The translations under genes were made by a program, and so were the position numbers. Below, piece after piece: positions 1-62,813 of a DNA stretch of 62,813 nucleotides (position 1 is its first letter; every line of letters starts with the position of its first letter). The DNA comes from Candidatus Geothermarchaeota archaeon. GTDB lineage: Archaea; Thermoproteota; Nitrososphaeria; Geothermarchaeales; JDFR-13. Location: the NCBI GenBank assembly GCA_015523545.1, contig WAKB01000003.1:1-62813 (forward strand), in the 5' to 3' direction. The notes beneath the pieces were generated by a model. It worked only from the letters and a program-made list of their open reading frames with translations, was not told the DNA's origin and did no database searches.

Positions 1-816
1 CAGGGATTGTTAAGCCTGGCTACAGATGTGGGGGTTAAGACTGTTCATTACGGTGTGGCTTCTGACCCTATAGCTAAGTATTATAGGTATCTACTCGAGT
101 CCCTAGGTGTTGAGAGGCCTCCATCCATGTATATCGAGTTTGAGTTTCCAGTCTCAGCTGGCCTGGGTTCCTCGGCCTCATTAGCCGCTTTGATGTATAT
201 CCTCCTCTACCGATGGCTGTATATGAGGGATCCTTCTAGGGAGGAGATATATAGACATGCCTTAGAGTTTGAGATGATGATGCATGGTAATCCCTCGGGT
301 ATAGATCTGGCCACGGTTGTGGAGGGTGGTATAATCCTCTATAGTAGGGGTGGAGGCGTTATCGACAGAGTTATACCTGAGGATTTAGGGGGTTATGGGT
401 TTATAGTTGCTGATACTGGTGTGCGGAGGTCTACGGGAGACTTGGTCAGTAGGGTCACCCAGAACCTAGGCGGTCTCCCAAGTAATATTAGGGAGGGCTT
501 GGTGGGTATTGTTGACCATCTAGTTATGGAGGCTTGGGATGTTCTGAGGGATGGGGAGATAGGTGATCTCGTAGATTATATCCGTGGTAACCACTACCTC
601 CTCAGATATGTAGGGGTATATATTGACAAGGCTGATGAGGCTGTGAATAGGCTGGCTGAGGAGGGTATATATGGGGCGAAGGTTACGGGGGCTGGTGGCG
701 GGGGATGTATATATGTATTTGGGGATGGTAGGGAGCTTGAGACGGCTAGGAGGATCCTTGAGGGGTTTGGATTTAAGACCTATAGGCCAAATATATATCC
801 ATACAGCCTCTACTAG
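1..816 (+). CDS. mvk: Mevalonate kinase, 5' end cut by window
   Basis: GHMP-family kinase that phosphorylates mevalonate in the archaeal isoprenoid lipid pathway. The reading frame is open from base 1, so the start and the N-terminal strand lie outside the window. The ATP-binding GHMP motif PVSAGLGSSAS is near residue 50, HGNPSGID carries the usual acidic region, and the C-terminal glycine-rich motif KVTGAGGGGC is near residue 225. The next two genes, IPP isomerase and a prenyl diphosphate synthase, belong to the same pathway, which supports mevalonate kinase over other GHMP kinases such as phosphomevalonate or galactokinase. Confidence 0.88.
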   Translation, partial: QGLLSLATDVGVKTVHYGVASDPIAKYYRYLLESLGVERPPSMYIEFEFPVSAGLGSSASLAALMYILLYRWLYMRDPSREEIYRHALEFEMMMHGNPSGIDLATVVEGGIILYSRGGGVIDRVIPEDLGGYGFIVADTGVRRSTGDLVSRVTQNLGGLPSNIREGLVGIVDHLVMEAWDVLRDGEIGDLVDYIRGNHYLLRYVGVYIDKADEAVNRLAEEGIYGAKVTGAGGGGCIYVFGDGRELETARRILEGFGFKTYRPNIYPYSLY

Positions 817-839
817 CCATATAGGTGGGTTGTTGGGAG

Positions 840-1934
840 ATGCCTATTCAGGACGATATAGATCTTGGCAATAGGAAGATGGAGCATATCGATATCGTCC
901 TTAACGAGGATCCAAGCTATAGGAAGACCACTTGGTTCGAATATGTACATCTCATTCATATAAGCCTGCCTGAGGCCTCGCTGGATGATGTGGATACGTC
1001 TGTCGAGCTGTTTGGGAGGAGGTTTAGCTACCCGATACTGATCGATAGTATGACTGGCGGCTCGTCTGGGACTGAGAAGATTAATAGGCTTCTCGCCGAG
1101 CTGGCCCTGGAGTATAACGTCCCTGTCTCATGTGGGAGTCAGAAGGCTATTCTAAAGGATCCTGAGACCCTTAAGACGTATAGGGTTATGAGGGACGTTG
1201 GGAGTGAGGTCTTCATAATTGGGAATATTGGTGGCCAGGATCTACGTGCTGATCCTAAGGGTGTTGCTGAGCAGCTGATATCGTCTATCGAGGCTGATGC
1301 ACTAGCCATACATCTAAACCCCCTCCAGGAGCTTATCCAGCCCGGTGGTGAGAGGGACTTCAACAATGTTATGGAGGCTATTCAGGAGGTGGCCTCGTCT
1401 CTGGATGTTCCGGTGATTGTTAAGGAGACTGGGGCGGGTATTGCTAGGGAGGTGGCAATGGTTCTGGAGAGCCTCGGTGTCGACGCTATCAACGTATCTG
1501 GTAGTGGGGGTACTAGCTGGTCGGCGGTGGAGACTATCAGGAATGAGAGGAGGGGGGATGTTGAGATGGCTAGGATAGGCCGCCTCTTCTGGGACTGGGG
1601 TATACCCACAGCGGCCTCCCTCCTAGAGGTGGTTACCGCTGTGAATATCCCGGTTATAGCGTCTGGTGGGATCAGGAATGGTATAGATATCGTGAAGTCC
1701 CTGGTACTTGGTGCCTCGATGGCTGGCCTGGCTAGCCCCTTCCTCAAACATATGGATAATGGTTATGAGAGTCTCAAGGGCTTTATGGATAGCCTAATAC
1801 TTGAGGTTAAGATGGCTATGCTCCTCACCGGGTGTGACGATGTAGATACTCTTAAGCGTATCCCCCGTGTGATAACCGGGCCCCTACGTGAGTGGTATCT
1901 ACAGAGGTGTGTAGCCCGTGGAGACCTCGAGTAG
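840..1934 (+). CDS. fni: Type 2 isopentenyl-diphosphate isomerase (FMN)
   Basis: Flavin-dependent isomerase interconverting IPP and DMAPP. It is a TIM-barrel protein of about 364 residues, normal for the family. Family signatures seen are RKTTWFEYVHLIH near the N terminus, DSMTGGSSGT in the flavin and substrate region, SGGTSW, and the phosphate-binding loop IASGGIRNGIDIVKSL near residue 275. I chose ATG 840 over the upstream TTG 825 because GGGAGATG provides a nearby ribosome site and the family usually starts just before the RK.H motif. The end overlaps the next gene by 17 nt, so mvk, fni and the prenyl synthase look like one transcript. Confidence 0.92.
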   Translation: MPIQDDIDLGNRKMEHIDIVLNEDPSYRKTTWFEYVHLIHISLPEASLDDVDTSVELFGRRFSYPILIDSMTGGSSGTEKINRLLAELALEYNVPVSCGSQKAILKDPETLKTYRVMRDVGSEVFIIGNIGGQDLRADPKGVAEQLISSIEADALAIHLNPLQELIQPGGERDFNNVMEAIQEVASSLDVPVIVKETGAGIAREVAMVLESLGVDAINVSGSGGTSWSAVETIRNERRGDVEMARIGRLFWDWGIPTAASLLEVVTAVNIPVIASGGIRNGIDIVKSLVLGASMAGLASPFLKHMDNGYESLKGFMDSLILEVKMAMLLTGCDDVDTLKRIPRVITGPLREWYLQRCVARGDLE

Positions 1935-2907
1935 GGAGTGGTTCCAGCAGAAATATTCCGAGTATAAGGTTGCTGTCGATAAGTATATAGAAGGGATATC
2001 GACTAGGGATGGCCTGCCAGAGGATCTAAGATCTTCATCCTTCCACCTCATCCTATCTGGTGGTAAGCGGATAAGGCCTGTCCTCCTCCTCTCCACTCTC
2101 GAGCTGCTTAGTGGTGGGTATGAGGATGGCTTGCCAGCCGCAGCCTCTGTCGAGCTCCTACACAACTTCACCCTTATCCATGACGATATCATGGATAGGG
2201 ATGACTATAGGAGAGGTGTCAAGACGACCCACGTACTCTTTGGTGAGTCACTAGCGATACTTGCTGGTGACTACCTCTTCAGCCTAGTCTTCAGCGAGGT
2301 CTCTAGGAACTATGAGGGTGAGACTGCCAGGATGCTTGTCAGGGTGCTCTCAGAAGCCTCGGAGAAGGTGTGTATAGGGCAGACCATGGATATAATGCCT
2401 GAGAAGTATGTGAAGAGTGTGGATGACTACTTCGAGATGGTGTATTACAAGACGGGGGCCTTGATAGAGGCGTCTATGGTGTCTGGAGCCATAGTGGCTG
2501 GGGGTCGTGAGGAGTGGCTCAGAGACTTTAGGGAGGTGGGGAGGAAGATAGGTATAGCCTTCCAGATAGCTGATGACCTCCTCGGCCTTATAGGCGACCC
2601 CAGCAAGACTGGTAAGCCTGTCGGGAACGATATTAGGAATGGGAAGAGGACCCTCCCAATACTATATGCCCTTGAGAGGATGGGGAGGGATGAGCTCGAC
2701 CTATTCAATAGATATTTTGGTAGGGAGGCTGGTGACTATCTCGAGGCCGTGGAGCTGATCAGGAGTAAGGGTGGGATCGAGTATGCCCGCCGGACCATGT
2801 ATGAATATGCGGGTGAGGCCCTATCGATCCTCGATAAGTATCCCGACTCCTCCGCCAAGAGGTTCCTCTCAGAGCTGATTAGATATATCGTCGATAGGGA
2901 TAGGTAG
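1918..2907 (+). CDS. gds: Geranylgeranyl diphosphate synthase (trans-prenyltransferase)
   Basis: Class I prenyl diphosphate synthase making the C20 chain for archaeal ether lipids. The first aspartate-rich motif is HDDIMDRDDYRRG near residue 85, and the second is ADDLLGLIGDPSKTGKPVG near residue 220. The residue five places before the first DDxxD is phenylalanine (FTLIHDD). In studied archaeal enzymes a bulky aromatic there limits products to C20, so I infer GGPP rather than the C25 product of some crenarchaea. Start is GTG 1918, inside the end of the isomerase gene. The glutamyl-tRNA synthetase follows after 9 bases with a strong GGGGGGAGGG ribosome site. Confidence 0.9.
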   Translation: METSSREWFQQKYSEYKVAVDKYIEGISTRDGLPEDLRSSSFHLILSGGKRIRPVLLLSTLELLSGGYEDGLPAAASVELLHNFTLIHDDIMDRDDYRRGVKTTHVLFGESLAILAGDYLFSLVFSEVSRNYEGETARMLVRVLSEASEKVCIGQTMDIMPEKYVKSVDDYFEMVYYKTGALIEASMVSGAIVAGGREEWLRDFREVGRKIGIAFQIADDLLGLIGDPSKTGKPVGNDIRNGKRTLPILYALERMGRDELDLFNRYFGREAGDYLEAVELIRSKGGIEYARRTMYEYAGEALSILDKYPDSSAKRFLSELIRYIVDRDR

Positions 2908-2916
2908 GGGGGAGGG

Positions 2917-4617
2917 ATGCCGGAGATAGATCGTGACCTTATCCTGAGATACGCCGCTAGGAATAGGGTGAAGTTTGGGAAGGCTTCTCCGAAGCCCGTC
3001 CTGGGTAAGGTGATGGCGGAGCATCCAGAGTATAGGTCGATTGTGAAGGAGGTTATCAGGGAGGTTGAGAAGGCCGTAGAGAAGGTCAACAGCATGCCTA
3101 TGGAGGAGGTTTTGAAGCTAGCGCCTCCCGAGGAAGAGGAGGGGAGGAAGGAGTCCTCTATACCCAAGCTACCCCCGTTGGAGGGTGCTAGAGAGGGTGG
3201 AGTCGTCACTAGGTTCGCTCCCAACCCCGACTTTGTCCTCCACCTGGGCTCGCTGAGACCCCTTATACTCTCCTATGAGTATGCCAAGATGTATCGGGGA
3301 AGGTTCTACGTTAGGTTTGAGGACACGGATCCCAAGACGAAGCCTCCTAGGGAGGAGTTCTACAGGGGGATTATGGAGGATATTGAGTGGCTCGGTATAA
3401 GGCCTGATGCCTATGTCTATCAGAGTGACCGTCTAGAGCTGTACTACGCTGTTGCTAAGGCCCTCCTCTCTAGTGGGGAGGCCTATGTGTGTCTCTGTGG
3501 ACGGGATGAGTTCAAGAGGTATGTCTCTGAGTCTAGGCCCTGTCCCCATAGGGGCACGCCTCCCGAGGATAATCTAGAGCTCTTCGAGAAGATGTTGACC
3601 GGGGCCTTTGGGGAGGGTGAGGCGGTGCTTAGGATAAAGACTGATCTTGAGCATCCTAACCAGTCTGTCAGGGACTGGGCGGCTATGCGTATTATAGATA
3701 CTTCTAAATATCCACATCCCCGTAAGGGTAGTAGGTATCTCGTCTGGCCCCTATACAACTTCTCCTGTGCCATCGATGACCACTATATGGGGATTACACA
3801 TGTCCTGAGGGGTGCGGAGCATAGGGTGAATGAGGAGAAGCAGAGATATGTCTTTGAGGCGATGGGCTGGGAGCCCCCGATATATGTCCATCACGGTAGG
3901 GTGGCTATACCCGAGGGGATACTAAGCAAGTCCAAGATACTGAGGGGTATTGAGGAGGGTGTCTACACAGGTATTGATGACCCTAGGCTAGCCACTATAG
4001 CTGCCTTTAGGAGGAGGGGCTTTAGGCCTGAGGCCCTCTACAACACGATTCTCAAGACTGGCCTCTCATCATCCATAACCACTATCGACATGTCTATGCT
4101 GTATAGTGAGAATAGGCGGTTGATAGACCCTGTATCCAACAGGTACTATGGAGTCAGAGAGCCGATAATGGTCGAGGCCGAGATAACCGTGGATGAGGCT
4201 ATCGTCTCACTAAGGAAGCATCCAGACCATCCTGAGAGAGGGTCTAGGAAATATGTCTTTAGACGTGGTGTCCATAGACTATATCTGGATAGGGAGGACA
4301 GGGATAGGCTTGGAGGAGGCATGGTTAGACTTATAGGGCTGGGTAACTTCAGGGTTCTCAATGGCTTTAGGCTCGTGATGGTATCCACCTCTGTAGAGGA
4401 GGCTAGGCGTCTGGGGATACCCTTCATACACTGGGTCCCGGAGGGAGGGGCTATACAAGCACGGTTCATCTATCCAGAAGGGATGGTCGAGGGGTATGCC
4501 GAGAGGTACCTCCTAGACGAGGATGTGGGCTCGACGATCCAGTTGGAGAGACTGGGATACTTTAAGATAGAGTCTATGGAGGAGGGTGGTGTAACAGTTA
4601 TATTCACCCATCCATAG
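2917..4617 (+). CDS. gltX: Glutamyl-tRNA synthetase (archaeal type)
   Basis: Class I synthetase charging tRNA-Glu, 566 residues, of the archaeal/eukaryal GluRS-GlnRS type. After an N-terminal helical extension, the catalytic motif reads RFAPNPDFVLHLGSLRP near residue 105, with HLGS standing for HIGH. The second motif is ILSKSKIL near residue 337. The C-terminal half is the beta-barrel anticodon domain of this branch. A Cys/His cluster (CLCGRDEFKRY, CPHRG) sits in the insertion near residue 190. In organisms without GlnRS the archaeal enzyme charges only tRNA-Glu, with tRNA-Gln handled by amidotransfer. No GlnRS or amidotransferase gene is in this window. Confidence 0.95.
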   Translation: MPEIDRDLILRYAARNRVKFGKASPKPVLGKVMAEHPEYRSIVKEVIREVEKAVEKVNSMPMEEVLKLAPPEEEEGRKESSIPKLPPLEGAREGGVVTRFAPNPDFVLHLGSLRPLILSYEYAKMYRGRFYVRFEDTDPKTKPPREEFYRGIMEDIEWLGIRPDAYVYQSDRLELYYAVAKALLSSGEAYVCLCGRDEFKRYVSESRPCPHRGTPPEDNLELFEKMLTGAFGEGEAVLRIKTDLEHPNQSVRDWAAMRIIDTSKYPHPRKGSRYLVWPLYNFSCAIDDHYMGITHVLRGAEHRVNEEKQRYVFEAMGWEPPIYVHHGRVAIPEGILSKSKILRGIEEGVYTGIDDPRLATIAAFRRRGFRPEALYNTILKTGLSSSITTIDMSMLYSENRRLIDPVSNRYYGVREPIMVEAEITVDEAIVSLRKHPDHPERGSRKYVFRRGVHRLYLDREDRDRLGGGMVRLIGLGNFRVLNGFRLVMVSTSVEEARRLGIPFIHWVPEGGAIQARFIYPEGMVEGYAERYLLDEDVGSTIQLERLGYFKIESMEEGGVTVIFTHP

Positions 4618-4625
4618 TAAACTGG

Positions 4626-4633
4626 TTTTTAAG
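4626..4633 (+). promoter_or_regulatory. TATA box for the L7Ae operon
   Basis: TTTTTAAG lies about 43-50 bases before the ATG of rpl7ae in the only non-coding gap here. An archaeal start site about 25 bases downstream would leave a short leader holding the GGGGGTGAGG ribosome site. Seen by eye only. Confidence 0.5.
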
Positions 4634-4675
4634 GCGGGCTATGGATAAGGTTAATAAGGTGTGGGGGTGAGGCAG

Positions 4676-5056
4676 ATGGCCACGCTACCATTCGAGACGT
4701 TCGAGCTTCCAAAGGAGTATCTAGACGCTGCCTATGAAGCCCTTGAGAAGGCGTTGGAGGTCAAGGGTCTGAAGAGGGGTACGAACGAGACTACCAAGGC
4801 GGTTGAGAGGGGTCTCGCCAAGCTGGTATACATAGCTCTAGACGTGGATCCGCCCGAGATTGTTGCTCATCTACCGCTGCTCTGTAAGGAGAGGAAGGTG
4901 CCATACATATTCGTCCCTAGCAAGGCAGAGCTGGGTAAGAGGGCCGGCCTAGACGTGGCCGCGGCCTCTGTAGCCATTATCGACCCTGGTGAGGGGGCTG
5001 ACCTGGTCAACGAGATTATAGACTATCTGAAGAAGAAGGGTTATTTCCAGGGCTGA
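4676..5056 (+). CDS. rpl7ae: Ribosomal protein L7Ae / K-turn binding protein
   Basis: Binds kink-turns in 23S rRNA and also acts as the core protein of box C/D and H/ACA guide RNPs and of archaeal RNase P. The family signature [17 protein letters not shown] is near residue 35, followed by [10 protein letters not shown] and [13 protein letters not shown]. Length 126 residues is typical. ATG 4676 is preferred over GTG 4661 because GGGGGTGAGG lies just upstream. It leads a tight run of rps28e, rpl24e and ndk. Two candidate C/D RNAs in this window would be clients of this protein. Confidence 0.96.
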
Positions 5057-5062
5057 TGAGTG

Positions 5063-5287
5063 ATGTCTGAGGAGAAGTATAAGATGCGGGAGGACATAAC
5101 CCCGGCCGAGGTAATACAGATCGTGGGCCGAACCGGGATGGCCGGGGAGGTCACCCAGGTAAGGGTGAAGATACTGGCTGGGAAGGATAAGGGTAGGGTG
5201 ATAACCAGGAATGTACTCGGTCCAGTGAGGGAAGGCATGATCATAATGCTTAGGGAGACTGAGAGGGAGGCTAGGAAGCTTAAGTAG
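5063..5287 (+). CDS. rps28e: Ribosomal protein S28e
   Basis: Small-subunit protein of 74 residues with an OB-type fold near the mRNA exit. The conserved core reads [20 protein letters not shown], then [20 protein letters not shown]-like sequence (here ending [16 protein letters not shown]). ATG 5063 directly follows an in-frame GTG at 5060; the ATG start gives the usual MSEEK-type N terminus. It sits between rpl7ae and rpl24e, the usual archaeal order L7Ae-S28e-L24e-Ndk-IF5B. Confidence 0.95.
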
Positions 5288-5302
5288 TGGGAGGTGTCTC
5301 CC

Positions 5303-5500
5303 ATGCCAAGTAGCCATACGTGTAGCTTCTGTGGAGCGGAGATCCCACCTGGCAGGGGAGTCATGTATGTACGTAACAACGGAGTTATACTATGGTTCTG
5401 CAGCAGGCGTTGTAGGATAAGTATGCTGGAGTTTGGGCGTGATCCTAGGAAGTTTAAATGGACAGCCAAGTATGTCAAGGGAGGTATTAGGAGGAGATGA
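5303..5500 (+). CDS. rpl24e: Ribosomal protein L24e
   Basis: Large-subunit zinc-ribbon protein of 65 residues. The four zinc cysteines are in CSFCG near residue 7 and FCSRRC near residue 37, and the signature [10 protein letters not shown] follows. ATG 5303 is used; the upstream in-frame GTG 5294 would only add three residues. The stop overlaps the ndk start in an ATGA junction, implying translational coupling. Confidence 0.96.
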
Positions 5501-5910
5501 GTGAGAAGACGCTGGTCTTCCTCAAGCCCATAGCGGTTGAGAGGGGCCTGGTAGGGGAGATAATATCTAGGTTTGAGAGGAAGGGCTTCAAAATCGTGGC
5601 TTTGAAGAGTATTACTGTGACTAGGGAGTTGGCTGAGGAGTTCTACTCGGTTCATAGGGGTAAACACTTCTTCGAGGAACTCGTCTCCAGCCTGGAGGGT
5701 AGGATGATTGTAGCCATGATACTTGAGGGGAGGTCTGCTGTAAAGGTGGTGAGGAAGCTTATTGGGGCTACGGATCCGGTGGAGGCGGAGCCGGGAACTA
5801 TAAGGGGTGACTACGCACTGGATATCACGGAGAATATGGTGCATGCCTCTGACTCGCCTGAGAGCTTTATCCGTGAGGCTAGAATCCTATTCCCCGAGCT
5901 CGGGGTCTAG
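5497..5910 (+). CDS. ndk: Nucleoside diphosphate kinase
   Basis: Transfers the gamma phosphate of ATP to NDPs through a phosphohistidine. The protein has 137 residues, normal for the family. The N-terminal [19 protein letters not shown] is typical, and the active-site histidine lies in [12 protein letters not shown] near residue 115. The start overlaps the rpl24e stop. About 90 non-coding bases follow before the aIF5B gene. Confidence 0.96.
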
Positions 5911-5999
5911 GCCCATCCTGGGAGACTAATATATTCTTTCTACATACCCCTTTTATCGGGTCCTCTCCTAGGGGACGGGGATCATACTCTGCTAGGTGT

Positions 6000-8237
6000 A
6001 TGGAGATGTCTGGGGAGAAGGTTATCAGGCAGCCTATAATAACCGTCCTTGGACACGTGGATAGTGGTAAATGTGTGGGTGGGGATCACTATGTGGATAT
6101 ACATAGTTACATAACGGTGGAGGATCTCTACTACGATGGTGGGTATGTAGAGTCTCTCGACATATCTATCCCGGGGTATGTGAGGAACAGGGTTGGGGAG
6201 GTTGTTAGGGAGGAGGTGGATAAATGGGTATACGTCTCCCTCGACTCTGACAGCCATGTAGAGTCCTCCTTCGAGCATAGGTTCCTAGTGAGACTTAGGC
6301 CTGGTCTTTATCGGTATACTCCAGCCCATAGGCTTAAACCTGGAGATGAGGTGGTTAGCCCTGAGGGGGAGCCTGGGCCTGATGGTCTAGGTACTGTAAG
6401 GGTTCGAAGGGTTGTAAGGCTCTATAGGTCACGTGTCCTGTATGATGTGGAGAGCCCTGGGTATAAGAACTTCGTTGTTAATGGTGTTGTGGCTCATAAC
6501 ACGAGCTTATTGGATAAGATTAGGGGGACCGCTGTACAGCTTAGGGAGGCTGGGGGTATTACCCAGCATATAGGGGCTAGTATGTTCCCGCCGGAGACGT
6601 TGAGGGAGATTTGTGGGCCGCTCCTGGAGAAGTTCGGCTTCGAGATCATCGTACCTGGTATACTTGTTATAGATACGCCTGGCCACGAGGTCTTCTCGAA
6701 CCTTAGGCGTAGGGGCGGCTCCGCCTCTGATATAGCGATACTAGTGGTGGATATTACCAAGGGGTTCCAGCCCCAGACCCATGAGAGCATCCAGATACTT
6801 ATGCAGAGGAGGGTACCCTTCCTAGTAGCCGCTAACAAGGTCGACCTTATACATGGCTGGAGGCCGTCAGGCACCCTCTCAATAATAGAGGCCTTGAAGA
6901 GGCAGAGTAGTGAGACGCTTATCCACCTGGAGGAGAGGATAGGCTACATAATATCCGCTCTGAACACTTATCGCTTCGATGCAGATCGCTTCGACCGTGT
7001 AAGGGACTTTAGGAGGATCGTGGCTATAGTCCCCGTCTCGGCGAAGACTGGGGAGGGTATACAGGAGCTCCTCACGATATTGATAGGCCTTGTCCAGAAA
7101 TTCCTCATTAATAGGCTTGAAGTTGATATTAACAAGCCGGGCTCGGGTACTATCCTAGAGGTCAGCTCAGAGCATGGCCTCGGGAAGGTGGTTAAGGCTA
7201 TACATATCGACGGCACCGTAAGGGTTGGAGACACCTTCATAGCTGTGGGTAGGGATGGGGTGGTTGAGAGGCGTATAAGGTCCATACTTATGCCCGCCCC
7301 CCTCGACGAGCTCAGGGATCCGAGGAAGAGGTTTAGGCAGGTGGAGACGAGCTATCCAGCCGCGGGTATAATCATCGTGGCCCCCGACCTGGACGAGGTA
7401 TATGCTGGATCTCCCTTCTACAGCGTCAGGCCCGGCATGGATGTCTCGATCCCAGACCTCGCCAAGGAGCTGGAGGAGGAGGTGGCCAGTATAAAGATCG
7501 ATACTGATAAGGTTGGTGTCGTGGCTAAGGCCGATACCCTGGGCACCTTGGAGGCCATGATAGCCCAGATGAATAGGAAGGGGATCCCGATCAGGAAGGC
7601 TGATGTTGGGGATGTCTCGAAGAAGGATGTTATCGAGGCGAGTATAGTGAAGGAGAAGGATGTTATCAGGGGTGCTGTACTAGCCTTTAACGTCGATGTA
7701 TTGCCTGATGCGGAGGAGCTTGCTAGGAGTAAGAAGATACCGATCTTCCGGGGTGAGATACTCTATAGGCTCATCGACGACTACTTGGCATGGGTGGAGG
7801 ACTATATCAGGAGGAAGAGGGAGCGCCTATTCCAGAGCCTCGTCAAGCCTGGTAAGATACTGGTGCTCGAGGGGTATGTATTCAGGAGGAGTAAGCCGGC
7901 CATAGTTGGTGTGCGTGTGGAGGCGGGTGAGATCAGGCCTAGGTATAGGCTTATAAGGGGTGATGGAGAGGTGGTGGGGACTATCCACCAGATACAGGAT
8001 CGTGGGAAGGCGATTGATAGGGCGACTCGTGGGATGGAGGTGGCTATAAGCATTAGGGAGGCCGAGGTGGGGGATGACTTCGAGGAGGGTGACTACCTAT
8101 ATGTCTATGTACCTGAGGAGGATGCGAAGACACTTATGAAGGAGTTCCTGGCCGATCTTCCAAGCGACTATAGGGAGGCTCTGGAGGAGTTCTTGGAGAT
8201 TATTAGGAGTAGGAACCCACTCTTTGCACGTGGCTAG
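6000..8237 (+). CDS. infB: Translation initiation factor aIF5B, intein-interrupted
   Basis: Ribosomal-subunit-joining GTPase. The 745-residue ORF encodes a 602-residue host protein once a 143-residue intein (residues 25-167) is removed. The intein splits the P-loop: GHVDSGK before it and TSLLDKIRG after it. The remaining G motifs are DTPGHE, AANKVDLIHGW and a later SAKTGEG. Domains II-IV follow, with the aIF5B-type C terminus. Start ATG 6000 or ATG 6006 is equally possible. Since GTP binding needs the rejoined GKT, activity should depend on splicing. The gene order L7Ae-S28e-L24e-Ndk-IF5B is normal for archaea, so the intein is an insertion in an otherwise ordinary locus. Confidence 0.95.
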   Translation: MEMSGEKVIRQPIITVLGHVDSGKCVGGDHYVDIHSYITVEDLYYDGGYVESLDISIPGYVRNRVGEVVREEVDKWVYVSLDSDSHVESSFEHRFLVRLRPGLYRYTPAHRLKPGDEVVSPEGEPGPDGLGTVRVRRVVRLYRSRVLYDVESPGYKNFVVNGVVAHNTSLLDKIRGTAVQLREAGGITQHIGASMFPPETLREICGPLLEKFGFEIIVPGILVIDTPGHEVFSNLRRRGGSASDIAILVVDITKGFQPQTHESIQILMQRRVPFLVAANKVDLIHGWRPSGTLSIIEALKRQSSETLIHLEERIGYIISALNTYRFDADRFDRVRDFRRIVAIVPVSAKTGEGIQELLTILIGLVQKFLINRLEVDINKPGSGTILEVSSEHGLGKVVKAIHIDGTVRVGDTFIAVGRDGVVERRIRSILMPAPLDELRDPRKRFRQVETSYPAAGIIIVAPDLDEVYAGSPFYSVRPGMDVSIPDLAKELEEEVASIKIDTDKVGVVAKADTLGTLEAMIAQMNRKGIPIRKADVGDVSKKDVIEASIVKEKDVIRGAVLAFNVDVLPDAEELARSKKIPIFRGEILYRLIDDYLAWVEDYIRRKRERLFQSLVKPGKILVLEGYVFRRSKPAIVGVRVEAGEIRPRYRLIRGDGEVVGTIHQIQDRGKAIDRATRGMEVAISIREAEVGDDFEEGDYLYVYVPEEDAKTLMKEFLADLPSDYREALEEFLEIIRSRNPLFARG
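6072..6500 (+). other. Mini-intein inside aIF5B P-loop
   Basis: Protein-splicing element of 143 residues. It begins with Cys (CVGGDHYVDI, block A) and ends with the block F/G sequence LYDVESPGYKNFVVNGVVAHN split here as NFVVNGVV then AHN, followed by Thr as the +1 extein residue. SSFEHRFLV supplies a block B histidine. There is no LAGLIDADG homing endonuclease; the length fits a Hint domain only. The junctions follow from the conserved extein reading GHVDSGK/TSLLDK. Inteins at an IF2 P-loop are known in Euryarchaeota (Thermococcales and Methanocaldococcus), to my recollection; I cannot test relatedness here. Confidence 0.93.
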
Positions 8238-8301
8238 GGCCTAGGCCTTATAATACATACTGCTCCATATAGATAGTTGATTCCCGGGGGTGTAGGTATA
8301 G

Positions 8302-8661
8302 ATGGTCAAGTTCAAGCTAGTCATATCCAACCCTAAGGATGGGACTGCCAAGTCTGTCGAGGTGGATGACCCGGTTAGTAGTAACCTTATAGGTAAGAAG
8401 ATTGGCGACGTGATTGATGGGAGCCTCATCGGGATGGAGGGTGTTAAGCTGAAGATTACAGGGGGCTCCGACAGGTCCGGCTTCCCTATGAGGCCTGATA
8501 TCCAGGGCGGTGTGAAGAAGTATATCTTGACGGGGCCAGGCATCGGGCTCAGGACGATTAAGGGTAAGACTAAGAAGGGTTATAGGCGTAGGATCCTCGT
8601 GAGGGGCAACACCATCACGCCCGATATCTATGAGATAAACATGGTGATTGTGGAGGAGTAG
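8302..8661 (+). CDS. rps6e: Ribosomal protein S6e
   Basis: Small-subunit protein, 119 residues, matching the short archaeal form that lacks the long eukaryotic C terminus. It starts VKFKLVISNPKDGTAKSVEV and contains the family core ITGGSDRSGFPMRPDIQGG and GKTKKGYRRRILVRGNTI. A TATA-like CTTATAAT lies near 8249, and the start follows a GGGGGTGTAGG leader. aIF2-gamma begins two bases after the stop. Confidence 0.96.
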   Translation: MVKFKLVISNPKDGTAKSVEVDDPVSSNLIGKKIGDVIDGSLIGMEGVKLKITGGSDRSGFPMRPDIQGGVKKYILTGPGIGLRTIKGKTKKGYRRRILVRGNTITPDIYEINMVIVEE

Positions 8662-8663
8662 AG

Positions 8664-9914
8664 ATGGCGACCGAGGAGGTGTATAGGGAGGTAGAGATCC
8701 CTAGGCAGCCGGAGCTTAACATAGGCTCCGCCGGGCATGTTGACCATGGTAAGACTACGATTATCCAGGCCTTGACGGGCCGTTGGACAGCCACGCATAG
8801 TGAGGAGCTTAGGAGGGGTATCACGATCAAGATTGGCTATGCCGATATGCCTATCTATAGGTTTAGGAGAGATGGTGAGGAGCTCTACTGGTCTAGGCCT
8901 AGGTATGATGGGTTGGAGGGTGAGCTGGTAAGGGTTGTGAGCTTCGTGGACTGTCCTGGGCATGAGAGCCTCATGGCTAATATGCTCTCTGGGGCTGCTG
9001 TGATGGATGGTGCTATGCTCGTTATAGCTGCTAATGAGCCTGTGCCTAGGCCCCAGACGAAGGAGCATGCGGTGGCCCTAGATATACTTGGTGTTAGGAA
9101 CGTAGTCGTTGTCCAAAACAAGATTGACCTGGTCTCGAAGGAGGAGGCCCTGAAAAACTATGAGGCTATACGTGAGTTCCTCTCCACAACGTCTTTTAGC
9201 GACGCGCCTATCATTCCTGTCTCAGCCATCCATAGGGTAAACCTCACCTATCTAGTGGAGGCTCTCTACAAATATATTCCTCCTAAGGAGAGGGATCCGT
9301 CGAAGCCCCTCATGATGTTCATCATAAGGTCTTTCGACGTGAATAAGCCGGGGACACCCTATAAGGATGTTGTTGGTGGGGTGTTGGGCGGCTCTATACT
9401 AGAGGGTAGGATAAGGGTTGGTGATGAGATAGAGATCCTCCCAGGCTATCTGTACAAGGCTGATGGGGGGATTAGGCATGAGCCTCTCTATGCAGAGGTG
9501 ACGTCCCTGAGTAGTGGGAGGCTCTCCCTAGAGGAGGCCCATCCAGGTGGTCTTGTGGGTGTACAGACCGACCTGGATCCCAGCTTGACTAAGTCTGACG
9601 GTATGGTGGGTAATGTGGCTGGTAAGCCCGGGACACTCCCAGAGGTTCTCTATGAGCTGTCGCTCGAGGTGGAGCTCTTCCAATACGTGATTGGTACTGA
9701 GGAGAGTGTCGAGGTTAGGCCTATATCCAGGGGTGAGCCTCTACGCCTGAATGTGGGGCCCGCGACTACACTGGGCGTCGTTACCAGTATATCGGGTGAT
9801 ACTATCCATCTGAGACTCTCTAGGCCGGTTGTGGCTAGGGAGGGTTGGAGGGCGGCTATAGCGGCTAGGTATGATAATAAGTGGCGCCTCGTGGGTGTAG
9901 GCACCGTTGTATAG
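8664..9914 (+). CDS. eif2g: Translation initiation factor aIF2 gamma subunit
   Basis: GTPase subunit that carries initiator Met-tRNA to the ribosome. The 416-residue protein shows NIGSAGHVDHGKTTIIQALTG (P-loop, near residue 22), the aIF2-specific switch I region ELRRGITIKIGYAD, DCPGHE, and QNKIDLVSKEEA. The Cys-pair zinc knuckle common in many aIF2-gamma proteins is not visible; the region between the switches reads YRFRRDGEELYWSRPRYDG instead, with no cysteines. It overlaps the following PIN-domain gene by 8 nt, a common archaeal neighbourhood. Confidence 0.95.
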   Translation: MATEEVYREVEIPRQPELNIGSAGHVDHGKTTIIQALTGRWTATHSEELRRGITIKIGYADMPIYRFRRDGEELYWSRPRYDGLEGELVRVVSFVDCPGHESLMANMLSGAAVMDGAMLVIAANEPVPRPQTKEHAVALDILGVRNVVVVQNKIDLVSKEEALKNYEAIREFLSTTSFSDAPIIPVSAIHRVNLTYLVEALYKYIPPKERDPSKPLMMFIIRSFDVNKPGTPYKDVVGGVLGGSILEGRIRVGDEIEILPGYLYKADGGIRHEPLYAEVTSLSSGRLSLEEAHPGGLVGVQTDLDPSLTKSDGMVGNVAGKPGTLPEVLYELSLEVELFQYVIGTEESVEVRPISRGEPLRLNVGPATTLGVVTSISGDTIHLRLSRPVVAREGWRAAIAARYDNKWRLVGVGTVV

Positions 9915-10281
9915 GTCAACCCTCGAGGTGGTGTGTGACACGAGCTTCCTCCTCGAGTCTATTAGGAGGAGGCTCCTCACCGACCTTCTGGAGAGGTTCA
10001 GGCCTATAAAGATATATCTTCCTAGACAGGTCTATGACGAGCTCCTCAGGCTATCGAGTAGGAATCCCTTGGCCAGGGCGGCTCTAGAGGTTGTTAGGGG
10101 GATGCCAGACATATTTGAAGTAGTGGAGGTCGATGCACCCAATGCTGATGAGGCCGTTCTTAGGCTTGCCAGTGATGGGGGGTATGTTGTGGCGACGACG
10201 GATTCCCGGGTTAGGAGGGAGGCCCGTAGACTGGGCTGTAAGACGCTGTTTATAAGGGGTTCCTGGCTCCACCTTGAATAG
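9907..10281 (+). CDS. PIN-domain protein (FCF1/Nob1-like clade), linked to aIF2-gamma
   Basis: Short PIN-domain protein of about 120 residues. Acidic metal ligands are visible as VCDTSFLLES (first Asp), VYDELLRL (Glu) and ATTDSRVRREA (third acid). Such stand-alone PIN proteins next to aIF2-gamma and rpo7 are conserved in archaea and are thought to act in RNA processing, not as VapC toxins; there is no antitoxin gene beside it. TTG 9907 overlaps the aIF2-gamma stop; GTG 9928 or 9931 just before VCDT are possible shorter starts. Confidence 0.8.
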   Translation: MYRSTLEVVCDTSFLLESIRRRLLTDLLERFRPIKIYLPRQVYDELLRLSSRNPLARAALEVVRGMPDIFEVVEVDAPNADEAVLRLASDGGYVVATTDSRVRREARRLGCKTLFIRGSWLHLE

Positions 10282-10331
10282 ATATATATTTGGTGTTCAA
10301 CAGTCTATAATTTGATTTTGGTGGTCGGGGG

Positions 10332-10931
10332 ATGTTCTATAAGACTAAGGTCCAGGACATTGTAAATATTAAGCCAAGCATGTTCAAGATGGATCTCCAG
10401 GAGGCTGCTTGGAGGCAGCTCCTGGAGAAGTATGTAGGGGTGCCTGTGGATAGGCTTGGATACGTGATCATGGTTAGTAAGCCTAAGGTCGATCCCCTGG
10501 GCAAGGTCGTCTCTGAGGATGGCTCCTCGAACCATAAGGCTGAGTTCTATGTATACTCCTTCCTCCCTAGGAGGGGGGAGATAGTAGAGGGTGTAGTGGT
10601 GGAGATACAGGACTTCGGAATATTTGTCAGGATAGGTAATGTCGATGCCTTCGTCCATAAGTCATGGATAATGGGTGATGACAGGGTTGTTATAAACAAG
10701 TTTGAGAAGGTCGTGATAGGTGAGAAGACTAGGAAGACCCTTAGAGTGGGTGATGTGGTTAGGGGTAGGGTGGCTGACGTTGCTATCCCGAGGAAGAATA
10801 TGTTGATGAAGATTGCTCTTAACCTGAAGGATAGGTATCTGGGTAAGCTTGAATGGATATATGAGGAGTTGGGTGAGAAGCCTAAGGGTGGTGTGGATGA
10901 GGCGGGAGAGAAAGAGGTTCAAGGCGTGTAG
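10332..10931 (+). CDS. rpo7: RNA polymerase subunit Rpo7 (RpoE')
   Basis: Stalk subunit of RNA polymerase that pairs with Rpo4 and binds emerging RNA. The N-terminal tip domain starts FYKTKVQDIVNIKPSMF, and the S1/OB domain includes GEIVEGVVVEIQDFGIFVRIG near residue 80. Length 199 residues is slightly longer than usual, with a charged tail. A TATA-like stretch (TATAATTT near 10302-10310) precedes it. It overlaps spt4 by 35 nt, so the two are transcriptionally coupled, as in many archaea. Confidence 0.95.
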   Translation: MFYKTKVQDIVNIKPSMFKMDLQEAAWRQLLEKYVGVPVDRLGYVIMVSKPKVDPLGKVVSEDGSSNHKAEFYVYSFLPRRGEIVEGVVVEIQDFGIFVRIGNVDAFVHKSWIMGDDRVVINKFEKVVIGEKTRKTLRVGDVVRGRVADVAIPRKNMLMKIALNLKDRYLGKLEWIYEELGEKPKGGVDEAGEKEVQGV

Positions 10932-11100
10932 GAAGTGTAAGGCTCTCAATAGCCATGATGCCCAGCAGTGCTGGAACTGTGGAGGAAACATATTCACGAT
11001 CCACTGGGACGGCTTCGTCATGATCCTCTCTGAGGAGTCGGCGGTTATGGAGGTACTGGGAGTGGATAAAGTGGGCTACTATGCGATTAAGATTATTTAG
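10897..11100 (+). CDS. spt4: Transcription elongation factor Spt4 (RpoE'')
   Basis: Zinc-ribbon partner of Spt5, 67 residues. Zinc ligands are CRKC near residue 10 and CWNC near residue 25, then the typical GFVMILSEESAVMEVLGV. I place the start at ATG 10897 inside rpo7, because the longer reading back to 10849 is just the shadow of rpo7. Its end overlaps the next gene by 20 nt. Confidence 0.93.
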   Translation: MRRERKRFKACRKCKALNSHDAQQCWNCGGNIFTIHWDGFVMILSEESAVMEVLGVDKVGYYAIKII

Positions 11101-11620
11101 GGGGGCTAGATATGTATCCCCCCCGCCCAGGGCAAGGGAGTATCTATCGAGGCCTCTGGGGAGGTTGTATAGGCCGGAGGAGCTGGAGGGTCTGAGGGAG
11201 GTAATAACCGGATTGGCTAGGGATGGCACCCCAGTCGCTAGTGTGGGTGACCGTGTCACCCATACCCTCCTGGATTGGGGGGTCGTACCCGATATAGCAG
11301 TGGTGGACTGTCTCGAGAGGAGGAGCCCGGTCAACCTCGTGGATCACAGGATGTTCAGGCTCGTTGTACTGGCTGAGAATCTACGTGGACGGGTGAACAC
11401 CGCCATACTCGACCTCCTGGGTGATGTATGGCCGGAGAGGCCTGTCTTGATAAGGATTAGTGGGGAGGAGGACTTGGTGGGGGTTCCAGTCATCCTATTT
11501 ATGCCTGAGTCGGGACATGTTTTATACGGTCAGCCCTTGGAGGGGGTCGTCGACGTGGTTGTCTCGGCCCCCCTCAAGGAGGAGCTCCGTAGAGTCGTCT
11601 TGGGTGAGGAGGGTGTTTGA
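11081..11620 (+). CDS. GTP-dependent dephospho-CoA kinase (DUF359)
   Basis: The archaeal enzyme of this family phosphorylates dephospho-CoA with GTP, the last step of CoA synthesis. The 179-residue protein shows the family pattern LARDGTPVASVGDRVTHTLL, VPDIAVVDCLERR, then TAILDLL and VYGQP-like LYGQPLEGVVDV. Adjacent spt4 and rpo7 are its usual neighbours in archaea. Start ATG 11081 lies inside spt4. The stop overlaps the start region of the next gene. Confidence 0.87.
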   Translation: MRLRLFRGARYVSPPPRAREYLSRPLGRLYRPEELEGLREVITGLARDGTPVASVGDRVTHTLLDWGVVPDIAVVDCLERRSPVNLVDHRMFRLVVLAENLRGRVNTAILDLLGDVWPERPVLIRISGEEDLVGVPVILFMPESGHVLYGQPLEGVVDVVVSAPLKEELRRVVLGEEGV

Positions 11621-12326
11621 GGCTCTGGGTAGTAGGGTGGTTATCAGCTATGACTCGGTCCTACATGCAGGTATAAATCGGGTCTTGACTAAGGCTATGG
11701 TCTCCAAGGGTTTTGAGAAGGTCTTTGAGCTGGCTAAGATACTTGATGAGATAGCCCGTGACTCCGGCCTCAACTACTACCCACCTGTTATCGTACTACC
11801 TGAGGCCCGTGTTGTTGAGCATAGGGAGGAGGCCCTCGCCATCCTATACGCCAATGTGACCTATAAGATCTGGGGGGATAGGCTCCAGCCGGTCATCGAG
11901 ACCTATCTACCTCTACTCCTCTATGGTAAGGCCCAGGTCCTTAGGGCCATATTTGTCCATGAGCTCCTCCACTACATCTACCTAGCCATAAAGTATCTGA
12001 GGGAGGAGCATCTAGTCACTCTCGACATATACACCTCGAGCCTCTCTGGCAAGGTCTTTATTGACGAGGTGTACCAGGTCAGGCCTGAGATGGTCTTCTC
12101 ATCACCGAAGTATATCAGGCTGATGAATGACTATGACAAGATAGTTAATAGGTCGAGGATAGCCTACTCGATCAGGAGGAACTGGATAGAGAAGGGTAAG
12201 CCTACCAAGAAGCTGGGGCCTAGGGATATGAGGGTGAACCTAAGTATGGAGGACTGGGCCTCCATCTATTTCCCCGAGACGGTACTGGCAAGGGTTAGGG
12301 AGTATATAGATGAATATGTCGGGTGA
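11604..12326 (+). CDS. Putative metalloprotease-like protein (HELxH), unknown family
   Basis: I do not recognise a named family. About 240 residues from GTG 11604 (GTG 11613 also possible); the ORF reading back to 11460 overlaps the dephospho-CoA kinase and is not needed. The notable motif is AIFVHELLHYIYLAIKYL near residue 122, a HExxH zincin signature inside a predicted helix. No third zinc ligand is obvious; E at LREEH shortly after could serve. No signal peptide or membrane segment is seen, so it is likely cytoplasmic. It overlaps both neighbours, so it belongs to the rpo7-spt4-kinase operon. The motif alone does not prove proteolysis. Confidence 0.6.
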   Translation: MRRVFEALGSRVVISYDSVLHAGINRVLTKAMVSKGFEKVFELAKILDEIARDSGLNYYPPVIVLPEARVVEHREEALAILYANVTYKIWGDRLQPVIETYLPLLLYGKAQVLRAIFVHELLHYIYLAIKYLREEHLVTLDIYTSSLSGKVFIDEVYQVRPEMVFSSPKYIRLMNDYDKIVNRSRIAYSIRRNWIEKGKPTKKLGPRDMRVNLSMEDWASIYFPETVLARVREYIDEYVG

Positions 12327-13908
12327 CCCTACCCTAGAGGAGCTGGAGTCGATAGTTGGTCATCAGCCCTACGCGGTTATTCAGTATGGGAGTAGGGTTG
12401 CTGGCTACGCCACTGAGACGAGTGACTACGACTACATCTACATTGTAGATGGGTATAGGGATGGGATTAGATACATCTATAGAGATGTTAGGGGGCTTAA
12501 CACCTCTATCCTGGTTGTTGATAAGCAGTTCTTTGAGGAGGATGTCTTCCTGGCTAAGCATGGGGAGTTCGTGGCTGGCAGGCTCTATGGGGTCTATAGG
12601 CCTATACATAACCCAGACTATATACATAGGATGGAGGTTCTGCTCAAGAGGAGGGCGATACTGGAGGAGCTTAGCCTCCTTAAGATGCGTTATGGAGGCT
12701 TCCTAGCCTATATGGAGATACCGGTTAAATACTTCCTACTGGCTAGGCTCTGGAAGAGGATAATGGCCTATCCACCTGTCAGGTATAGCTACTACAAGAT
12801 GTTCTATGGGCCTAGGGGGAGTGAGAATACTGAGGCTAGTCTCAGGGGGTTTGAGGCGGCCTGTCTAGAGCTTGCTGATATGGGCTTCTTTAGATACGGC
12901 TCAGGGCTAGTCTATGATGTGGATTATGATAGGATACCATCCAACTTCCTAGACGTTGTTAGGCTCGGCCTCCGTGGCGTCTCGATGTACTATACCCACG
13001 GCCGCTCCGCATCTGTAGGTGTCGACGTATTCCTTGAGGAGGTTAGGAGTAAGATTAGGCGGGGCGGTGAGAGTATGCGTATACCTAGGGAGCTGGAGAA
13101 TCCCGACATACTCCTCCGTCTCAGGGGATGCTTCTTCACGGTGGAGGACATAGACCTGGATACCCTCGTCAAGGTTCTATATGGCTCTGACGCTGAGGTT
13201 GTGAGGCAGGAGCAGGGGGGCCTCCTGAGCAGCCTTGACATTGTGGAGGTTGCCCGTGGCCCTGAACGTTTCAAGGTGGTTGTCAAGAGGTTCCCCCTAT
13301 ACAGCACACTACTGAAGTGGATCTGGATCTATACATGGCTACTCGGCTATAAGTCCTTTGAGATCGAGCCCGGTGCACGGATGTTCAGGGAGTTCCACGG
13401 TCTAAACATTCTTAGGAGGCTCGGCATAAGGGTTCCCCGGGTATACGCCGTCCTATGGTCGGAGAAGATGTTGGTGGAGGAGTTTATCGAGGGTGAGAGG
13501 CTGGACAGGAGTGGTGACTACAGGTTCTTCTCTGAGCTTGGGCGTCTCCTGGCTAGGATACATTCCAAGCTGGGGGTCTCGCTTGGGGATACGAAGCCCC
13601 AGAACATGATAGTGAGTGGTGATGACCTCTACATCATCGATCTGGAGCAGTTCGCCACCGATGATAGGGTGGAGTGGGATCTGGGGGAGGCGATCCTCTA
13701 CAGCTTTATACTGGGTAGGCGTAGGGGTGAGGAGGAGCGGATAATGGGGTCGATCCTGAGGGGGTATCTAGAGGAGTGTGGAGAGTGTATCGGGAATGTG
13801 AAGAATATCCTCAACCCCAGGATAGTTCTGGCCTTCCTACCCCTCGTCCCGGTAACGGTCTTCCTAAAGCTTAGGAGGGTTATACATAGCCTAGTGACTA
13901 GGACTTGA
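12310..13908 (+). CDS. Nucleotidyltransferase fused to RIO/Bud32-like kinase domain
   Basis: A 532-residue two-domain protein. The N-terminal part has the minimal nucleotidyltransferase signature [20 protein letters not shown] (GS...D.D) near residue 28. The C-terminal part, from about residue 330, resembles an atypical kinase: KVVVKRFP (Lys), [19 protein letters not shown] as catalytic loop (D.K..N), and YIIDLEQF as the metal-binding Asp. The central region is unassigned. Pairing of adenylyl transfer and kinase modules in one chain suggests signalling, RNA or sugar-nucleotide modification, but no substrate can be inferred. Start is ATG 12310 or ATG 12316. It overlaps the HELxH gene by 17 nt and the converging rps27ae by 11 nt. 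Confidence 0.8.
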
Positions 13909-14089
13909 ACTCGGTATAGCCACACTTTCCACAGCTGTACCTGTCGGGATGCTCAGCCATGAACACCCCTCTCCCGCAGCGGGGGCAGAAGCGACGCAGC
14001 CTCTTCAATGTTCCGTCGCTGACTGTGTAGAAGCTCCAGACCTTGGGGCTGGGCCTCTTCCTCCTAGGCTTGGGATTCTTCTTCGCCAA
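13898..14089 (-). CDS. rps27ae: Ribosomal protein S27ae
   Basis: Small-subunit zinc-ribbon protein, 63 residues. The zinc cysteines are in CPRCG near residue 35 and CGKCG near residue 53, with [16 protein letters not shown] and [14 protein letters not shown] as signatures. Unlike the eukaryotic form there is no ubiquitin fusion. It overlaps the end of rps24e by 26 nt, and the two are co-transcribed on the minus strand in the standard archaeal order. Confidence 0.95.
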
Positions 14090-14363
14090 GGCTGATCACC
14101 TTCCCCCTCTTGGTAGGCTCTATCGTAGACCAATCAATCCCATCTGGATAGTAATAAATCAGGGCCTCCGACCTATTCGTCCCTGTATAGGTCTTTATCC
14201 AGGCTATAAACGTCTTATCCGGCTCGAGGCCAAGCCTCTCGACTAGAAACTTGGCGATATCCCTCCTCCCAGGCGTAGCCCCGCCCTTATGCTCTATCCG
14301 GAGGAGTATCTCACGCCTATCGATGAATGGATTATCCCTCTCCATAGCCACCTCAATATTCAT
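14064..14363 (-). CDS. rps24e: Ribosomal protein S24e
   Basis: Small-subunit protein of 99 residues. Signatures are [20 protein letters not shown] at the N terminus, [11 protein letters not shown], and [15 protein letters not shown]. Although the frame stays open to 14495, I place the start at 14363 ([12 protein letters not shown]): it matches the family N terminus, and the TATA box at 14391-14401 would put the transcript start near 14370, downstream of the other possible ATG at 14375. Confidence 0.93.
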
Positions 14364-14390
14364 TTCAAAAATCATGTGTATCCAGCACCA

Positions 14391-14401
14391 CCTATATAAA
14401 A
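14391..14401 (-). promoter_or_regulatory. TATA box for rps24e-rps27ae
   Basis: Read on the minus strand it is TTTTATATAGG. The spacing predicts a start about 7 bases before the rps24e ATG at 14363, so the mRNA has a very short leader. Confidence 0.6.
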
Positions 14402-14461
14402 CACCCATCACGGTGTGACGGCCAAGTGACACAGAAGGGCAATACAAATTGTACCTAACCC

Positions 14462-14469
14462 TTAAATAT
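14462..14469 (+). promoter_or_regulatory. TATA box and ribosome site for S-layer gene
   Basis: TTAAATAT lies 53-60 bases before the ATG. A GGGGTGAT ribosome-binding sequence at 14506-14513 sits 8 bases before ATG 14522 and settles that start over the out-of-frame ATG at 14515. This strong pairing fits a highly expressed surface protein. Confidence 0.6.
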
Positions 14470-14521
14470 CCATCCATTGGATTTAACGAGTACAACTATC
14501 TTGAAGGGGTGATCATGCCCA

Positions 14522-17500
14522 ATGAATAGGCTGATAATACTGGCTGTCTTCACAGCCATACTCCTGCTCGGAGCACCGTTCTACAGCGCTGTCAATGTCT
14601 CAGCAGCATCCAATCCAGCTCCTGACAAGGTGAAGGCGTGGTTTTACCCTGCCGCTGACCCAGTGCCCCTTCTACCATCTGATCCTGACTCACAGATCAA
14701 TCTGTGGATAATGGAGACGAAGCCTACTGGAGGAACAGTTGACACAGATGTTATTGACTTTATACAGATAAGACAGCCCTCCGATCTGCCATATCAGCTA
14801 TCCGGTGCCGAGGTCTACGGCTTTGACAATGACACTAATACTTGGAGTAGAGTATCCGGTGGAGGTACCGGGGACTGGAAGATCACGCCAGTCACTTTTG
14901 GCAGTGCGGTATATGGTTTCGATGTAGAACTAAATCCTGGTGGAGCACCACTAGATAACGATACTGTACCAGGGGCTTCGAACAACTTCGACGCATTGGT
15001 GATCTCTATCCAGGTAGCTGGCTACAATGATCCTGGAGCAGCCTTGGCAGGTACAGTCGAGACTTGGACCGTCACAGCTACTTGGGACTCTGGTGACACT
15101 GTAATTATGCAGGTAGACCACATTGTGGATAATAGCGCCCCGATGGTACAGCCAACAGTAGCTACACAGAACCTACTAAGCGCCGTCTGTATAGCAACTC
15201 CTACATTTAGATTCAATGTTTCGATAACGGATAATGTACCGGGTCTAGAGGGTATAAACGAGGCATTCTATGGTGGGGAGGCCCAGAATGGTACGGAGAT
15301 ATTGTGGAACCTTCCTACACCTTTGACACTGAGCAGCTTCCTTGATAAGAATAGGTGGACTAGCGAGTCAGGAGCAATAGTGAACTGGTCTATCAACGCA
15401 TCATTGAAGAACGGATTCGATGCTACCACTTGGCCAGGAGGACCATTCGACTTCGAGCCTAATAGCCCACTAGCACTAGGAAATGATATATATGGAGCAA
15501 ACGGCTTCGTGGTGAGTGGTGATCCATTCTCACCGATTAACGAGTCTACTGACGGTGAGCTCGGATATATCTGGGCAATGCTGGTGATCTACATAAGGGC
15601 TTATACCACAACCTGGGGTACTGTTGACTACCTCTATCTAGATAGGATGTTGTATCAGGGTTCAGGTATATTCGAGTCAAACGTAAACCTAGCCAACGCG
15701 TTTAGGATCGCTGGCGCTGGTCCAGCTAGCTTTGGAGCAACATTCGGCCAGCTAATATACGCAGATCTAACCTTCATAGTGGGTGTATACGACGCTACTC
15801 TGGATTACCACAGGGACTGGGCTTTGTCCGACTTTATCAACGCACCAGGTGATGGGAACGACTATAACGACACAGTATCAGCCCCGATAAGCGCTGGTTC
15901 TAGGGACTGGTATAACTTCGAGCTTTATGTATGGAACCAGACACTGGACATAGAAAAGAACCCAATACAGGTGACTCTAAATAGCAACCCAATTCCATCC
16001 ACAGGTCTACATGTTGGTGAGCCACCATATTCATTCCCAGCATGGGCTCCATCACCTGTACATGGCTTCTACAGAACACCGTTCTTCAACCTGACATGGA
16101 CATGGGATCCTGCATGGGGTCCAGACCCAACCTTCGAGATGTGGAATGTTACTATACAGAGGTGGGACGGCACCAACTGGGTTACGGTGATTACTGAAGA
16201 GGGTACGTTTGGTCCACCAACAGGGCCGTTCACATTCTTATTCGATGTGTTAGATATTGGTACGGGTAGGTACTCAATCCACATCCTGATGAAGGACTGT
16301 GGTGGCTGGGACTACGCATATGACAGTGGGTTATCGGCATTCTTGTTATCGCCAGCACACCAGAGATGGCAGTTCAACGTGACATACTTCCTAGCGGTCT
16401 TCATCAACAATAACCCATATAGTCTCTGGCGTCTAGGGCCTGGTGCATGGGAGGAGTTCTACCAGGACGAGTCCTTCCAGGTCAGTATAATGACGTTCGG
16501 TACCAAGATGGATGGATCTCCACTGGACTGGAGCCAGTATGATGTCAACGCAACTATATCTCTCCAGGTAGGTGCACCACCAGCCGTCGGTACTGTCCCC
16601 GTGTTCTCCATAAACATGGACAATCCAGTGGCTACGACACCAACATATGCATGGTGGAACTTTACGGTTAGTGGAACGGACGACCTCGGACAGGTGATTG
16701 GTGTTTACAACGTAACAGCGTCATGGATGAACGTATCAACTACACCAGCCTTCCAGGTGGATAACAACTTCAACATACCAGTGCCACCACCGTTTGAGGA
16801 GTCCACATTTATTATCAAGGCCAGAATATTCCTACACTTCTACGTATACGACGAGATGTACTCAACCGGTGAGACAGCAACGTTCTTCGGGCATGTAGCT
16901 GACATTAATTGGCCAGCACCTGGAAGTGGCGTACCTGGTGCTCTAGTTGCATATGATGTTGAGAGAGATGTTAATGGCCAGCCAATGGCAACAGGTTTCG
17001 GAGTTACGAATAGCGACGGCTTCGTAGTACCATCGCTATATGGTGAGATTGTCTTTGGTACTGAGATTGGTGATGACTGGGCACCAGGGCTATACAATGT
17101 ATTCGCCACTGCATATTACAACCACTCACCGGGCTTCTGGTATGACCCAAGCGTGCCTGGTTGGGTGACAGTATACGTGATATCCACAGACGATGCTAGC
17201 GACCAGTTCGAGGTGTGGGTATTCAGGGATGAGAATATTACTGAGGGCTTCGACGACCTATTCGCAGCACTGAGCGGTATCTCCGATGACATGGCCACAC
17301 TCGCTGCGTCTGTCAACGACGTGCTAGATGTGCTGAACAACGACGTGTTGCCAGCACTCAACGACATTATGGATCAGCTGGGCGGCCTATCAGACACAAT
17401 CACCAACCTGAACAACGCAGTGGCTGACTTACAGGACGCAGTGGCCAGCCTACAGGACACGGTATCAGCACTCTCAGACATACAGGACACTCTTGACGAC

Positions 17501-17950
17501 CTAGTAGGTCAGGTAGGCGATATAGCCAATGCAGTGGGTGACATACAGGACAGCCTAACAGATATACAGGGTATGCTTGGCGAGATATCCGACGCTGTCG
17601 GTGGTGTCTCTGACCAGCTAACAGCACTGGCTGGTGACGTGGCAGCACTCGCAGATGCCGTGGCTGATGTACAGGGTGCACTAGACGACCTAAGCGGAGC
17701 TGTCGACGGCATAGCTGGTGATATTGACGATCTATCAGGCGCTGTTGACAGCCTAGCTGGCGACGTGGCTGATGTAAGCAGCAAAGTCGACGACGTCAAT
17801 AACAAGCTCGGTGATGTGGAGGCTAACCTAAGTGACAAGGTTGACCAGGCCTTCGGTGACCTCAACAGCATGGCAATGATAACGATGGTGCTGATCATCA
17901 TAGCACTGGCAGTCTCAGCCCTTACAGCCTTCAAGGTCTTTAAGTCTTAG
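14522..17950 (+). CDS. S-layer-type surface glycoprotein with coiled-coil stalk
   Basis: Large secreted protein of 1142 residues. Residues 1-29 form a signal peptide (ILAVFTAILLLGAPF) ending near SAA. Residues about 30-900 are rich in Asn, Thr, Pro and aromatic residues, with many N-x-S/T sites and beta-type modules, typical of crenarchaeal S-layer proteins. From about residue 906 to 1115 there is a long acidic, Cys-free coiled coil with heptads such as LQDAVASLQDTVSAL. A C-terminal membrane anchor (MITMVLIIIALAVSALTAF) is followed by KVFKS. This layout of canopy, stalk and anchor recalls tetrabrachion of Staphylothermus. Codons shift toward CCA, ACA and AAC relative to neighbours, suggesting expression-driven codon choice. 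It is monocistronic and followed by a T-rich terminator. Confidence 0.85.
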   Translation: MNRLIILAVFTAILLLGAPFYSAVNVSAASNPAPDKVKAWFYPAADPVPLLPSDPDSQINLWIMETKPTGGTVDTDVIDFIQIRQPSDLPYQLSGAEVYGFDNDTNTWSRVSGGGTGDWKITPVTFGSAVYGFDVELNPGGAPLDNDTVPGASNNFDALVISIQVAGYNDPGAALAGTVETWTVTATWDSGDTVIMQVDHIVDNSAPMVQPTVATQNLLSAVCIATPTFRFNVSITDNVPGLEGINEAFYGGEAQNGTEILWNLPTPLTLSSFLDKNRWTSESGAIVNWSINASLKNGFDATTWPGGPFDFEPNSPLALGNDIYGANGFVVSGDPFSPINESTDGELGYIWAMLVIYIRAYTTTWGTVDYLYLDRMLYQGSGIFESNVNLANAFRIAGAGPASFGATFGQLIYADLTFIVGVYDATLDYHRDWALSDFINAPGDGNDYNDTVSAPISAGSRDWYNFELYVWNQTLDIEKNPIQVTLNSNPIPSTGLHVGEPPYSFPAWAPSPVHGFYRTPFFNLTWTWDPAWGPDPTFEMWNVTIQRWDGTNWVTVITEEGTFGPPTGPFTFLFDVLDIGTGRYSIHILMKDCGGWDYAYDSGLSAFLLSPAHQRWQFNVTYFLAVFINNNPYSLWRLGPGAWEEFYQDESFQVSIMTFGTKMDGSPLDWSQYDVNATISLQVGAPPAVGTVPVFSINMDNPVATTPTYAWWNFTVSGTDDLGQVIGVYNVTASWMNVSTTPAFQVDNNFNIPVPPPFEESTFIIKARIFLHFYVYDEMYSTGETATFFGHVADINWPAPGSGVPGALVAYDVERDVNGQPMATGFGVTNSDGFVVPSLYGEIVFGTEIGDDWAPGLYNVFATAYYNHSPGFWYDPSVPGWVTVYVISTDDASDQFEVWVFRDENITEGFDDLFAALSGISDDMATLAASVNDVLDVLNNDVLPALNDIMDQLGGLSDTITNLNNAVADLQDAVASLQDTVSALSDIQDTLDDLVGQVGDIANAVGDIQDSLTDIQGMLGEISDAVGGVSDQLTALAGDVAALADAVADVQGALDDLSGAVDGIAGDIDDLSGAVDSLAGDVADVSSKVDDVNNKLGDVEANLSDKVDQAFGDLNSMAMITMVLIIIALAVSALTAFKVFKS

Positions 17951-17965
17951 ATATCCCACTCACCC

Positions 17966-17976
17966 TTTTTCTTTTT
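17966..17976 (+). terminator. T-rich terminator after S-layer gene
   Basis: CCCTTTTTCTTTTTATAAAA begins 16 bases after the stop codon. Runs of T on the coding strand are the common archaeal intrinsic terminator. No clear hairpin precedes it. Confidence 0.5.
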
Positions 17977-18087
17977 ATAAAATCCTAGTATTGGAAAACC
18001 ATCTTCCTAGATAACCCCTCCTGTCTCATTAGGTATGGTGCCTAGGCACACCCCCTTTATTATCCTCCTGTTGGGATTCATGTTTAT

Positions 18088-18318
18088 ATGACTCCGAGGA
18101 CGGCATACACGATAGTTGCATTGATAGGTTTCATCATTGGAGTCGCGATATACCTGTTTGCTGCGCTGGCAATTCCCTACATTATAGAGGTGTTGCCACA
18201 GCTGGCTGAGATCTTCAGTAAGTATCAGCATATCATCGGTGCCCTGCTCTCAGGGTTTGTCGGGAGCCTCGTAGCTGTATTGCTAGCCTATGTATGGGCT
18301 AGTAGGTCTGAGTTCTAG
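18088..18318 (+). CDS. Small two-helix membrane protein, unknown
   Basis: A 76-residue protein with two predicted membrane segments: residues about 6-34 (YTIVALIGFIIGVAIYLFAA) and about 48-70 (HIIGALLSGFVGSLVAVLLA). The short loop between them carries EVLPQLAEIFSKYQ. I do not recognise the family. It lies between the S-layer gene and a converging TrmB-type gene with which it overlaps by 4 bases. The location suggests an envelope role, but this is only context. Confidence 0.65.
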   Translation: MTPRTAYTIVALIGFIIGVAIYLFAALAIPYIIEVLPQLAEIFSKYQHIIGALLSGFVGSLVAVLLAYVWASRSEF

Positions 18319-19595
18319 GTCCTCCTATAGTATCTCGAGACCTTTATCACCCCCTCCACATTATCCCTGGTTACTAGTCTCAAGGCTGTTTTATAACCAT
18401 TCATCCTCAGCTCGTGGTCTATGCATACTAGGTATGGATGTGGGTAGTTGCTCAGCCTCTTAATGGTTTTGTCCAGCCCCCTTCTAGCATCCCCTTCCTC
18501 CCTTATCGTCAACTGTATATGTATCATTCCTCCGTAGGTATCGGGTGTTATGTCTAGTGTTATGTTTGGGAGGAGGCTCTCCAGTAAGGCCTTATAGAGC
18601 TTTAGTTTCTCCATGAGGGTGAGCCTGTCATAGTCTGCAAAGATCTGTTTGAGAACCTTTGTTGTCGAGTCGTATACCAGCTTGTCGCCATCCCTATACT
18701 CGTCCAGGGCTGTCTCAGTCATGGTCTCTAACATCCTATTGAGTGTCGCTAGTTTTCTGAGGGGTGTGAGTGGGGCTTCCAAGGGTATCTTGTTCGTAGC
18801 GTCGTAGAGGTCTATGTAGTGTTTCAGTGGTGAGGAATATGTCCTGAAATTCTTTATCAATGTCTCTATCGTCTCGGCAACCCTCTGGTTTGTGAAGTGT
18901 AACGCCCTTTCCTCGTTTAGGATTATCCCCTCCCTCTGGTCTGAGACTACGTATGTCTTTGTTATGGGGTCTGAGTCCGTTATGGAGAGGTCTGTGTAGT
19001 AGTCTAGCTTTGCGTGTTGGAATAGGCCTCCCTCTATCATCCAGCTTACAAGCTGTATCTTCACATCCTTCTTACTGACCTTTTTGATAATATCCTTCAT
19101 CTCCCCACTACTGAAGAGGTCTATGTGGTGTGGCGATACTAGGAGGATGAGCTCCCTCTTACTGTTGGAGATTATTTCTCGGAGCAGCTCCTTCCTATCC
19201 TCGTTACTCACCTCCCATAGGCTTATCTCCTTCTTCTCCCGTTTGAGGGAGGCCTCTGTATATCTCTTGTGGAGCTCCTGTATGGCTAGCTCTTGCCTCT
19301 GTATCCGGTTCTTACTCTCCTCTATCCTCTTGTAGAAGAGTTTTAGTGGGTCCTCCGCCCTCCACTTCCTGGGGTTCCCCTGTATCATCTTGGCAAATCC
19401 CTTATCCACCAGTGATTTTAGTATTCGGTATGTCTTCTCCCGCGCTACTCCTGATTCGCGTGCTACGTCGCTGGCCTTCGCCTCTCCTAGCGATACGAGT
19501 GCTAGGTATACCTTAGCCTCATTCTTGGATAGCTGTAGCTCCTGTAGACGGGCGATAATCTCCTCTTTTGATGTGGCGTCTCCAGCTTCTTCCAA
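18315..19595 (-). CDS. TrmB-family transcriptional regulator
   Basis: A 426-residue protein. The N-terminal winged helix, residues about 18-75, reads LSKNEAKVYLALVSLGEAKASDVARESGVAREKTYRILKSL, the TrmB pattern. A coiled-coil linker (about residues 85-125) precedes a PLD-like effector region starting near LLREIISNSKRELILLVSPHH. The rest is unlike sugar-binding TrmB proteins and may sense another signal. It is transcribed away from the cdv operon, whose promoter it shares a gap with, so regulation of cdv or of the S-layer locus is possible but unproven. Confidence 0.8.
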   Translation of the reverse strand: MEEAGDATSKEEIIARLQELQLSKNEAKVYLALVSLGEAKASDVARESGVAREKTYRILKSLVDKGFAKMIQGNPRKWRAEDPLKLFYKRIEESKNRIQRQELAIQELHKRYTEASLKREKKEISLWEVSNEDRKELLREIISNSKRELILLVSPHHIDLFSSGEMKDIIKKVSKKDVKIQLVSWMIEGGLFQHAKLDYYTDLSITDSDPITKTYVVSDQREGIILNEERALHFTNQRVAETIETLIKNFRTYSSPLKHYIDLYDATNKIPLEAPLTPLRKLATLNRMLETMTETALDEYRDGDKLVYDSTTKVLKQIFADYDRLTLMEKLKLYKALLESLLPNITLDITPDTYGGMIHIQLTIREEGDARRGLDKTIKRLSNYPHPYLVCIDHELRMNGYKTALRLVTRDNVEGVIKVSRYYRRT

Positions 19596-19680
19596 GCCTC
19601 CTCCCCCCTCTAAGGATATTTCAAGGGTGTGTGACTAAGATGCTTGTGTAACGGGACACTGATGAAATAGGCACATGGCC

Positions 19681-19689
19681 TTAATAAAT
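19681..19689 (+). promoter_or_regulatory. TATA box of cdv operon
   Basis: TTAATAAAT at this position predicts a transcript start near 19711. That excludes the upstream ATG at 19675 and supports ATG 19738 for the first gene. Confidence 0.55.
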
Positions 19690-19737
19690 CGGCTACACCC
19701 CCATCTAGTAGAATCTATTATCGCCGAGGTGTCCGGG

Positions 19738-20403
19738 ATGGTCGACTTTAGGGATCTCTGGACTGGGAAGAAGGAGGGATTCGCCGACAGTATGAAGCGT
19801 GGACTGAAGCCGCAGCGGAACATCAGGCCGAAGATCGACAGCGCCATCAAGCTTCTCAACAAGCAGATCAATAAGCTCGACGCCTCTATAAGGAATCTGA
19901 AGCAGAAGGACCAGATCTACTTCGCCAAGGTCGTCCAGGCCATCAAGGATCACGACAAGACCATGGCCACCCTATACGCTAATGAGCTGGTCGAGATTAG
20001 GAAGGCGATTAGGACTCTTAAGCAGGCTAAGTATGCCCTACAGAGCGTGGTTGTGAGGCTACAGACTGTACAGAACATAAGCGACGCAGCTGCCGAGGTA
20101 CTCCCCGCTATGCAGGTGCTTAAGAATGTTAGGAGCATGATCTCCGTCATCATACCCACTGTCGACGAGGGCTTCGCCCAGATCAACGATGTCTTTGAGA
20201 ACCTGATATGGGAGGCCAGCCAGAGCAGCGACACAACCACATCCATAGCGACAGCTAGTGACGAGGCTCTCAAGATTATCCACGAGGCTGAGAAGAAGGC
20301 TAAGGAGGAGATGAGGCGGGAGCTGCCAGGTATACCTGAGGCTGTTGCCGAGTCTGAGGAGGGCTACGGCGAGAGTGGTGAGTATGGCGGCTTCCGCTTC
20401 TAG
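19738..20403 (+). CDS. cdvB1: ESCRT-III-like division protein (CdvB paralog)
   Basis: A 221-residue ESCRT-III core protein without a winged helix, like the CdvB1/B2/B3 paralogs that constrict the division site in Sulfolobales. It has the basic N-terminal helix region WTGKKEGFADSMKRGLKPQ, long helices (KIDSAIKLLNKQINKLDASI; ELVEIRKAIRTLKQAKYAL) and a proline-rich ELPGIPEAV motif near the C terminus that resembles MIM2, the site that docks the MIT domain of CdvC. It ends in a flexible acidic and glycine tail. Start ATG 19738 is chosen from promoter spacing. It leads the operon, ahead of CdvA, an order different from the usual cdvA-B-C. Confidence 0.85.
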   Translation: MVDFRDLWTGKKEGFADSMKRGLKPQRNIRPKIDSAIKLLNKQINKLDASIRNLKQKDQIYFAKVVQAIKDHDKTMATLYANELVEIRKAIRTLKQAKYALQSVVVRLQTVQNISDAAAEVLPAMQVLKNVRSMISVIIPTVDEGFAQINDVFENLIWEASQSSDTTTSIATASDEALKIIHEAEKKAKEEMRRELPGIPEAVAESEEGYGESGEYGGFRF

Positions 20404-20428
20404 ACCCCACCCCTCATCTTTTTACCAC

Positions 20429-21064
20429 TTGATAGGTAGGAACGTGGTTGAGAGGTATGGACGTTTCAGGGGGCGTGTAGTCTCCTATAAGGTCACCTCG
20501 GATGGTGAGTTGGACAAGGTCTTCATCTCTAACGACGGCTTCATAATGTATAAGACACCCTCGTCCCTCATCCTGGATGGGAAGGTCGTTATGATCGTCC
20601 CCCCGCCCATAAAGAGGGCGAGGGAGGTCTTGGACGAGCTTGAATACATATATCTCCAGATGAAGACTCTAAACAACATCTTCTCCATAGACTCCCGCTG
20701 GGGGTATGTGGAGAAGTATTACCACATGTTCAGGGCCCGGTTCGAGTCTCTCCTGAAGGAGGTTAACCGGGTCCTGAGGAGCCTCGAGAATAGGAGGCGT
20801 AGGCTTAACGAGTTGATAGCCGAGTATAAGGAGGGGCTCTTCACCCTCCAGCTCGCCCAGGAGTCTGGGCGGGTGGATCCAAACATCTATAAGGCTTGCT
20901 ATGCGGAGGTCTCTGAGGAGATCCTCCGCCTAAGCAATGAGCTTGAGGAGGTTGAGAACATCATCTCAGACATCTCAACCTCCCAGAACCAGATACTCGA
21001 GATTATGAACTCGATTGAGGAGAGGTTGAAGGAGGTGGAGGGTTATGAAGTTGAGGAGGTTTAG
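20429..21064 (+). CDS. cdvA: Cell division protein CdvA
   Basis: Membrane-associated scaffold that recruits CdvB at mid-cell. The N-terminal PRC-barrel-like domain reads LIGRNVVERYGRFRGRVVSY and YKTPSSLILDGKVVMIVPP, followed by a long coiled coil (residues about 60-205) such as LESLLKEVNRVLRSLENRRR. Its C terminus EEVEGYEVEEV-like tail is probably the E3B-type region that binds CdvB. The start is uncertain: no ATG fits, and TTG 20429 (MIGRNVVE) is the first initiator after the previous stop; ATG 20345 would overlap that gene by 59 nt. It overlaps cdvB by 20 nt. Confidence 0.85.
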   Translation: MIGRNVVERYGRFRGRVVSYKVTSDGELDKVFISNDGFIMYKTPSSLILDGKVVMIVPPPIKRAREVLDELEYIYLQMKTLNNIFSIDSRWGYVEKYYHMFRARFESLLKEVNRVLRSLENRRRRLNELIAEYKEGLFTLQLAQESGRVDPNIYKACYAEVSEEILRLSNELEEVENIISDISTSQNQILEIMNSIEERLKEVEGYEVEEV

Positions 21065-21929
21065 GTTTGGGGAGATTATCCAGGTTTATGACCAGATGAG
21101 TAGGCAGCTGTACGTCTACAGGGGACGCCTATCCATGGAGCTGGCCAAGGTGAATAATAGGCTGGAGAAGCTGCAGGAGTACATGGATCTATATAAGGAG
21201 CGTGGAGACCTGGAGATGGCTGCTATCTATGCTAGGGAGTATAAGGCCCTCTATGTTGTGAGGGAGATCCTCTGGCACATGATCCTACGCCTAGACGGGG
21301 TGATGGCTAGGATCGACACTGTGAAGAAGCTGGCCTCCGGCTTCGACGGCATGGGAGACACCCTGAAGGCTGTCAGCGACGTGATTAAGGTGGCTGGCCC
21401 AGCCGTGTCTGGCTTTGAGGAGCTGGCTAGGAATCTATATACCGGATACTCTGAGCTAGTGGTCGATGCCTCTGTACCCGTGACGAATATGTATGTAGCC
21501 CCTGTGGAGGATGCGAAGGAGATCCTACGCAACATCGAGAAGGATGTCGTGAAGGAGCTAGCTAAGAAGTTCCCCAAGATCCCCAGGGATATAGAGGTGA
21601 GTCCAGAAGCGATTCCAAAGCTCGTTAATAGGCTCTACGAGGCCATAGCCACGGATGGCGGCGTGGCAGAGGTTATGGTGAAGCCTAGGGATGAGGAGGT
21701 TGTGGGTATTGTCAGGGTCTCCCTGAACAGGGAGGAGCTCTATAGGGTCTCTATCCATAGGCTGGAGAGGCTTGAGAGGGCCGTCCTCAACTACCTCCTG
21801 AAGAACTATAGGGGTGGGGAGGTCTCACTCAACCTCTTCAGGTTTGCCAGGGCCTATAGGACCACGCCTATGAAAGTCCTAGACGCACTGTACTCCCTGA
21901 GTGAGATAGGGTTGATTAGGTTTGGGTAG
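21045..21929 (+). CDS. cdvB: Cell division protein CdvB (ESCRT-III with winged helix)
   Basis: A 294-residue ESCRT-III protein. Residues about 1-160 are the helical ESCRT-III core, KKFPKIPRDIEVSPEAIP near residue 185 is a proline-rich MIM2-like CdvC docking site, and the C-terminal 70 residues (VLNYLLKNYRGGEVSLNLFR and TTPMKVLDALYSLSEIG) form the winged helix that binds CdvA. This architecture separates it from the paralog at 19738. It overlaps cdvA by 20 nt and is followed by cdvC within about 12 bases. Confidence 0.9.
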   Translation: MKLRRFRFGEIIQVYDQMSRQLYVYRGRLSMELAKVNNRLEKLQEYMDLYKERGDLEMAAIYAREYKALYVVREILWHMILRLDGVMARIDTVKKLASGFDGMGDTLKAVSDVIKVAGPAVSGFEELARNLYTGYSELVVDASVPVTNMYVAPVEDAKEILRNIEKDVVKELAKKFPKIPRDIEVSPEAIPKLVNRLYEAIATDGGVAEVMVKPRDEEVVGIVRVSLNREELYRVSIHRLERLERAVLNYLLKNYRGGEVSLNLFRFARAYRTTPMKVLDALYSLSEIGLIRFG

Positions 21930-21940
21930 TGTGGTGTGGC

Positions 21941-23119
21941 ATGAGGAGCCTGAGAGACCCTGAAGAGATACGGTTGATGAGGGATCAGGCGGCTCAGTAC
22001 GCCAATATGGCGGTCCAGGCCGACAAGAGGGGAGTCACATCCCTAGCCATCAGCTACTATAACAAGGCTATCGATCTCCTCACGGAGCTTATCAATATCG
22101 AGGAGTCTCCCGAGATACGTAGGATGTATAGGAAGGCCCTCCGCCAGTATCGGGATAGGGTTAACTATCTAAGGGGGGTCTCCTCAGGCTCCGTTAGGAA
22201 TGTCTCAAGCCTAGGTGTTAGGGAGGGCGGGCCATCTGGCCAGGAGCATGGGAAGGAGGATGTACTAGTCCCCTTCAAGTCCAGCATTACGTGGGACGAG
22301 ATTATTGGGCTTGAGGAGGCTAAGAAGACTATACGCCAGTCCATTGTATACCCTGTGAAGAGGCCCGACCTCTTCCCCCTAGGCTTCCCCAGGGCCATAC
22401 TACTATACGGCCCGCCTGGATGTGGTAAGACGAGTATCGCGGCTGCACTCTCCAACGAGATCGAGGCCGAGTTCTACCCTGTCGACGCAACGATGATCAT
22501 GTCTAAATGGCTGGGTGAGAGTGAGAAGAGGGTGGCAAAGATATTCAACTATCTCAGGGAGAGGGCGCGTGAGAGGCCGGTCATCCTCTATATTGATGAG
22601 GTGGATTCGATACTGAGTGTCAGGAATAGCGAGGTGGGTGGTGAGCTCAGGGTTAGGAACCAATTTCTCAGTGAGATGGATGGCCTCAAGACAAAGGAGA
22701 TGTCTAACCTCCCCCTATTCATAGTGGCGAGTACCAATAGACCCTGGGATCTGGACATGGGTTTTATTAGGCGTTTCCAGAAGAGGATCTATATACCGCC
22801 TCCTGATAAGAGGACTAGGAAGCAGCTCTTCCAATACTTCCTCTCCAAGGTCTCCCACTCTGATGATATAGATTTAGACTTCCTCGCCGACTATACCCGT
22901 GACTATACCCCGAGCGATATTAGGGATGTTGTCCAGACAGCTGTCATCGAGGTTGTCTCCGAGCTCTTCGAGAGTGGACGGGCTTCAGATCCCAACGCTA
23001 AGCCGAGGCCCCTGACGATGGATGATCTTAAGCATGCCTTGAAGAGGGTTAAGCCAAGTATATCTAGGACACTACTCAACGCTTATGAGCAGTGGACGAG
23101 TAGGTTCAAGAGTATATAG
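21941..23119 (+). CDS. cdvC: Cell division ATPase CdvC (Vps4-like AAA+)
   Basis: Disassembles ESCRT-III filaments during division. An N-terminal MIT domain (residues about 8-75, AAQYANMAVQADKRG and AISYYNKAIDLLTELI) is joined by a linker to an AAA+ domain with Walker A GPPGCGKTS near residue 152, Walker B ILYIDEVDSI, and the second region of homology STNRPWDLDMGFIRRFQKR. The C-terminal helix resembles Vps4. Start ATG 21941 is preferred; GTG 21929 overlapping the cdvB stop is possible. It closes the four-gene cdv operon. Confidence 0.95.
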   Translation: MRSLRDPEEIRLMRDQAAQYANMAVQADKRGVTSLAISYYNKAIDLLTELINIEESPEIRRMYRKALRQYRDRVNYLRGVSSGSVRNVSSLGVREGGPSGQEHGKEDVLVPFKSSITWDEIIGLEEAKKTIRQSIVYPVKRPDLFPLGFPRAILLYGPPGCGKTSIAAALSNEIEAEFYPVDATMIMSKWLGESEKRVAKIFNYLRERARERPVILYIDEVDSILSVRNSEVGGELRVRNQFLSEMDGLKTKEMSNLPLFIVASTNRPWDLDMGFIRRFQKRIYIPPPDKRTRKQLFQYFLSKVSHSDDIDLDFLADYTRDYTPSDIRDVVQTAVIEVVSELFESGRASDPNAKPRPLTMDDLKHALKRVKPSISRTLLNAYEQWTSRFKSI

Positions 23120-23121
23120 GG

Positions 23122-24396
23122 TTAGGGGGTAACTGTCTCTGGGTCCCTAGGGTATAGGACTACCTCCCTGATGTTCTCCGCCCCTGTTATCAGCTGAACC
23201 AGTCTGTCTAGCCCCAGCCCGAAGCCTGCGTGTGGAGGCATCCCATATTGGTAGTACCTTATGTGGTACTCAAAGCTCTCTATGTTTAGACCCTTATCCA
23301 CAATGTTCTTCCTGAGCTCGGTATATCTATGCTCCCTGGTCCCGCCCGACGCCAGCTCCAGGTTACCGTGCATGAGGTCAAAGGACTGGGTGTAGTCGCC
23401 GACCCTATAGATGTAGAATGGCTTGGTGTCCCATGGCCAGTCAACTATGAAGTAGAAGCCCCTATACTTCTCCGCTATTATGTTTAGGGCCTCGCTGTCG
23501 AAGTCCTCACCCCACTTCAGCTCCTTCCCCCTACTCCTTACGAGCTCGAGTAGGGTGTCGTACTTCACCCTCTCAATCTTCTCTGGTGGTGCGGGTGGCT
23601 CCCTACCTATGACCCTGAACAGCTCCTTCTCCTCCCTAATACCCTCTAGGACGTGTCTAATAAGGCCTTCGAGGATATCCATCGCCTCGTTATAGTCTAT
23701 ATAGGCTCCCTCAAAGTCTACTGAGGTGAACTCTGTCAGGTGTTTCCTGGTATGGCTCTTCTCTGCACGGTAGAACTGGGCTATCTCGAAGACGTAGGTC
23801 AGCCCCATAACCGCCTGCTCCTTGTATAGCTGTGGGCTCTGGGCTAGGTATGCAGGCCTACCGAAATAGTCCACCTTGAATAGCTCCGCCCCTCCCTCGG
23901 AGGCGGTAGCAATTATCTTAGGTGTGTCTATCTCCACCGCCCCTATGCTGTAGAAGTAGTCACGTATAAGCTTCTTTACCTTGGCCCTTATCCTGAAGAT
24001 GGCGTTTATCCTCTCTATCCTGAGGCTCAGCGGCCTATACTCTATCAGTGTCGGTAGGTTGGCTGGTGTTCTGCCGGTCGGGTCTATGGGTAGGGGGTGG
24101 TTGGCTTGGGAGACGAGGAAGTATTTTGAGGGTATCACCTCATAGGTGTCTTTATACCTGTTTACCCTCCCGACGACGCTTATTACGCTCTGCCTCTGGG
24201 TGGCTAGGGCCCTGTTATAGATGCTTGGGTTCCCATCCTTCTTTATCGTGAGCTGTACCCTACCCCATCCATCCCTAAGGGTTATGAACATTATGTTTCC
24301 GAGGATACGCTTGTCCTCCACCCATCCATAGAGCTTGACCTCTCTACCCTCATACTTGGGGATGTCGACAGTCCTTATCTTCTCTGGCTGTGTCAT
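23122..24396 (-). CDS. aspS: Aspartyl-tRNA synthetase (archaeal type)
   Basis: Class IIb synthetase, 424 residues, without the bacterial GAD insertion. The OB-fold anticodon domain reads KLYGWVEDKRILGNIMFITLRDG; class II motif 2 is FEIAQFYRAEKSHTRKHLTEF and motif 3 is GFGLGLDRLVQLI. Whether it is discriminating cannot be settled: at the OB-fold position that is Trp in Thermococcus and His in many non-discriminating enzymes, this protein has Glu (GWVE). It converges with cdvC, two bases apart. Confidence 0.94.
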   Translation of the reverse strand: MTQPEKIRTVDIPKYEGREVKLYGWVEDKRILGNIMFITLRDGWGRVQLTIKKDGNPSIYNRALATQRQSVISVVGRVNRYKDTYEVIPSKYFLVSQANHPLPIDPTGRTPANLPTLIEYRPLSLRIERINAIFRIRAKVKKLIRDYFYSIGAVEIDTPKIIATASEGGAELFKVDYFGRPAYLAQSPQLYKEQAVMGLTYVFEIAQFYRAEKSHTRKHLTEFTSVDFEGAYIDYNEAMDILEGLIRHVLEGIREEKELFRVIGREPPAPPEKIERVKYDTLLELVRSRGKELKWGEDFDSEALNIIAEKYRGFYFIVDWPWDTKPFYIYRVGDYTQSFDLMHGNLELASGGTREHRYTELRKNIVDKGLNIESFEYHIRYYQYGMPPHAGFGLGLDRLVQLITGAENIREVVLYPRDPETVTP

Positions 24397-24509
24397 ACCA
24401 ATCCTATTGTTGGGTATTGGTTATATTGGTTTTGGTCCCCCCTTATATAGCCGGTAACGAGTATCTGTTAATTCAACGTGGCCCCTGTGAACGGGTCTGT
24501 GGGGTGTAT

Positions 24510-25640
24510 ATGATGTTCCTGTTGGAGCATGAGGGGAAGGAGATACTGAGGAGGTATGGGGTTCGAACCCCTAGGGGTATAGTGGTTACTAGGGATGATC
24601 TTGATAGGCTGGATAGCCTGGTGGAGGAGTATCCCGTTATTGTGAAGGCACAGTTCCTCTTCGGGGGGCGTGGGAAGGCTGGGGCTGTGAAGAAGGCGGA
24701 TAATACAGAGGAGCTCCGAGAGGTTGCTGAGAAGCTCTTCCAGCTTGAGGTGAGGGGGGCTAGGCCTGAGCGCCTATTGATCGAGGAGTTCGTCCCCCAC
24801 GAGGAGGAGTACTACATAAGCATCATGGCCTCCAAGTCGGATAAGTCCCTCCTCCTCCTAGCATCTAGGTATGGCGGTGTCGATGTTGAGGAGCTGGCCC
24901 GTATGGGGAGGCATATACTCAGGATCTCCCTATCCCCTGACGAGGTCCCGATGGATAATGTCTATAGGGCTGTGGCTAAGACGTTCTTCGGCTCCGTAGA
25001 GAGGGACCTTGTATCCAAGGTTGCCGGACTGGTTAAGCCCCTCTTCGAAGCAGTCCTGGGTGAGGATCTCCTACTGGTAGAGATAAACCCACTCGTCTTC
25101 CTGGGTGATGGCTTCATGGCCCTCGACGCTAAGGTTATCGTCGATGATAACGCTGGTTTTAGGAGGGATGTTACGAGCTTCTACGAGTATAACAGGTCGA
25201 TGACCGAGGGTGAGAGGATAGCCCGTGAGACAGGCTTCGCATATGTACCGTTGAAGGGTGATATAGCCGTTATAGGTAATGGTGCCGGACTAGTCATGGC
25301 TACACTGGATCTGGTGAAGTATTATGGGGGTGAGCCAGCCTGCTTCCTAGACGTTGGTGGGGGGGCCTCCGCAGACAGGATTGCGAAGGCTCTGGAGGTT
25401 GTGTATAAGGAGGTATCCCCCAAGAAGATTTTCATCAATATATTCGCTGGTATAACGAGGTGTGACGAGGTGGCCAAGGGTATTGTGGAGGCTGTGGATA
25501 GGGTTGGTATACCCCCGGAGATGTTCGTCATAAGGCTTGTAGGGACGTTGGAGGATGTGGGTAGGGAGATCCTAGAGTCCCGGGGCTTCCGCGTCTATAA
25601 GGATATGGATGAGGCTGCTAAGGAGGTGGTGAAGGCGTGA
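24510..25640 (+). CDS. sucC: Succinyl-CoA synthetase beta subunit
   Basis: ATP-grasp subunit of the TCA-cycle enzyme converting succinyl-CoA and ADP/GDP to succinate and NTP. The start is one of two adjacent ATGs, 24510 or 24513, giving MFLLEHEGKEILRRYGV, typical for the family; the long upstream extension in the open frame has no similarity. Signatures are VIVKAQFLFGGRGKAGAVK, EINPLV near residue 195, and the C-terminal CoA-ligase domain with GNGAGLVMATLD and NIFAGITRCDEVA. The stop overlaps the sucD start. Confidence 0.94.
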   Translation: MMFLLEHEGKEILRRYGVRTPRGIVVTRDDLDRLDSLVEEYPVIVKAQFLFGGRGKAGAVKKADNTEELREVAEKLFQLEVRGARPERLLIEEFVPHEEEYYISIMASKSDKSLLLLASRYGGVDVEELARMGRHILRISLSPDEVPMDNVYRAVAKTFFGSVERDLVSKVAGLVKPLFEAVLGEDLLLVEINPLVFLGDGFMALDAKVIVDDNAGFRRDVTSFYEYNRSMTEGERIARETGFAYVPLKGDIAVIGNGAGLVMATLDLVKYYGGEPACFLDVGGGASADRIAKALEVVYKEVSPKKIFINIFAGITRCDEVAKGIVEAVDRVGIPPEMFVIRLVGTLEDVGREILESRGFRVYKDMDEAAKEVVKA

Positions 25641-26521
25641 TCCTGCCCGGCATAATAGATAGGGAGGTCAGGCTCCTGGTCCAGGGGATCACTGGGAGGC
25701 AGGGTAGATTCCATACTGAGCAGATGCTTAGATACGGCACGAAGGTGGTGGCTGGTGTCACCCCTGGAAAGGGTGGCCAGGAGGTGCATGGCGTCCCTGT
25801 ATACGACACTGTGGAGGAGGCTGTAAGGGAGGCTGACCCAACAGCATCTATAATCTTCGTACCGGCCCCCTTCGCCCTCGACGCTGCTGCCGAGGCGATC
25901 CTAAATGGCCTGAGCCCGGTCGTCGTTATTACGGAGGGTATCCCGGCGCTGGACACTCTTAGAATGGTCTCCATGGCCAGTAGAAGGGGGGTGAGGATCA
26001 TAGGGCCTAATACGCCGGGTGTCATCATCCCTGGCTATACAAAGATAGGTATCATGCCTAACCAGTACTTCTCCGAGGGCCGTGTAGCGATAGTCTCGCG
26101 TAGCGGCACACTTACATATGAGATTTCTAAGCAGCTCCTGGATAGGGGGCTGGGCCAGAGGATAGTAGTGGGTGTAGGTGGTGACTACGTGATTGGGACT
26201 AGCTTTGTAGATGTGTTGAAGGCTCTGAAGGATGATGAGAGGACCGATGCGGTGGTAATAATTGGTGAGATTGGTGGTGATGATGAGGAGAGGGCTGCCC
26301 GATACATTAGGGAGAGCGGCTTCGACAAGCCTGTAGTTGCATATATTGCTGGTAGAACCGCCCCTGAGGGTAAGAGGATGGGGCATGCTGGCGCGATAGT
26401 CTCTGAGGGCTCCGGCACGGCCGAGTCGAAGATACAGAGTTTTAAGGATGTGGGGGCATATATAGCGTATAGGCCTTCCGAGGTTGCCCAGATAGTGGCG
26501 GAGGTGCTAGGTGTTGAGTGA
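25637..26521 (+). CDS. sucD: Succinyl-CoA synthetase alpha subunit
   Basis: CoA-binding and phosphohistidine subunit, 294 residues. LVQGITGRQGRFHTEQML is the N-terminal CoA-binding Rossmann motif, GPNTPGVI is the phosphate loop, and RMGHAGAIVSEG holds the catalytic His near residue 250. It starts with GTG in a GTGA overlap with the sucC stop, so translation is probably coupled. Confidence 0.95.
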   Translation: MILPGIIDREVRLLVQGITGRQGRFHTEQMLRYGTKVVAGVTPGKGGQEVHGVPVYDTVEEAVREADPTASIIFVPAPFALDAAAEAILNGLSPVVVITEGIPALDTLRMVSMASRRGVRIIGPNTPGVIIPGYTKIGIMPNQYFSEGRVAIVSRSGTLTYEISKQLLDRGLGQRIVVGVGGDYVIGTSFVDVLKALKDDERTDAVVIIGEIGGDDEERAARYIRESGFDKPVVAYIAGRTAPEGKRMGHAGAIVSEGSGTAESKIQSFKDVGAYIAYRPSEVAQIVAEVLGVE

Positions 26522-26684
26522 GGACGTCGCCATAGATAAGAGGGCGTTGGCCCAGAGGTATAGGCTCTACTACAAGATATGCCGTAACTGTGGTGCTAGG
26601 AACCCGCCGAGCGCCGTGAAGTGTAGGAAGTGTAAGAGTAAGAATCTGAGATGGAAGAAGAGGATGAAGGGCATGAAGAAGTAG
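26511..26684 (+). CDS. rpl40e: Ribosomal protein L40e
   Basis: Zinc-ribbon large-subunit protein of 56-57 residues. The frame encodes ALAQRYRLYYKICRNCGARN then CRKCKSKNLRWKKR and ends KKRMKGMKK. Four cysteines in two CxxC pairs bind zinc. Starts available are GTG 26511 or TTG 26514, both inside the end of sucD. There is no ubiquitin fusion, as is normal in archaea. Confidence 0.92.
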   Translation: MLSEDVAIDKRALAQRYRLYYKICRNCGARNPPSAVKCRKCKSKNLRWKKRMKGMKK

Positions 26685-26686
26685 CT

Positions 26687-26762
26687 TGGTGGGCCCGCCC
26701 GGACTCGAACCGGGGACCTCCGGCGTGTGAGGCCGGCGTCATAGCCTCTAGACCACGGGCCC
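26687..26762 (-). tRNA. tRNA-Val (CAC), CCA encoded
   Basis: Read on the minus strand: acceptor GGGCCCG pairs with CGGGCCC, anticodon stem CCGGC/GCCGG encloses loop CTCACAC with anticodon CAC (valine GUG codons), the T arm contains GGTTCGAGTCC, the discriminator is A, and CCA is encoded. No intron. A minus-strand TATA stretch (AAAAATATATAG) lies just upstream near 26769-26782. Confidence 0.93.
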
Positions 26763-26821
26763 CTCGACACTATATATTTTTCTATCCCGGGGGATGATTT
26801 AAGCCTTTACAGTGGATTGGG

Positions 26822-27379
26822 ATGAGGTTGGGGGTTACTGGTACGCCGGGTACTGGTAAGACCACGATATCTAGGCTGCTTGGCGAGGCTCTGGGGCTTC
26901 CAGTCATCCATCTCGACGACATTATCATTGGGGAGGGGCTTGTCAAGGGGTTTGACGAGAGGCGTGGGAGCCTCGTGGCAGATGTGGAGAGGGTTACTGA
27001 GTCTGCCCCTAGGCTGGTCAGTATCGATGGTGTGTATGAGGGCTTATCAATAATCTATATCGAGGATCCCAGTGTCTTTGACAGGGTTGTCGTCCTTAGG
27101 TGTAGCCCATACGTGTTGGAGGAGCGGCTCAGGGCGAAGGGCTTCCCCGAGGAGAAGGTTAGGGAGAATGTTGAGGCTGAGATACTGGATATAGTCTATT
27201 CGGAGGCCCTCAGGATATATGGTGAGAAGGTCCTCCAGGTGGATAATACTGGGGATCCCAGGGAGGCTGTGGAGAGGATCATAGGTAAGATGGGTAGGGA
27301 AGGCTCTAGGTGTGACTCTGTGGACTGGCTGGGCCTGATATATGAGAGGGGTGATTTTCAACGCTTCTTCCGTGGCTAG
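26822..27379 (+). CDS. AK6/Fap7-type adenylate kinase
   Basis: Small P-loop NMP kinase, 185 residues. The P-loop GVTGTPGTGKTTISRLL is at the N terminus, HLDDIIIGEGLVKGFDERRGS is characteristic of the AK6/Fap7 group, and VLRCSPYVLEERLRAKGFPEEKVRENVEAE matches its LID and helix region. Eukaryotic Fap7 acts in maturation of the small ribosomal subunit with Rps14; archaeal homologs are thought to do the same. It overlaps the converging HerA-type gene by 4 bases. Confidence 0.85.
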   Translation: MRLGVTGTPGTGKTTISRLLGEALGLPVIHLDDIIIGEGLVKGFDERRGSLVADVERVTESAPRLVSIDGVYEGLSIIYIEDPSVFDRVVVLRCSPYVLEERLRAKGFPEEKVRENVEAEILDIVYSEALRIYGEKVLQVDNTGDPREAVERIIGKMGREGSRCDSVDWLGLIYERGDFQRFFRG

Positions 27380-28872
27380 ACATTAGGCTCTATCCTGACT
27401 GGGAATGGTAGTGGGTTCCTACTATCCTTGACTAGTGCCTCTCCCACTCCGAGCTGCTTAACATACTCTATCTGCTCCTCATTCATTGAGACGATGTTCC
27501 TGATGTATGTCAGGTCCTCCCACCCGGTTAGGCGGTGGATTATTACTAGCCCAGCGTTCTTCAGTGGGGCCTTCGCTATCTGGGAGGGGAACTGGGTTAT
27601 TATCGCTATCGCCTCGCCAAACTTACGTATCTCATCCATTATCTTCTCCGCCACTGTCGGTGGATCGTATTCTCTACGGGTTGGTATTAGGTAGCGGGCC
27701 TCCTCCAGGACTGTTACATGGCTTAGGCCCTTCATACCGCTCAGCCTCTGGTGGTTGAAGAGCCTCTTTAGGAGTATATATCCAAATATCTTCCTGAGGT
27801 TGACCTCGTGTATATGTCCAAGCTCTATCACCGTGTTCCTCTGGACTATGTCCTCTATCTTAATGGTCTCCCCCTGCCCGAATATCTTGGCTCCCTGGCC
27901 CGCCACGAGTTGTTTCAGCCTCCTAAGTAGGGCTGCCTTGGTCTCATGCTCGCTATAGGACTTTATGGGGAACTGTTCAATGATGCTTATCAATGCCCTT
28001 ATGTTGGGCTCCTTCTCACCTACGAGGTGGTATCTCGAGTATGTGGCCTCGAGGGCCATCTTGAAGAAGTATTGCTGTGGATGGGTGAATCCGTAGACCT
28101 CGCTGAATATGTCTGTGATTATGGATGCGCTGTCCTCTATGTCCCCCTCATCCTTTATGGGGTTGAGCACCGCCTCACCTAGCCCGGGCCTTATAACTAG
28201 GTCTACGTTCTTGAGCTTCGATGTATACTCGTTATGGTAGTCTAGGACTAAGTATGGGGTGTCCCTTGGGAGCTGGTTGAGTATAGTGGCTATCGTGGTG
28301 GTCTTGCCCATCCCTGTGGAGCCTATACATGCTATGTGGCTGGATAGCTGGTCTATGGGTATTAGGTAGTCCTCACCCGTGTCTACTAGTCTGCCCAGCC
28401 TTATAGTAGCCCTCCCAGGCCTGCTCTGAACGGGTAGTTTGAATAGTCCCCTAGGCTTCACCAGCTGTAGGTCTCCCCCCGACTCGAATCTTATGTAGTG
28501 TTCTCCCCTACCGCCGTTCCTCAGTCTCCACCTATATATCGTCGATATCTCTCCGTCGCCAACCAGCTCTACCTCGTAGTCGGGGAATGCTGTTAGGACT
28601 ATGTTCCTTATTGCCTGTGCCTTTGTGAGGGCGGCCTCCCTAGACTCTCCCCTGGTGACTATGTATAGGCCTTCATGCCTCCCGTCTACATAGTGTATTA
28701 TCTGTACAGGTATGTGGAGGTTCTTGAAGGCCTTGATCATGTTCCTGTAGGCGGTGACGTGTTGATAGGCCTTCACCCTCCCCTCATCTATCTCCGGGCT
28801 GCTCCCCAGTATCTTGACACCAGCCATATACTCCCTCTTCGACCCGTTTAGCCTAGGGATTAGCCTCTTCAT
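27376..28872 (-). CDS. HerA/VirB4-type ATPase of a secretion or DNA-transfer locus
   Basis: A 498-residue FtsK/HerA-superfamily ATPase. Walker A is IGSTGMGKTTT near residue 183, Walker B is VTVLEEARYLIPTRREYD near residue 385, and AIIDEIRKFGEAIAIITQFPSQ-like sequence (here KIMDEIRKFGEAIAIITQFP) carries the sensor region. The N-terminal 150 residues resemble the VirB4/CedB-type N domain. In crenarchaea, HerA/VirB4 ATPases of this kind power the Ced/Ted DNA-import systems. Here it is the last gene of a minus-strand operon with a mini-pilin, two half-size membrane proteins and a VirB11/PilB-type ATPase, so I infer a pilus-linked transport motor, not chromosome-repair HerA; no NurA, Mre11 or Rad50 gene is adjacent. 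Confidence 0.8.
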   Translation of the reverse strand: MKRLIPRLNGSKREYMAGVKILGSSPEIDEGRVKAYQHVTAYRNMIKAFKNLHIPVQIIHYVDGRHEGLYIVTRGESREAALTKAQAIRNIVLTAFPDYEVELVGDGEISTIYRWRLRNGGRGEHYIRFESGGDLQLVKPRGLFKLPVQSRPGRATIRLGRLVDTGEDYLIPIDQLSSHIACIGSTGMGKTTTIATILNQLPRDTPYLVLDYHNEYTSKLKNVDLVIRPGLGEAVLNPIKDEGDIEDSASIITDIFSEVYGFTHPQQYFFKMALEATYSRYHLVGEKEPNIRALISIIEQFPIKSYSEHETKAALLRRLKQLVAGQGAKIFGQGETIKIEDIVQRNTVIELGHIHEVNLRKIFGYILLKRLFNHQRLSGMKGLSHVTVLEEARYLIPTRREYDPPTVAEKIMDEIRKFGEAIAIITQFPSQIAKAPLKNAGLVIIHRLTGWEDLTYIRNIVSMNEEQIEYVKQLGVGEALVKDSRNPLPFPVRIEPNV

Positions 28873-28886
28873 CTATCCCTTCCCCT

Positions 28887-29066
28887 CTATAGGAATGGGA
28901 ATAGCGTGTCCCACCACCACTGTACGGCGTCGAAGAAGGCTTGGATAGCCTCTTGGATCTTCTCATAGATCATGTTGGCTGCCCCCATGGCTATCCCGAT
29001 CCCTAGTAGGGCTACTATGATCAGTAGGCCCTCCTCGATGATCTGTGCTCCACGCCTCCTCCTCAT
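28887..29066 (-). CDS. Flp-like mini prepilin, 59 residues
   Basis: The frame reads MRRRRG, then AQIIEEGLLIIVALLG, one hydrophobic helix, and an aromatic amphipathic end (QWWWDTLFPFL). Arg-rich leader, Gly at -1 and Glu at +5 of the mature protein exactly fit the type IV prepilin rule for Flp/Tad pilins and archaeal class III signal peptides. One membrane helix followed by only about 25 residues is the size of a Flp pilin. It lies 14 bases before the HerA/VirB4 gene and about 70 bases after the membrane-protein gene at 29140. The Ced pilin, as I recall it, has two helices and no such leader, so this is a different type. Confidence 0.75.
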   Translation of the reverse strand: MRRRRGAQIIEEGLLIIVALLGIGIAMGAANMIYEKIQEAIQAFFDAVQWWWDTLFPFL

Positions 29067-29139
29067 GGTGCATCCCCATCCATTAGGGGTTGTGGCAGTG
29101 TTAAAGGTGGTGGAGAGGGTTGTGAAACTATTCCCCCTA

Positions 29140-29646
29140 CTATCCGAGTAGTGGTCTTGTGAATCCGGTGCCTAGGATAGCTGCGAATGTGTAAATCACT
29201 ATGTTTCTGAGTAGGCTCCTCCTGTCTGGGCCGTGGAAGATCCATGTGATGAGTGCTGTCTGTAGTAGGCCGAAGAGCCTGTAGATCAGGGTGTCTGCCC
29301 CTCCAAATGTTATTAATAGGTTCTCGGTTATCGTTATCCCGCTGATAACTTCTAGGATGGGTATCGTCGCCCCGAGTGTGAAGGCTGCTGTGGCTGATAG
29401 TATGGATAGCCTCCTTATTATCTGCCGCTCCTTGTTCCTCAGCCTCCCTAGGAACTTCTCCTGGAGTATAACAGTCTTTGTGTAGTTGCGTATAACCTCG
29501 GCCCTCCTAGATATTGCCTCTAGATCGGTCTCCACGTCCCGACCCCTGATATAGTTTCTCAGCCTCTCTAGTTCCCCCTCCTCGTAAAGAGCTCTTGCCA
29601 CTGAGTTACCCTTGAGTATCTTGTCTAGTATCTCTATCAGCCCCAT
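29140..29646 (-). CDS. Half-size platform-like membrane protein (TadC/T2SF-like)
   Basis: A 168-residue protein with a cytoplasmic helical region (residues about 1-75, SVARALYEEGELERLRNYI and RNYTKTVILQEKFLGRLRNKE) followed by three hydrophobic segments near residues 80-100, 110-132 and 143-160. The order, a short helical bundle then membrane helices, resembles one half of the T2SF fold found in GspF, TadB/TadC and archaeal FlaJ platforms. I infer it is one of two subunits of a split platform; sequence similarity is weak by eye. It starts immediately after the stop of the gene at 29647, with no gap. Confidence 0.55.
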   Translation of the reverse strand: MGLIEILDKILKGNSVARALYEEGELERLRNYIRGRDVETDLEAISRRAEVIRNYTKTVILQEKFLGRLRNKERQIIRRLSILSATAAFTLGATIPILEVISGITITENLLITFGGADTLIYRLFGLLQTALITWIFHGPDRRSLLRNIVIYTFAAILGTGFTRPLLG

Positions 29647-30114
29647 CTACCTAGCCACCCTTGTCAGTATCTTTGCTAGTAGGGCCTGGAGTATGGGTAT
29701 TGGTAGGAGTATCCAGGGGCCTAGTGGGATCGTGGCTATTAGTGCTAGGAGGGGTGGGAACACTGTTACGGCGCTTATGAGTGCTGCCTTGACGTCTAGG
29801 TTCTCCACCTCCCTCTCCAGCCTGTCTATCTCTAGCTCTATGTCTGATGCCGTTGTCTCAACAGCTATCTCTGGGTCTCCAGGGACCTCGGCCCCACCTA
29901 CTCTGTCTATATCCTCGAAAAGGAGGTTCTTCTCCAGGTCTCCCCTGGATATTAGGGCAGCCCTGAGTGGGCTTCCCGAGACTATGTATTCGGATAGCTC
30001 CATGAACCTTGTGGCTATTCCCGAGCCATCTATGGCCTCCCATACCCCTCTGCCTATGGTTAGTGCCGCTGCTATGTGGCTGAGTATGAGGAGGATTATT
30101 AGTACTGTCTCCAT
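29647..30114 (-). CDS. Half-size platform-like membrane protein (TadB/T2SF-like)
   Basis: A 155-residue protein. An N-terminal membrane helix (residues about 2-22) precedes a helical soluble region with RFMELSEYIVSGSPLRAAL, reminiscent of the T2SF pattern around a small-residue G.pl..aL motif, then an acidic coiled stretch (EIDRLEREVENL) and two membrane segments near residues 108-150. With the gene at 29140 it may form a split TadB/TadC-type platform. It overlaps the upstream ATPase by 16 nt. An alternative is a novel inner-membrane component unrelated to T2SF. Confidence 0.55.
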   Translation of the reverse strand: METVLIILLILSHIAAALTIGRGVWEAIDGSGIATRFMELSEYIVSGSPLRAALISRGDLEKNLLFEDIDRVGGAEVPGDPEIAVETTASDIELEIDRLEREVENLDVKAALISAVTVFPPLLALIATIPLGPWILLPIPILQALLAKILTRVAR

Positions 30115-31295
30115 GCTACTAACCCCTCCTCCAGCTCTTCTGAGAGGTAGATGTCTCTGAGGTATCTCCTGCCTGTGGGGAGGTCTCTAGCGGTTATTAG
30201 TACTAGGCCCACCTGTTTCAATGCGGCTTCGTATCCCTCTCCGAAGCCCCTCCCAAGCCTCATTATGAGGCTCTCTATGTCGCTGGCGTGTATCGTGGCC
30301 ATGATCCTTATACCCATGAGTAGGGTCTCTAGCATGTGTTGGATATCGTTGTTTGTTATGACCTCACCATATACTACGTAGTCTGGACTCCTCCTCAGGT
30401 TGAATAGCGTCTGTATCCCTCTCTTCTCAGACTCCACTATCCCCGACTGTCTATAGTAGATGTGGTGGTAGCCATGTGGCCTGAGATCCTCTGTCTCCCT
30501 AGCCTCTTCCAGTATGAGTATCCTGAGGTGTCCCGGCAGTTCCTTTAGTATGGCGTTGAGGAGTGTCGTCTTCCCGCTGTTGGGCTCGCCCATAATGAGT
30601 ATTGATGGATATCTCCTGAGCTGCTCCTGTATGGTGATCCTCTGCTCCTCGTCCATGAAGCCCCTCTCAACTAGGCCCTCCAGGGTGTTACCGCTCCCCA
30701 TGTGCCTCCTTATGACGGCGTATGTCTCTCCATGGGTTAGTGGGAATGTGTCGAGGACTATTCTGAACCTATCCCTGACTGTTGATATGTCGGCCTCTAT
30801 CGAGCCTCCCCTCCTCGATACTCCCTCGGCAACTATTAGCTCGAGGATGCGTCTCAGGGCTGTTAGGCCCTCCTCCCCAATATACATGTTTGTTTTGTAG
30901 CTTGCACCGTCCATCCTCCTAACCCTGATCTCATTGTCGCCTCCGAGTATGTAGATCTCCTGGTTCTCGGGGTCTGTCATCAGTATGTGGAGGGGGAGGA
31001 GGCCTATTGAGTCCCAGAAGGCTATCTCTCCCATCTCTTCATTAGTATTTTCAGGGCCATCCAGCCTCTCCAATGCCTCGTGGATGTTCCTCCTGAGGAT
31101 CTCCTCTAGGGTGGGGTATCTGCTCAGCCCCCTGAATACTGGTAATTCCCTAGATAGTTCCTGGATATGTGGAGATGCCTCAAGGATCTCTGGGGTGAAG
31201 CCGTAGTATAGTGTTCCACCCCTCCTTGTGAGGGCTATATACCTGGTTATCCTAGCCTCCCACTCCTCGAGGATAGGTATGGAGCCAAGCCTCAT
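30099..31295 (-). CDS. VirB11/PilB-type secretion ATPase
   Basis: A 398-residue hexameric-type secretion NTPase that should power pilus assembly or secretion from the cytoplasmic side. Walker A is MGEPNSGKTTLLNAIL near residue 237, the Asp box is ILEEARETEDL, Walker B is SPDYVVYGEVITN near residue 310, and the His box is IMATIHASDIESLIMRL near residue 340. It is shorter and differs in sequence from the pilus ATPase at 56222, so the organism has at least two systems. It is the first gene of the five-gene minus-strand operon. Confidence 0.85.
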   Translation of the reverse strand: MRLGSIPILEEWEARITRYIALTRRGGTLYYGFTPEILEASPHIQELSRELPVFRGLSRYPTLEEILRRNIHEALERLDGPENTNEEMGEIAFWDSIGLLPLHILMTDPENQEIYILGGDNEIRVRRMDGASYKTNMYIGEEGLTALRRILELIVAEGVSRRGGSIEADISTVRDRFRIVLDTFPLTHGETYAVIRRHMGSGNTLEGLVERGFMDEEQRITIQEQLRRYPSILIMGEPNSGKTTLLNAILKELPGHLRILILEEARETEDLRPHGYHHIYYRQSGIVESEKRGIQTLFNLRRSPDYVVYGEVITNNDIQHMLETLLMGIRIMATIHASDIESLIMRLGRGFGEGYEAALKQVGLVLITARDLPTGRRYLRDIYLSEELEEGLVAWRQY

Positions 31296-31325
31296 CCCGA
31301 GTAGGGATTGGCCCGGAGGAGTGGT

Positions 31326-31362
31326 AATAAATTATTTTCACTCATCATATCCCGGTTATAAG
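31326..31362. promoter_or_regulatory. Divergent promoter pair of the secretion locus
   Basis: On the minus strand AATAATTTATT (31326-31336) lies about 30-40 bases before the ATPase start at 31295. On the plus strand GTTATAAG (31355-31362) predicts a transcript start at about 31387, exactly the ATG of the first small membrane protein, so that mRNA may be leaderless. One 91-base gap therefore drives both arms of the locus. Confidence 0.5.
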
Positions 31363-31386
31363 CCGTTGTAGAGCGGTATTAACGGG

Positions 31387-31512
31387 ATGAATAGGGTTCT
31401 GAGACTGTTTGGAGATACTGCTTTGAAGGCTCTGATGCTAGGCCTAGTTATACTGGGCTTTCTCCACCTGGCGGGGGTGGTTAGGGATTGGATAGGTATG
31501 CTGCGACCCTAA
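31387..31512 (+). CDS. Tiny membrane protein, 41 residues
   Basis: The frame gives an N-terminal MNRVLRLFGDTALKALM, one membrane helix (LGLVILGFLHLAGVV) and a short basic end DWIGMLRP. No family is recognised. It is the first gene of the plus-strand arm divergent from the secretion operon, with a predicted leaderless start. It overlaps the next frame by 25 nt. Coding status rests on the open frame, promoter position and tight packing with similar genes. Confidence 0.5.
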   Translation: MNRVLRLFGDTALKALMLGLVILGFLHLAGVVRDWIGMLRP

Positions 31513-31670
31513 TACTCGAGGTTGTATTGGTGGTTGTGCTGTCGGGGATCGCATTGGTGATCGGTGATCGTGTACTGGAGATTCTCGGCGTGGCTGTCTG
31601 TAGGCCTGAGGAGGTTGTTGTGGATAGGGGTCTATACTACGTTGTGTATAGGGTGGGTATGAGGTGTTAG
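31488..31670 (+). CDS. Small membrane protein, about 60 residues
   Basis: One long hydrophobic helix (TLILEVVLVVVLSGIALVIG, residues about 8-27) and a short C-terminal domain with two cysteines (VCRPEEVVVDRGLYYVVYRV, ending MRC). Glu at the start of the helix (LILEVV) is pilin-like, but there is no clear leader before it. The start is uncertain: TTG 31488 is the best available. It is co-oriented and overlapping with both neighbours. Confidence 0.5.
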   Translation: MDRYAATLILEVVLVVVLSGIALVIGDRVLEILGVAVCRPEEVVVDRGLYYVVYRVGMRC

Positions 31671-31783
31671 ACGACTTTATAGATACCCTGTTGAGCATTG
31701 CTCTAGCCGGGATATTTCTCCTGGTTCTCTCCCTATTGGCCCTCGTCCTTCTTCTCCTCATTGGGGTGTTGCTTGGTGCTTAG
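31664..31783 (+). CDS. Tiny membrane protein, 39 residues
   Basis: From GTG 31664 the frame encodes MLDDFIDTLLSIALAGIF then a highly hydrophobic helix of Leu, Val and Ala to the stop. It is almost entirely a single membrane span with an acidic N terminus. Both ends overlap the adjacent frames by 7-8 bases, as expected for translationally coupled genes. Function is unknown. Confidence 0.45.
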   Translation: MLDDFIDTLLSIALAGIFLLVLSLLALVLLLLIGVLLGA

Positions 31784-32042
31784 TAGGATCTTGGCACTCG
31801 TCGTGGGTGTCTCGGTACTGGTTATGAGTATTGGGGGGTTCATCCTCCTCCTGGTAGATTATCTCTCCTTCAGACCTGTTCTCGACCCTTGTGAGGAGTT
31901 GTTGGCTGATGTTGGTCTGGGTAGAGTGGGTGTGGATGGTGTATGGATTGAGGATGGTCTAATACATGTCTCTACAGGGGGCTCAGTGGTGATCGTCTCT
32001 CCTGATGGGAGGGTGGTTGGATGCGGAGGGCTGGATACCTAG
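31776..32042 (+). CDS. Single-pass membrane protein with small outer domain
   Basis: From GTG 31776 it has 88 residues. Residues about 3-30 (RILALVVGVSVLVMSIGGFI) form a membrane helix. The rest is a small domain with two cysteines (DPCEELLADVG and VVGCGGLDT) and short beta-like repeats (VWIEDGLIHVSTGGSVVIVS). Size and layout resemble a minor pilin without a canonical leader. It overlaps the next gene by 22 nt. Confidence 0.55.
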   Translation: MLSRILALVVGVSVLVMSIGGFILLLVDYLSFRPVLDPCEELLADVGLGRVGVDGVWIEDGLIHVSTGGSVVIVSPDGRVVGCGGLDT

Positions 32043-32503
32043 GTATCTATCTCGCAATATTCATCGTTGTGGCTGTATTCATGGCTGCTACGATCTTCAT
32101 CCTATATAGTGTGGATCCCACTGCTAGGGGGTATGACGAGTATGCCGTCGATGTTGTCGGGGTCTATGCGGCTATGGAGTGTCTAGGTATTGATGGGTAT
32201 AGGCCGCCCTACGGTGATGCCGAGTCGTATGTCGAGGATGGCATGATCGTTGTCGAGGTCAGGGTTGGCCAGTATAGATATGTTGGATATGTGGATCTCT
32301 ATAGCCAGAACTGTAGGCTTCTTAGGAACTACTCTATGGCCTCGGGCTTATCTGTAGCTGTGGAGTCTTCAGGCTGCTCCTCCTGGATTATCCCTGTCTT
32401 GATTGCTAGGTATCTCTCTAGGGGGTCTAGGATCTCCTCGTTATCCCCATACTCCGCCTCCTCATCCTGTGACCTGGTAACTAGTTTATGGACCTTTCTA
32501 TAG
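32021..32503 (+). CDS. Pseudopilin-like membrane protein
   Basis: Up to 160 residues from ATG 32021. The N terminus MRRAGYLGIYLAIFIVVAVF has a short basic leader followed by a membrane helix, like a minor pilin, then a small domain with two cysteines (MECLGIDGYRPPYGD and SQNCRLLRNY). Beyond about residue 105 the frame runs antisense to the gene at 32329-32778 and turns Ser-rich, which looks like non-genuine sequence. A frameshift or a missed stop near 32330 may explain this; the real protein may be about 105-110 residues. Confidence 0.5.
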   Translation: MRRAGYLGIYLAIFIVVAVFMAATIFILYSVDPTARGYDEYAVDVVGVYAAMECLGIDGYRPPYGDAESYVEDGMIVVEVRVGQYRYVGYVDLYSQNCRLLRNYSMASGLSVAVESSGCSSWIIPVLIARYLSRGSRISSLSPYSASSSCDLVTSLWTFL

Positions 32504-32778
32504 CTTACCCTCTTACCCAGCTCCCTGTCCAGCCTCTCGATGAGCTCCTTCACCGAGACTATCTCGCCGTTCTTCTTTAGGACTAGGTATGTCGCCGCTA
32601 TTAGGACCTCGTATCTAGTTGGGCTCAGTCCTCGCCTCTCCAGCTTCACCACATACTCCTTGATCTCCCTACCCCACCTCTCTGATATCCCTAGTGCCCT
32701 TAGTAGCCTTGTGATGTTGTCGAGCCTGTGGTCAACCAGACTATTCCCTAGCATCTCCACCACCCTGTAGCTCCCCAT
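32329..32778 (-). CDS. Cyclin-fold protein resembling a TFB core repeat
   Basis: A 149-residue protein. Its centre, LGISERWGREIKEYVVKL then GLSPTRYEVLIAATYLVLKKNG and VSVKELIERLDRELGKRVSYRKVHKLV, fits the pattern of one cyclin repeat of transcription factor B, where helices read out an IY.....G.s....aAa.ly.a.r pattern. It lacks the N-terminal zinc ribbon and a second repeat. The C-terminal 35 residues are acidic and probably disordered. It could be a divergent TFB-like regulator of the adjacent locus; this is inference. Confidence 0.5.
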   Translation of the reverse strand: MGSYRVVEMLGNSLVDHRLDNITRLLRALGISERWGREIKEYVVKLERRGLSPTRYEVLIAATYLVLKKNGEIVSVKELIERLDRELGKRVSYRKVHKLVTRSQDEEAEYGDNEEILDPLERYLAIKTGIIQEEQPEDSTATDKPEAIE

Positions 32779-32782
32779 AGTT

Positions 32783-32799
32783 CCATAGTATTTCTATGG
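32783..32799. repeat. Palindrome before the cyclin-like gene
   Basis: CCATAG-TATTT-CTATGG is a perfect 6-bp inverted repeat starting 5 bases upstream of the minus-strand start at 32778; another CCATAG lies at 32775-32780. A second palindrome AGCCATGGCT follows near 32809-32818. The position fits an operator for autoregulation, but no binding protein is known. Confidence 0.4.
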
Positions 32800-32966
32800 A
32801 GAAGCCTCTAGCCATGGCTTGGCCTGAATACTTTCATCATGGGGGTGGGATAGATAATCCCCTACCTAGGGATGTGTGAATGTGATCATCGGGTCTCCGT
32901 ATCCCAGGCCTGTTTAAAATAGGCATGTATATAATTCTTTTTACATTCCTGTTAGGGTGTCCTCCT

Positions 32967-33395
32967 ATGATGCCTGCCAGCCCGCTTATGAGGGAGCTGG
33001 ATAAGTTCCTGAATAAGGAGGTTGTTGTGGAGCTGAGGGATGGGCGTAGGTTGAATGGTTTGTTGAGGGCTATTGATCCTAATACGCTTAATATGGTTCT
33101 TGGGAATGTGAGGATTGGTAGGGATGAGTATAGCCTCGTAATTATTGGTGGGGCTGATGTGAGGGCTGTCTTTCTGAGGGCTGTGAAGTTTGACCTGGCT
33201 GAGCTTGCTAGGCGTATAGAGAGGATCTTCCCGTCGCCGGGCATGGTGGTGTATAGGCCCTCGGAGAGGGCTATACTGGTTATGAATAGGGTGAGGGTTA
33301 CCCAGGAGGGGGTTGAGGGGGATAGGGGTGTTATCTATGAGAAGGTTAAGCAGGTCTTCGACGAGTATATGAGGGAGATTAGGGAGGGTGGCTAG
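32967..33395 (+). CDS. Sm-like archaeal protein with C-terminal domain (SmAP3 type)
   Basis: A 142-residue RNA-binding protein. The Sm1 motif reads LDKFLNKEVVVELRDGRRLNGLLRAIDPNTLNMVL and Sm2 is EYSLVIIGGADVRAVFL. Unlike simple SmAP1 (about 80 residues), it has an additional C-terminal domain of about 70 residues (GMVVYRPSERAILVMNRVRV), as in SmAP3 of Pyrobaculum. ATG 32967 follows the TATA box TTTAAAAT at 32913-32920, whose predicted start near 32942 excludes the longer reading frame from 32925. It converges with the PAC2 gene. Confidence 0.8.
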   Translation: MMPASPLMRELDKFLNKEVVVELRDGRRLNGLLRAIDPNTLNMVLGNVRIGRDEYSLVIIGGADVRAVFLRAVKFDLAELARRIERIFPSPGMVVYRPSERAILVMNRVRVTQEGVEGDRGVIYEKVKQVFDEYMREIREGG

Positions 33396-34081
33396 GTGTA
33401 GATGTCCTTCCCACTCCCCCCTACGAACTCCTCAAACTGACGCATCATCTCGTTGAGCTCGTTGGCCGCCTGTCTCAGGGTGTCTATGGGTATCTCGTAT
33501 CCGAAGAGCTCGTTTATCGCTTTTATGGCGTATGAGGCTGCTATTGGGTCTATCATCCCGTCGTCTGAGTATGCCAGTATGCCTAGGGCTGGTATCTTTA
33601 GGAACTCGCTGTAGGCCAGTGTAGATGCTAGGGGGCCGAAGATCTTCACATATTTGGGGGGTGGCCTAGCCGTTATCTTCCTTCTCCAGTATCTATTGGT
33701 GACTATGCGGTACTCGTCCTCCTCCCCCTCCCTCAGGTTCTTGGTCAACCCCCCTATAACGATTATCTCCTCAACCCCCTTCTTCTTAACGTATCTTAGG
33801 AGGTTCTTGATGAGTATGTTTCCCCTTGGTCCGCGGGGGAGGTTCTCCACCTTGAGTATTAGGTCGTCTCCGTGTCTGTAGAACTCTATTGGGTAGGATA
33901 TCCTCCCGTCGATGTAGGATATTACTGGTGGTATGTAGGGTGAGTCTACTATGCCTACTAGCTCTACTCCTTCTAGGCTGTCTATCATGTGTTTGATTGT
34001 GTATAGGCCTGTGCCGCCTATCCCCATAAATCCTGCGAAGAGTCTCTTGCCCTTGAAGTCCTTCTTTACATATATCTTCAC
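33392..34081 (-). CDS. PAC2-family protein (proteasome assembly chaperone-like)
   Basis: About 229 residues. The opening VKIYVKKDFKGKRLFAGFMGIGGTGLYTIKHMID and later EIIVIGGLTKNLREGEEDEY and VKIFGPLASTLAYSEFLKIPALGILAYSDDG match the archaeal PAC2/DUF75 family, ATP-grasp-like proteins related to proteasome chaperone Pac2. I choose GTG 34081 because the longer frame to 34213 runs back into the promoter of the divergent gene. The stop overlaps SmAP3 by 4 bases. Confidence 0.8.
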   Translation of the reverse strand: MKIYVKKDFKGKRLFAGFMGIGGTGLYTIKHMIDSLEGVELVGIVDSPYIPPVISYIDGRISYPIEFYRHGDDLILKVENLPRGPRGNILIKNLLRYVKKKGVEEIIVIGGLTKNLREGEEDEYRIVTNRYWRRKITARPPPKYVKIFGPLASTLAYSEFLKIPALGILAYSDDGMIDPIAASYAIKAINELFGYEIPIDTLRQAANELNEMMRQFEEFVGGSGKDIYT

Positions 34082-34175
34082 GGCTGTCCACCACGTATTG
34101 ATATGTAAATAATTATTGCGGGTGGGGCCATAATAATTTGGTGTGTCTGGAGGATGACTGTGTGGTGTGGCTGTT

Positions 34176-35426
34176 ATGTCTGTTAAGATTGCTTTTCTGG
34201 GTATGCCTAACAAGGTTGGGAGATCCGCATATCTGATTAAGGGGTCTAGGAAGGTATTGCTTGACTATGGGGTGGATCTTGGTAAGACGCCCCAGTTCCC
34301 AGATCCTGTAGATGTTTCTAGCCTTGATCTATTCGTGATTTCCCATTCCCATCTCGATCATATGGGGGCTGCCCCTATGCTCTATGTCTCGGGGGATGTC
34401 CCGGCTATAACTACTCCTCCCTCCATCGAGATTAGTGACCTATTGATCAGGGATTTTATGAAGCTTTCTGGCGAGTATCTGCTCTTCGAGTATATCGACT
34501 TTATAAGCCTGAGGCGTAACGTCCATCTCCTGGGGTATAGGAAGCCATTTCTCTTTGATGGTGTGAGTGTAACTCTATTTGATGCTGGGCATATCCCTGG
34601 TAGTGCCCAGGTACTTGTTGAGATGGATGGTAGGCGTATCCTCTATACGGGGGATATAAATACGTATGAGACTATGCTTCAAAGCCCTGCCGATATGGAT
34701 CTGGGTGTTGAGCTAGATGCTGTGATCATGGAGAGTACGTATGGTAATTCTAGGCATCCGGATAGGAGGGAGATGGAGCGGCGCTTCGTGGAGCAGGCTA
34801 TAGAGACTATCGAGTCTGGGGGCACCGTCTTGGTTCCGGCCTTCGCCGTTGCTAGGAGCCAGGAGATCCTCCTGATCCTGGATAAGTATGACTTCCCCTA
34901 TGAGATCGTGATGGATGGGATGGCTATCGAGGTGACTAAGATCCTCCTTTCCCAGCCCGGGTATCTCAGGGATCCTGAGAGGCTTAGGAGGGCGTTCAAC
35001 GCTGTTAGGAAGATTTATCGTTGGCGTGACAGGAAGAAGGTTGTTAATGAGCGCTGCCTCATAATTGCTCCTGCTGGTATGCTTGGGGGTGGGGCGGCTG
35101 TCTTCTACCTCAACAAGTTGATTGATGATCCTAAGAATAGGATCTTCCTGGTTGGTTACCAGGCTCCTGGGACTCCTGGTAGGAGCTTGTTGGAGGAGGC
35201 TGAGTCTGAGGAGGCTAGGGATAGGGCTGACGTGGTGTATATGAGGTTCTCTGCCCATGCCGATGTTGATGGTCTCTTCCGGTTTGCCTCTAGTATCGAG
35301 GGTGACCCGACCTTCTATATTGTCCATGGTGATGGGGATGCCCGGATGAATATTGGTGAGCTTATCTCTGATAGGCTTGGCTATAGGGTTGTCTATCCCG
35401 GGCATAGGGAGGAATATATAGTGTAG
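34176..35426 (+). CDS. Beta-CASP metallo-beta-lactamase RNase (aCPSF2-like)
   Basis: A 416-residue RNase of the CPSF73/beta-CASP group. The zinc motif SHSHLDHMGAAP is near residue 50, AGHIPGSAQVLVE and YTGDIN carry more ligands, MESTYGNS is the Glu motif, and RFSAHADVDGL plus VHGDGDARMN form the beta-CASP C-terminal motifs. There is no KH domain, unlike aCPSF1, so this is the shorter aCPSF2 type. Start ATG 34176 is preferred to GTG 34167. Likely role: mRNA 3' end processing or 5'-3' decay. Confidence 0.9.
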   Translation: MSVKIAFLGMPNKVGRSAYLIKGSRKVLLDYGVDLGKTPQFPDPVDVSSLDLFVISHSHLDHMGAAPMLYVSGDVPAITTPPSIEISDLLIRDFMKLSGEYLLFEYIDFISLRRNVHLLGYRKPFLFDGVSVTLFDAGHIPGSAQVLVEMDGRRILYTGDINTYETMLQSPADMDLGVELDAVIMESTYGNSRHPDRREMERRFVEQAIETIESGGTVLVPAFAVARSQEILLILDKYDFPYEIVMDGMAIEVTKILLSQPGYLRDPERLRRAFNAVRKIYRWRDRKKVVNERCLIIAPAGMLGGGAAVFYLNKLIDDPKNRIFLVGYQAPGTPGRSLLEEAESEEARDRADVVYMRFSAHADVDGLFRFASSIEGDPTFYIVHGDGDARMNIGELISDRLGYRVVYPGHREEYIV

Positions 35427-35454
35427 CCTCTCCATAACCATTATGTGATGCCTT

Positions 35455-36027
35455 ATGTATAGGTTCTTCCTCTGGGCTGGTGAGGATGTCTACGAGGCTG
35501 TCCGTAGCCTGGAGGGGTCTATCGAGGCTGGTATAAAGATGTTTTTCTGGGATGACTACTCCGTCTCCTGGGGTAGGCTCCCCACTGAGATTCTGAGGAG
35601 GTCCTTCAATGGGGATAGGAGGCAGGTCAATGTTAAGACGTTTGTGGAGGAGTTTAGACGTGTCTATCAGGCCGAGTCTGGACGGGTGGATATGGTGTTT
35701 ATTGGGCAGGACCTCTACATTGATGGGATGGAGTATATCTTCAGCGCTACCCATATGGTGAGTAAGGTTATCGTCATCTCTGTATTTAGGCTTGGTAGGG
35801 GCTTGTCGCTATCGATTGATGAGGAGAGGAGCCTCTTTGGTGAGCGTGTGTTTAAGGAGGTTGTCCACGAGCTTGGTCATCTGATTGGGCTTCAGCACTG
35901 TATGAATGATACTTGTGTTATGTCTTTCTCGAGCGATGTCTCGCATCTTGATAGGAAGTATCCTTTCCTGTGCCGCTCCTGTGTGGAGAAGGCTGAGGCT
36001 ATGGGGTTTAGGATTGGGCCTGCCTAG
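35455..36027 (+). CDS. amzA: Archaemetzincin metalloprotease
   Basis: A 190-residue zinc protease. The signature HELGHLIGLQHCMNDTCVM (HExxHxxGxxH with following C.x4.C.M) near residue 138 and a second CxxC (FLCRSCVEKAE) near residue 170 form the archaemetzincin pattern, with a catalytic and a structural zinc. No signal peptide. ATG 35455 directly follows a short ATG-stop minicistron at 35449. It ends convergently with rpl38e, overlapping by 4 bases. Confidence 0.93.
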   Translation: MYRFFLWAGEDVYEAVRSLEGSIEAGIKMFFWDDYSVSWGRLPTEILRRSFNGDRRQVNVKTFVEEFRRVYQAESGRVDMVFIGQDLYIDGMEYIFSATHMVSKVIVISVFRLGRGLSLSIDEERSLFGERVFKEVVHELGHLIGLQHCMNDTCVMSFSSDVSHLDRKYPFLCRSCVEKAEAMGFRIGPA

Positions 36028-36224
36028 TACTCTACTATCTCTGCGTTGGCGTGTTTGAGTATCTCCTCCACCTCTTCCTCGCTCTGTAGCTTTATTGTGT
36101 ATAGCCTCCTGGCCGTCCTGGCCTTTACCTTTATGTATTTGGGGGGCCTCCTAACCACGATTATCTTCTTGGCATACTTCATCTTCTCTATGAACTCCTG
36201 CTTATCCTTTATCTCGTGGGGCAT
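36024..36224 (-). CDS. rpl38e: Ribosomal protein L38e
   Basis: Large-subunit protein of 66 residues, found among archaea mainly in Thermoproteota and relatives, hence a lineage marker here. It reads PHEIKDKQEFIEKMKYAKKI then VKVKARTARRLYTIKLQSEEE and ILKHANAEIVEY. A minus-strand TATA-like AATATTTAGA lies near 36245-36254. Confidence 0.9.
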   Translation of the reverse strand: MPHEIKDKQEFIEKMKYAKKIIVVRRPPKYIKVKARTARRLYTIKLQSEEEVEEILKHANAEIVEY

Positions 36225-36289
36225 ATCTCTCCACCTCCTGGGGGTCTAAATATTCATTATGGGTTGTCTATAAATCTAGTGTGGTCGGT

Positions 36290-36826
36290 ATGCTGAGGGT
36301 TGATCGTAGGTTTAACCTCCTGGCTACATGTCCTAGGAACCGTGAGTTCTTCGCTATTAGGGGTCTGGAATCTATCCTTATGGATCTTGGGGATGAGTCT
36401 CCCACGGCTTGGAAGTCGGGTATCAGTGGTGTTGTGCTTGGCCTTACTGGTCTGGATCAGTATGAGGTTCCCTATAGGGTGCGTGAGCTCCTAAGCTGGA
36501 ATCCATGGGTTGTGAGGGATATTAAGAGGCTTGTCCCCATCGAGTTCGTAGTGGATACTGATCTGGAGGAGTTCACAAGGGTTGCTGGGGAGCTGGCTAG
36601 GCGTATCCCTGGGGATGCGTCTTATAAGGTTGAGCTTAGGAGGAGGTATACCCAGCTTAGGAGGATGGAGATTATCGACGCCTTTGCCTCGGCTATTCCT
36701 AGGAGGGTTAGTCTTGAGGAGCCTGACTATATTGTCTGGGTGGAGGTATTGGGGCCTAAGACTGGGGTCTCCCTCGTTAGGCCTGATGGGGTCCTGTATG
36801 TTGAGAGGGAGGTTACACGGCTCTAG
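36290..36826 (+). CDS. THUMP-domain protein (Tan1-like)
   Basis: A 178-residue protein whose C-terminal half is a THUMP RNA-binding domain: YKVELRRRYTQLRRMEIIDAF and YIVWVEVLGPKTGVSLVRPDG. The N-terminal half (FNLLATCPRNREFFAIRGLE) matches stand-alone THUMP proteins of the Tan1 type, which assist tRNA acetylation at position 12 in eukaryotes. ATG 36290 follows TCTATAAAT (36266-36274). No catalytic domain is present. It overlaps the converging gene by 14 bases. Confidence 0.75.
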   Translation: MLRVDRRFNLLATCPRNREFFAIRGLESILMDLGDESPTAWKSGISGVVLGLTGLDQYEVPYRVRELLSWNPWVVRDIKRLVPIEFVVDTDLEEFTRVAGELARRIPGDASYKVELRRRYTQLRRMEIIDAFASAIPRRVSLEEPDYIVWVEVLGPKTGVSLVRPDGVLYVEREVTRL

Positions 36827-37193
36827 AGCGTGTCCTCTCTATCTCGGCCCTGAATACGGCTAGTTCTGATACCCCTTCCAAGCCCTTCCTGGGTTGGACC
36901 GTGTCTATCCCGTCCTTGGCGAGTACTATGAGTATCTTGTCCTTGCCCGGTTTTGGGAGTCTGTGTATCTGGCTCTCCCTGTAGTAGAGTGCTAGGAACC
37001 TGAGTGCGTCGTCCCTTATCCACGTATCCCTTAGGTGGCTCGTCGTTAGGTAGTGGTATGCCACCGCTTTTATGTATTCCTCCGTGGCCAGCCTGTCACG
37101 GGGGATCTCGGCTATCAGTATTGGGTCCTGTATCTTGTCTAGGTCCTTCTCCTCTATCACGTATATGTTTAGATCGGTGTACTCCAGCTTCAA
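36813..37193 (-). CDS. Possible Cgi121-like KEOPS subunit
   Basis: About 126 residues from TTG 37193, which overlaps the upstream stop as TTGA and has GGGGAGAG before it. The longer frame to 37373 is the shadow of the phosphoribosyltransferase. The stretch HYLTTSHLRDTWIRDDALRF followed by LALYYRESQIHRL resembles the Cgi121 core, where a helix reads .iae....E.LlylSg.rQI..a. KEOPS makes t6A in tRNA, with Cgi121 binding the tRNA end. The match is partial; it could be an unrelated crenarchaeal protein. Confidence 0.45.
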   Translation of the reverse strand: MKLEYTDLNIYVIEEKDLDKIQDPILIAEIPRDRLATEEYIKAVAYHYLTTSHLRDTWIRDDALRFLALYYRESQIHRLPKPGKDKILIVLAKDGIDTVQPRKGLEGVSELAVFRAEIERTRSRAV

Positions 37194-37750
37194 GCCTCTC
37201 TCCCCATTAGGCTTAGCACGAGTCTGAACTCCTCCCTGTCCCGGAACATCTCTATCACCTTCTCGTCCTCCCCCTTCTTCCCCAGCTCTACCAGTACCTC
37301 CTTTATCTCCCATGGGAAGACTATCCATTTGTCCGTCTCTCGGGAGTAGTAGTCTATCTCGACTTTTCTCCATGGCTTTACGTATAGGGTGGCTATCTCG
37401 ACCTTGGCTGCGCCTCTCTCGAGTATTTTCTGTCTTAGTTCTTTTAGGGTTTCCCCTGTGTCGGCTACGTCGTCGACTATTAGGATTTTCATGTTCTCGA
37501 TGTTTCCTAGGGGTGTTAGGTCTATTATGGGTTTCTCTAGTGTCTGGCCTGGTGCGGTGTAGTATATGCTCCTGATTATTCTTACGTCCTTTATCCCTAG
37601 GAAGTCTGACAGTAGTCTGGTTGGTATTAGTCCTCCCCGTGATACTCCTACGATGCAGTCGTGCCTCTCTCCTTTCTCGAGGATCTTCCTTGCTACGTCT
37701 ATGGATAGGCGGTAGATGTCTAGTATGGTGGGTGCTTCGTAGCCCGTCAT
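37190..37750 (-). CDS. Purine phosphoribosyltransferase
   Basis: A 186-residue type I PRTase. The PRPP-binding motif is KILIVDDVADTGETLKEL near residue 90, and VGVSRGGLIPTRLLSDFLG is the N-terminal nucleotide-binding loop. The C-terminal hood (DYYSRETDKWIVFPWEIKEV) matches the xanthine/guanine/hypoxanthine group of crenarchaea. The base substrate cannot be fixed. It is co-transcribed with the downstream 36813-37193 gene. Confidence 0.8.
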   Translation of the reverse strand: MTGYEAPTILDIYRLSIDVARKILEKGERHDCIVGVSRGGLIPTRLLSDFLGIKDVRIIRSIYYTAPGQTLEKPIIDLTPLGNIENMKILIVDDVADTGETLKELRQKILERGAAKVEIATLYVKPWRKVEIDYYSRETDKWIVFPWEIKEVLVELGKKGEDEKVIEMFRDREEFRLVLSLMGREA

Positions 37751-37786
37751 ACTAGTTATTTTCCTGGGTTCTTTTCATAAAGCCTG

Positions 37787-38056
37787 TTATCCGCCGTTTA
37801 CTAGGTGTACGACTTTGAGTTCCTCAGCTTCTTCAGGCTTTATCTCTTCATCGCCTCCTAGGCGCCTACCATTTACAACCAGCACCAACTGACGCCTCAA
37901 CTCATCCACTTTTTCTTTGTCTCCTCCTCGTTTCTCGACGTATTTCTTCGCTACTTCTGTTAGTATTTTCTCTGGTGTTGGGTTTTGGATGTCTAGTTCT
38001 AGTTGTGGGCCTGTTATGTATCGTATGGGGCCTACGATTTTTAGTCGTATCTTCAT
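37787..38056 (-). CDS. MoaD/ThiS/SAMP-type ubiquitin-like protein
   Basis: An 89-residue beta-grasp protein ending in the diagnostic Gly-Gly (LKVVHLVNGG). The N terminus MKIRLKIVGPIRY and the later NGRRLGGDEEIKPEEAEEL fit sulfur-carrier and archaeal SAMP proteins. It could deliver sulfur for molybdopterin or tRNA thiolation, or be conjugated to proteins. A molybdopterin-dependent oxidoreductase is encoded at 40166-40729, but no E1-like gene is in view. Confidence 0.8.
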   Translation of the reverse strand: MKIRLKIVGPIRYITGPQLELDIQNPTPEKILTEVAKKYVEKRGGDKEKVDELRRQLVLVVNGRRLGGDEEIKPEEAEELKVVHLVNGG

Positions 38057-38087
38057 CTTCCCTTTATTTGATTTTTGTTGTCTGTGG

Positions 38088-38738
38088 TTATATGGGGTTG
38101 ATAATATTTTTGATGTGTCTCTCTGCTTTTCTTGGTTCGAGTAGTGTGTCTAGGGGTATGTTTATCTCTGTTGGTTTGATGGTGTGGATGTGTCTGGTGT
38201 ATTTTGGTGGGTATAGGTAGTTTCTTCTGTGTCTCTCGAGTACTTCTTCCTTTGTTGGTGGTGGGTATATTAGGTATGTGTATCCGTTTGGTGCCTGTGG
38301 TGTTGGGGTGTAGGCTATTAGTCTGTCTAGGTTGTTCCTGTCTATTCTGCGTACTGCTTCTGGTGGGTCTTCGGGCTTGATTATTGTTAGTGTTGCCTCT
38401 CTTGTCTTGATTATTGGTCTGTTGGTTGATTCTCCTTCTCTGGTCTCTACTCCTCTGGTGTCTATTGATCTGTATATTCTGTACCAGGGTGCTATTGTGA
38501 TGTTTTCGGCTAGGTAGTCTATCTCTATGACTGGTACTGCCTCGGCTCCTATGGTTCTGAGTATGTGGTATCTGTGGGTTCCGTCTATTATCATGCCTGT
38601 CTCTCGGTCTATTAGGATTGGTTTTTTGAGGTGTCTGTCGTGTAGGACTGTTTTTAGGAGTTTTGTTAGGTGTCTGGGGTTGTGTTCCTCGTGGGGCCTG
38701 ATCTCTTTTATGTGTCTTATCTCCACTTTTCTGTGCAT
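38088..38738 (-). CDS. ParB/Srx-fold protein, SerK-like serine kinase
   Basis: A 216-residue protein. The fold signature IRPHEEHNPRHLTKLLKTV, KKPILIDRETGMIIDGTHRYHIL and VPVIEIDYLAENI matches the ParB/sulfiredoxin family; within archaea this arrangement with DG.HR and a following W region is that of SerK, the ADP-dependent free-serine kinase that supplies O-phosphoserine for cysteine synthesis. The HR pair after DGT is the conserved core. A DNA-partition ParB is less likely because no HTH or ParA gene is present. A minus-strand TATA (ATATTTTTATAC) lies just upstream near 38746-38757. Confidence 0.65.
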   Translation of the reverse strand: MHRKVEIRHIKEIRPHEEHNPRHLTKLLKTVLHDRHLKKPILIDRETGMIIDGTHRYHILRTIGAEAVPVIEIDYLAENITIAPWYRIYRSIDTRGVETREGESTNRPIIKTREATLTIIKPEDPPEAVRRIDRNNLDRLIAYTPTPQAPNGYTYLIYPPPTKEEVLERHRRNYLYPPKYTRHIHTIKPTEINIPLDTLLEPRKAERHIKNIINPI

Positions 38739-38787
38739 CGTTGTATAAAAATATGCATTGATGTCATTTTTAAATCCTTTGTGGGCG

Positions 38788-38841
38788 TCGGCGGGGTGCG
38801 ATGCTCATCATCCAGGTGTCAGGGCAGATCAGTCTCGTCAT
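38788..38841 (-). ncRNA. Candidate box C/D guide sRNA
   Basis: On the minus strand: C box ATGACGA (38841-38835), 12-nt guide GACTGATCTGCC, D' box CTGA (38822-38819), 7-nt spacer, C' box ATGATGA (38811-38805), 13-nt guide GCATCGCACCCCG, and a D box CCGA with one mismatch (38791-38788). Spacing is that of archaeal double-guide C/D RNAs. It sits in the 141-base gap between the TatD and SerK-like genes. rRNA or tRNA targets could not be checked. Confidence 0.55.
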
Positions 38842-38879
38842 CCGCAATATCTATATTCTGCCTATCCAGGTCTTAATCC

Positions 38880-39659
38880 TTATCCATACTGTATCCTGAA
38901 TAGCCTCTTGAAGTTCTCCCTGATCATTATGGTGACCTCTATCGGGTCCTCCTCGTAGAGCTGGGCCAGCTTCTCCACTATCAGTTTTGTATGCATCGGC
39001 TCCCCCATCCTGTTCTCTAGTGGGCCGTAGTAGCGTACTGGGCCGTCGGACTCGGTGAGTACCTGTGTCAATGGGACTATCTCCGTGAATCTCTGTATCC
39101 TCTTCGAGGTTAGCAGTGCTGGTGTGAAGCCTACGAAGTACTCCTCCTCCACTATCTCCCTCAGCGTCTCCTCGTCGTCGGTGTACCAGTGGAAGTATGC
39201 CTCCCTCACGTCGTGCTTCCTAAGTAGTGCGAGGACGTCTTTGGCGGCTCTCCTCGAGTGTATGTTCAGGGGTTTCAGGAGGTCTTTGGAGAGCTGGATC
39301 ATCGTCTCGAAGGCCTCCACCTGTTTGTCCCACATCTTCATGCTGTTGTTGTACTTCCTGTCTAGGCCTACCTCTCCTATGCATATTATGGAGTCGTGGT
39401 GCTGGGCTATCAGGTCGACGACCCTCTCAAGGTCGTCGGGGTTGTTTATAGCTGTGTAGGGATGTATCCCTATCCCGATGTAGATCTTGTATTTCTCCCT
39501 ATACATCCTTAGGAGCTCTAGGTTCTTGAGGCTTGTCTCGCTGTCCTCTGCTACGGAGAGTATTAGGTCTACGTCGTTCTCAACGGCCCTCTTGAGGACC
39601 TCCTCCCTTATCCCGTCGTACTCCTCTGCGTAGAGGTGGATATGTGCATCTACATACAT
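38880..39659 (-). CDS. TatD-family metal-dependent hydrolase
   Basis: A 259-residue TIM-barrel amidohydrolase. DAHIHLYAEEYDG (HxH) is at the N terminus, GIGIHPYT and CIGEVGLDRKYNN hold further ligands, PLNIHSRRAAKDV and EAYFHWYTDD supply His residues, and LTESDGPVRYYG carries the final Asp. TatD proteins are DNases or quality-control hydrolases; the substrate here is open. It starts divergently from the histone gene. Confidence 0.87.
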   Translation of the reverse strand: MYVDAHIHLYAEEYDGIREEVLKRAVENDVDLILSVAEDSETSLKNLELLRMYREKYKIYIGIGIHPYTAINNPDDLERVVDLIAQHHDSIICIGEVGLDRKYNNSMKMWDKQVEAFETMIQLSKDLLKPLNIHSRRAAKDVLALLRKHDVREAYFHWYTDDEETLREIVEEEYFVGFTPALLTSKRIQRFTEIVPLTQVLTESDGPVRYYGPLENRMGEPMHTKLIVEKLAQLYEEDPIEVTIMIRENFKRLFRIQYG

Positions 39660-39760
39660 CCCGGCGCACCACCTAGATATTCTGGCTTCGCCGAATTAAC
39701 GGATGGGTATAAACAAATTATTTCCTAGTTGGGGGATGAATATTTTCTTGGTGTCCTTCC

Positions 39761-40027
39761 ATGGGTATAGCTAAGTATACTGCTCATAGGGTTATGAAGG
39801 CGGCTGCTGGCCGCCGTGTGAGCCTCGAGGCGGCTGACTTGGCCGCTAAGTACCTGACCTATGTGGCTGGTGAGCTGGCGTTGAAGGCTGCTAGGATCGC
39901 TAGGGAGTCGGGGAGGACTGTGATTAAGAAGAGGGATGTCGCCCTTGTGCTGGAGATCATGGGTATCGATGTGGATCTCCTGGAGAAGGGGATGCTTAGG
40001 CCTGGTGGAACCGCCTCCGAGGAGTAG
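39761..40027 (+). CDS. Archaeal histone-fold protein
   Basis: An 88-residue protein. The histone fold is visible as VSLEAADLAAKYLTYVAGEL, ALKAARIARESGRTVIKKRD (L2 loop with RTVIKKRDV) and VALVLEIMGID. The basic N terminus MGIAKYTAHRVMKAAAGRR corresponds to helix 1, but the family start .PIAPV/IA..PV.R is altered, and there is a C-terminal extension of about 20 residues (LLEKGMLRPGGTASEE). TATA (TATAAACAA near 39707-39715) precedes it. Histones are absent from most Sulfolobales and Desulfurococcales, so this gene is unusual beside a Cdv operon. It may package DNA or act as a dimeric regulator. Confidence 0.8.
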   Translation: MGIAKYTAHRVMKAAAGRRVSLEAADLAAKYLTYVAGELALKAARIARESGRTVIKKRDVALVLEIMGIDVDLLEKGMLRPGGTASEE

Positions 40028-40030
40028 GAG

Positions 40031-40040
40031 AAATATTTAA
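40031..40040 (+). promoter_or_regulatory. TATA box for tRNA-Glu
   Basis: AAATATTTAA lies 30-39 bases before the mature tRNA 5' end and starts four bases after the histone stop codon. Confidence 0.6.
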
Positions 40041-40069
40041 GCATCCCGGCACCATAATTTGAGTTGGAC

Positions 40070-40163
40070 GCCCCGGTGGTGTAGCCCGGTCAAGCATACC
40101 GGCCTCTCGAGCGTCTTGACCGGTGCGAGCCGGTGAACCCGGGTTCAAATCCCGGCCGGGGCA
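40070..40163 (+). tRNA. tRNA-Glu (CTC) with 18-nt intron
   Basis: Acceptor GCCCCGG pairs with CCGGGGC, D arm GTGTAGCCCGGTCAAGCA, anticodon stem CCGGC/GCCGG, T arm CCCGGGTTCAAATCCCGG, discriminator A, no CCA in the gene. The anticodon loop is 25 nt long instead of 7. Removing 18 nt between two copies of CGAGC restores CTCTCGA, with anticodon CTC; the canonical 37/38 position gives an intron at about 40110-40127. The intron can form a bulge-helix-bulge with the anticodon stem (GACCGGTG), as the archaeal splicing endonuclease requires. Confidence 0.88.
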
Positions 40164-40165
40164 CC

Positions 40166-40729
40166 TCATATCTCCTTGAATCTCTGGTCTTTCCAGACGT
40201 ATCCCCTCTCGTGGTATCCTAGGGCCTCCCAGTATCCGTCTACATATTTATCCATCAGCTCTATCTCGACTATCCACTTTGCGCTCTTCCAGCCGTATAG
40301 GTGTGGTATGAATATCCTTGCTGGGAAGCCGTGCTCCTCTGGTAGGGGCTCCCCATTCATCTTTAGGACTATCATGGCGTCCTCGCTGGCTAGGTCTTTG
40401 TAGGGGACGACCGTTGTGTATCCGTCTGCCGATTTTATGTATCCCCACTCCACGTTCTCCCTGGGCCTCGCCATCTCGAGGAGCCTCTTCATGCTTACGC
40501 CTTCCCACTCGACGTCCTCTACCGTCCAGCCTGTTACGCAGTGGAAGTCCCTGGTTATCTTCTTGTCCATCATGTTGACCAGCTCGTCATAGCTTAGGCT
40601 TACTGGGTTCTCGACGAGCCCGGTTATGGATAGTCTCCATGTCTTTATGTCTATCCTGGGCTGGCCTAGGATGCGGTATATCACGAAGCTTGGTATGCTC
40701 CTCTGCCCGGGTGGGAGTCTATCGGCCAT
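40166..40729 (-). CDS. Sulfite oxidase/YedY-family molybdopterin protein
   Basis: A 187-residue molybdopterin-binding domain. TRDFHCVTGWTVEDVEWEGV near residue 60 holds the Cys ligand to molybdenum, YTTVVPYKDLASEDAMIVL and GEPLPEEHGFPARIFIPHLYGWKSAKWI are family signatures. No signal peptide or Tat motif is visible, so it is probably cytoplasmic, unlike bacterial MsrP/YedY. ATG 40729 with GGTGG upstream is preferred to GTG 40738. The upstream gene at 40731-41051 is coupled to it. Confidence 0.87.
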   Translation of the reverse strand: MADRLPPGQRSIPSFVIYRILGQPRIDIKTWRLSITGLVENPVSLSYDELVNMMDKKITRDFHCVTGWTVEDVEWEGVSMKRLLEMARPRENVEWGYIKSADGYTTVVPYKDLASEDAMIVLKMNGEPLPEEHGFPARIFIPHLYGWKSAKWIVEIELMDKYVDGYWEALGYHERGYVWKDQRFKEI

Positions 40730-40730
40730 C

Positions 40731-41051
40731 CTAACCACCTATCGTCAAGACGGTGAGTATGTGTCTACCCTCCCGGGTGACTACTCTACATCCTATATAG
40801 CCCTCCCCCAGTATGTATCTGAATCTATATATCATGTAGTGTGTACCGATGTCCTCGTTGTCTGTGAAGACGGTCTCCAGTATCTCTATCCCCAGCTCCT
40901 CCTCGACTATTCGGCGTAGCCTATTCACGTATACCCATACATCTGTTATGTTCCTCAGCGTCTCTCCTGTCCTGTGGTATGCGACCCTCCTGATCCCCTT
41001 CTTGGCTAGGCTGGGGGTTTCTAGGAGTGTTAGCTGGGTCTCCATGGCCAT
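40731..41051 (-). CDS. Unknown protein coupled to molybdopterin oxidoreductase
   Basis: A 106-residue protein, no recognised family. Start ATG 41051 or ATG 41045 (METQLTLLETPSL). It looks alpha-beta, with RRVAYHRTGETLRNITDVWVYVNRL then IYRFRYILGEGYIGCRVV and HILTVLTIGG. One cysteine, no membrane segment. It directly precedes the oxidoreductase start, so the two are probably translated together; a chaperone or partner role is possible but unsupported. Confidence 0.6.
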   Translation of the reverse strand: MAMETQLTLLETPSLAKKGIRRVAYHRTGETLRNITDVWVYVNRLRRIVEEELGIEILETVFTDNEDIGTHYMIYRFRYILGEGYIGCRVVTREGRHILTVLTIGG

Positions 41052-41093
41052 ATAATAAGGTATGGCCCCCGATTATATTGCTAGGTGTCCTCG

Positions 41094-42194
41094 ATGAAGA
41101 CGACGGTATCTGTTATCAAGGCCGATATTGGGAGTATAGCTGGCCATGTAACGGTCCCGGATGAGTTGAAGGAGTTCGCCTCTAGGAAGATGGCTGAGTA
41201 TGTGGAGACCGGGCTTATAAACAGTTTCTACGTCACTAATGCTGGTGATGATCTCCAGCTGATATTTACTCATAACAGGGGTGTGGATAACCCTGAGATC
41301 CATGAGATGGCCTGGAAAGTCTTCAGCGAGGCGACGGAGAAGGTTTCTAAGAGGCTTAAGCTCTACGCTGCTGGGCAGGACTTGTTGAAGGATGCTTTTA
41401 GCGGGAATATCAAGGGTATGGGTCCTGGGGTTGCGGAGATCGAGTTTGAGGAGAGGAAGAGCGACCCCATAGCGGTCTTCATGGCTGACAAGACTGAGCC
41501 TGGTGCTTGGAACATCTATCTATACAAGATCTTTGGGGATCCCTTCAACACTGCTGGGCTAGTTATTGATCCGAGGATGCATGATGGCTTCGTATTCAGG
41601 GTGCTGGATGTTGTCGAGGGGTTGGAGGCTGACCTCAGCCTGCCTGAGGACACCTATGACCTACTGGCCATCATCGGTACCCAGAGCAGGTATGTGATTA
41701 AGGAGGTGAGGAGGAAGTCTGACGGTGAGATAGCCGCTGCTGCCTCCACGACTAGGCTCTCCCTCATCGCTGGGCGATACGTGGGTAAGGATGACCCAGT
41801 CCTGATTGTCCGTGCCCAGAGCGGGTTCCCCGCGATGGGTGAGATATTGGAGGCCTTCTCAAAGCCATACCTCGTGGCGGGGTGGATGAGGGGTAGCCAC
41901 TACGGCCCATTGATGCCTGTACCCCTGAGGTACTCCAAGGTGACCCGTTTCGACGGGCCTCCCAGGGTTATAGGCCTAGGCTTCCAGGTGACTGATGGCA
42001 GGCTTATAGGGCCTGTGGACCTGTTTGACGACCCGGCCTTTGACAGGGTGCGGGAGTGGGCCTCCGACGTCACTGAGTATATCAGGCTGCATGGCCCCTT
42101 CATGCCCCATAGGCTGGGGCCTGAGGAGATGGAGTATACCACCCTTCCACAGGTCTTGAAGAAGCTTGAGGGTAGGTGGGAGAAGGCTGATTAG
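41094..42194 (+). CDS. fbp: Fructose-1,6-bisphosphate aldolase/phosphatase
   Basis: The bifunctional archaeal gluconeogenic enzyme that makes fructose 6-phosphate from triose phosphates, 366 residues. Signatures are VIKADIGSIAGHV (metal-binding Asp and His at the N terminus), NAGDDLQLIFTHNRG, the switching loop region FSGNIKGMGPGVAEIEFEER, MADKTEPGAWN and PVPLRYSKVTRFDGPPRV. ATG 41094 is preferred over GTG 41085. The TIM gene 2 kb away fits the same pathway. Confidence 0.95.
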   Translation: MKTTVSVIKADIGSIAGHVTVPDELKEFASRKMAEYVETGLINSFYVTNAGDDLQLIFTHNRGVDNPEIHEMAWKVFSEATEKVSKRLKLYAAGQDLLKDAFSGNIKGMGPGVAEIEFEERKSDPIAVFMADKTEPGAWNIYLYKIFGDPFNTAGLVIDPRMHDGFVFRVLDVVEGLEADLSLPEDTYDLLAIIGTQSRYVIKEVRRKSDGEIAAAASTTRLSLIAGRYVGKDDPVLIVRAQSGFPAMGEILEAFSKPYLVAGWMRGSHYGPLMPVPLRYSKVTRFDGPPRVIGLGFQVTDGRLIGPVDLFDDPAFDRVREWASDVTEYIRLHGPFMPHRLGPEEMEYTTLPQVLKKLEGRWEKAD

Positions 42195-42204
42195 CCCCTC
42201 CCCA

Positions 42205-43335
42205 CTACCCCAGCCTATACTCTTTTCTCCAGACCGTTATCTTCTCTAAGTATTCCCAGTCTATCTCAACCCCTATCCCGGGCTTCTCGGGTGCCCATAT
42301 CCTGCCCTGGCTATCCACCTCCCAAGGCTCCTCAACTATATCCTTCTCATAGTAACGGTTACTCGCCGATACGTCTGAGGGGTACTTCACGTTTGGCAGC
42401 GTGGTTAGTGCCACGTTGAATCCCCTACCGACTCCTGTCTCTAGCATCCCACCTATCCAGACTGGGACCCCTCTCTCCATGGCCTCGTCATGGATGGCTA
42501 GGCTCTCGAGTAGGCCGCCTACCCTGCCTGGCTTGATATTTATCACCTCCGCAGCGCCCAGATCCATAGCCTCTTCAGCAACCTCCCTACTGGTGATAGT
42601 CTCGTCTAGGCATATCGGCGTCTCCATGGCCTGGGCCAGCTCGGCATGGCCCTTTAGGCTCCACCAGGGGTATGGCTGCTCAAGGTATAGTAGGCCATAC
42701 CTATCCAGTCCTGTGAGTAGCTCCTTGTCGCTGGGCATATAGTCCCCGTTGGCGTCTGCGGTCAGCGCTATGTCTGGGTATTCCCGTCTTATGGCTGAGA
42801 GTATCTCGTGCTCCAGCCCCCTCTCTATCTTCACCTTTATCCTCCTATATCCCTGGTCTAGGAAGCTGGCTATCCTCCTTAGGAGCTGGTGGGTATCGCC
42901 CTGTATCCCTATGCTTACACCTACCTCCCCATACCTCCTCACACCGCCTATGTATCTGTACAGTGGCTCCCCCTCGAGCCTAGCGTTTAGGTCCCAGAGC
43001 GCCATCTCTATCGAGGCCTTCGCCATGTTATGTCCCTTTATCCAGCCAACCCTCTCCATGAATATCTCGGGGTTCGTCACGGTGCTGTCTATGGATGGGA
43101 TGATGTACTTATCGAGTACAAGGGCGGCTATGTCTATGGATTCGTAGGAGTATCTGGGCTGTTGCCCAGCTACACATTCGCCGTAGCCATGCTCCCCACT
43201 CCTGGTTTCTACTACGACTATATAGGTGTACTTCTCCCTCTCCACCCCGAAGCTGGTCCTGAAGGGGTGGACCAGTGGGAGTCTTATCCCGTAGAGGGTT
43301 ATCTTCTTGAGCTCCTCACCATGTCGACTCGTCAT
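42205..43335 (-). CDS. Enolase-superfamily OSBS / N-acylamino acid racemase
   Basis: A 376-residue muconate-lactonizing-subgroup enzyme. YRRIKVKIERG holds the KxK catalytic lysine, metal ligands are ADANGDYM, YLEQPYPWW and CLDETITS, and NIKPGRVGGL contains the second Lys. OSBS (menaquinone) and N-succinylamino acid racemase share this sequence family. The gene is overlapped by a GNAT acyltransferase, the usual partner of NSAR in D-to-L amino acid conversion, and no other men gene is in view; I therefore favour NSAR. Confidence 0.8.
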   Translation of the reverse strand: MTSRHGEELKKITLYGIRLPLVHPFRTSFGVEREKYTYIVVVETRSGEHGYGECVAGQQPRYSYESIDIAALVLDKYIIPSIDSTVTNPEIFMERVGWIKGHNMAKASIEMALWDLNARLEGEPLYRYIGGVRRYGEVGVSIGIQGDTHQLLRRIASFLDQGYRRIKVKIERGLEHEILSAIRREYPDIALTADANGDYMPSDKELLTGLDRYGLLYLEQPYPWWSLKGHAELAQAMETPICLDETITSREVAEEAMDLGAAEVINIKPGRVGGLLESLAIHDEAMERGVPVWIGGMLETGVGRGFNVALTTLPNVKYPSDVSASNRYYEKDIVEEPWEVDSQGRIWAPEKPGIGVEIDWEYLEKITVWRKEYRLG

Positions 43336-44140
43336 ATGGGTCGAACCCCTGTGTCAATATGTAGGCGTAGTGCTCGCCCGTCTTGACGAAGTAGCTGGCG
43401 ACGTAGCCAGTGCTGAAGGCGTCCCTAAAAACCTTTCTAAGAGTCAGCTTCCACCTGATCTTCGCCTGCTGCGTAGCCTCTCCCAGGTTGTCGAAGTCTC
43501 GGGGAATCTCGACCGCTAAGTACTTCTTGTCGCTGGGCTCCAGCGTCCTTGGGTATAGGGTGCCGTCTATCTCCTCCACCCTTACGAGGAACTCTACCTC
43601 GTCAAACTCTGATATCCTCCTCTTCCTCGGCCTCTTCTCTATCCATGGCGATGCTATGTGCCACTCCGTCATGAACCTGTCGCTGGGTACTCCCCTGTTG
43701 AGCTCGTCCTCCATAGTCCCGTAGTGGTTGGGTAGGTATGTCCTGGCTATCGTCCCGAGCTTGTTTATGTTTAGCCAGGCGTTCTTCGACCTGGCCGGGT
43801 CGAAGGTCCAGATCACGAGGTCATACCCGTTCTCCAGGCTCCACTCTCGCTGGGCCTGTTTAAGCATGGCACCTATACCCCTGTCCTGGTACTCCGGTAG
43901 TACTGCGAGCTGGTGACTATAGATACAGTACTTCCCGTGGAAGCGGCCTATGAAGCCGTATACGAAGCCGACCAGCTCCCCATCGATATAGGCACCCTTA
44001 ACTACTCCTCCTACCTCCTTGATCGCTACTATTATGTGGTGAGGAGTCACCTCGCTGCCCCATACCCTCATCTGTATATCGACGAACCTCCGTATCTCGT
44101 CGGGATCAACTACGTCCCTAACCACTACATCGCCAGCCAT
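43316..44140 (-). CDS. GNAT N-acyltransferase, partner of the racemase
   Basis: A 274-residue protein. The N-terminal half is a GNAT domain with IYSHQLAVLPEYQDRGIGAML (motif A, acyl-CoA pyrophosphate loop Q/RxxGxG/A) and WTFDPARSKNAWLNINKLG, a run typical of the predicted N-succinyltransferase family found with NSAR. The C-terminal region is specific to that family. It ends 20 nt inside the racemase gene. A promoter-like AAATATTA lies near 44148-44155 on the minus strand. Confidence 0.8.
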   Translation of the reverse strand: MAGDVVVRDVVDPDEIRRFVDIQMRVWGSEVTPHHIIVAIKEVGGVVKGAYIDGELVGFVYGFIGRFHGKYCIYSHQLAVLPEYQDRGIGAMLKQAQREWSLENGYDLVIWTFDPARSKNAWLNINKLGTIARTYLPNHYGTMEDELNRGVPSDRFMTEWHIASPWIEKRPRKRRISEFDEVEFLVRVEEIDGTLYPRTLEPSDKKYLAVEIPRDFDNLGEATQQAKIRWKLTLRKVFRDAFSTGYVASYFVKTGEHYAYILTQGFDPYDESTW

Positions 44141-44184
44141 TATAGGAAATAATATTTCACCAGCCCGGCGTAATATCTTAGTCC

Positions 44185-44862
44185 ATGGATAGGCGGATAT
44201 TCATCATAAACTGTAAGAACTATAGGGAGGGGAGTGGTGAGAAGGCGGCCAAGCTACTCGAGTATGCCGAGGCGGCTAGCCACAACTTCGGTGTAGAGGT
44301 GTTGGTCGCCCCTCCCCTCCTAGACACCTACTACCTAGCCAGGAGGTATTCTGGCCACATAATTTCCCAGGCAGTAGACACGGTCGGCTATGGATCCTCC
44401 ACTGGGCATATACCCATGGAGCGCCTCCTAGACATGGGGATAGACATAAGCCTCCTGAACCACTCGGAGAACAGGGTTCCCCACAACGTGATCAGGGATC
44501 TATACATAGCGGGGGAGTCCAGGGATTTCAGACTCGTTATATGCGTAGCCTCTGTGGAGGAGCTGGAGGAGCTGCTAAGCATGGACGTGACGCCCTATGC
44601 CTACGCCTATGAACCGCCAGAGCTGATAGGGAGTGGGAGATCGGTATCGAGGTATGCTGGGGAGGAGCTGCAACGCTTCACGGAGAGGTGTAGGGAGGCC
44701 GGTGTAAAGCCGCTATGCGGCGCAGGGATAACCAATGAGGAGGATGTGGAGCTGGCTATTGAGTATGGCTCCGAGGGCATCCTAGTTGCAAGTGGAATAG
44801 TAAAGCATCCCAACCCATTGGAGCCGATAAACAGGTTCAGCCACATACTGGCTAGGGACTAG
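44185..44862 (+). CDS. tpiA: Triosephosphate isomerase (archaeal)
   Basis: A 225-residue short archaeal TIM. The catalytic Lys is in IINCKNYREG, His in SLLNHSENRVP, Glu in YAYEPPELIGSGRSVS, and the phosphate loop is CGAGITNEEDV and GILVASGIVK. The protein is shorter than the 250-residue bacterial form, as usual in archaea. The stop converges with the HicB-like gene by 4 bases. Confidence 0.95.
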   Translation: MDRRIFIINCKNYREGSGEKAAKLLEYAEAASHNFGVEVLVAPPLLDTYYLARRYSGHIISQAVDTVGYGSSTGHIPMERLLDMGIDISLLNHSENRVPHNVIRDLYIAGESRDFRLVICVASVEELEELLSMDVTPYAYAYEPPELIGSGRSVSRYAGEELQRFTERCREAGVKPLCGAGITNEEDVELAIEYGSEGILVASGIVKHPNPLEPINRFSHILARD

Positions 44863-45095
44863 ATCCCACTTTCTACCTCCACCCAGTAGATTCCAACGAC
44901 CCTACTCCCTAGGAGTTCGCTCAGCTCCTCACCCGATAGAGTCTGCAAGTATAGCTCTATAGCCTCCTTAGCATTCCTCACAACCTCATCTAGGGTCTCC
45001 CCCTGTGTCTGACACCCAGGTAGTCCCGGTGCATATGCAACGTAGCCCCCCTCCTCATCCTCCATGATTAGGATCTCAAACTCATGTGTAGTCAT
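44859..45095 (-). CDS. HicB-like antitoxin-type protein, solitary
   Basis: A 78-residue HicB-type domain: FEILIMEDEEGGYVAYAPGL then GCQTQGETLDEVVRNAKEAI, the classic RNase-H-like pattern. The start MTTHEFE at 45095 matches the family; the frame extends to 45131 but without support. No HicA toxin gene (small dsRBD protein) flanks it on either side, and there is no C-terminal HTH. It borders the decaying island. Confidence 0.75.
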   Translation of the reverse strand: MTTHEFEILIMEDEEGGYVAYAPGLPGCQTQGETLDEVVRNAKEAIELYLQTLSGEELSELLGSRVVGIYWVEVESGI

Positions 45096-45131
45096 CAGCT
45101 CCACCATGGAGATCAAGGACTGGTGATACAA

Positions 45132-45468
45132 ATATGATCGACATCCAATCCACAGGGGTGGCGTGTCTTAAACGGTTGGTAGAGCATGCCTATGATGGCA
45201 CCCCCTCACCATTGGAGAACCCTATATCGATGTAAATTGCTTTACACTCCTCCCGATATCGTCGAGGTCTCAGCTCCAACGTTAATATTATACTTGGAGA
45301 CCTAGTATATACTGAGGTCTAAAAGGGGGTGTCACTTTTCGTGACGACTCATCATCCAACTATATATATCTTTCGATTCGGCGAGACTACTATATACGTT
45401 GCCTTGTAAATACCCCCAGATCCTCTTCTCCTCACACCTGAAACGTTTAGCGGTATGGGTGCATAGTC
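45132..45468. other. Non-coding stretch at island start
   Basis: No ORF that looks like a gene. It holds repeated AGGTCT words around an inverted pair (CTCCAA near 45269 and TTGGAG near 45293) and several TATA-like runs, for example CTATATATATC near 45360. I see no RNA gene or attachment repeat. Confidence 0.4.
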
Positions 45469-46642
45469 ATTGAGGATAAGGGTAAGAAGATAGTCCTGGA
45501 CAACGGTGTCAGGTTCAACGTCCTACATAGCTTCTACAGGGGTCCATTCGAACCCCTCGGTATAGCGGAGCTCCAGCGAATAGGTGCCATACCCCCATCA
45601 AAGGTCTACATCGATACGGATGCACTCTATATATCACACCTAAATCTCGACCATCTAGGCCTCCTAGGGGCTCTACCACCAGGGTCGAAGGTACATGTTC
45701 CTGGTAAGTATCTACTTGAGGCTCTGGAGAAGTGGTACGAGAACAGTCCTACATGGCTTTCCTACATCCCACACAGGAGTAACGTTGAGATAGTCGAGAT
45801 GGAGCCTTTTAAAGAGGAGATGAGAACAGTGTTATACCTATTCCAGTAAGCTATAGCGCGTATCCAACCTATGCCATATTATACAGGGGTAGCGAGACAC
45901 TATTCTACAGCGCCGACCTAAGAATCGAAGCCCCCAGCCCCATATTCGACACGTTAGGAAACATAGAAACTGCTCTGGATGGTGGTGGAGTGGATATAGC
46001 ATTAATAGAGGGTCAAACATTGGGAGGCCATTAACACCTATTGGGCCACAAGAGTTCCGATCAATCCTTGATAGGCTCCTGGAGAAGGATGGCCTCAGGA
46101 TAATCACGGTGGATCCCCTGGACTATGAGCTCTTCACACTTATCTATGAATCAGCCCAGGCTTCAGGTAGGATAATCGTTGTAGCATCGGAGAGGCTACT
46201 CAAGACCCTACCAATATGGCTGGACACGACAAATCATTCGATAGACATGTCAAACATCAGGGCCCCAATGGAGCTAGGCGCCATATCAAGATTCGAGATC
46301 ATCAACGTAGAGGCTGAGGTCTATCGTGAACCTAGGAACTACCTCCTGATCCAGGACCCGATAAGCTTCACCGAACAGTTGAGGAGGAAGATGCTCTGGG
46401 GTGAGGAGCCGCCAAGAGACTCAACAGTGATACTAACCAATCCAGAGCCCCTAGAGTCCGAGACGTCACTGGAGGAGGAAATCCTTCTCCGCTGGCTTCA
46501 TAACCACCTACCGCCTAAGACTATCAGGACACTACTACCCACACCAACTAGGAACCCTCATAAAGACCCTAAAACCCCGAGAAACAATCCCAATCCATAC
46601 AAGAAGCCCAAAACATCTATTAAAGCTAGTGACATAAGGTAA
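45469..46642 (+). pseudogene. Broken metallo-beta-lactamase-fold gene
   Basis: Three overlapping frames read as one degraded protein. Segment A (to TAA at 45847) has KGKKIVLDNGVRFNVLHSF and YISHLNLDHLGLLGAL, a zinc motif in which the second His is Asn. Segment B (45846-46034) has IPVSYSAYPTYAILYRGSE and FYSADLRIEAP. Segment C (from about 46025) has RPLTPIGPQEFRSILDRLL and runs to 46642. A single missing base near 45830 joins A to B, and one missing G at 46022-46024 joins B to C (restoring TLGRPLTP). There is also no start codon in segment A's frame. The metal site and frame are lost, so it is very probably non-functional; sequencing error is the alternative. The last 30 residues are Pro/Lys-rich and look random. 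Confidence 0.75.
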
Positions 46643-46711
46643 CATTTCGTTTATAGGTCTAAACTAGGCATGGCTAGGATGCATCGCTAAAATCCAGTAA
46701 ACTTGTTGTTT

Positions 46712-48324
46712 TTACAATACACCAAGGTGTTTCAGGTATGAATTAATTGTTTGGACCAAAAGTTTTCTTCTTTCCTCTAGGAAGTCCTCAAATCTCTCAT
46801 TTCTCCAAAGCTCTTTATCAAGGGGAATTAGATGTTCTTCAAGGATTTCTTGAGGAATCTTTTTTAAGTACTCTTCCGGTTCCACATTATTAATATTTCT
46901 ATTGGTGGCCTGTACAAGAAGCGTTATATTCGCAATATCATTTACCTTGTCCCAGCTATATAATCCTCTCAGTATACTTGAAGGGAATATATGGTGACGA
47001 GTAGAGTTTATGGCATTGATTTCTGTTTTCCTATCATAGAAATCTCTTGCTTTGTTGGATCTAAGCGCTACATAGAGAAGGAAGTTTTTATCCCTGCCTG
47101 CTCCGGTGTATGTTTCCTCGGTTATATTAAGGTGTCCTACTTGTTTCTCTATGTTGTTAATAAGGTCTTTATAATTGCCTCCACTAGCTATGACTTGCAA
47201 GTCTTCATTCAATCTTGTTTCTGATGCACTACTATATCTCCTGTAGTATGTAGAAAGTATAAACCACCCAATTAAACCAGACGCATCCTCGCCTGGAAGG
47301 TGGGCATAATCATTGATACCTTTTGCAAGGAATTTACTCCCGATATAGTATGCCATTGTGACTAGAGGTGTCTGTGTTAATAGATATGGGGTATCGGATC
47401 TTTTGATAGCTAGAAAGTCGTCGTCCATTAGTAGTTTTATAGCCATTACCAAACTTTTTTCTGTTAGACTTATTATTTCGTCCAACTTGCCTTGGTTGGC
47501 CTTCAATAGTTCCTTTAGTGTTTTTGCCTGTTTTAATACTGTGTTTTCTAGCCTTACTTTGCCATTCGAAAGGAAGGCTATGAAGGTTCTAACTATGACT
47601 CCGTATGCGATATCCCATTCATGTCCTAGCACTTTTGAATTAGCTAACTCATGATAGAATCCCCTCATACGCCTGGCAACATCTTCACTAACTATGGCAA
47701 GCATAGTATAATTAATGTCAGCAGATTTAACCCTAGTACCAGCAAAGTTGATTCTAACAAATATCTCTCCCAAAGTGTCAAGGTCGGTATTTTTAGGCAA
47801 TATATAGACTGGAACCTTATAGGCATCGGTGTTAAACTGTGCCCAAAGGCGTAATAGTTTTCCACCCAATTCCCCTGAACTGATATTAAGTTTTCCACTT
47901 ATTTTATCGGAGAGTCGATATATATCATCAACTTTTCGTATTGTGATGACGTCTCTAAGTCTTATCCATTCGTCGCCAGGTTTGCTTATCGATGGTCTAA
48001 ATTCTTCTGTTTTTACATTGAACCATATAGACAGTCTTCGCTCTCCAGTTTCTAATTTTATGTTCTCATTGCTCATAAGTACCATTGATAGCAATCTCTG
48101 TTGACCATCGAGCACCATGTATTGTTTTTCCCATTCTCTATCCACTCAAAGAATATCATTATTCCAACTGGATATCCCTTATATATTGATTCAGCAAGAG
48201 TTACTATTTGAGAGTTACTCCAGACAAATTCTCTCTGGAATGTTGGTATGAGTATCTGACCGTTCTCAAAATCATCAATCATCTTTCGAATAGTGTACCC
48301 AATCAACTCAGTCATGAAGTACAC
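46712..48324 (-). pseudogene. DUF262/HNH nuclease gene (GmrSD-like), frameshifted
   Basis: The family joins a ParB-like DUF262 domain to a DUF1524-type HNH nuclease and includes the type IV restriction enzyme GmrSD that attacks modified phage DNA. N-terminal part (48324 down to about 48125): ILIPTFQREFVWSNSQIVTL. Main part (46712-48145): QYMVLDGQQRLLSM (DGQQR nucleotide motif) and, near the C terminus, STRHHIFPSSIL (HNH). The two lie in different frames. Restoring one A in the A5 run at 48125-48129 gives a continuous protein of about 537 residues (WIENGKKQYMVLDGQQR). Base composition is visibly AT-richer than the rest of the window, indicating acquisition from elsewhere. Confidence 0.8.
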
Positions 48325-48593
48325 CCATCTAGAACAATATTACTATACTGAATATTAATAGTCCCTTCTTGATCAATGAGATAACAGTAGTTTGTTTCAA
48401 CTATCTACAAATAAACTCGTTAGAGGTTCTATGATATTCCATAGGTAGTTCATGGTCCTTAGAAAGGATTTATTGTCGCTGTATATAGGTTCTAAGGTTT
48501 GTAAATTATTTCTAGACACTGGTTTGAGACCAAATGCCCTCTGCCTGATATCTATCATTACTAAACTTAGTTAGATCGCTATAGGGTCTATGC
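48325..48593. other. AT-rich non-coding flank before tRNA-Arg
   Basis: About 270 bases with no ORF of note, AT-rich like the DUF262 gene. I looked for a partial copy of the tRNA 3' end as an attachment site and saw none. Confidence 0.4.
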
Positions 48594-48672
48594 TGGCGGG
48601 CCCGCCGGGATTTGAACCCGGGTTCTCCGGCTCCGGAGGCCGGCGCCCTGGTCCTGGCTAGGCTACGGGCCC
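48594..48672 (-). tRNA. tRNA-Arg (CCG), CCA encoded
   Basis: Minus strand: acceptor GGGCCCG/CGGGCCC, anticodon stem CCGGC/GCCGG around loop CTCCGGA with anticodon CCG (Arg CGG), T arm GGGTTCAAATCCC, discriminator G, then CCA. No intron. It is divergent from argS, its own charging enzyme, about 95 bases away. Its 3' end faces the AT-rich island. Confidence 0.93.
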
Positions 48673-48767
48673 GTGTTGGGTATATCCTCCTTATATTGGA
48701 TGTTCTTGTTAATTTGTTATTGTTTATCTCTGTATGCCTGGTTTCTCTGGGTGTGTGGTGAGGCTGG

Positions 48768-50660
48768 ATGGATATTCTCTTGTTGGGGGATCGGATTAAG
48801 GAGGCTATCTATGAGTTTGTGGGTAGGCGTGATGTTGAGGTTACTCTTGAGGTTCCCCAGAGTCCTGAGTATGGGGATCTCTCTACTCCCTATGCTTTTA
48901 AGGCTGCCCGTGTCTTGGGGCGTAGGCCCCTGGACTTGGCTAGTGATATTAGGGATCACCTCCTCTCCCTGAATATAGATTATATCGCCGATATCCGTGT
49001 GGAGGGTGGTGGATATATAAATATTCATCTAGATAGGAACCGGTTCTACAGCGACTATTTCCGCCGGCTTGTGGAGGAGGGTCTCGACCTCTTCCGTGGC
49101 CGTTTTGGTGAGGGCTATGTCAGGATCGAGTATACCAGTGTGAATCCTAATAAGGCTATCCATATTGGGCATGCCCGTAACATCCTCCTAGGCGTGGCGC
49201 TCCACCGCCTCCTGAGTAGCCTGGGCTATAGGGTCCATCTGATGAACTATATCGACGATACCGGGGTGCAGATGGCTGACCTGATGCTGGGCTTTATAGA
49301 GCTTAACTTCCCCCTGGATCCTCCCAATGGGATGAAGTTTGACAAGTATTGTGGCGATGTGGTCTATGTGGAGAGTGTTAGGCGGGTTGAGGAGGAGCGT
49401 AGGCTTAGGGATGTGGAGCGTAAGATCCTGAGGGCGTTGGAGGAGGGTGACAACCCGATCTACGAGTATTCCCGTAGGGTTGCGGAGAGGGTTGTCAGGG
49501 CCCAGCTGGAGACCTGCTTCAGGCTAGGGGCTAAGTATGACGTCCTGGCCTGGGAGTCCGACCTGGTTAGGAGTGGTCTCCACAACCATCTATCCAAGGT
49601 GATCGAGGCTAGTAGGAAGATTATCAGGGTTGAGGAGGGACGCTACGCTGGGGCCGTCGTTATCAAGGTCTCCGAGGGTGATGAGATTGATCCTAAGAGG
49701 GATGAGGTGATCGTTAGGAGTGACGGTACGCTTACCTATGTGGGTAAGGATCTCGTCTTCGCTATGTGGAAGCTGGGCCTCCTAGATATGCATGTCCCTG
49801 TCGATGTTTTCGGGGAGAATCCCGACGGCTCTAAGATATTCACTACCCGTGACTCCGGCCTGGGCTATAAGCCTGACCCGCCGGACATACTCCTCAACGT
49901 GATTGGTAGGGAGCAGACGAAGCCCCAGAACGCTATTAGGGAGGTCTTGAAGGAGGTCTATGGGGAGGAGGTGGGGGGTAAGTATATCCACTACTCCTAT
50001 GAGTTGGTGAAGCTGTCTGCCGAGTCTGCTAGGAAGTATTTCGGTGTTGAGAGTGAGAAGTCTGCTGTGAAGATGTCGGGTAGGAGGGGGCTATACTTCA
50101 ACGTCGATGATGTCCTGGCCAAGATGGTTGAGATAGTCTATCGCCACATGGTTGAGAATAAGTCTATAGCCTCTGAGCAGGAGGCTCGCCAGGTGGCTGA
50201 GAAGGTGGCTGTCGCCAGCCTGATGTACCAGCTCATAGCTATTGATAGGGATAAGCCGATCGTCTTCGATATCGATAAGAGCCTCGACTTCAAGGGTGAG
50301 ACTGGGGCATATATCCTCTATAGCTATGTCCGTGCCAACTCCATCCTCTCCAATGCTGGGGAGTCGGGTGACTTCAATATCGACTATAGTCTCCTCAACA
50401 TGTATGACCTAGGCCTATCCAGGTTCATAGTCGTGGCCCCCATAGTCATCCACTCTGCGGTTAAGTATCTGGAGCCTAAGTATATCATGACATATCTCTA
50501 CAGGCTGGCCAAGAGCTTCAACGACTTCTATGAGAGGTGTCCAGTCCTTAGCAGTACAGATCCTGTTAGGCGTTATAGGCTGGCTATTGTCAGGGCATAT
50601 GCATCTACTGTGGAGCTCCTAGCGAGGCTTGTAGGCCTCCCACTGGTTAAGAAGATGTAG
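48768..50660 (+). CDS. argS: Arginyl-tRNA synthetase
   Basis: Class I synthetase, 630 residues. The N-terminal Add-1 domain (EVTLEVPQSPEYGDLSTPYAF) is followed by HIGH in NKAIHIGHARNILLG near residue 131 and a KMSKS-equivalent AVKMSGRRGLYF near residue 433. The C-terminal helical anticodon domain ends RLVGLPLVKKM. It starts ATG 48768. It overlaps the converging methyltransferase by 14 bases. Confidence 0.95.
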   Translation: MDILLLGDRIKEAIYEFVGRRDVEVTLEVPQSPEYGDLSTPYAFKAARVLGRRPLDLASDIRDHLLSLNIDYIADIRVEGGGYINIHLDRNRFYSDYFRRLVEEGLDLFRGRFGEGYVRIEYTSVNPNKAIHIGHARNILLGVALHRLLSSLGYRVHLMNYIDDTGVQMADLMLGFIELNFPLDPPNGMKFDKYCGDVVYVESVRRVEEERRLRDVERKILRALEEGDNPIYEYSRRVAERVVRAQLETCFRLGAKYDVLAWESDLVRSGLHNHLSKVIEASRKIIRVEEGRYAGAVVIKVSEGDEIDPKRDEVIVRSDGTLTYVGKDLVFAMWKLGLLDMHVPVDVFGENPDGSKIFTTRDSGLGYKPDPPDILLNVIGREQTKPQNAIREVLKEVYGEEVGGKYIHYSYELVKLSAESARKYFGVESEKSAVKMSGRRGLYFNVDDVLAKMVEIVYRHMVENKSIASEQEARQVAEKVAVASLMYQLIAIDRDKPIVFDIDKSLDFKGETGAYILYSYVRANSILSNAGESGDFNIDYSLLNMYDLGLSRFIVVAPIVIHSAVKYLEPKYIMTYLYRLAKSFNDFYERCPVLSSTDPVRRYRLAIVRAYASTVELLARLVGLPLVKKM

Positions 50661-51603
50661 CTAGGTACTCGGCTACATAGATGGCTATCGCCCTGGATAG
50701 TGGTGGCGGCACCGACTCCCCGACCTGGTTATACTGGTCCTCTATGGGGCCTTGGAAGACGTGGGTGTCTGGGTAGCCCATTAGCCTAGCCTGCTCCCTA
50801 ACCGTGAGCAACCTATCCTCATATGGATGTATGAATCGGCTCTTCCCCATGACCGTCGGTGCCTGCTTCCTGGGGTGTAGCCTGATGTACTGCTTATACT
50901 CCCTATTTGTCCCTCCCCTGAAGAACTCTAGGGCCTCTCCCCACCTTACCCTGGCTATCCTCCCCTGGAACCTCTTGGGCGGGTTGATATACCTATGGTT
51001 GGGTATCTCGTTAGGTAGCCTTGGGTCTGGGAGGCCATCTAGGGCCTCTTCAACCGTGGGCGCTCCGCCGGTCTTCCTAGGCTTTATCCTTATGTTTGAG
51101 ATGAATATCCTCCTCCTATGGCTTGGGTTGCCGTAGTCGGCTGCGTTGAGCCTGTTGAAGTATACCTCTGGGTAGCCTACCCTCTCCAGCTCCATCCTTA
51201 TATACCTGGGTATATCTCCATCCATGATGCCTGGTACGTTCTCTATTATGAATATCCTGGGCCCTATATCGCCTATCAGCCTTATCGCCTCTAGGGTTAA
51301 CCTACCCCTAGGATCTGTATAGAGCCTGTCCAGGGGGTCCTCCATGATCCTCCTACTCGCCTTTGTAAAGGCCTCACATGGTGGGGAGGCTATCACAACA
51401 TCTATGCTCCCAACTCCTTCCATCAGCTCGGTGGAGTGGAGCCTCCTAATATCCATGATATACATTCTCTCGGGGGAGATATTCCTCAGGTATGTAGCAG
51501 CCGCTGCTGAGTCCTTCTCCACGGCCGCGACTATCTCGAAGCCTGCCTCCTTGAAGCCTAGTGCGTAGCCCCCTCCACCCGAGAATAGGTCTATCAGCCT
51601 CAT
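50647..51603 (-). CDS. Cytosine-C5 DNA methyltransferase, orphan
   Basis: A 318-residue Dcm-type enzyme. Motif I DLFSGGGGYALGFKEAGF, motif IV IASPPCEAFTKASRR with the catalytic Cys, motif VI FIIENVPG, motif VIII NPSHRRRIFI, and motif X QVGESVPPPLSRAIAIY. ATG 51603 gives MRLIDLFSGG; the frame open to 52035 is antisense to the next gene. No restriction endonuclease lies nearby, so it acts alone or pairs with a distant gene. The recognition sequence cannot be told from the target-recognition region. Confidence 0.92.
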   Translation of the reverse strand: MRLIDLFSGGGGYALGFKEAGFEIVAAVEKDSAAAATYLRNISPERMYIMDIRRLHSTELMEGVGSIDVVIASPPCEAFTKASRRIMEDPLDRLYTDPRGRLTLEAIRLIGDIGPRIFIIENVPGIMDGDIPRYIRMELERVGYPEVYFNRLNAADYGNPSHRRRIFISNIRIKPRKTGGAPTVEEALDGLPDPRLPNEIPNHRYINPPKRFQGRIARVRWGEALEFFRGGTNREYKQYIRLHPRKQAPTVMGKSRFIHPYEDRLLTVREQARLMGYPDTHVFQGPIEDQYNQVGESVPPPLSRAIAIYVAEYLATSS

Positions 51604-51655
51604 GGCCCCCTGTTTAATTCCTAGGTATCTCCTAAGTAATATGGGGTGGCCTGGG

Positions 51656-52120
51656 ATGCTGGTGGTGGTTCTCCACGATGTATATAGCAGTGTGAAGCTG
51701 AGCGAGGCTGTCGACGTAATCCTCGAGTTTGGTGAGGTAGACCTATTCGTCGTCTCCAAGGCGGTGTCCGCGGCTGCACAGTCTGGGGTGCCCGAAGCTG
51801 AGAAACGAATCTTCCAGAGGGGTAGGAGGATGCTCTTCGTCCCTGATCTCAAGGACCTCTTCGAGATCCTACCGATAGGTAGGAGGTATTTCTTCGTACC
51901 CTCCCGCCTATCGGCCGAGAGGTTCGACCCTGCCAGGGTCTCTGAGGAGCTTGGTAGGGGCTCCGTGGCCCTGGTATTCTCGGGTGGTGAGGCCAGCTTC
52001 TCCAAGAAGGAGTTGGAGCTGGGTACTCCTGTCACCCTGGGCTTTGGCTCTGTAATGCCACCTGCTGTCGAGATGGGTATTGCCCTCTACAGCCTCTTCC
52101 CTAGGAGGGGGGAGGCTTAA
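51656..52120 (+). CDS. DUF2122/COG4080-type protein (SpoU/RecB-annotated family)
   Basis: A 154-residue protein I place, with moderate confidence, in an archaeal family annotated variously as RecB-like nuclease or SpoU-like methylase (DUF2122). Features: VVLHDVYSSVKLSEAVDVIL, VDLFVVSKAVSAAAQSGVPE and GTPVTLGFGSVMPPAVEMGI. A knotted SPOUT-like methyltransferase fold would suit the C-terminal gsv.pP.vemg stretch. ATG 51656 has GGTGG upstream; ATG 51641 would be leaderless relative to a TATA at 51612-51618. Divergent from the methyltransferase. Confidence 0.6.
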   Translation: MLVVVLHDVYSSVKLSEAVDVILEFGEVDLFVVSKAVSAAAQSGVPEAEKRIFQRGRRMLFVPDLKDLFEILPIGRRYFFVPSRLSAERFDPARVSEELGRGSVALVFSGGEASFSKKELELGTPVTLGFGSVMPPAVEMGIALYSLFPRRGEA

Positions 52121-52150
52121 TATCCCTATGCCCCTCCATATCTTCTTGGG

Positions 52151-52211
52151 ATGATGATGTCGTTCCAGGATGACCCCTGTAGGGGGTGATTACCAACCCT
52201 GGGGTATCTGA
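52151..52211 (+). ncRNA. Candidate box C/D guide sRNA
   Basis: C box ATGATGA (52151-52157), 12-nt guide TGTCGTTCCAGG, D'-like ATGA (52170-52173, one mismatch), a 12-nt spacer CCCCTGTAGGGG that folds on itself, C'-like GTGATTA (52186-52192, one mismatch), 15-nt guide CCAACCCTGGGGTAT, and D box CTGA (52208-52211). It fills the 91-base gap between converging genes. Weaker internal boxes make it less certain than the candidate at 38788. Confidence 0.45.
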
Positions 52212-53327
52212 CTACAAGGTGTTTCTGAGCCTCCTCAGCATCTCCCTCCTTCTTCTGGCCTCTAGCCCACTGTTCTCAACTGCCTCCCGTATGAAGTCTA
52301 TAACCCTCCTATAGGTTGGATAGTCAACGGGGTATGGGACACCGTCCTTCCCACCCACTGTGAAGGTGTATTTCACAGTGTCCCTCCAGCTGGGCTCCTC
52401 CCCATATACGAGGCTTGATATGAGTGCCAATGCCCTGACAGTGGCCTTGTTGAACCCCTTATACCCTATCAGCTCCTGGTAGTTGGAGGGCTTATCCATA
52501 TAGATCCTCCTAACCTCTTCCCAGTCTATCTTCCGGGGTAGGACGAGCACCTCGCTGGGGACCTTTACCCTATCCTCTATTCCTAACCATCTGTTGAGCC
52601 CGGTGTCGGCCCTCTCAATAAGTCTTTGGAGCTCCCTCTTGAGGGCCCCGTCCCTTATTATGTCGAGCATAGTCTTCTTCGCCTCCTCCGACTCCTTGGC
52701 GGTGAGGTTTATGATGCCCTCCTCATACCTCTCCGTCATGATAGCTATGTGGGGCTCTGTCAGGCTAGGGTTTAGCCCCTCCCTATGGCTCCAGTGGTAT
52801 CTACGGGCATATCCTATACTGGTGTTCATCCCCTGCTGTATAACTATCCATCTCTCACCATCTATGTAGAGGAGTGCGTGGTGGTATATCTCGTAGCCGT
52901 CCTGGAGCATAACCGTGTCGGTCTTCGCCACGGTCCTACTGATCCTTATTAGGCCCTGCCTCTCCTCCTCGGATAGTGACTTGTCGCTCATGACCTGCTC
53001 CGGTACGGATCTACCCTTCCTACCCTTCCCACCAACCAGTTTAATCCCTATGTCGGCCTGGGGGAGGGCCTTCTCGAGGACCCCAGTCAAGACGGTCGTC
53101 ACTCCTGAGGAGTGCCAGTCGAAGCCCAGGGTCGCCCCTAACGCCTGGAAGAAGAAGGGGTTGGCCAGCCTCTCGAGGAGCTCCTCCCCACCGATCTCCT
53201 CATACATATACCTTAGGAGTGGGGTGGCGAGGCTGACCATATATCTGAACAGCTTCGGGGGCGTATGCCCCCCGTGGAGGGGTAGATAGGCTGACCCTGG
53301 CATCCCCAATATATTCACTAACCCCAC
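52212..53327 (-). CDS. DUF763 family protein
   Basis: A 371-residue conserved protein of unknown function found in archaea and some bacteria. Characteristic runs are LPLHGGHTPPKLFRYM at the N terminus, NPFFFQALGATLGFDWHSSG, and VVIQQGMN-like IVIQQGMNTSIGYARRYHW. A helix-hairpin-like stretch (YQELIGYKGFNKATVRALAL) near residue 290 resembles DNA-glycosylase HhH motifs, which hints at nucleic acid binding. The start at 53327 gives MGLVNILGMPGSAYLPLHGG. Confidence 0.85.
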   Translation of the reverse strand: MGLVNILGMPGSAYLPLHGGHTPPKLFRYMVSLATPLLRYMYEEIGGEELLERLANPFFFQALGATLGFDWHSSGVTTVLTGVLEKALPQADIGIKLVGGKGRKGRSVPEQVMSDKSLSEEERQGLIRISRTVAKTDTVMLQDGYEIYHHALLYIDGERWIVIQQGMNTSIGYARRYHWSHREGLNPSLTEPHIAIMTERYEEGIINLTAKESEEAKKTMLDIIRDGALKRELQRLIERADTGLNRWLGIEDRVKVPSEVLVLPRKIDWEEVRRIYMDKPSNYQELIGYKGFNKATVRALALISSLVYGEEPSWRDTVKYTFTVGGKDGVPYPVDYPTYRRVIDFIREAVENSGLEARRRREMLRRLRNTL

Positions 53328-53373
53328 GTCCCCCTTTTAAGACGAGCATAACCCGGCTTTACGGGTGATATCC

Positions 53374-53778
53374 ATGGCGTCGAGGCGTGGGATATCCCAC
53401 TTCCTAGAGGTCGTGATACTTGTGGGCCTCGTGGGTACCCTGGGTATGCTGATCTACAGCGGTGCTCTCGACCTCTTCGCTGGCTGGGGCGATGTTAAGC
53501 AGGTGACTATACAGTCCACATACCTGATCAATGATACGCTGAATATAGTCGTCTCTAACAAGGGCTCGACCACTGTTGAGATAGATAGTGTGGGTGTATA
53601 CTTCATAAACGGGACACTACTTGGACAGGCGAGTGGGCCTGGTAAGATAGGTCCTGGGAAGGTCGGTAAGTTCACGCTCACGGTGCCTCTAGGAGCGTTG
53701 CAGGAGGGTGACCTGGTCGACATCGTGATCTCGACAGGCGACGGCTCGGCCTTCAAGTTCAGGGTTGCTGTGCAGTGA
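53374..53778 (+). CDS. Type IV pilin (archaeal class III signal)
   Basis: A 134-residue secreted pilin. MASRRG then ISHFLEVVILVGLVGTLG is a class III prepilin leader and helix (basic residues, Gly before cleavage, Glu near the start of the helix). The rest is a beta-rich globular domain with NDTLNIVVSNKGSTTVEID. It opens the type IV pilus operon, followed after 6 bases by another small membrane protein. It is probably the major subunit, given the first position. Confidence 0.8.
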   Translation: MASRRGISHFLEVVILVGLVGTLGMLIYSGALDLFAGWGDVKQVTIQSTYLINDTLNIVVSNKGSTTVEIDSVGVYFINGTLLGQASGPGKIGPGKVGKFTLTVPLGALQEGDLVDIVISTGDGSAFKFRVAVQ

Positions 53779-53784
53779 TGGGCC

Positions 53785-54195
53785 ATGGCCTCCAACATGC
53801 TGGGCGAATCCATCCTACTCTTTATATCCGTCTCCCTCCTGGGGATGGGGGTGGTCAGCATATACCAGCCTAGCCTAAACATACTGGGCCTAGGGGCTGA
53901 GGAGGAGGTTAGGGATGGATACTCATATGGATACCATGTCTCGATACTCTTCCTCCGTGACGGCTATCTATACCTCCTCAATGATGGCCGTGAGATCGGG
54001 GAGGTATCAACGATATATGTGGACGGCTCCCCACTACAGCCTCCCTACGAGGTCTATGTAGAGGGGCAGTGGATACTCTCTAGCTCCCTCCCTAAGGGGG
54101 GTATACTGAGGATACCCGTTGCCCAGGCCCCTGGTGAGGTTATCCTACTGGGTGATGGATACGTGATACGTGCCCGGGGTGATGCGTATGGCTAG
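53785..54195 (+). CDS. Pilin-like or stator-like membrane protein
   Basis: A 136-residue protein. MASNMLGESILLFISVSLLG is a short N terminus and a hydrophobic helix; GESILL gives a Gly followed by a Glu at +1 and not the +5 place, and no basic residue, so it is not a standard prepilin. The outer part is beta-rich (YGYHVSILFLRDGYLYLLNDG, GGILRIPVAQAPGEVILLGDG). It resembles FlaF/FlaG-type accessory proteins of archaella in size and layout. It overlaps the next gene by 14 nt. Confidence 0.6.
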   Translation: MASNMLGESILLFISVSLLGMGVVSIYQPSLNILGLGAEEEVRDGYSYGYHVSILFLRDGYLYLLNDGREIGEVSTIYVDGSPLQPPYEVYVEGQWILSSSLPKGGILRIPVAQAPGEVILLGDGYVIRARGDAYG

Positions 54196-56209
54196 GAGGG
54201 GCTTCTCAAACGTCTTGGTGGCCGGTGTGATACTACTCCTGGCAGCCACAATATTCACGGCCTACATGGTCTACCTAGACAGTGGGGCATATAGGGTGTC
54301 AGAGCTGGGACGCTCCGTGGAGAGGAGTGTCTATAGGGCTGGGGAGGAGTTGACCGCCTATCTAGACGGTGGAACAATAGTCCTACGCAACAGTGGCGAG
54401 ACCCCACTCAGAGTGGAGTATCTCGTGGTCCTCAGGAATGGGGAGGTATCCTTCGAGGAGGTGGGTATAGGGCTGCCACCGGGTGGTGAGGACTATATAC
54501 AGGCGCCCCTAGGTGGATACCCCCTCTACCTCATAACTGAGAGGGGCAGGGTCTTCCCACTGGGTGGCCAGGACCCGACTGGTGGGGGAGGCTCAGGCGG
54601 CGTCAACAACTTCTACACCTCTTGGGTGAACGAGACGACCATAATTATACATGGGGATCAAGACCCATTCAACCAGTCTGCATATGAGAGGGTCGAGAGG
54701 CTTGAGCGTGGCATAGCACTCTTCCGGGGTGACGCGGGCTATGCGGTGATAGACCTTATAGAGAACAGGACTCTCTATGAGGGGGTTAGGATGGTCATAC
54801 CTACTAGGGATGGATTGACACTGGCCACTAGTAGGGGTGTCTTTATAGAGGGTGTATACACTCTGTCCTGGAGGCCTCCCCTCTACGTCGGCTACGACTA
54901 CATGGTTCTGGGCGGTGTTAACACGGTTATCGTAGGTGCCGATATAGGTGTATTGACCCTCCCATCCCCAGGTAGGCTGATCTTCAATGGGAATAGGACT
55001 TACTACATGTGGCTCGACGGTGAGGTGAATGGATTGTGGCGCCATGGACTACTCTCGATAGACCCTATGAACATAAGTCTACGGGAGACTTACTATGTGG
55101 ACCTACCAACAAAAATCCTCTTTGGGGACGAGTGGTTCAGGCTACACAATTTTAACGCCTACTGGATAGTTGACGATGGCTCTAAACCGGTAAGGATCGT
55201 TATCACAGCTAAGGATCCCTCCATAACTGGCTGGATGGGTATGGTCGCAACCCTCAGGGAATATCTCTCTGGCGTGTATATAGCCGATGGGATACGCTAC
55301 ACCGATGATGGGTATATAGAGGGTATCCAATATGACCAGGCGTCATCAACGGTTGGTGGGAGCGGCTTCCCCCTATTCTTCAACACCGGCCTACACCAGG
55401 GCCAGGATAGGATGACGTATAACCTGGTTGGTGAGGGGAGGATAGGCCTCCTCCTCCAATACACCATTAGGGGCTCAGGACAGTCAACACTTGGGGAAAG
55501 TAGTATAGTCCTCCGTCTAGAGTCTCAGCAGGGATATGTGGAGCTTTTTCTCAACGCCTCCTGGGACGGTGGCCTTGAGTGGAGTATAGGCCTGGATACA
55601 GGTGGTGGAGCCGCTGAGATCAGGAGTGGGAGTGTCGCATCAGGTGGATGGATACTCCTATCCATATTCCCAGACACCTCTCTAGGCATATACACGGCTA
55701 ATGACCTTGTCGGGCTATACAGCGTCTCGCTCTCCCCACCTTATCGACTGGTGGTTATGAACAGCTCCGCCGCCAGTTTCTCGCCATACATAACAGTGGA
55801 AGTCTTTATGCTGATTGTTGATCCCGAGTCTTGGGTGGTCCATGGCAACTACTATGGATATGCTGTCTCCGACATTCAGAATAAGCCCACGATCCTACTC
55901 CCATACTTCTACGGTGCCGTTGGTATACGCTTCACTGGGGATGTGTACTTCTCTAGCTATGGGCCAGTTGCGGTCTATAACTACTGGGAGCTCCCCAACG
56001 TCTATATGCTCGAGCCACCTATGCACAGGGTAACCTCCCTAAGGGATGAGGATACGGTTGGTGTCTATATCCTAGAGTCTCCATACCGTAGGCTGGATGT
56101 CTATACCGGGCTATACATGGACTGGGACGTCATCCCCTACACAGAGTTCTACCTAGTCGTCTCGATACATCCCAAGGCCCTACTCGTTAGGAAGATGCCC
56201 TATGCATAG
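54182..56209 (+). CDS. Large pilin-like adhesin
   Basis: A 675-residue protein with a pilin-type N terminus, MRMARRG then FSNVLVAGVILLLAATIFTA, followed by a long extracellular part. After about residue 125 a Gly-rich linker (GGQDPTGGGGSGG) leads to a beta-rich region with many N-x-S/T sites. ATG 54182 is preferred; GTG 54170 and GTG 54179 and ATG 54188 are possible. The size is five times a normal pilin, so it probably sits at the pilus tip or is a surface adhesin attached to the pilus. The match to any adhesin family is not seen. Confidence 0.7.
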   Translation: MRMARRGFSNVLVAGVILLLAATIFTAYMVYLDSGAYRVSELGRSVERSVYRAGEELTAYLDGGTIVLRNSGETPLRVEYLVVLRNGEVSFEEVGIGLPPGGEDYIQAPLGGYPLYLITERGRVFPLGGQDPTGGGGSGGVNNFYTSWVNETTIIIHGDQDPFNQSAYERVERLERGIALFRGDAGYAVIDLIENRTLYEGVRMVIPTRDGLTLATSRGVFIEGVYTLSWRPPLYVGYDYMVLGGVNTVIVGADIGVLTLPSPGRLIFNGNRTYYMWLDGEVNGLWRHGLLSIDPMNISLRETYYVDLPTKILFGDEWFRLHNFNAYWIVDDGSKPVRIVITAKDPSITGWMGMVATLREYLSGVYIADGIRYTDDGYIEGIQYDQASSTVGGSGFPLFFNTGLHQGQDRMTYNLVGEGRIGLLLQYTIRGSGQSTLGESSIVLRLESQQGYVELFLNASWDGGLEWSIGLDTGGGAAEIRSGSVASGGWILLSIFPDTSLGIYTANDLVGLYSVSLSPPYRLVVMNSSAASFSPYITVEVFMLIVDPESWVVHGNYYGYAVSDIQNKPTILLPYFYGAVGIRFTGDVYFSSYGPVAVYNYWELPNVYMLEPPMHRVTSLRDEDTVGVYILESPYRRLDVYTGLYMDWDVIPYTEFYLVVSIHPKALLVRKMPYA

Positions 56210-56221
56210 GGGGTGGAAGAC

Positions 56222-57568
56222 ATGATTCTGGATAGGTATAAGGTGGTAGCCAGCTATAGGGTGCCGTCCGGGAGGGAGTATAGGACCTACTTCATGGTTG
56301 AGATACATAGGGAGGGTGATAAGGGATACTACCTAGTCACTGAGCCCTATGAGGACCGCCTCATAGCAGAGGCCATGGATATACTCGCGAAGCTAGAGGA
56401 TATGATCGGCTATGACGAGTCTTTCTTCGAGGATCCCATGGACTACTTGATGGGGCTGTATAACGATCGATATGTGGAGGAGAGTGAAGATGGTGTATAT
56501 GCCCTCTCACTCAGGGGGGTTGTGGAGCATGTCATCATCAAGGAGGTGCTGGGCTACTCATACCTGACGCCCCTACTTGCTGATGAAGATGTGGAGGATG
56601 TCGTCCTCTCGGCTCCAAACACACCTATCCAGGTCTGGCATAGGCGCTACCCGGAGCTTGGGTGGATAGATACCAGTATAACGCCTGGTGAGGAGGAGGT
56701 TAACAGGATGGTTAGGCGCCTGGCGTTCAGGGCTGGTAAGACGATCAGTATCCTACAGCCAGTTATGGAGGGTATCCTCCCTGAGAGGTATAGGGTTACG
56801 GCAACATGGATGGGTGAGGTCTCCCCGAGGGGGAGTAGCTTCACGATAAGGAAGTTCCGCTGGAGCCCGCTTAGACTGTCCGACCTGGTTGCTAGCGGCT
56901 TCATACCTGGCTACCTAGCATCCTTCCTCCTCCAGATGATGCTTGATAAGGCCTTCATTATGATCATAGGCCCCTCTGGGAGTGGGAAGACCACCCTCCT
57001 CAACGCCCTACTCCTAGAGATACCTAGCAACAGGAGGGTCGTGACTGTTGAGGAGACGCCTGAGATAAACCTTATGGATAGACCAGGATGGAAGCCCCTC
57101 TCTACTAGGTGGGACGCGGATCCCGAGGCTGAGATGGAGCGTCTACTGAGAACTGTTCTTAGGGAGAGGGCAGACTATATAGCCGTCGGTGAGAGCCGTG
57201 GAAGGGAGGTGAGGCTCGTCTTTCAGGCAGCTGCCACTGGCCATGGATGCCTAACCACCTTCCACGCCTCGACACTTAGGGAGCTACAGTCCCGCCTAGT
57301 ATCAAGCCCGATAAAGCTTGACAGGGACGTCGCTGGCCTCCTCGACGTGGTGGTTGTCCTCGAGATTAATGGGGAGAGTAGGAGGTATGTGAAGGAGGTC
57401 TACCTCAGGAGAGATGAGAGGTGGCTCCTCCTATATAGTAGGGGGATGCCTAGGAAGAGGTTCTACGAGGCGATAGCGGAGATGTATCCCAAGGAGCTGG
57501 TGTCCAGGGTTGAGACTGGTGAGGAGCTGGTGGTGGGTGTGGATGGCTCTCAGGGAGAGGGTAGGTAG
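56222..57568 (+). CDS. Type IV pilus assembly ATPase (PilB/GspE-type)
   Basis: A 448-residue archaeal secretion ATPase. Walker A is IMIIGPSGSGKTTLLNALL near residue 248, the Asp box is VTVEETPEINL, Walker B is RADYIAVGESRGREV near residue 320, and the His box is TTFHASTLRELQSRL. ATG 56222 with GGGGGTGG upstream. It overlaps the platform gene by 26 nt. It is closer to AapE/FlaI-type ATPases than to the one at 30099. Confidence 0.9.
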   Translation: MILDRYKVVASYRVPSGREYRTYFMVEIHREGDKGYYLVTEPYEDRLIAEAMDILAKLEDMIGYDESFFEDPMDYLMGLYNDRYVEESEDGVYALSLRGVVEHVIIKEVLGYSYLTPLLADEDVEDVVLSAPNTPIQVWHRRYPELGWIDTSITPGEEEVNRMVRRLAFRAGKTISILQPVMEGILPERYRVTATWMGEVSPRGSSFTIRKFRWSPLRLSDLVASGFIPGYLASFLLQMMLDKAFIMIIGPSGSGKTTLLNALLLEIPSNRRVVTVEETPEINLMDRPGWKPLSTRWDADPEAEMERLLRTVLRERADYIAVGESRGREVRLVFQAAATGHGCLTTFHASTLRELQSRLVSSPIKLDRDVAGLLDVVVVLEINGESRRYVKEVYLRRDERWLLLYSRGMPRKRFYEAIAEMYPKELVSRVETGEELVVGVDGSQGEGR

Positions 57569-59132
57569 GCTCTCGAGGATATTCAGCTTTAGCAGTGATG
57601 AGAGGCTCTCCCGATTCCTGGCTATGGGGGTAGCCAGTAGGAGGGAGATGTACATACTAGGAGTAGTTATGATCCTATCGTCGGCAGCCTCTCTATTCAT
57701 AGTGCTGAGGACGCTTGGCGTCGACCCCCTATACTCGGGGATAGCCTCGCTCTCCCTATCTATCCTCCTTCTCCCCCTGCTGCCTAGGATGTATAGGTCG
57801 GTGGTTAGTGATGTCTATGGTAGGTGGCTGGCTAGGGAGGAGCCGATAACGCTCCTGGTATTCACGATATATTCTCGGAGGCTCTCCCTAGAGAGGATCC
57901 TACAGATGTTTGCCGAGGGCTATATAGGCAGGGTGATACCTAGGACCGCTAGGTTCTTCAGATACATACTCGCCCGTAGCTTCGTCTCACGTGAGACTGT
58001 TGACAACGTGTTATCCAGGTCTCTAGACCTAGTCCCCCATGATGGCCTCCGCCGCTATATCTTCAACTTTGTCAGGCTTCGCAGCGTTGGGGGTGATGTG
58101 TATAGCTACTCTAGCCAGGCATTGCTAGACCTTTACCAGGAGCTTAGGAGGAGGTGGATAGGGACGTGGTCATCGATGGCCGCATACCTCGAAGGTATAA
58201 TACTGATCTACGGACTCTTCCCAACGATCCTCTCCAGCCTAGTCTTCGTACTTGGCTATAGGAATACGATTACCGTCTTCACGGTCATGATGATCTTCTA
58301 CCCGATATTCACCTTCCTGGTCTACCTACTCTTCGATAGGTATAACGTGCATGATCCTATAGAGACTAGGCATGGCTTCTCAAGGATCTCCATGCTGATG
58401 CTAGCTGGATCCCCAGCCACTATATATCTGCTCTACAGGTATACCGGTGACATATTCCTATCCTCCTCACTCGTACTTGGCATGTCGCTCCTCCCAAGCT
58501 TCATCATACAGGCCAGGATGCTCTATAGGGAGGTTGAGGAGGAGGCGGGCCTACTAGCCCTATCAACCCAGATGGCCGACCTCATGGAGGGTGGGATGGG
58601 TGTTGTCGAGGCTATCAAGAGGATAGACCTGGGAGGTATACCTGAGCGGCTGGCGAGGGAGGTTAGGCGTATGAGGCATCTGCTGGACAAGGGGCTTGAG
58701 CCTAGGGATTATATGGAGGGTGGGAAGGCCTACCGGCTCTTCAGGATAGCCCTCTCAGAGTCGATGGCCTCTGGAGGAGGGGCCGTCGAGCTAGCCACTC
58801 TGAGGGAGCTTCTTAAGAGCTTCCTCGACGTGAGCCGTCTTAAGAGGGCTGCCTTCTACATCGCGTTGGCCTCCTCGATAGCCGTCCTCCTCCTAGGTGG
58901 GTACTCCCTCAGCATAGTATTTTCGATAATCACATCGGTTGAGGGGGATCTAGCCCACATCTTCATACCTGGCTCGATAGAGACTCTATACACCTATGCG
59001 AAGGCATTCCTCCTCATGGGGAGTATCTACATGGGCCTACTCCTAGGGAAGCTGATATTCGGGAGCTTCCGCAACGTACTGGCGTTGACACCCCTCTTAC
59101 TGACATCGGCGGCCGTCTACCTATTAATCTAA
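57543..59132 (+). CDS. Type IV pilus platform protein (TadC/FlaJ-like)
   Basis: A 529-residue integral membrane protein. Membrane segments are seen near residues 38-80 (ILGVVMILSSAASLFIVLRT), 230-290, and at the C terminus (IAVLLLGGYSLSIVFSIIT and LFIAL-like LLLTSAAVYLLI). Two T2SF-type cytoplasmic helical regions lie between them (LSLERILQMFAEGYIGRVIP; LSTQMADLMEGGMGVVEAIK). This is the full-size two-domain archaeal platform, in contrast to the half-size proteins at 29140-30114. ATG 57543 is the start. Confidence 0.88.
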   Translation: MALRERVGRLSRIFSFSSDERLSRFLAMGVASRREMYILGVVMILSSAASLFIVLRTLGVDPLYSGIASLSLSILLLPLLPRMYRSVVSDVYGRWLAREEPITLLVFTIYSRRLSLERILQMFAEGYIGRVIPRTARFFRYILARSFVSRETVDNVLSRSLDLVPHDGLRRYIFNFVRLRSVGGDVYSYSSQALLDLYQELRRRWIGTWSSMAAYLEGIILIYGLFPTILSSLVFVLGYRNTITVFTVMMIFYPIFTFLVYLLFDRYNVHDPIETRHGFSRISMLMLAGSPATIYLLYRYTGDIFLSSSLVLGMSLLPSFIIQARMLYREVEEEAGLLALSTQMADLMEGGMGVVEAIKRIDLGGIPERLAREVRRMRHLLDKGLEPRDYMEGGKAYRLFRIALSESMASGGGAVELATLRELLKSFLDVSRLKRAAFYIALASSIAVLLLGGYSLSIVFSIITSVEGDLAHIFIPGSIETLYTYAKAFLLMGSIYMGLLLGKLIFGSFRNVLALTPLLLTSAAVYLLI

Positions 59133-59195
59133 AGCCCAACACCCTTTTTACCGACCCTAGATATCAAGATACTTATCGGTGGGAGACCCAACTAT

Positions 59196-59274
59196 GGGCC
59201 CGTAGCCTAGCCAGGACTAGGGCGCCGGCCTGCGGAGCCGGAGGCCCCGGGTTCAAATCCCGGCGGGCCCACCA
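59196..59274 (+). tRNA. tRNA-Arg (GCG), CCA encoded
   Basis: Acceptor GGGCCCG/CGGGCCC, anticodon stem CCGGC/GCCGG with loop CTGCGGA, anticodon GCG (Arg CGC/CGT), T arm CCGGGTTCAAATCCCGG, discriminator A then CCA. It differs from the tRNA-Arg(CCG) at 48594 in few positions, so the two are recent duplicates in sequence. Confidence 0.93.
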
Positions 59275-59297
59275 GAGGTTTATATGGTCTGCTAAGA

Positions 59298-59318
59298 CTC
59301 TATCCCTATAGGATAGAG
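59298..59318. repeat. Perfect hairpin before the tiny acidic ORF
   Basis: CTCTATCC-CTATA-GGATAGAG forms an 8-bp stem with a 5-base loop. It lies between the tRNA-Arg gene and the ORF at 59353, just after a TTTATATGG box (59278-59286), where an operator or a 5' leader structure would be expected. A tRNA terminator is the other reading. Confidence 0.5.
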
Positions 59319-59352
59319 CCTTCAAGTATTGAGAGTGACGCGGGTGTTAAGG

Positions 59353-59502
59353 ATGATGGATTCTAAAAAGGATAGGCTTAGGAGCTTGTTGGAGCTACTC
59401 CCAACTGTTGATGAGGATGAACAGAGGGAGATAGATGAGATTGCTGGTACTCCGTCTGACTATGCTGATGAGGAGTTTGTGGAGTGGGATTTTGGGCGAT
59501 GA
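59353..59502 (+). CDS. Tiny acidic protein, 49 residues
   Basis: From ATG 59353 (or 59356) the frame encodes KKDRLRSLLELLPTVDEDEQ then REIDEIAGTPSDYADEEFVE and ends WDFGR. The charged, helical, acid-ended layout is like the C-terminal half of archaeal antitoxins, but no toxin gene is adjacent and I do not recognise the family. A TATA-like box and the hairpin at 59298 precede it. About 30 bases follow before the end of lysS. Confidence 0.45.
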   Translation: MMDSKKDRLRSLLELLPTVDEDEQREIDEIAGTPSDYADEEFVEWDFGR

Positions 59503-59551
59503 GCCTTCCGGTCCTAATGACTCCTCATAGATAGTCTCTTGGCACAGTGGC

Positions 59552-61153
59552 CTATGTACTACTATTTCCAACCTTCCTCATTAGAATCTCCCTTACCCTT
59601 TCTATGCCTATGTCTTTGATTAGTGGGCCTAGTCTGGGGCCTCTGGGTAGTCCAAGTATTATCATGTAGAGGTTCTTGAAGAATTCCCGGTATGGTATGT
59701 TGTGTCTCCTCGCTGTCTCGAAGAGTAGTCCCTGTATCTCCTCTCCATCCATCTCCTCACTGAGGTTCTCCACTATGTCTCTTATCGCATCGGCCATTGT
59801 CTCGTCAATCTCGTGGGTATCTTCGAGCATCGGTGGGCGTCCATAGTCCCTTACCCAGTTCAGTGCATATTCTATTAGCTTATCCACCTCCTCGTCATCC
59901 GTGGCGTAGCCGTATCTCTCAAGCCTCTTCTTAATGAAATCTTCCGCGTTTTCTGGCGGGGCTACCACGGCTAGGTTCAGCACTATCTCGTAGGGGACCT
60001 TGACCGGTGGCACTTCTCCCAGCTTGTAGACATATTCTATGAGGCCCCTCATCCTCGTCTCCTTCAGGGGGTTCCCCAGCTTTATCCTCCCGTGGTAGAC
60101 GTTCCTATAGTAGTCCAGCTCCCTCATCATCACTACTACTGTATCGACCTTGATCTTCCTGGTGCTGGTCATCCTCTTGAGTAGGAAGAGTATGAGGCTC
60201 TCCGGTGAGCCATACCTGTACCATACCTGTGGTGTGTAGACGTTGCCCCGGGACTTAGCTATCTTCTTCCCCGCCTCGTCGAGGAATAGCTCGTACCTAG
60301 CGTGGTGAGGGGGTGGGTATCCCAGGATCTCTTCAGCTATCCTGTCGTTCACCCTTACAGAGTCGGCTATGTCCTTGCCATATGCCTCGAACCTTATCCC
60401 CTGCCTCCTCCATCGGGCGGCGAACTCGCTCTTCCATGAGAGCTTGCCCTCCCCCCTGCTTATGTCTGCCCAGCCCTCGTAGCCGCAGCCTGGGTAGAAC
60501 TGGCCCCTCACCTCTCCGCCCTCGCATACGTATCGTACACGCCTCTTCTCTGGGTCATACTCCTTCGCAACTGTTGTGTATATCCTGCCGCATCCACGGC
60601 ATACTGGGTAGTAGGGAAGTCTATGGAGATACTTCTCCTGCCCTGTCTCCTCATAGATGATCTCGCCTATCCTCCTCCAGTTTCTGAGGATAGTGTTTAT
60701 CTCCTCAGCCAGCTCTCCCTTCTTATACATCTCGGTCCCGGATCTATGGATGAACTCTATCCCAGCCGTCTCCAGGGCCTCTATCAGCATGCCTGACATG
60801 TGTTCCCCATAGGATCTGTGGCAGCCGAAGGGGTCTGGGATCATGGATACTGGCTGGAGTAGGTACTCCTCCATCTCCTTGGGAATACCCTCAGGGACCT
60901 TCCGCAGCCCGTCCATATCGTCTGAGAATGCTATTAGGTGGCTCTCGTAGCCCATGTCCCTGAGGGCTAGGGTTACTGCGTATGCCCTCACGGCGTCTGC
61001 CATACTCCCCACGTGGGGGAAGCCTGAGGCCCCAAGCCCGCTCTCGGTGTATATCACGTCTAGGGGCCTCCCTAGCCTCTTCTCCCTCTCGATAACCTCG
61101 TGGGCTATCTTGTCTATCCAGGTGCCTCTCCCTATGATCTTCTCCTGGCTCAT
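59552..61153 (-). CDS. lysS: Class I lysyl-tRNA synthetase
   Basis: LysRS of the archaeal class I type, 533 residues, unlike the class II enzyme of most bacteria. HIGH-equivalent SGFPHVGSMADAVRAYA near residue 45, a zinc region with CRGCGRIYTTVA and CEGGEVRGQFYPGCGY, and KMSKS-equivalent KKIAKSRGNVYTPQ near residue 295. The start is ATG 61153. Class I LysRS in archaea and a few bacteria is well established. Confidence 0.95.
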   Translation of the reverse strand: MSQEKIIGRGTWIDKIAHEVIEREKRLGRPLDVIYTESGLGASGFPHVGSMADAVRAYAVTLALRDMGYESHLIAFSDDMDGLRKVPEGIPKEMEEYLLQPVSMIPDPFGCHRSYGEHMSGMLIEALETAGIEFIHRSGTEMYKKGELAEEINTILRNWRRIGEIIYEETGQEKYLHRLPYYPVCRGCGRIYTTVAKEYDPEKRRVRYVCEGGEVRGQFYPGCGYEGWADISRGEGKLSWKSEFAARWRRQGIRFEAYGKDIADSVRVNDRIAEEILGYPPPHHARYELFLDEAGKKIAKSRGNVYTPQVWYRYGSPESLILFLLKRMTSTRKIKVDTVVVMMRELDYYRNVYHGRIKLGNPLKETRMRGLIEYVYKLGEVPPVKVPYEIVLNLAVVAPPENAEDFIKKRLERYGYATDDEEVDKLIEYALNWVRDYGRPPMLEDTHEIDETMADAIRDIVENLSEEMDGEEIQGLLFETARRHNIPYREFFKNLYMIILGLPRGPRLGPLIKDIGIERVREILMRKVGNSST

Positions 61154-61189
61154 CAGGATAATTATAGTGCCCAGTATGTTTTAACGGGG

Positions 61190-61810
61190 CTATAGTCCGA
61201 GGGCCTCTAGATACTCGAGGCCGGAGTCTAGGGAGGATAGCCTAGCCATTGTTCTCTCGCTGGAGTATGAGATTATTATGAATCTGGCCCTCCCATAGGG
61301 TTCTGCCTCTCTGAGCTCTCTGTAGAGGTCTGGGTGGTACCTCTCAAGCTCCTCGCCGGACTCTGGGAATACTATCTTGTCACCCGTCTTCTCAAGGATG
61401 AGGGCGGCGTCTCCACCGTGTCTGATAACACTGTCCCTCAGCTTTATAAGCATCTCTCTGTGGAACTCGGTGCACATATATGCGGCCCATCCATAGCCCT
61501 TTATGCCTCGGGGGACGCTGGCTATCCCGAGCTCGCCTATACGTTCCTTTAGATACTCCGCTGCTCGCCTGCCATATCTCGTGAGTAGGTGTCCACCCTT
61601 GTATGGCTTGAAGAGGCCCATGGCCACCATCTTCTTCATCAGTGTCCTTGAGGAGGCCTCTGTTAGGCTGGCCTCCCTCATCAGGAGGTATCTACTTATC
61701 ATCCCGCCCCTTCTATGGGCGGTTACGAGGACTATGTATAGGTGTCCAGGCCTGATGTTAGCCCTTCCCCTCACCCTCTCAAGCTCATTGGATAGGTGGC
61801 TCCACCTCAC
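61190..61810 (-). CDS. DUF4443 winged-helix protein
   Basis: A 206-residue protein. The N-terminal winged helix reads ISRYLLMREASLTEASSRTL then MKKMVAMGLFKPYKGGHLLT, and the rest (YGWAAYMCTEFHREMLIKLRDSVIRHGGDAALIL, then KTGDKIVFPESGEEL) matches the archaeal DUF4443 family. GTG 61810 overlaps the proS stop as TAGTG, so it is translated from the proS transcript; an upstream extension to 61867 would lie within proS. A link to synthetase or tRNA regulation is possible but unproved. Confidence 0.75.
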   Translation of the reverse strand: MRWSHLSNELERVRGRANIRPGHLYIVLVTAHRRGGMISRYLLMREASLTEASSRTLMKKMVAMGLFKPYKGGHLLTRYGRRAAEYLKERIGELGIASVPRGIKGYGWAAYMCTEFHREMLIKLRDSVIRHGGDAALILEKTGDKIVFPESGEELERYHPDLYRELREAEPYGRARFIIISYSSERTMARLSSLDSGLEYLEALGL

Positions 61811-62813
61811 TAGTAGGCCTTCGCCACTAGGACTCGGCTCCTCGCCTCGCCACCGCATACTATGCATCTCGCCCCCTCACCAGGCTTCTCGTCTAGGAAT
61901 CTCCCCCTGACCTCGTAGCCTCCTGTGGTGGTCTTTAGCTCATCTGCACATTCCTCTGAGTCGCAGAAGTCTGTCTTGAAGAGGCTGTAGCTACCCCTCA
62001 GCTCCATTAGCTCGTCTATACTGCTCACTGTGGCTATGTTCTTCTCCATCTCCTCCCTAGCCTTTCTCTTAAGGGTTTCTGGGATGTCCTCCATCAGGTA
62101 TGCTACGTATTCTCTAAGCCTCCCCAGGTCAACCACCTCCCTCTCCCGCTTATCCCTCCTGAAGACTGATACCTTGTTCTGCTCCACCTCTCTGGGGCCT
62201 ATCTCGATCCTTATCGGTATGCCTAGGAGGTCGTAGTGGTAGAACTTCTCTCCAGGCGTCTTCTCGCTTAGGTCTGCATATACCCTGTAGCCAGCTCCCT
62301 CTAGGAGGCCCCTTACCTCCTCTACGTAGTTCTCAAGCCTCTCCCTGTTGAAGCCTGTCTTGGGTATGGGTATGATGACTATCTGTATGGGGGCTACTCT
62401 TGGGGGTAGGACTAGGCCGTAGTTGTCTCCATGTACGAGTATGAGTGAGGCGAGTATCCTTGAGAGCCCTATTCCGAAGCATGTCTGCTCTCCATAGCTG
62501 TAGCTCCCGTCTATGTCGTGGAACCTGATCTCGAAGACCCGTGAGAACTTCTGGCCTAGGTAGTGTGTAGTCCCTATCTGTAGCACCCTCCCGTCGGGTA
62601 GGAGGGTGTCGAAGGCATATGTATGCTCCGCCCCTGGGAACTTGTCGAAGTCCAGTCTCATGACGTGGAGGAAGGGTATGCCCAGGACCTCGTAGGTCAC
62701 CCGGTGGAAGATGTCCTTGTCCTCGATAGTCTGTCTCAGGGCCTCCTCAGCTGTCCTGAAGACGTCGTGGGTCTCTATCCATAGGAACTCCCTTCCCCTG
62801 ATCAATGGCCTCG
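61810..62813 (-). CDS. proS: Prolyl-tRNA synthetase, 5' part beyond window
   Basis: C-terminal two-thirds of archaeal/eukaryal-type ProRS. Class II motif 3 is EQTCFGIGLSRILASLI, followed by the anticodon domain PRVAPIQIVIIPIPKTG and the extra C-terminal zinc-binding domain with FCDSEECADELK and CIVCGG, ending in the typical Tyr (VAKAY). The frame remains open to base 62813; the start is outside. It is cotranscribed with the DUF4443 gene. Confidence 0.93.
   Translation of the reverse strand, partial: RPLIRGREFLWIETHDVFRTAEEALRQTIEDKDIFHRVTYEVLGIPFLHVMRLDFDKFPGAEHTYAFDTLLPDGRVLQIGTTHYLGQKFSRVFEIRFHDIDGSYSYGEQTCFGIGLSRILASLILVHGDNYGLVLPPRVAPIQIVIIPIPKTGFNRERLENYVEEVRGLLEGAGYRVYADLSEKTPGEKFYHYDLLGIPIRIEIGPREVEQNKVSVFRRDKREREVVDLGRLREYVAYLMEDIPETLKRKAREEMEKNIATVSSIDELMELRGSYSLFKTDFCDSEECADELKTTTGGYEVRGRFLDEKPGEGARCIVCGGEARSRVLVAKAY

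Follow-up and report, generated by a model that had tools for sequence, protein, structure and literature searches.

The window analysed here is a stretch of 62,813 nucleotides, one entire contig of a Candidatus Geothermarchaeota genome assembly of 1.15 Mb in 17 contigs that is 89.95% complete. It contains the gene for the translation initiation factor aIF5B, which scores 752 bits against the NCBIfam model NF003078 (cut-off 468) and is the only place in the genome above that cut-off. The gene order at positions 2917-9914 is gltX, L7Ae, NDK, aIF5B, S6e and aIF2-gamma, with the initiation GTPases near each other, as in relatives. Elsewhere in the window, a tRNA-Arg(TCG) gene of 96 nt (40070-40165) carries intron-like additional bases 3' of the anticodon, which is ordinary for archaea.

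Table 1. Features of the aIF5B gene, its intein and the neighbouring aIF2-gamma gene in the window
Feature	Position	Strand	Remarks
aIF5B precursor gene	6000..8237	+	745 aa, ATG start, stop-free frame; single copy in the assembly
N-extein	6000..6071	+	24 residues; C-terminal end is P-loop GHVDSGK (6051-6071)
Class 1 mini-intein, endonuclease-free	6072..6500	+	429 bases, 143 residues, ORF Cys25-Asn167
Cys1 (ORF C25)	6072..6074	+	Invariant in 10/10 family inteins
Block B S66-F-E-H69	6267..6278	+	His invariant in 10/10; Ser replaces Thr in the window's genus (4 genomes)
Short linker, intein residues about 99-108	6366..6395	+	Position of the endonuclease in larger relatives
Block F Asp125	6444..6446	+	Invariant in 10/10; subsequent block F His is Lys132 in the window
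His142-Asn143	6495..6500	+	Invariant in 10/10; followed by Thr+1
C-extein	6501..8234	+	Begins with Thr+1, the P-loop Thr (TSLLDKIRG)
aIF2-gamma gene	8664..9914	+	Empty P-loop GHVDHGK-TT; relatives have an intein there

The aIF5B frame is interrupted by an intein. In translation its junctions read GHVDSGK / C...VVAHN / TSLLDKIRG, and the intein parts the P-loop lysine from its threonine. An earlier note on this DNA had described a mini-intein without endonuclease in the aIF5B P-loop, and its coordinates, length, split between GK and TS, Cys1, His-Asn and Thr+1 all proved correct. Excision is predicted to leave an aIF5B of 602 residues (745-143). Cys1, presumably the first splicing nucleophile, and His142-Asn143, which we take to be the C-terminal cleavage residues, are invariant together with H69 and D125 in all ten inteins of the window's family, f1 (alignment A4). 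Block B and block F are named here after the standard intein motifs.

Class 1 membership is indicated by Cys1, by His-Asn followed by Thr+1, by the S-x-x-H of block B, by the block F aspartate and by the exactness of the insert. The histidine of block F, a further class 1 feature, is replaced by Lys132 in the window, which is no bar to membership. This histidine is common but not universal in class 1 inteins, and five of the ten family inteins, the window's included, have Lys, Arg or Asn in its place. Given this substitution and that of the block B threonine, splicing could be slow. The limits of the linker are set by the N-terminal part, alignable through residue 98 (residue 117 of a 522-residue relative), and by the C-terminal part, in which the Pfam match starts at residue 109.

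The best Pfam match of the insert alone is Intein_splicing (E 4.8e-8); at 33.4 bits it is slightly below the curated cut-off of 35.8, and the intein could be overlooked in annotation. Against NCBIfam intein_Cterm the insert scores 15.8 bits (cut-off 15.6). All ten family inteins match Intein_splicing at E<=0.01 (best E 1.5e-18), and profile scans found no LAGLIDADG or other endonuclease domain in any of the ten, the window intein included. A search with their combined profile places the Pyrococcus horikoshii (Pho) RadA intein first among solved inteins (E 4.8e-20). Five sequences went into the AlphaFold2 model of the intein, whose quality is poor (mean pLDDT 57.4). With this low-confidence model Foldseek also ranks the Pho RadA intein first (E 2.7e-4), the top matches being RadA and CDC21 inteins, and among the 50 matches listed all are inteins or hedgehog Hint domains. 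The anatomy, the site and the lack of an endonuclease are direct observations. Chance can be set aside as the origin of the insert, because intein-free orthologues are continuous across the exact junction and purifying selection acts on the insert.

Two other origins of the insert were considered and rejected. An RNA intron does not agree with an insert that is in frame with its flanks in ten of ten cases, has the catalytic residues of an intein and shows the evolutionary pattern of coding sequence; an assembly error does not agree with its presence in ten separate genomes.

The window's order comprises 12 genomes, 11 in family f1 and one (G011) in a sister family. We found aIF5B in ten of the 11 f1 genomes and none in G009, which is 75% complete. 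All ten carry an intein at the P-loop junction, each of them endonuclease-free, with lengths of 143, 143, 152, 152, 146, 168, 167, 170, 170 and 167 residues. The gene is present in one copy in each of the ten, and a DNA pattern search of the window for an empty P-loop gave no match; as the assembly is 89.95% complete, a second, intein-free aIF5B copy could in principle lie elsewhere in this genome. Intein-free relatives, for which the earlier note had proposed a search, are present: the P-loop is uninterrupted in G011, the sole sister-family genome (1/1), and GK-TS is continuous in other members of the class as well. Each of the four genomes of the window's genus has a single Intein_splicing match, the aIF5B intein; two other genomes, G005 and G008, have eight matching places each.

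The class-wide survey covers about 150 of 370 matching class genomes. In family f5, aIF5B-site inteins of 337, 365 and 513 residues occur in three of the four genomes examined. LAGLIDADG_3 matches one of these at 20.0 bits (G026), below the cut-off, and gives no match in the other two (G030 and G032). In family f10, eight of 32 genomes have aIF5B inteins, 21 are without one as judged by frame length, and three (G524, G654, G694) are ambiguous. The five f10 inteins readable to both ends (L141, L143, L145, L146, L147) measure 521-523 residues, and the only one scanned (L141) has an intact LAGLIDADG_3 domain (55.9 bits). One aIF5B match in the ambiguous G694 (G694:C117:2111-3976) has three internal stops and starts within the intein portion of the query; it may be an intein remnant or an assembly fault.

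Of 398 genomes sampled from the phylum, at least 14 (the window's own among them) match the window intein at E<=0.01, a minimum in view of its rapid divergence. Three of these matches are aIF5B P-loop inteins outside the window's class, in G260 (156 residues, L035), G083 (159 residues, L043) and G401 (425 residues, L040), and short aIF5B inteins therefore extend beyond f1. Scanning genome contigs with the aIF5B alignment returned remote archaeal and bacterial IF2s. Every archaeal aIF5B frame with a located P-loop among loci L048-L075 was uninterrupted, and a scan of IMG/VR gave nine remote inteins, none of them recognised as an aIF5B allele.

The host protein also bears on the placement of the organism, which the earlier note had called a crenarchaeon. 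An aIF5B tree with 34 rows joins genomes of the window's class and a named Nitrosopumilus in a clade (98/95) that excludes the named Ignisphaera, DRTY and Desulfurococcales records, and Nitrosopumilus itself groups with family f4 of that class (100/100). This placement, with one gene as its basis, puts the host on the Nitrososphaeria side of Thermoproteota. On this tree the term 'crenarchaeon' would apply only in its old, broad sense.

All ten f1 inteins fall into a single clade in trees of 31 rows (93/88) and 39 rows (99/98), and their aIF5B hosts also form one clade (97/91). These intein trees exclude G629 (GHTDAGK loop), G634 (a run of N and no intein end) and G576, and duplicate loci were used once. 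Intein and host trees share five of seven splits, a value reached in six of 20,000 label permutations. However, the intein tree pairs G006 with G004 (90/85), whereas the host tree pairs G004 with G008 and G010 (100/100), and the positions of G005 and G007 also differ. The window intein and that of its nearest relative, G003, differ by 43 synonymous codon changes, 22 nonsynonymous ones and no stop codon. When these changes were placed at random, 51.5 were nonsynonymous on average, and none of 5,000 simulations gave 22 or fewer. For the same pair, NG86 dN/dS is 0.126 in the intein compared with 0.023 in the exteins, and the odds of a nonsynonymous change are 7-fold higher in the intein than in the extein. 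The intein is thus under clear purifying selection that is weaker than that on its host. Apart from G003, intein identity within f1 is 27-42%, and none of the ten aIF5B frames contains a stop.

The family-wide presence, the single clade and the selection on the intein are again observed directly. Long residence, which the earlier note had supposed from the missing endonuclease, agrees with the presence of the intein in all ten readable f1 genomes, with the single intein clade and with the near-congruent trees; the evidence for it is stronger than the author of that note could have known. From these sequence comparisons, long residence and vertical descent of the f1 intein are well supported.

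Inteins also occur in the P-loops of other proteins of these genomes. In aIF2-gamma they are found at GHVDHGK/T (L148-L158) in four f1, two f5 and five f7 genomes. Mini-inteins at this site measure 164-166 residues in three genomes of the f1 genus g2, 158 and 160 residues in f5, and 146-152 residues in f7, where the observed aIF5B frames have the length expected without an intein; the aIF2-gamma intein of G005 has 257 residues. P-loop inteins with LAGLIDADG are present in EF-2 of G008 (603 residues) and G005 (588 residues; L159, L160). The EF-2 of the window's genome is intein-free judging by its frame length (749 residues), and the other f1 EF-2 frames that were located have a normal length. 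The f1 inteins of aIF2-gamma fall on other branches than those of aIF5B, which makes separate colonisation of the two sites probable. Transposition of an intein from one of these two genes to the other within a genome was rejected, as the f1 inteins sort by host protein and not by genome. In G260 and G401 the aIF5B intein clusters with those of aIF2-gamma, which suggests an independent entry into the aIF5B site. Other families of the phylum have RadA P-loop mini-inteins (L033, L034, L041) and inteins at GPNGSGK or GRNGSGK/C of an ATPase that is presumably SMC/Rad50-like (L037, L038, L039, L045).

Given its anatomy, distribution and descent, the insert is very probably a self-splicing class 1 mini-intein, vertically inherited and descended from an endonuclease-bearing intein, in the P-loop of the only aIF5B. 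From the comparisons above we infer splicing itself and its completeness, and likewise its chemistry, the time of entry and the reason for retention. The P-loop holds the phosphates of GTP, so the precursor should be inactive as a GTPase before splicing, and from P-loop chemistry we infer that splicing must come before GTP binding. The 745-residue precursor would be blind to GTP until the intein is excised. An acyl shift at Cys1 would be followed by transfer to Thr+1 and by cyclisation of Asn143 aided by His142, and GK would be rejoined to TS to give the 602-residue factor. Because the same threonine is the +1 nucleophile and a P-loop residue, purifying selection that maintains the host site maintains the splice site as well. 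In Haloferax volcanii aIF5B is essential (PMC3828320), and splicing is therefore very likely required for life.

An endonuclease-bearing ancestor probably entered aIF5B before f1 diversified. Loss of the endonuclease would have ended homing and left vertical inheritance, and the intein would have been kept because splicing has to function and precise deletions seldom occur. The f1 data fit the homing-cycle model (PMC1654191), which holds that the endonuclease degenerates once the intein is fixed, whereas splicing remains under selection.

An alternative, along the lines of the earlier note, which held that splicing would gate initiation, is that the intein has been domesticated as a switch. 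Splicing would then depend on temperature, redox state or substrate, the precursor would be an inactive reserve, and release of the intein would control initiation, hence its retention across f1. The nearest solved intein in both sequence and fold, the P-loop mini-intein of Pho RadA, is itself conditional in its splicing (PMC5790916). In addition, the aIF5B intein is the sole Intein_splicing match in the window's genus and yet has never been lost, and the changed block F histidine may slow C-terminal cleavage. However, conservation of splicing by itself accounts for the data, and the low identity of the f1 inteins outside G003 picks out no conserved surface; we consider a switch unlikely. It is more doubtful still that the P-loop inteins in translational GTPases of f1, in aIF5B of all readable members and in aIF2-gamma and EF-2 of some, are parasites turned post-translational switches. 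If they were, initiation factors would be made GTP-blind and activated by conditional splicing, and translation capacity would be determined at the protein level.

The presence of the intein throughout f1 might instead reflect repeated recent re-invasion by mobile inteins. The aIF5B site has been entered at least two times in the phylum, as the grouping of the G260 and G401 inteins (85/85) indicates, and in f10, where inteins bear the endonuclease, presence is patchy. However, none of the ten f1 inteins has an endonuclease, and their single clade and the splits shared with the host tree have already weakened this explanation, which we regard as highly improbable. Lowest of all we rate a decaying or poorly splicing intein, with the cell dependent on a minor spliced fraction or on another aIF5B copy. 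The substitutions in blocks F and B, the high nonsynonymous rate compared with the host and the incomplete assembly would agree with it, but the core residues are invariant in all ten inteins, the intein is under purifying selection, all ten frames are stop-free and each f1 genome with the gene has one aIF5B copy.

The aIF5B junction offers a clean natural homing-cycle series at a single site, from f10 with LAGLIDADG_3 intact and patchy presence, through f5, where it has decayed to 20.0 bits or is gone, to f1, where every readable member has the intein and none the endonuclease domain. With ten natural alleles of an intein that is immobile yet present throughout the family, whether it is a relic or a regulator can be tested directly. 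Inteins have inserted into this loop in three paralogous translational GTPases, an observation relevant to the preference of inteins for P-loops. Annotations should list the mature factor with 602 residues rather than 745.

Inteins, the P-loop as their site and the IF-2 site are each already known, the last through NF011418 (PRK14845), a model of 1049 positions for IF-2 with a built-in intein in the same host and at the same junction. Residues 5-46 of the window protein align to NF011418 5-46 and the alignment resumes at model position 443 and continues to the end, but the intein of the model occupies about 450 positions compared with 143 residues here. The window's locus scores 708.8 bits, below the cut-off of 756, and one of the 12 genomes of the order passes. 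The earlier note had attributed known IF2 inteins to Euryarchaeota; this alignment is consistent with a known site, and the members of NF011418 are Euryarchaeota, its founders being Thermococcales and Methanocaldococcus. Literature searches of partial coverage turned up no article dealing with inteins in IF2 or aIF5B, and we make no claim that there is none in print. The nearest solved intein, the Pho RadA mini-intein (2LQM, 4E2T), is also endonuclease-free and in a P-loop, and its splicing is held back by the extein and released by heat or ssDNA (PMC5790916). Its host, however, is a recombinase and not a translational GTPase, the construct has 174 residues compared with 143, and its conditional splicing was measured, whereas the window intein is known from sequence. 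The f10 aIF5B inteins share the junction and an alignable N-terminal splicing part (hhalign probability 97.2, E 4.4e-11) but, unlike those of f1, are large, patchy and endonuclease-bearing. The aIF2-gamma (L148-L157) and EF-2 (L159, L160) inteins occupy the homologous GHVDHGK/T or AHVDHGK/T junction of paralogous GTPases, on branches of the intein tree separate from the f1 aIF5B inteins.

Follow-up and report, generated by a model that had tools for sequence, protein, structure and literature searches.

A conserved operon of Thermoproteota combines Tad/Epd-like pilus genes with a CedD-related ATPase and is a candidate locus for DNA uptake

We examined a divergent gene cluster in the window, a 62,813-nucleotide stretch of contig WAKB01000003.1 (assembly GCA_015523545.1) from a Candidatus Geothermarchaeota archaeon. 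An initial annotation had described a five-gene minus-strand operon with small gaps or overlaps, a shared 91-base promoter region and five small membrane proteins on the plus strand, and the ORF listing bore out this layout (Table 1). All five minus-strand ORFs were found at 27376-31295. The VirB11-type ATPase gene shares 16 bp with mA, mA and mB abut with a gap of 0 bp, and 73 bp separate mB from the prepilin gene, which lies 14 bp from the HerA-type ATPase gene. The promoter gap is indeed 91 bp, and the five plus-strand ORFs, one of only 39 aa, are each predicted to encode a single-TM protein. The last ORF was nonetheless overlong as first described: it is open for 160 aa (32021-32503), while the copy in sister genome G007 stops at 109 aa (TGA there, TTA here), and therefore only about 32021-32350 is conserved.

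Table 1. Genes and other features of the divergent locus and its flanks, numbered as in the window
Feature	Position	Strand	Remarks
AdK-like NTPase (AAA_18), conserved flank	26822-27379	+	Pfam AAA_18, 63.9 bits
CedD-like HerA-superfamily ATPase, 498 aa	27376-28872	-	alpha/beta N-domain and DUF87/VirB4-type motor
Short prepilin, 59 aa	28887-29066	-	class III signal RRRRG|AQIIEEGLL
mB, half-size membrane protein, 168 aa	29140-29646	-	probable TadC/TadB-like pilus platform half
mA, half-size membrane protein, 155 aa	29647-30114	-	probable second platform half
VirB11/PilB/TadA-type pilus assembly ATPase, 398 aa	30099-31295	-	T2SSE and TadA-family matches
Divergent promoter region, 91 bp	31296-31386	.	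no ORF inside
p1, 41-aa single-TM protein	31387-31512	+	position conserved
p2, 60-aa single-TM protein	31488-31670	+	family f1 profile; position conserved
p3, 39-aa TM-only protein	31664-31783	+	comparable ORF in most loci
p4, about 88-93-aa single-TM protein	31776-32042	+	start GTG 31776 or TTG 31761; position conserved
p5, single-TM protein	32021-32350	+	minor-pilin-like N-terminus (MRRAG...); ORF open to 32503
TFB-like transcription factor gene remnant	32329-32778	-	one cyclin-like repeat, zinc ribbon missing
Lsm-like gene, conserved flank	32925-33395	+	flanks locus in several families and crenarchaeal CedD

The minus-strand operon carries the parts expected of a pilus, and both the 59-residue prepilin and the VirB11/PilB-type ATPase of the initial annotation held up. 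In an alignment of 27 prepilin sequences, E11, E12 and L15 were invariant, with E11 corresponding to Glu5 after predicted cleavage (27/27). The locus pilins of relatives are about 59-87 aa long; comparison of the prepilin profile with the PDB returned only helical-bundle noise. Since the pilin has a class III prepilin signature, the genes predict a type IV pilus (T4P) of the Tad/Epd-like kind and not a mating pilus of the VirB2/CedA1 type. The VirB11-type ATPase, whose Walker A motif is GEPNSGKT, matched Pfam T2SSE above cut-off (57 bits), and its best NCBIfam match was TadA-family (63.5 bits). In a tree, 39 locus VirB11-type ATPases clustered separately from conventional pilus ATPases, at a node with support of only 52. 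The window also contains a conventional pilus operon (prepilins, an ATPase at 56213-57568 and a T2SSF-type protein at 57510-59132), which had been called distinct from the locus; this operon is real, and its ATPase sits outside the cluster of locus ATPases.

T2SSF was the commonest Pfam match of the mB family (4/20 members, best E 9.9e-5) and also appeared in the mA family (3/20 members, best E 5.3e-4), in both cases below threshold. The best PDB match to the mB profile was GspF, a weak one (E 0.028), a fold search with the mB model gave nothing below E 3, and profile comparison related mA and mB to each other (E 2.3e-6). By these similarities, mA and mB are probably the two halves of a T2SSF/TadB-TadC-like pilus platform. 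Peptidase_A24 was found above cut-off within two loci of one family (L088 and L097, family f47); none was found in the genome that contains the window (90% complete).

The plus-strand genes are recognizable mostly by position. Outside family f1, counterparts of p1 are about 120-130 aa long with a pilin-like N-terminus. In a set of 8 proteins, p2 matched the profile of family f1 with E 2.8e-4, most loci have a 35-45-aa TM-only ORF in the place of p3, and the p4 sequence gave no significant match to relatives. In the place of p5, relatives have ORFs of 105-320 aa, several with an R-R-G/A motif ahead of the TM segment. Facing these genes is a TATA-like box, preceded at a distance of 21-23 nt by a weak ANTTTC-like element that also occurs at loci L015 and L016. 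As it was seen in only three members of genus g1, we do not claim it as a damage motif.

The TFB-like remnant on the minus strand, absent from the initial annotation, scored 14.5 bits with the family f1 TFB-like profile; intact homologues in relatives have a zinc ribbon and two cyclin repeats. We rejected TFB3 as a sequence orthologue of the TFB-like gene. Because only the zinc ribbon aligns and general TFBs fit the TFB-like profile better, the relation to TFB3 is a lead only. With its short VirB11, mA and mB proteins and degenerate TFB-like gene, the copy in the window looks reduced.

The remaining minus-strand gene had been assigned to a HerA/VirB4-type ATPase. Membership in the HerA superfamily stands (Pfam DUF87, 55.5 bits), but a generic conjugation-type identity does not: the best curated family was CedD (NF053655, 163.9 bits), ahead of HerA (61.9) and CedB (33.5). 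The 163.9 bits lie below the 600-bit equivalog cut-off of NF053655, which Sulfolobaceae CedD passes with 737, and the alignment spans the motor domain only. A phylum-level locus member aligned with CedD over its full length at 207 bits, about equal to the 223 bits of a crenarchaeal CedD from the same chromosomal slot. The AlphaFold model of the window ATPase (pLDDT 84) matched HerA and the VirB4 C-domain. In our tree, the locus ATPases together with a short-ORF group were monophyletic (96), as was CedD of Sulfolobales and Desulfurococcales (98), and the two were united at a node with support of 93 that left HerA and CedB outside. This phylogeny places the locus ATPases as the sister group of CedD. 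Scanning contigs of named genomes with the CedD-like profile gave 5 mostly distant matches dominated by the generic P-loop pattern.

We looked for the same gene order elsewhere. The CedD-like ATPase was present in 27 genomes of the 250-genome class sample and adjoined the VirB11-type gene in 23; in the other 4, a contig end cuts the locus. The divergent locus, accompanied by a TFB-like gene, also occurs in about nine other families of the phylum, and in one of these it includes a prepilin peptidase of its own. Altogether, the HerA-type and PilB-type genes are neighbours in 14 families, where the pilus operon ends with the CedD-like ATPase gene, shortly after the pilin. The flanks are shared with CedD. 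Locus L089 reads Lsm-rpoG-TFB-like-[pilus]-CedD-like-AdK-thermosome, and crenarchaeal (Sulfolobales/Desulfurococcales) CedD occupies the same slot without pilus genes (Lsm-rpoG-CedD-AdK-thermosome in L100 and L102). In almost all relatives the AdK-like NTPase gene is next to the locus, and in several crenarchaea it is next to CedD; Sulfolobaceae loci have a short TFB-like gene near CedD. Housekeeping genes are conserved at the flanks and inheritance looks vertical, so we rejected a mobile-element origin. The locus is one conserved operon, not a local accident or chance neighbourhood. Of the hybrid pilus originally suggested, the joining of two ATPases and a prepilin in one operon stands, with the conjugation-type ATPase refined to a CedD-related one and the pilus to a T4P/Tad-Epd-like kind. 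The suggestion that the locus is undescribed also stands, as the literature searched contained no paper describing it, whether in its own right or as a Ced/Ted variant.

An ordinary adhesion or twitching pilus could have the same genes if the CedD-like ATPase were an accessory motor of pilus dynamics or an unrelated, co-transcribed DNA-repair ATPase. Archaeal T4P of known function are mostly adhesive. The AdK, Lsm and thermosome flanks are conserved as well, so adjacency alone is no proof of shared function, and crenarchaeal CedD persists without the pilus genes and can therefore act apart from them. However, the ATPase closes the same operon close behind the pilin across all 14 families, its nearest characterised relatives are DNA translocases, and it is outside the PilT family, which contains the ATPases of pilus retraction. 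We consider this explanation unlikely.

To place the locus among DNA-transfer systems, we compared it with the Ced system of Sulfolobales, which consists of CedA, A1, A2, B, D and E (PMC11868833). Saccharolobus cannot import DNA without CedD, and Ced acts together with cell contact made by Ups T4P (PMC11868833). The locus resembles Ced in its ATPase, in its slot and in the TFB-like gene, a short version of which lies near CedD in Sulfolobaceae. It differs in that the pilin is of the class III T4P type, the ATPase gene lies within a T4P operon, and no CedA-type (VirB6-like) or CedA1-type (VirB2-like) gene was recognised within the locus. Further, CedB searches of 13 pilus-locus genomes returned nothing but weak matches, none above 43 bits, while all three crenarchaeal comparison genomes had CedB-type matches (264-857 bits). 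Ted of Thermoproteales likewise pairs an archaeal pilus with a HerA/VirB4-superfamily ATPase, with DNA transfer proposed, but its pilin TedC is VirB2-like and has a site for signal peptidase I, its TedA resembles VirB6, and a VirB11-type ATPase is not mentioned (PMC9905601). These systems raise the alternative of a conjugation-type exporter or bidirectional cell-to-cell exchange machine, Ced/Ted-like in use with a T4P filament. Although the fit of the ATPase motor to the VirB4 C-domain and the partnership of Ced with Ups are in its favour, we find it improbable, more so than an adhesive pilus: the locus has no recognised relaxase or VirB6 protein and no VirB2-like pilin, its genomes lack a detectable CedB, it lies between housekeeping genes and not in a mobile element, and CedD is required for import, not export (PMC11868833). 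Least probable is a protein secretion system energised by the HerA-type ATPase. In its favour, T2SS and T4P have ATPase, platform and pseudopilins in common and several single-TM proteins have extracytoplasmic domains; against it, no family of secreted effectors is found repeatedly next to the locus, and HerA/CedD/VirB4 relatives handle mostly DNA.

Other pili offer further parallels. Like Epd-like pili (the EppA-dependent pili of methanogens) and bacterial Tad pili (PMC6668835), the locus has a short major pilin, a TadA-type ATPase and two half-size genes for a probable platform; unlike them, it has only sub-threshold T2SSF similarity in the latter, shows no TadZ-like ParA/MinD among its ORFs and adds the CedD-like ATPase and the TFB-like gene. 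A role in DNA uptake would be a further parallel: methanogens, in which the transporter of the DNA is unknown, require type IV-like pili for natural transformation (PMC10133366). Ups pili of Sulfolobales are T4P tied to DNA exchange with Ced and are regulated by a TFB paralogue (TFB3), but Ups is a separate operon without a HerA-type ATPase, and the genes for its DNA pump lie at another site. Bacterial competence pili (Com, Vibrio T4P) share the working principle of a pilus with DNA uptake. In contrast to these, ComEC was missing from all 16 genomes tested (10/14 controls were positive), and the pump proposed here is the CedD-like ATPase. We identified no membrane channel.

Gene content, conservation, phylogeny and synteny favour, at a probability of roughly 0.6, a dedicated type IV (Tad/Epd-like) pilus machine with its own DNA-translocating ATPase, most likely for DNA uptake or exchange. 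From these observations we infer pilus formation, DNA as the substrate, the direction of transfer and control by the TFB-like factor. In this machine, the VirB11/TadA-type ATPase would drive the two-part platform of mA and mB, which would assemble, and perhaps retract, a thin filament of the 59-aa prepilin; the single-TM proteins of the divergent arm would prime this pilus or form its tip. After contact of the pilus with a partner cell or with DNA, the CedD-like protein would act as a hexameric motor at the membrane and pump DNA across, by analogy with CedD, which is required for DNA import in Sulfolobales. In most lineages the locus is probably under the control of the adjacent TFB-like factor, and crenarchaeal CedD would descend from the locus by loss of the pilus genes, with the pump kept in the same slot.

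The recurrence of the locus across families, together with CedD in the same slot, suggests an ancient and undescribed DNA-exchange machine. More tentatively, and with somewhat less than even confidence, we propose that T4P and DNA pump formed a single ancestral uptake or exchange apparatus of Thermoproteota with a dedicated TFB. CedD of Sulfolobales, perhaps together with the damage regulator TFB3, would be what was left once Ups and CedA1 had replaced the pilus. We know of no established DNA uptake route for most archaea; in naturally competent methanogens, ComEC is missing and the DNA transporter is not established. A conserved operon of pilus and CedD-type pump outside Sulfolobales provides a concrete, deletable candidate for DNA uptake in Thermoproteota. 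It would also explain the origin of CedD, and it predicts that Ced-type import and T4P began as a single machine.

The initial annotation had described five minus-strand genes in the window, parted by a 91-bp divergent gap from small plus-strand membrane ORFs, and all lie where it placed them (table). Family assignment bore out its two ATPase types, a T2SSE ATPase and a DUF87/HerA ATPase, and the window's conventional pilus operon is indeed distinct from this locus. The window's genome is archaeal, 1.15 Mb in 17 contigs and 90% complete. Within the sampled class, three families have AmoA and this genome does not; we infer that the class is GTDB Nitrososphaeria and that the window belongs to a non-ammonia-oxidising lineage.

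Features discussed, with coordinates in the window or in regions fetched from relatives (L numbers)
Feature	Region	Coordinates	Strand	Remark
Five-gene operon	window	27376-31295	minus	VirB11-type ATPase, mA, mB, prepilin, CedD-like ATPase
Divergent gap	window	31296-31386		ANTTTC-like hexamer 21-23 nt upstream of TATA-like box; also in L015 and L016
p5 read-through	window	32350-32503	plus	stop of sister genome lost (TGA to TTA); frame continues antisense to TFB-like remnant
TFB-like gene remnant	window	32329-32778	minus	all that the window retains
Conventional pilus operon	window	53374-59132		
TFB-like gene beside divergent arm	L058	1885-2811		
TFB-like gene beside divergent arm	L079	1567-2487		
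Short TFB-like gene, Sulfolobaceae	L098	4841-5464		
Short TFB-like gene, Sulfolobaceae	L099	9729-10271		
Divided CedD-like gene (family f47)	L088	8040-8380		also divided in L097
Crenarchaeal CedD near divergent VirB11-type ATPase and 6-TM protein	L105	1894-8436		

The HerA-type ATPase of the locus has CedD as its best curated match (163.9 bits, versus 61.9 for HerA and 33.5 for CedB), below the CedD equivalog cut-off of 600 bits. Its model (pLDDT 84) combines an alpha/beta N-domain with a motor that resembles both HerA (E 2e-19) and the C-domain of VirB4. In an IQ-TREE analysis of 71 proteins, the locus ATPases and a group of short ORFs formed a clade (support 96) that was sister to crenarchaeal CedD (support 98; joint node 93), with HerA and CedB outside. 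One ATPase initially labelled CedD (L101) was placed elsewhere by the tree and excluded from the CedD clade. A CedD query of the window's genome showed the CedD-like protein as the only HerA-superfamily ATPase.

Among 250 genomes of the class, 27 matched CedD with 130 bits or more. In 23 of these, a VirB11-type ATPase gene immediately precedes the CedD-like gene in the same orientation; in the other four (G004, G011, G015 and G046), the contig stops within the locus. In families f1, f3, f5, f8 and f11 alike, the gene order is TFB-like gene, divergent p5-p4-p3-p2-p1, VirB11-mA-mB-pilin-CedD-like, then an AdK-like gene. From family to family, identity of the CedD-like proteins to the reference sequence spans about 29-63%, so this gene order is old. 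Families other than f1 mostly have larger proteins (VirB11, 470-516 aa; mA, about 240; mB, about 210; CedD-like, 520-600), and the window copy is among the most reduced. An ATPase profile search of the phylum gave strong matches in further families, and fetched regions of f22, f24, f34, f45, f47, f52, f58, f60 and f63 contained the same locus, with no divergent arm recognised in the f45 copy. The f43 locus is interrupted by a contig end, and pilin and ATPase were the only parts recognised in the f23 region. In f47, the CedD-like protein is divided between two ORFs; the L088 break falls where a T8-A9 run precedes the Walker A motif and could be slippage, fission or assembly error.

The remaining operon genes probably encode pilus parts. 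The motif E-E-x-x-L is invariant in all 27 aligned prepilins and puts a Glu at position +5, counted from the predicted R-G/A cleavage site. The membrane proteins mA and mB are related by profile comparison (E 2.3e-6); for each of them, the Pfam family that its members match most often is T2SSF, at sub-threshold scores. The best PDB profile match of mB is GspF (E 0.028), and a structure search with its model (pLDDT 82) gave no match. The 39 locus VirB11-type proteins cluster separately from conventional pilus ATPases, although support for that node is only 52. One more gene in the f47 divergent arm encodes a type IV leader peptidase (Peptidase_A24; 29.3 and 42.5 bits against a cut-off of 26.5). 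No Peptidase_A24 was detected in the window's own genome despite its two pilus operons, which either counts against full function there or places the gene in the missing tenth of the genome.

The position of crenarchaeal CedD also links it to the locus. In L100, L102, L109 and L074 (Pyrolobus), CedD adjoins AdK and thermosome genes, with Lsm and/or rpoG on the opposite side; in L089, exactly these flanks, with both Lsm and rpoG on one side and AdK and thermosome on the other, enclose the entire pilus locus. In Sulfolobaceae (L098, CedD 737 bits; L099), CedD adjoins thermosome, beyond which lies a short TFB-like gene, with rpoG and Lsm nearby (we assigned the rpoG, thermosome and TFB3 names by reading the sequences). 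This synteny supports the CedD relationship independently of the tree. Thus crenarchaeal CedD, in the same slot, looks like the one gene left of the pilus locus. The CedD neighbourhood in L105 is possibly partly retained or a separate system. In L114, L115 and L116, the gene for a 4-5 TM protein is followed at once by one for a large HerA-type ATPase (685-731 aa), a CedA-CedB-like arrangement; these genomes also contain strong matches to the pilus-locus ATPase.

The TFB-like gene stands beside the divergent arm in most families. Its product, with a zinc ribbon and a TFIIB repeat, is by sequence clearly a TFB paralogue. The short Sulfolobaceae gene, whose neighbours recur around the pilus locus, is probably TFB3; its alignment with the locus family is confined to the zinc ribbon. 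The hexamer in the divergent gap recalls the UV-inducible motif of Sulfolobus promoters.

In the open-licence papers searched, we found no description of a HerA/CedD-type gene within a type IV pilus locus, and CedD in PMC11868833 only; a census of archaeal type IV pili (PMC4858521) names HerA solely as a superfamily name. Because of this coverage, earlier notice of the locus elsewhere is possible.

In Saccharolobus islandicus, DNA import requires CedD and export does not (PMC11868833). ComEC was found in none of 16 genomes tested, and none of 13 pilus-locus genomes had a CedB-grade match. Together, these points would make a pilus equipped with a CedD-type pump of its own a natural candidate for taking up or exchanging DNA.

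Follow-up and report, generated by a model that had tools for sequence, protein, structure and literature searches.

How DNA is taken up or exchanged by archaea outside Sulfolobales and Thermoproteales is largely unknown. In Saccharolobus islandicus, CedD, a protein of the Ced system, is essential for the import of DNA, not for its export (Wu et al. 2025, PMC11868833), and the pilins of the Ced and Ted systems are small proteins of the VirB2 type, connected with DNA transfer and accompanied by a HerA/VirB4-type ATPase (Beltran et al. 2023, PMC9905601). In Tad and Epd pili, the platform corresponds to two one-domain genes (PMC6668835); natural transformation in M. luteus depends on Tad/Flp genes (PMC4322843), and the title of another paper (PMC8513845) announces Tad-pilus-dependent DNA uptake in Liberibacter. 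Finally, the published census of archaeal pili left certain motor ATPase loci pilin-less; the loci of Thermoproteales subclade 4D (arCOG05558, arCOG05557/13890, arCOG05559) associate a T2SSE ATPase, a membrane protein and a TFIIB, without any pilin being found (Makarova et al. 2016, PMC4858521).

The operon that we describe here lies in a window (the whole stretch of DNA analysed, 62,813 nucleotides) of contig WAKB01000003.1 from a Candidatus Geothermarchaeota archaeon, and encodes a T2SSE-family motor ATPase, two membrane proteins (tmB and tmC), a putative prepilin of 59 residues and an ATPase related to CedD. It resembles the Tad/Flp (type IVc) and archaeal Epd-like pili in its very short single-helix pilin and its TadA-like motor, and, as in the Tad/Flp order tadA-tadB-tadC-flp (PMC4322843), two small membrane proteins stand between motor and pilin. 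Unlike Tad/Flp loci, it shows no significant T2SSF match and ends with a CedD-type ATPase gene; moreover, the Flp site reads G/XXXXEY (PMC4322843), whereas the operon pilin has E and not Y at +6, and the Pfam Flp_Fap model is matched by one of 14 members (E 0.0029, under the cut-off) and not by the protein of the window.

Among named proteins, CedD, from the DNA-import system of Sulfolobales and Desulfurococcales, comes closest to the product of the last operon gene, but the cedD gene of Pyrolobus has no adjoining pilus operon, and CedB was not found in the genome that carries the operon. The Ced and Ted pili likewise combine a small archaeal pilin (CedA1, TedC) with a HerA/VirB4-type ATPase; these pilins are VirB2-like, however, whereas that of the operon has a type-IV prepilin signature, a single hydrophobic helix and a T2SSE motor. 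Subclade 4D shares with the operon a T2SSE ATPase, a small membrane protein of unclear kinship to TadC and a TFIIB gene (a TFIIB-type gene being present in many of the operon loci as well), but neither a pilin nor a CedD-type ATPase has been reported there. We found neither the pilin nor an operon joining it to a CedD-type ATPase described in the open-access literature (subscription papers and preprints were outside the scope of this search). What is new here is the presence of a CedD-type pump in the operon of a T4P-type pilus, the type IV pilus (T4P) kind itself being known. The operon provides a concrete and conserved gene set in which a CedD-type pump is passed on jointly with a tiny, easily missed pilin and its motor, and it makes testable the idea that a single machine captures DNA by means of a pilus and imports it by means of CedD.

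A short conserved pilin gene

The open reading frame (ORF) is located at 28887..29066 on the minus strand, with its ATG at 29066 and its stop ending at 28887. Its translation, MRRRRG followed by AQIIEEGLLIIVALLGIGIAMGAANMIYEKIQEAIQAFFDAVQWWWDTLFPFL, has 59 residues, and the predicted cleavage after MRRRRG would leave a mature protein of 53, with G at -1 and E at +5 of the predicted site. The protein has a single hydrophobic helix, with a mean hydropathy of 2.34 over the best 19 residues, and its C-terminal part is an amphipathic aromatic tail (hydropathy maximum 0.64). A prepilin rule demanding at least two K/R, then G/A, four unspecified residues, E and a hydrophobic 17-mer is met by only one of the window's 232 ORFs of 45-130 aa, the present frame; the number of matches expected by chance, from residue shuffling, is 0.055 per window. 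The gene is present in a single copy in its genome (G000; 1.15 Mb, 17 contigs, 89.95% complete). Searches of Pfam and NCBIfam with the 59-residue protein gave no above-threshold match, and the pilin profile produced only chance matches against the sequences of the PDB.

An initial annotation, made from sequence alone, had proposed a frame of 59 residues at this place, which held exactly, and had read it as a short prepilin with G before the cleavage site, E at +5, one helix and an aromatic tail, which translation and hydropathy confirm. It had further called the layout Flp-like and placed the gene in one operon with an ATPase of the HerA/VirB4 type. The core of this reading holds, but the protein is not a strict Flp pilin (E at +6, similarity below the Pfam Flp cut-off), and the "HerA operon" contains an ATPase of the CedD type, not the HerA of DNA repair; the pilus motor ATPase and the two candidate platform proteins of the same operon had been missed.

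The same annotation considered that its reading would be refuted if the frame, or its G and E, were not conserved in relatives, and suggested looking for orthologues through the adjoining membrane genes. This was done, and the finding passed: a first search, with the neighbouring membrane protein as query, recovered four relatives with the same gene order, each carrying a short motif-bearing frame at the same place. Frame and synteny are kept in the sister species G006 (98% identity), in G004 and G005 (67-71%) and in G001 (about 40%). Of the 400 genomes of the class, 45 matched a profile of five pilins at E <= 0.01, the last few weakly, and the pilin is present in 11/11 genomes of family f1; a profile of 14 rows found it in 28 of 398 genomes of the phylum. 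The signature is stable: all 52 distinct homologues have E at +5, all 52 have E at +6, and 51 have G or A at -1 (G 39, A 12, C 1); the length of the mature pilin varies only from 53 to 56 residues across 14 aligned members. The motif G/A-x-Q-L/I-I/V-E-E could be used to find pilins that have been overlooked.

Between the window and G006, the pilin gene shows 10 synonymous differences and 1 non-synonymous difference (dN/dS 0.024). The corresponding ratio is 0.033 in the CedD-type ATPase and reaches 0.16 in tmB and tmC, the membrane neighbours; the pilin is conserved more strongly than these two. Because frame and motif are kept and dN/dS is so low, we conclude that this frame is a gene under strong purifying selection. 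The ORF is a real gene, and its product is very likely the prepilin of a T4P-type system.

Organisation and distribution of the operon

The five genes are transcribed from the minus strand in the order T2SSE ATPase (31295-30099), tmB (30114-29647), tmC (29646-29140), prepilin (29066-28887) and HerA/VirB4-type ATPase (28872-27376). There is an overlap of 16 nt between the T2SSE and tmB genes and no gap between tmB and tmC; the CedD-type ATPase gene begins 14 nt past the stop of the pilin gene. The same five-gene order is present in loci of families f1, f3, f5, f8 and f11 of the class and, in the rest of the phylum, in families f29, f40, f53 and f49, as well as in f30 with a single membrane gene; the operon is conserved across one class and beyond. 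In f1, it is flanked on both sides by housekeeping genes at fixed positions (PAC2-family, LSm-type, kinase, succinyl-CoA ligase). The loci of f48 and f68 have the same kind of pilin and motor without an adjacent CedD-type gene, so that the pump is not always linked to the pilin.

The loci L134 and L136 encode short pilins with the motif GSP(L/I)LEE in operons with a T2SSE gene and two membrane genes, without an adjacent CedD-type gene; these may represent a sub-type.

The motor ATPase

The first gene of the operon (30099..31295, minus strand) encodes a T2SSE-family secretion/pilus motor ATPase of 398 aa (Pfam T2SSE 1.7e-15; NCBIfam TadA-type 1.8e-17 and FlaI 1.4e-15), an assignment also supported by its orthologues. 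Its best named NCBIfam families are TadA-type, TrbB and FlaI, and for the orthologues FlaI or TadA-type scores first, above VirB11. The genome encodes two further T2SSE-family ATPases, one on contig C1 and the other, of 451 aa, in a conventional archaeal T4P locus of the window (53365-59132, plus strand), together with prepilin-like proteins of 137, 136 and 679 aa and a TadC-type platform protein of 540 aa. This locus has a T2SSE motor and prepilins, as does the short-pilin operon, but differs from it by pilins of 136-679 aa, by a single two-domain platform protein of 540 aa and by the absence of a CedD-type gene.

The CedD-type ATPase

The last gene (27376..28872, minus strand) encodes a pumping ATPase of the HerA/VirB4 superfamily (498 aa; Pfam DUF87 1.1e-14), which we assign to the CedD type from NCBIfam scores, a phylogenetic tree and neighbours common with Pyrolobus cedD. 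It scores 163.9 bits with the NCBIfam model of CedD, against 61.9 for HerA_Thermprot, 33.5 for CedB and 20.3 for VirB4, and the seven other members tested likewise have CedD as their top NCBIfam match (160-218 bits). None of the operon ATPases scored reaches the equivalog cut-off of the CedD model (NF053655, 600 bits); the CedD of Pyrolobus remains under it too, at 226.8 bits.

The outgroups of the tree were the repair HerA of G022 and four bacterial loci. The latter came from a contig search with an ATPase profile, whose patterns were too degenerate and which yielded five loci in all, the four bacterial ones and one Pyrolobus cedD. In the maximum-likelihood tree, a 100/99 branch separates two sides: the repair HerA of G022 stands on one, together with the HerA of bacteria, and on the other are the operon ATPases, Pyrolobus CedD and three further rows; the exact place of Pyrolobus CedD is unsure because of its long branch. 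For the last gene of the operon, CedD is a nearer relative than repair HerA, CedB or VirB4. Two candidate assignments were rejected: the last gene as the repair helicase HerA, on account of the CedD and HerA scores and of the tree, and as CedD a match to the CedD model in G022, which is a repair HerA beside nuclease-like, Mre11-like and Rad50-like genes.

The neighbourhood points in the same direction, with the reservation that the comparison rests on one named cedD locus only. In Pyrolobus, cedD is followed by a convergent overlapping kinase gene of the same kind as in the operon loci (E 4e-17), and a homologous PAC2-family gene is located 2.6 kb upstream (E 7e-18). Considering together scores, tree and common neighbours, we think that the last gene of the operon is likely orthologous to crenarchaeal cedD. 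The convergent overlapping pair of a CedD-type ATPase gene and an adenylate-kinase-like gene can be seen both in the Pyrolobus MAG (L060 4605-6710) and in the window (26822-28872).

The operon ATPases of relatives outside the class have hydrophobic N-termini, as has CedD (PMC11868833); that of the window has no obvious N-terminal membrane segment. In family f1, the matches of the CedB and VirB4 models were either to the CedD-type gene or limited to a short P-loop stretch, so that the CedD-type ring, if DNA is moved at all, may act alone.

Membrane proteins and prepilin peptidase

Both tmB (29647..30114, minus strand, 155 aa) and tmC (29140..29646, minus strand, 168 aa) occupy the place of a split TadB/TadC platform, and could be the two halves of one of the T2SSF type, tmB with a sub-threshold match to the first T2SSF domain and tmC to the second. 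The T2SSF matches are weak, being observed in 4/10 longer relatives of the two proteins with E 0.02-0.75. When the two were aligned with the TadC family of the genome itself, tmB was placed inside the first T2SSF-type half (P 0.016) and tmC where the second half has its start motif (P 0.01); the hhalign probability was below 5% in each case. Their AlphaFold models (pLDDT 75 for tmB, 79 for tmC) combine membrane helices with one long helix and with small ones, and have no significant match among PDB structures; the T2SSF-type assignment is an inference.

A search with the Pfam prepilin peptidase model gave no match in the genus. There is nevertheless a protein of 143 aa with a GxGD motif and a two-aspartate layout (G000:C1:176623-177051, minus strand; L146 1348-1779), GEGD being the form in G006, with a G000 copy 94% identical to it and further copies in G004 and G001. 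Its profile link to peptidases is weak in G006 (E 0.003) and better in G001 (1.4e-6), and it is much smaller than the archaeal prepilin peptidases of sister genera (about 210-240 aa). We infer from its sequence that the genome carries an aspartic mini prepilin peptidase of the GxGD type.

Possible function and alternative hypotheses

Since the pilin is encoded beside its own motor and an ATPase related to CedD, the operon may encode a previously undescribed DNA-uptake pilus. In this hypothesis, which we regard as the best reading, a minimal archaeal type IV filament built along Tad-like lines would have the ORF product as its major pilin; the small prepilin peptidase would probably cut after MRRRRG to give an essentially single-helix subunit of 53 residues; the T2SSE ATPase, acting on tmB and tmC, would polymerise the filament and perhaps retract it; the pilus would capture DNA or DNA-donor cells, and the CedD-type ring-shaped pump would move captured DNA inward, the whole forming a one-operon machine for DNA uptake or exchange. 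The conserved gene with its prepilin signature, the operon, the identity of both ATPases and the kinship with CedD are shown; cleavage, filament formation, the platform role of tmB and tmC and DNA as the cargo are inferred. Taken as a whole, this reading of a minimal Tad-like archaeal T4P with a built-in CedD-type DNA translocase seems to us as likely to be wrong as right. Against it are the lack of direct evidence for DNA transport, the sub-threshold homology of tmB and tmC, CedD scores under 600 bits, the failure to find CedB, and the f48 and f68 loci where the pump is not adjacent.

The most serious alternative is an ordinary T4P for adhesion or aggregation, reduced in size, in which the CedD-type ATPase would aid assembly or be merely co-transcribed, no DNA being moved; by analogy with what has been proposed for VirB4, the ATPase could pull pilin from the membrane. 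Known archaeal T4P are mostly adhesive, which favours this view, as do the FlaI/TadA-type motor and the existence of certain loci without an adjacent CedD-type gene. However, the CedD-type gene is tightly linked as the last gene in most loci, with the spacing noted above in the window, it is as constrained as the pilin gene in terms of dN/dS, and the genome already owns a conventional T4P locus. We are inclined to think that this alternative is not correct, without being able to put it aside.

A T4SS-like conjugative or Ced/Ted apparatus, with a pilin of the VirB2/CedA1/TedC type, the T2SSE ATPase as VirB11 and the last ATPase as VirB4, appears unlikely. VirB11 and VirB4 do belong to the T2SSE and HerA/VirB4 families, and Ced/Ted pilins are small (PMC9905601). 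But the operon pilins have one hydrophobic helix and an amphipathic second half (maximum mean hydropathy 0.2-1.0), whereas CedA1 has two predicted transmembrane segments; the signature of basic residues, G/A, four residues and EE is invariant; the motor scores higher with FlaI/TadA than with VirB11; and no CedB or VirB4 was found in family f1 apart from the operon ATPase. A two-helix conjugative pilin (VirB2-type) was considered as a candidate and rejected from the hydropathy profile.

Part of an integrated virus or mobile element is a very unlikely origin for the locus: HerA-type ATPases and small membrane proteins are indeed common in archaeal mobile elements, but the housekeeping flanks at fixed positions on both sides across f1 contradict this hypothesis, as does the deep vertical conservation. 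As for a chance frame without product, which the shortness of the ORF and the lack of an above-threshold family match might suggest, it is refuted by conservation (dN/dS, invariant residues in 52 homologues, kept place in the operon) and can be practically excluded.

Coming back to the DNA-uptake pilus, a bolder version of it is possible, though less likely than not. The operon would be a self-contained archaeal competence or DNA-exchange machine, with T4P-type pilus and CedD-type pump as one unit, and from such a unit the CedD of Sulfolobales and Desulfurococcales would derive, the pump and its chromosomal neighbours having been kept and the pilus genes lost; members of the pilin family may also turn out to be what the 'pilin-less' T2SSE/TFIIB loci of Thermoproteales lack. 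If this were true, DNA import by Ced/Ups would be a reshuffling of an older pilus-pump operon.

Genes divergent from the operon

Across the loci, about three to five small single-helix proteins are encoded divergently from the operon. In the window, these include a membrane protein of 60 aa (31488..31670, plus strand; possible minor pilin or accessory protein), to which a protein of 60-74 aa corresponds in position in relatives, a protein of 93 aa (31761..32042, plus strand; possible minor pilin), also with positional counterparts there, and a minor-pilin-like protein of 160 aa (32021..32503, plus strand). The outermost of these proteins, that of 160 aa in the window, has a prepilin-like start, MRRAG in the window and MRRG, MQRRA or MGRRA elsewhere (RRG/RRA-type starts), and the whole group resembles minor pilins.

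Where related loci carry a TFIIB-type gene, the window and G006 have a protein of 141-149 aa. That of the window (32329..32778, minus strand, 149 aa) has no demonstrable similarity to TFIIB, including the TFIIB-type proteins of the related loci, and its assignment rests on position only; as no homology is shown, we do not call it TFIIB. A divergent TFIIB-type gene is present upstream of the ATPase gene in L008, L009, L010, L040, L044, L045, L050-L057 and L136. In Sulfolobus, UV light induces the TFB paralogue TFB3 along with the ups genes (PMC5817253), which offers, by analogy, a parallel to a TFIIB-type gene beside a pilus operon, and no more than that.

The minor-pilin-like gene at 32021-32503 (plus strand) encodes 160 aa in the window and 109 aa in the sister species G006, a difference that could come from a lost stop or from a sequencing error.
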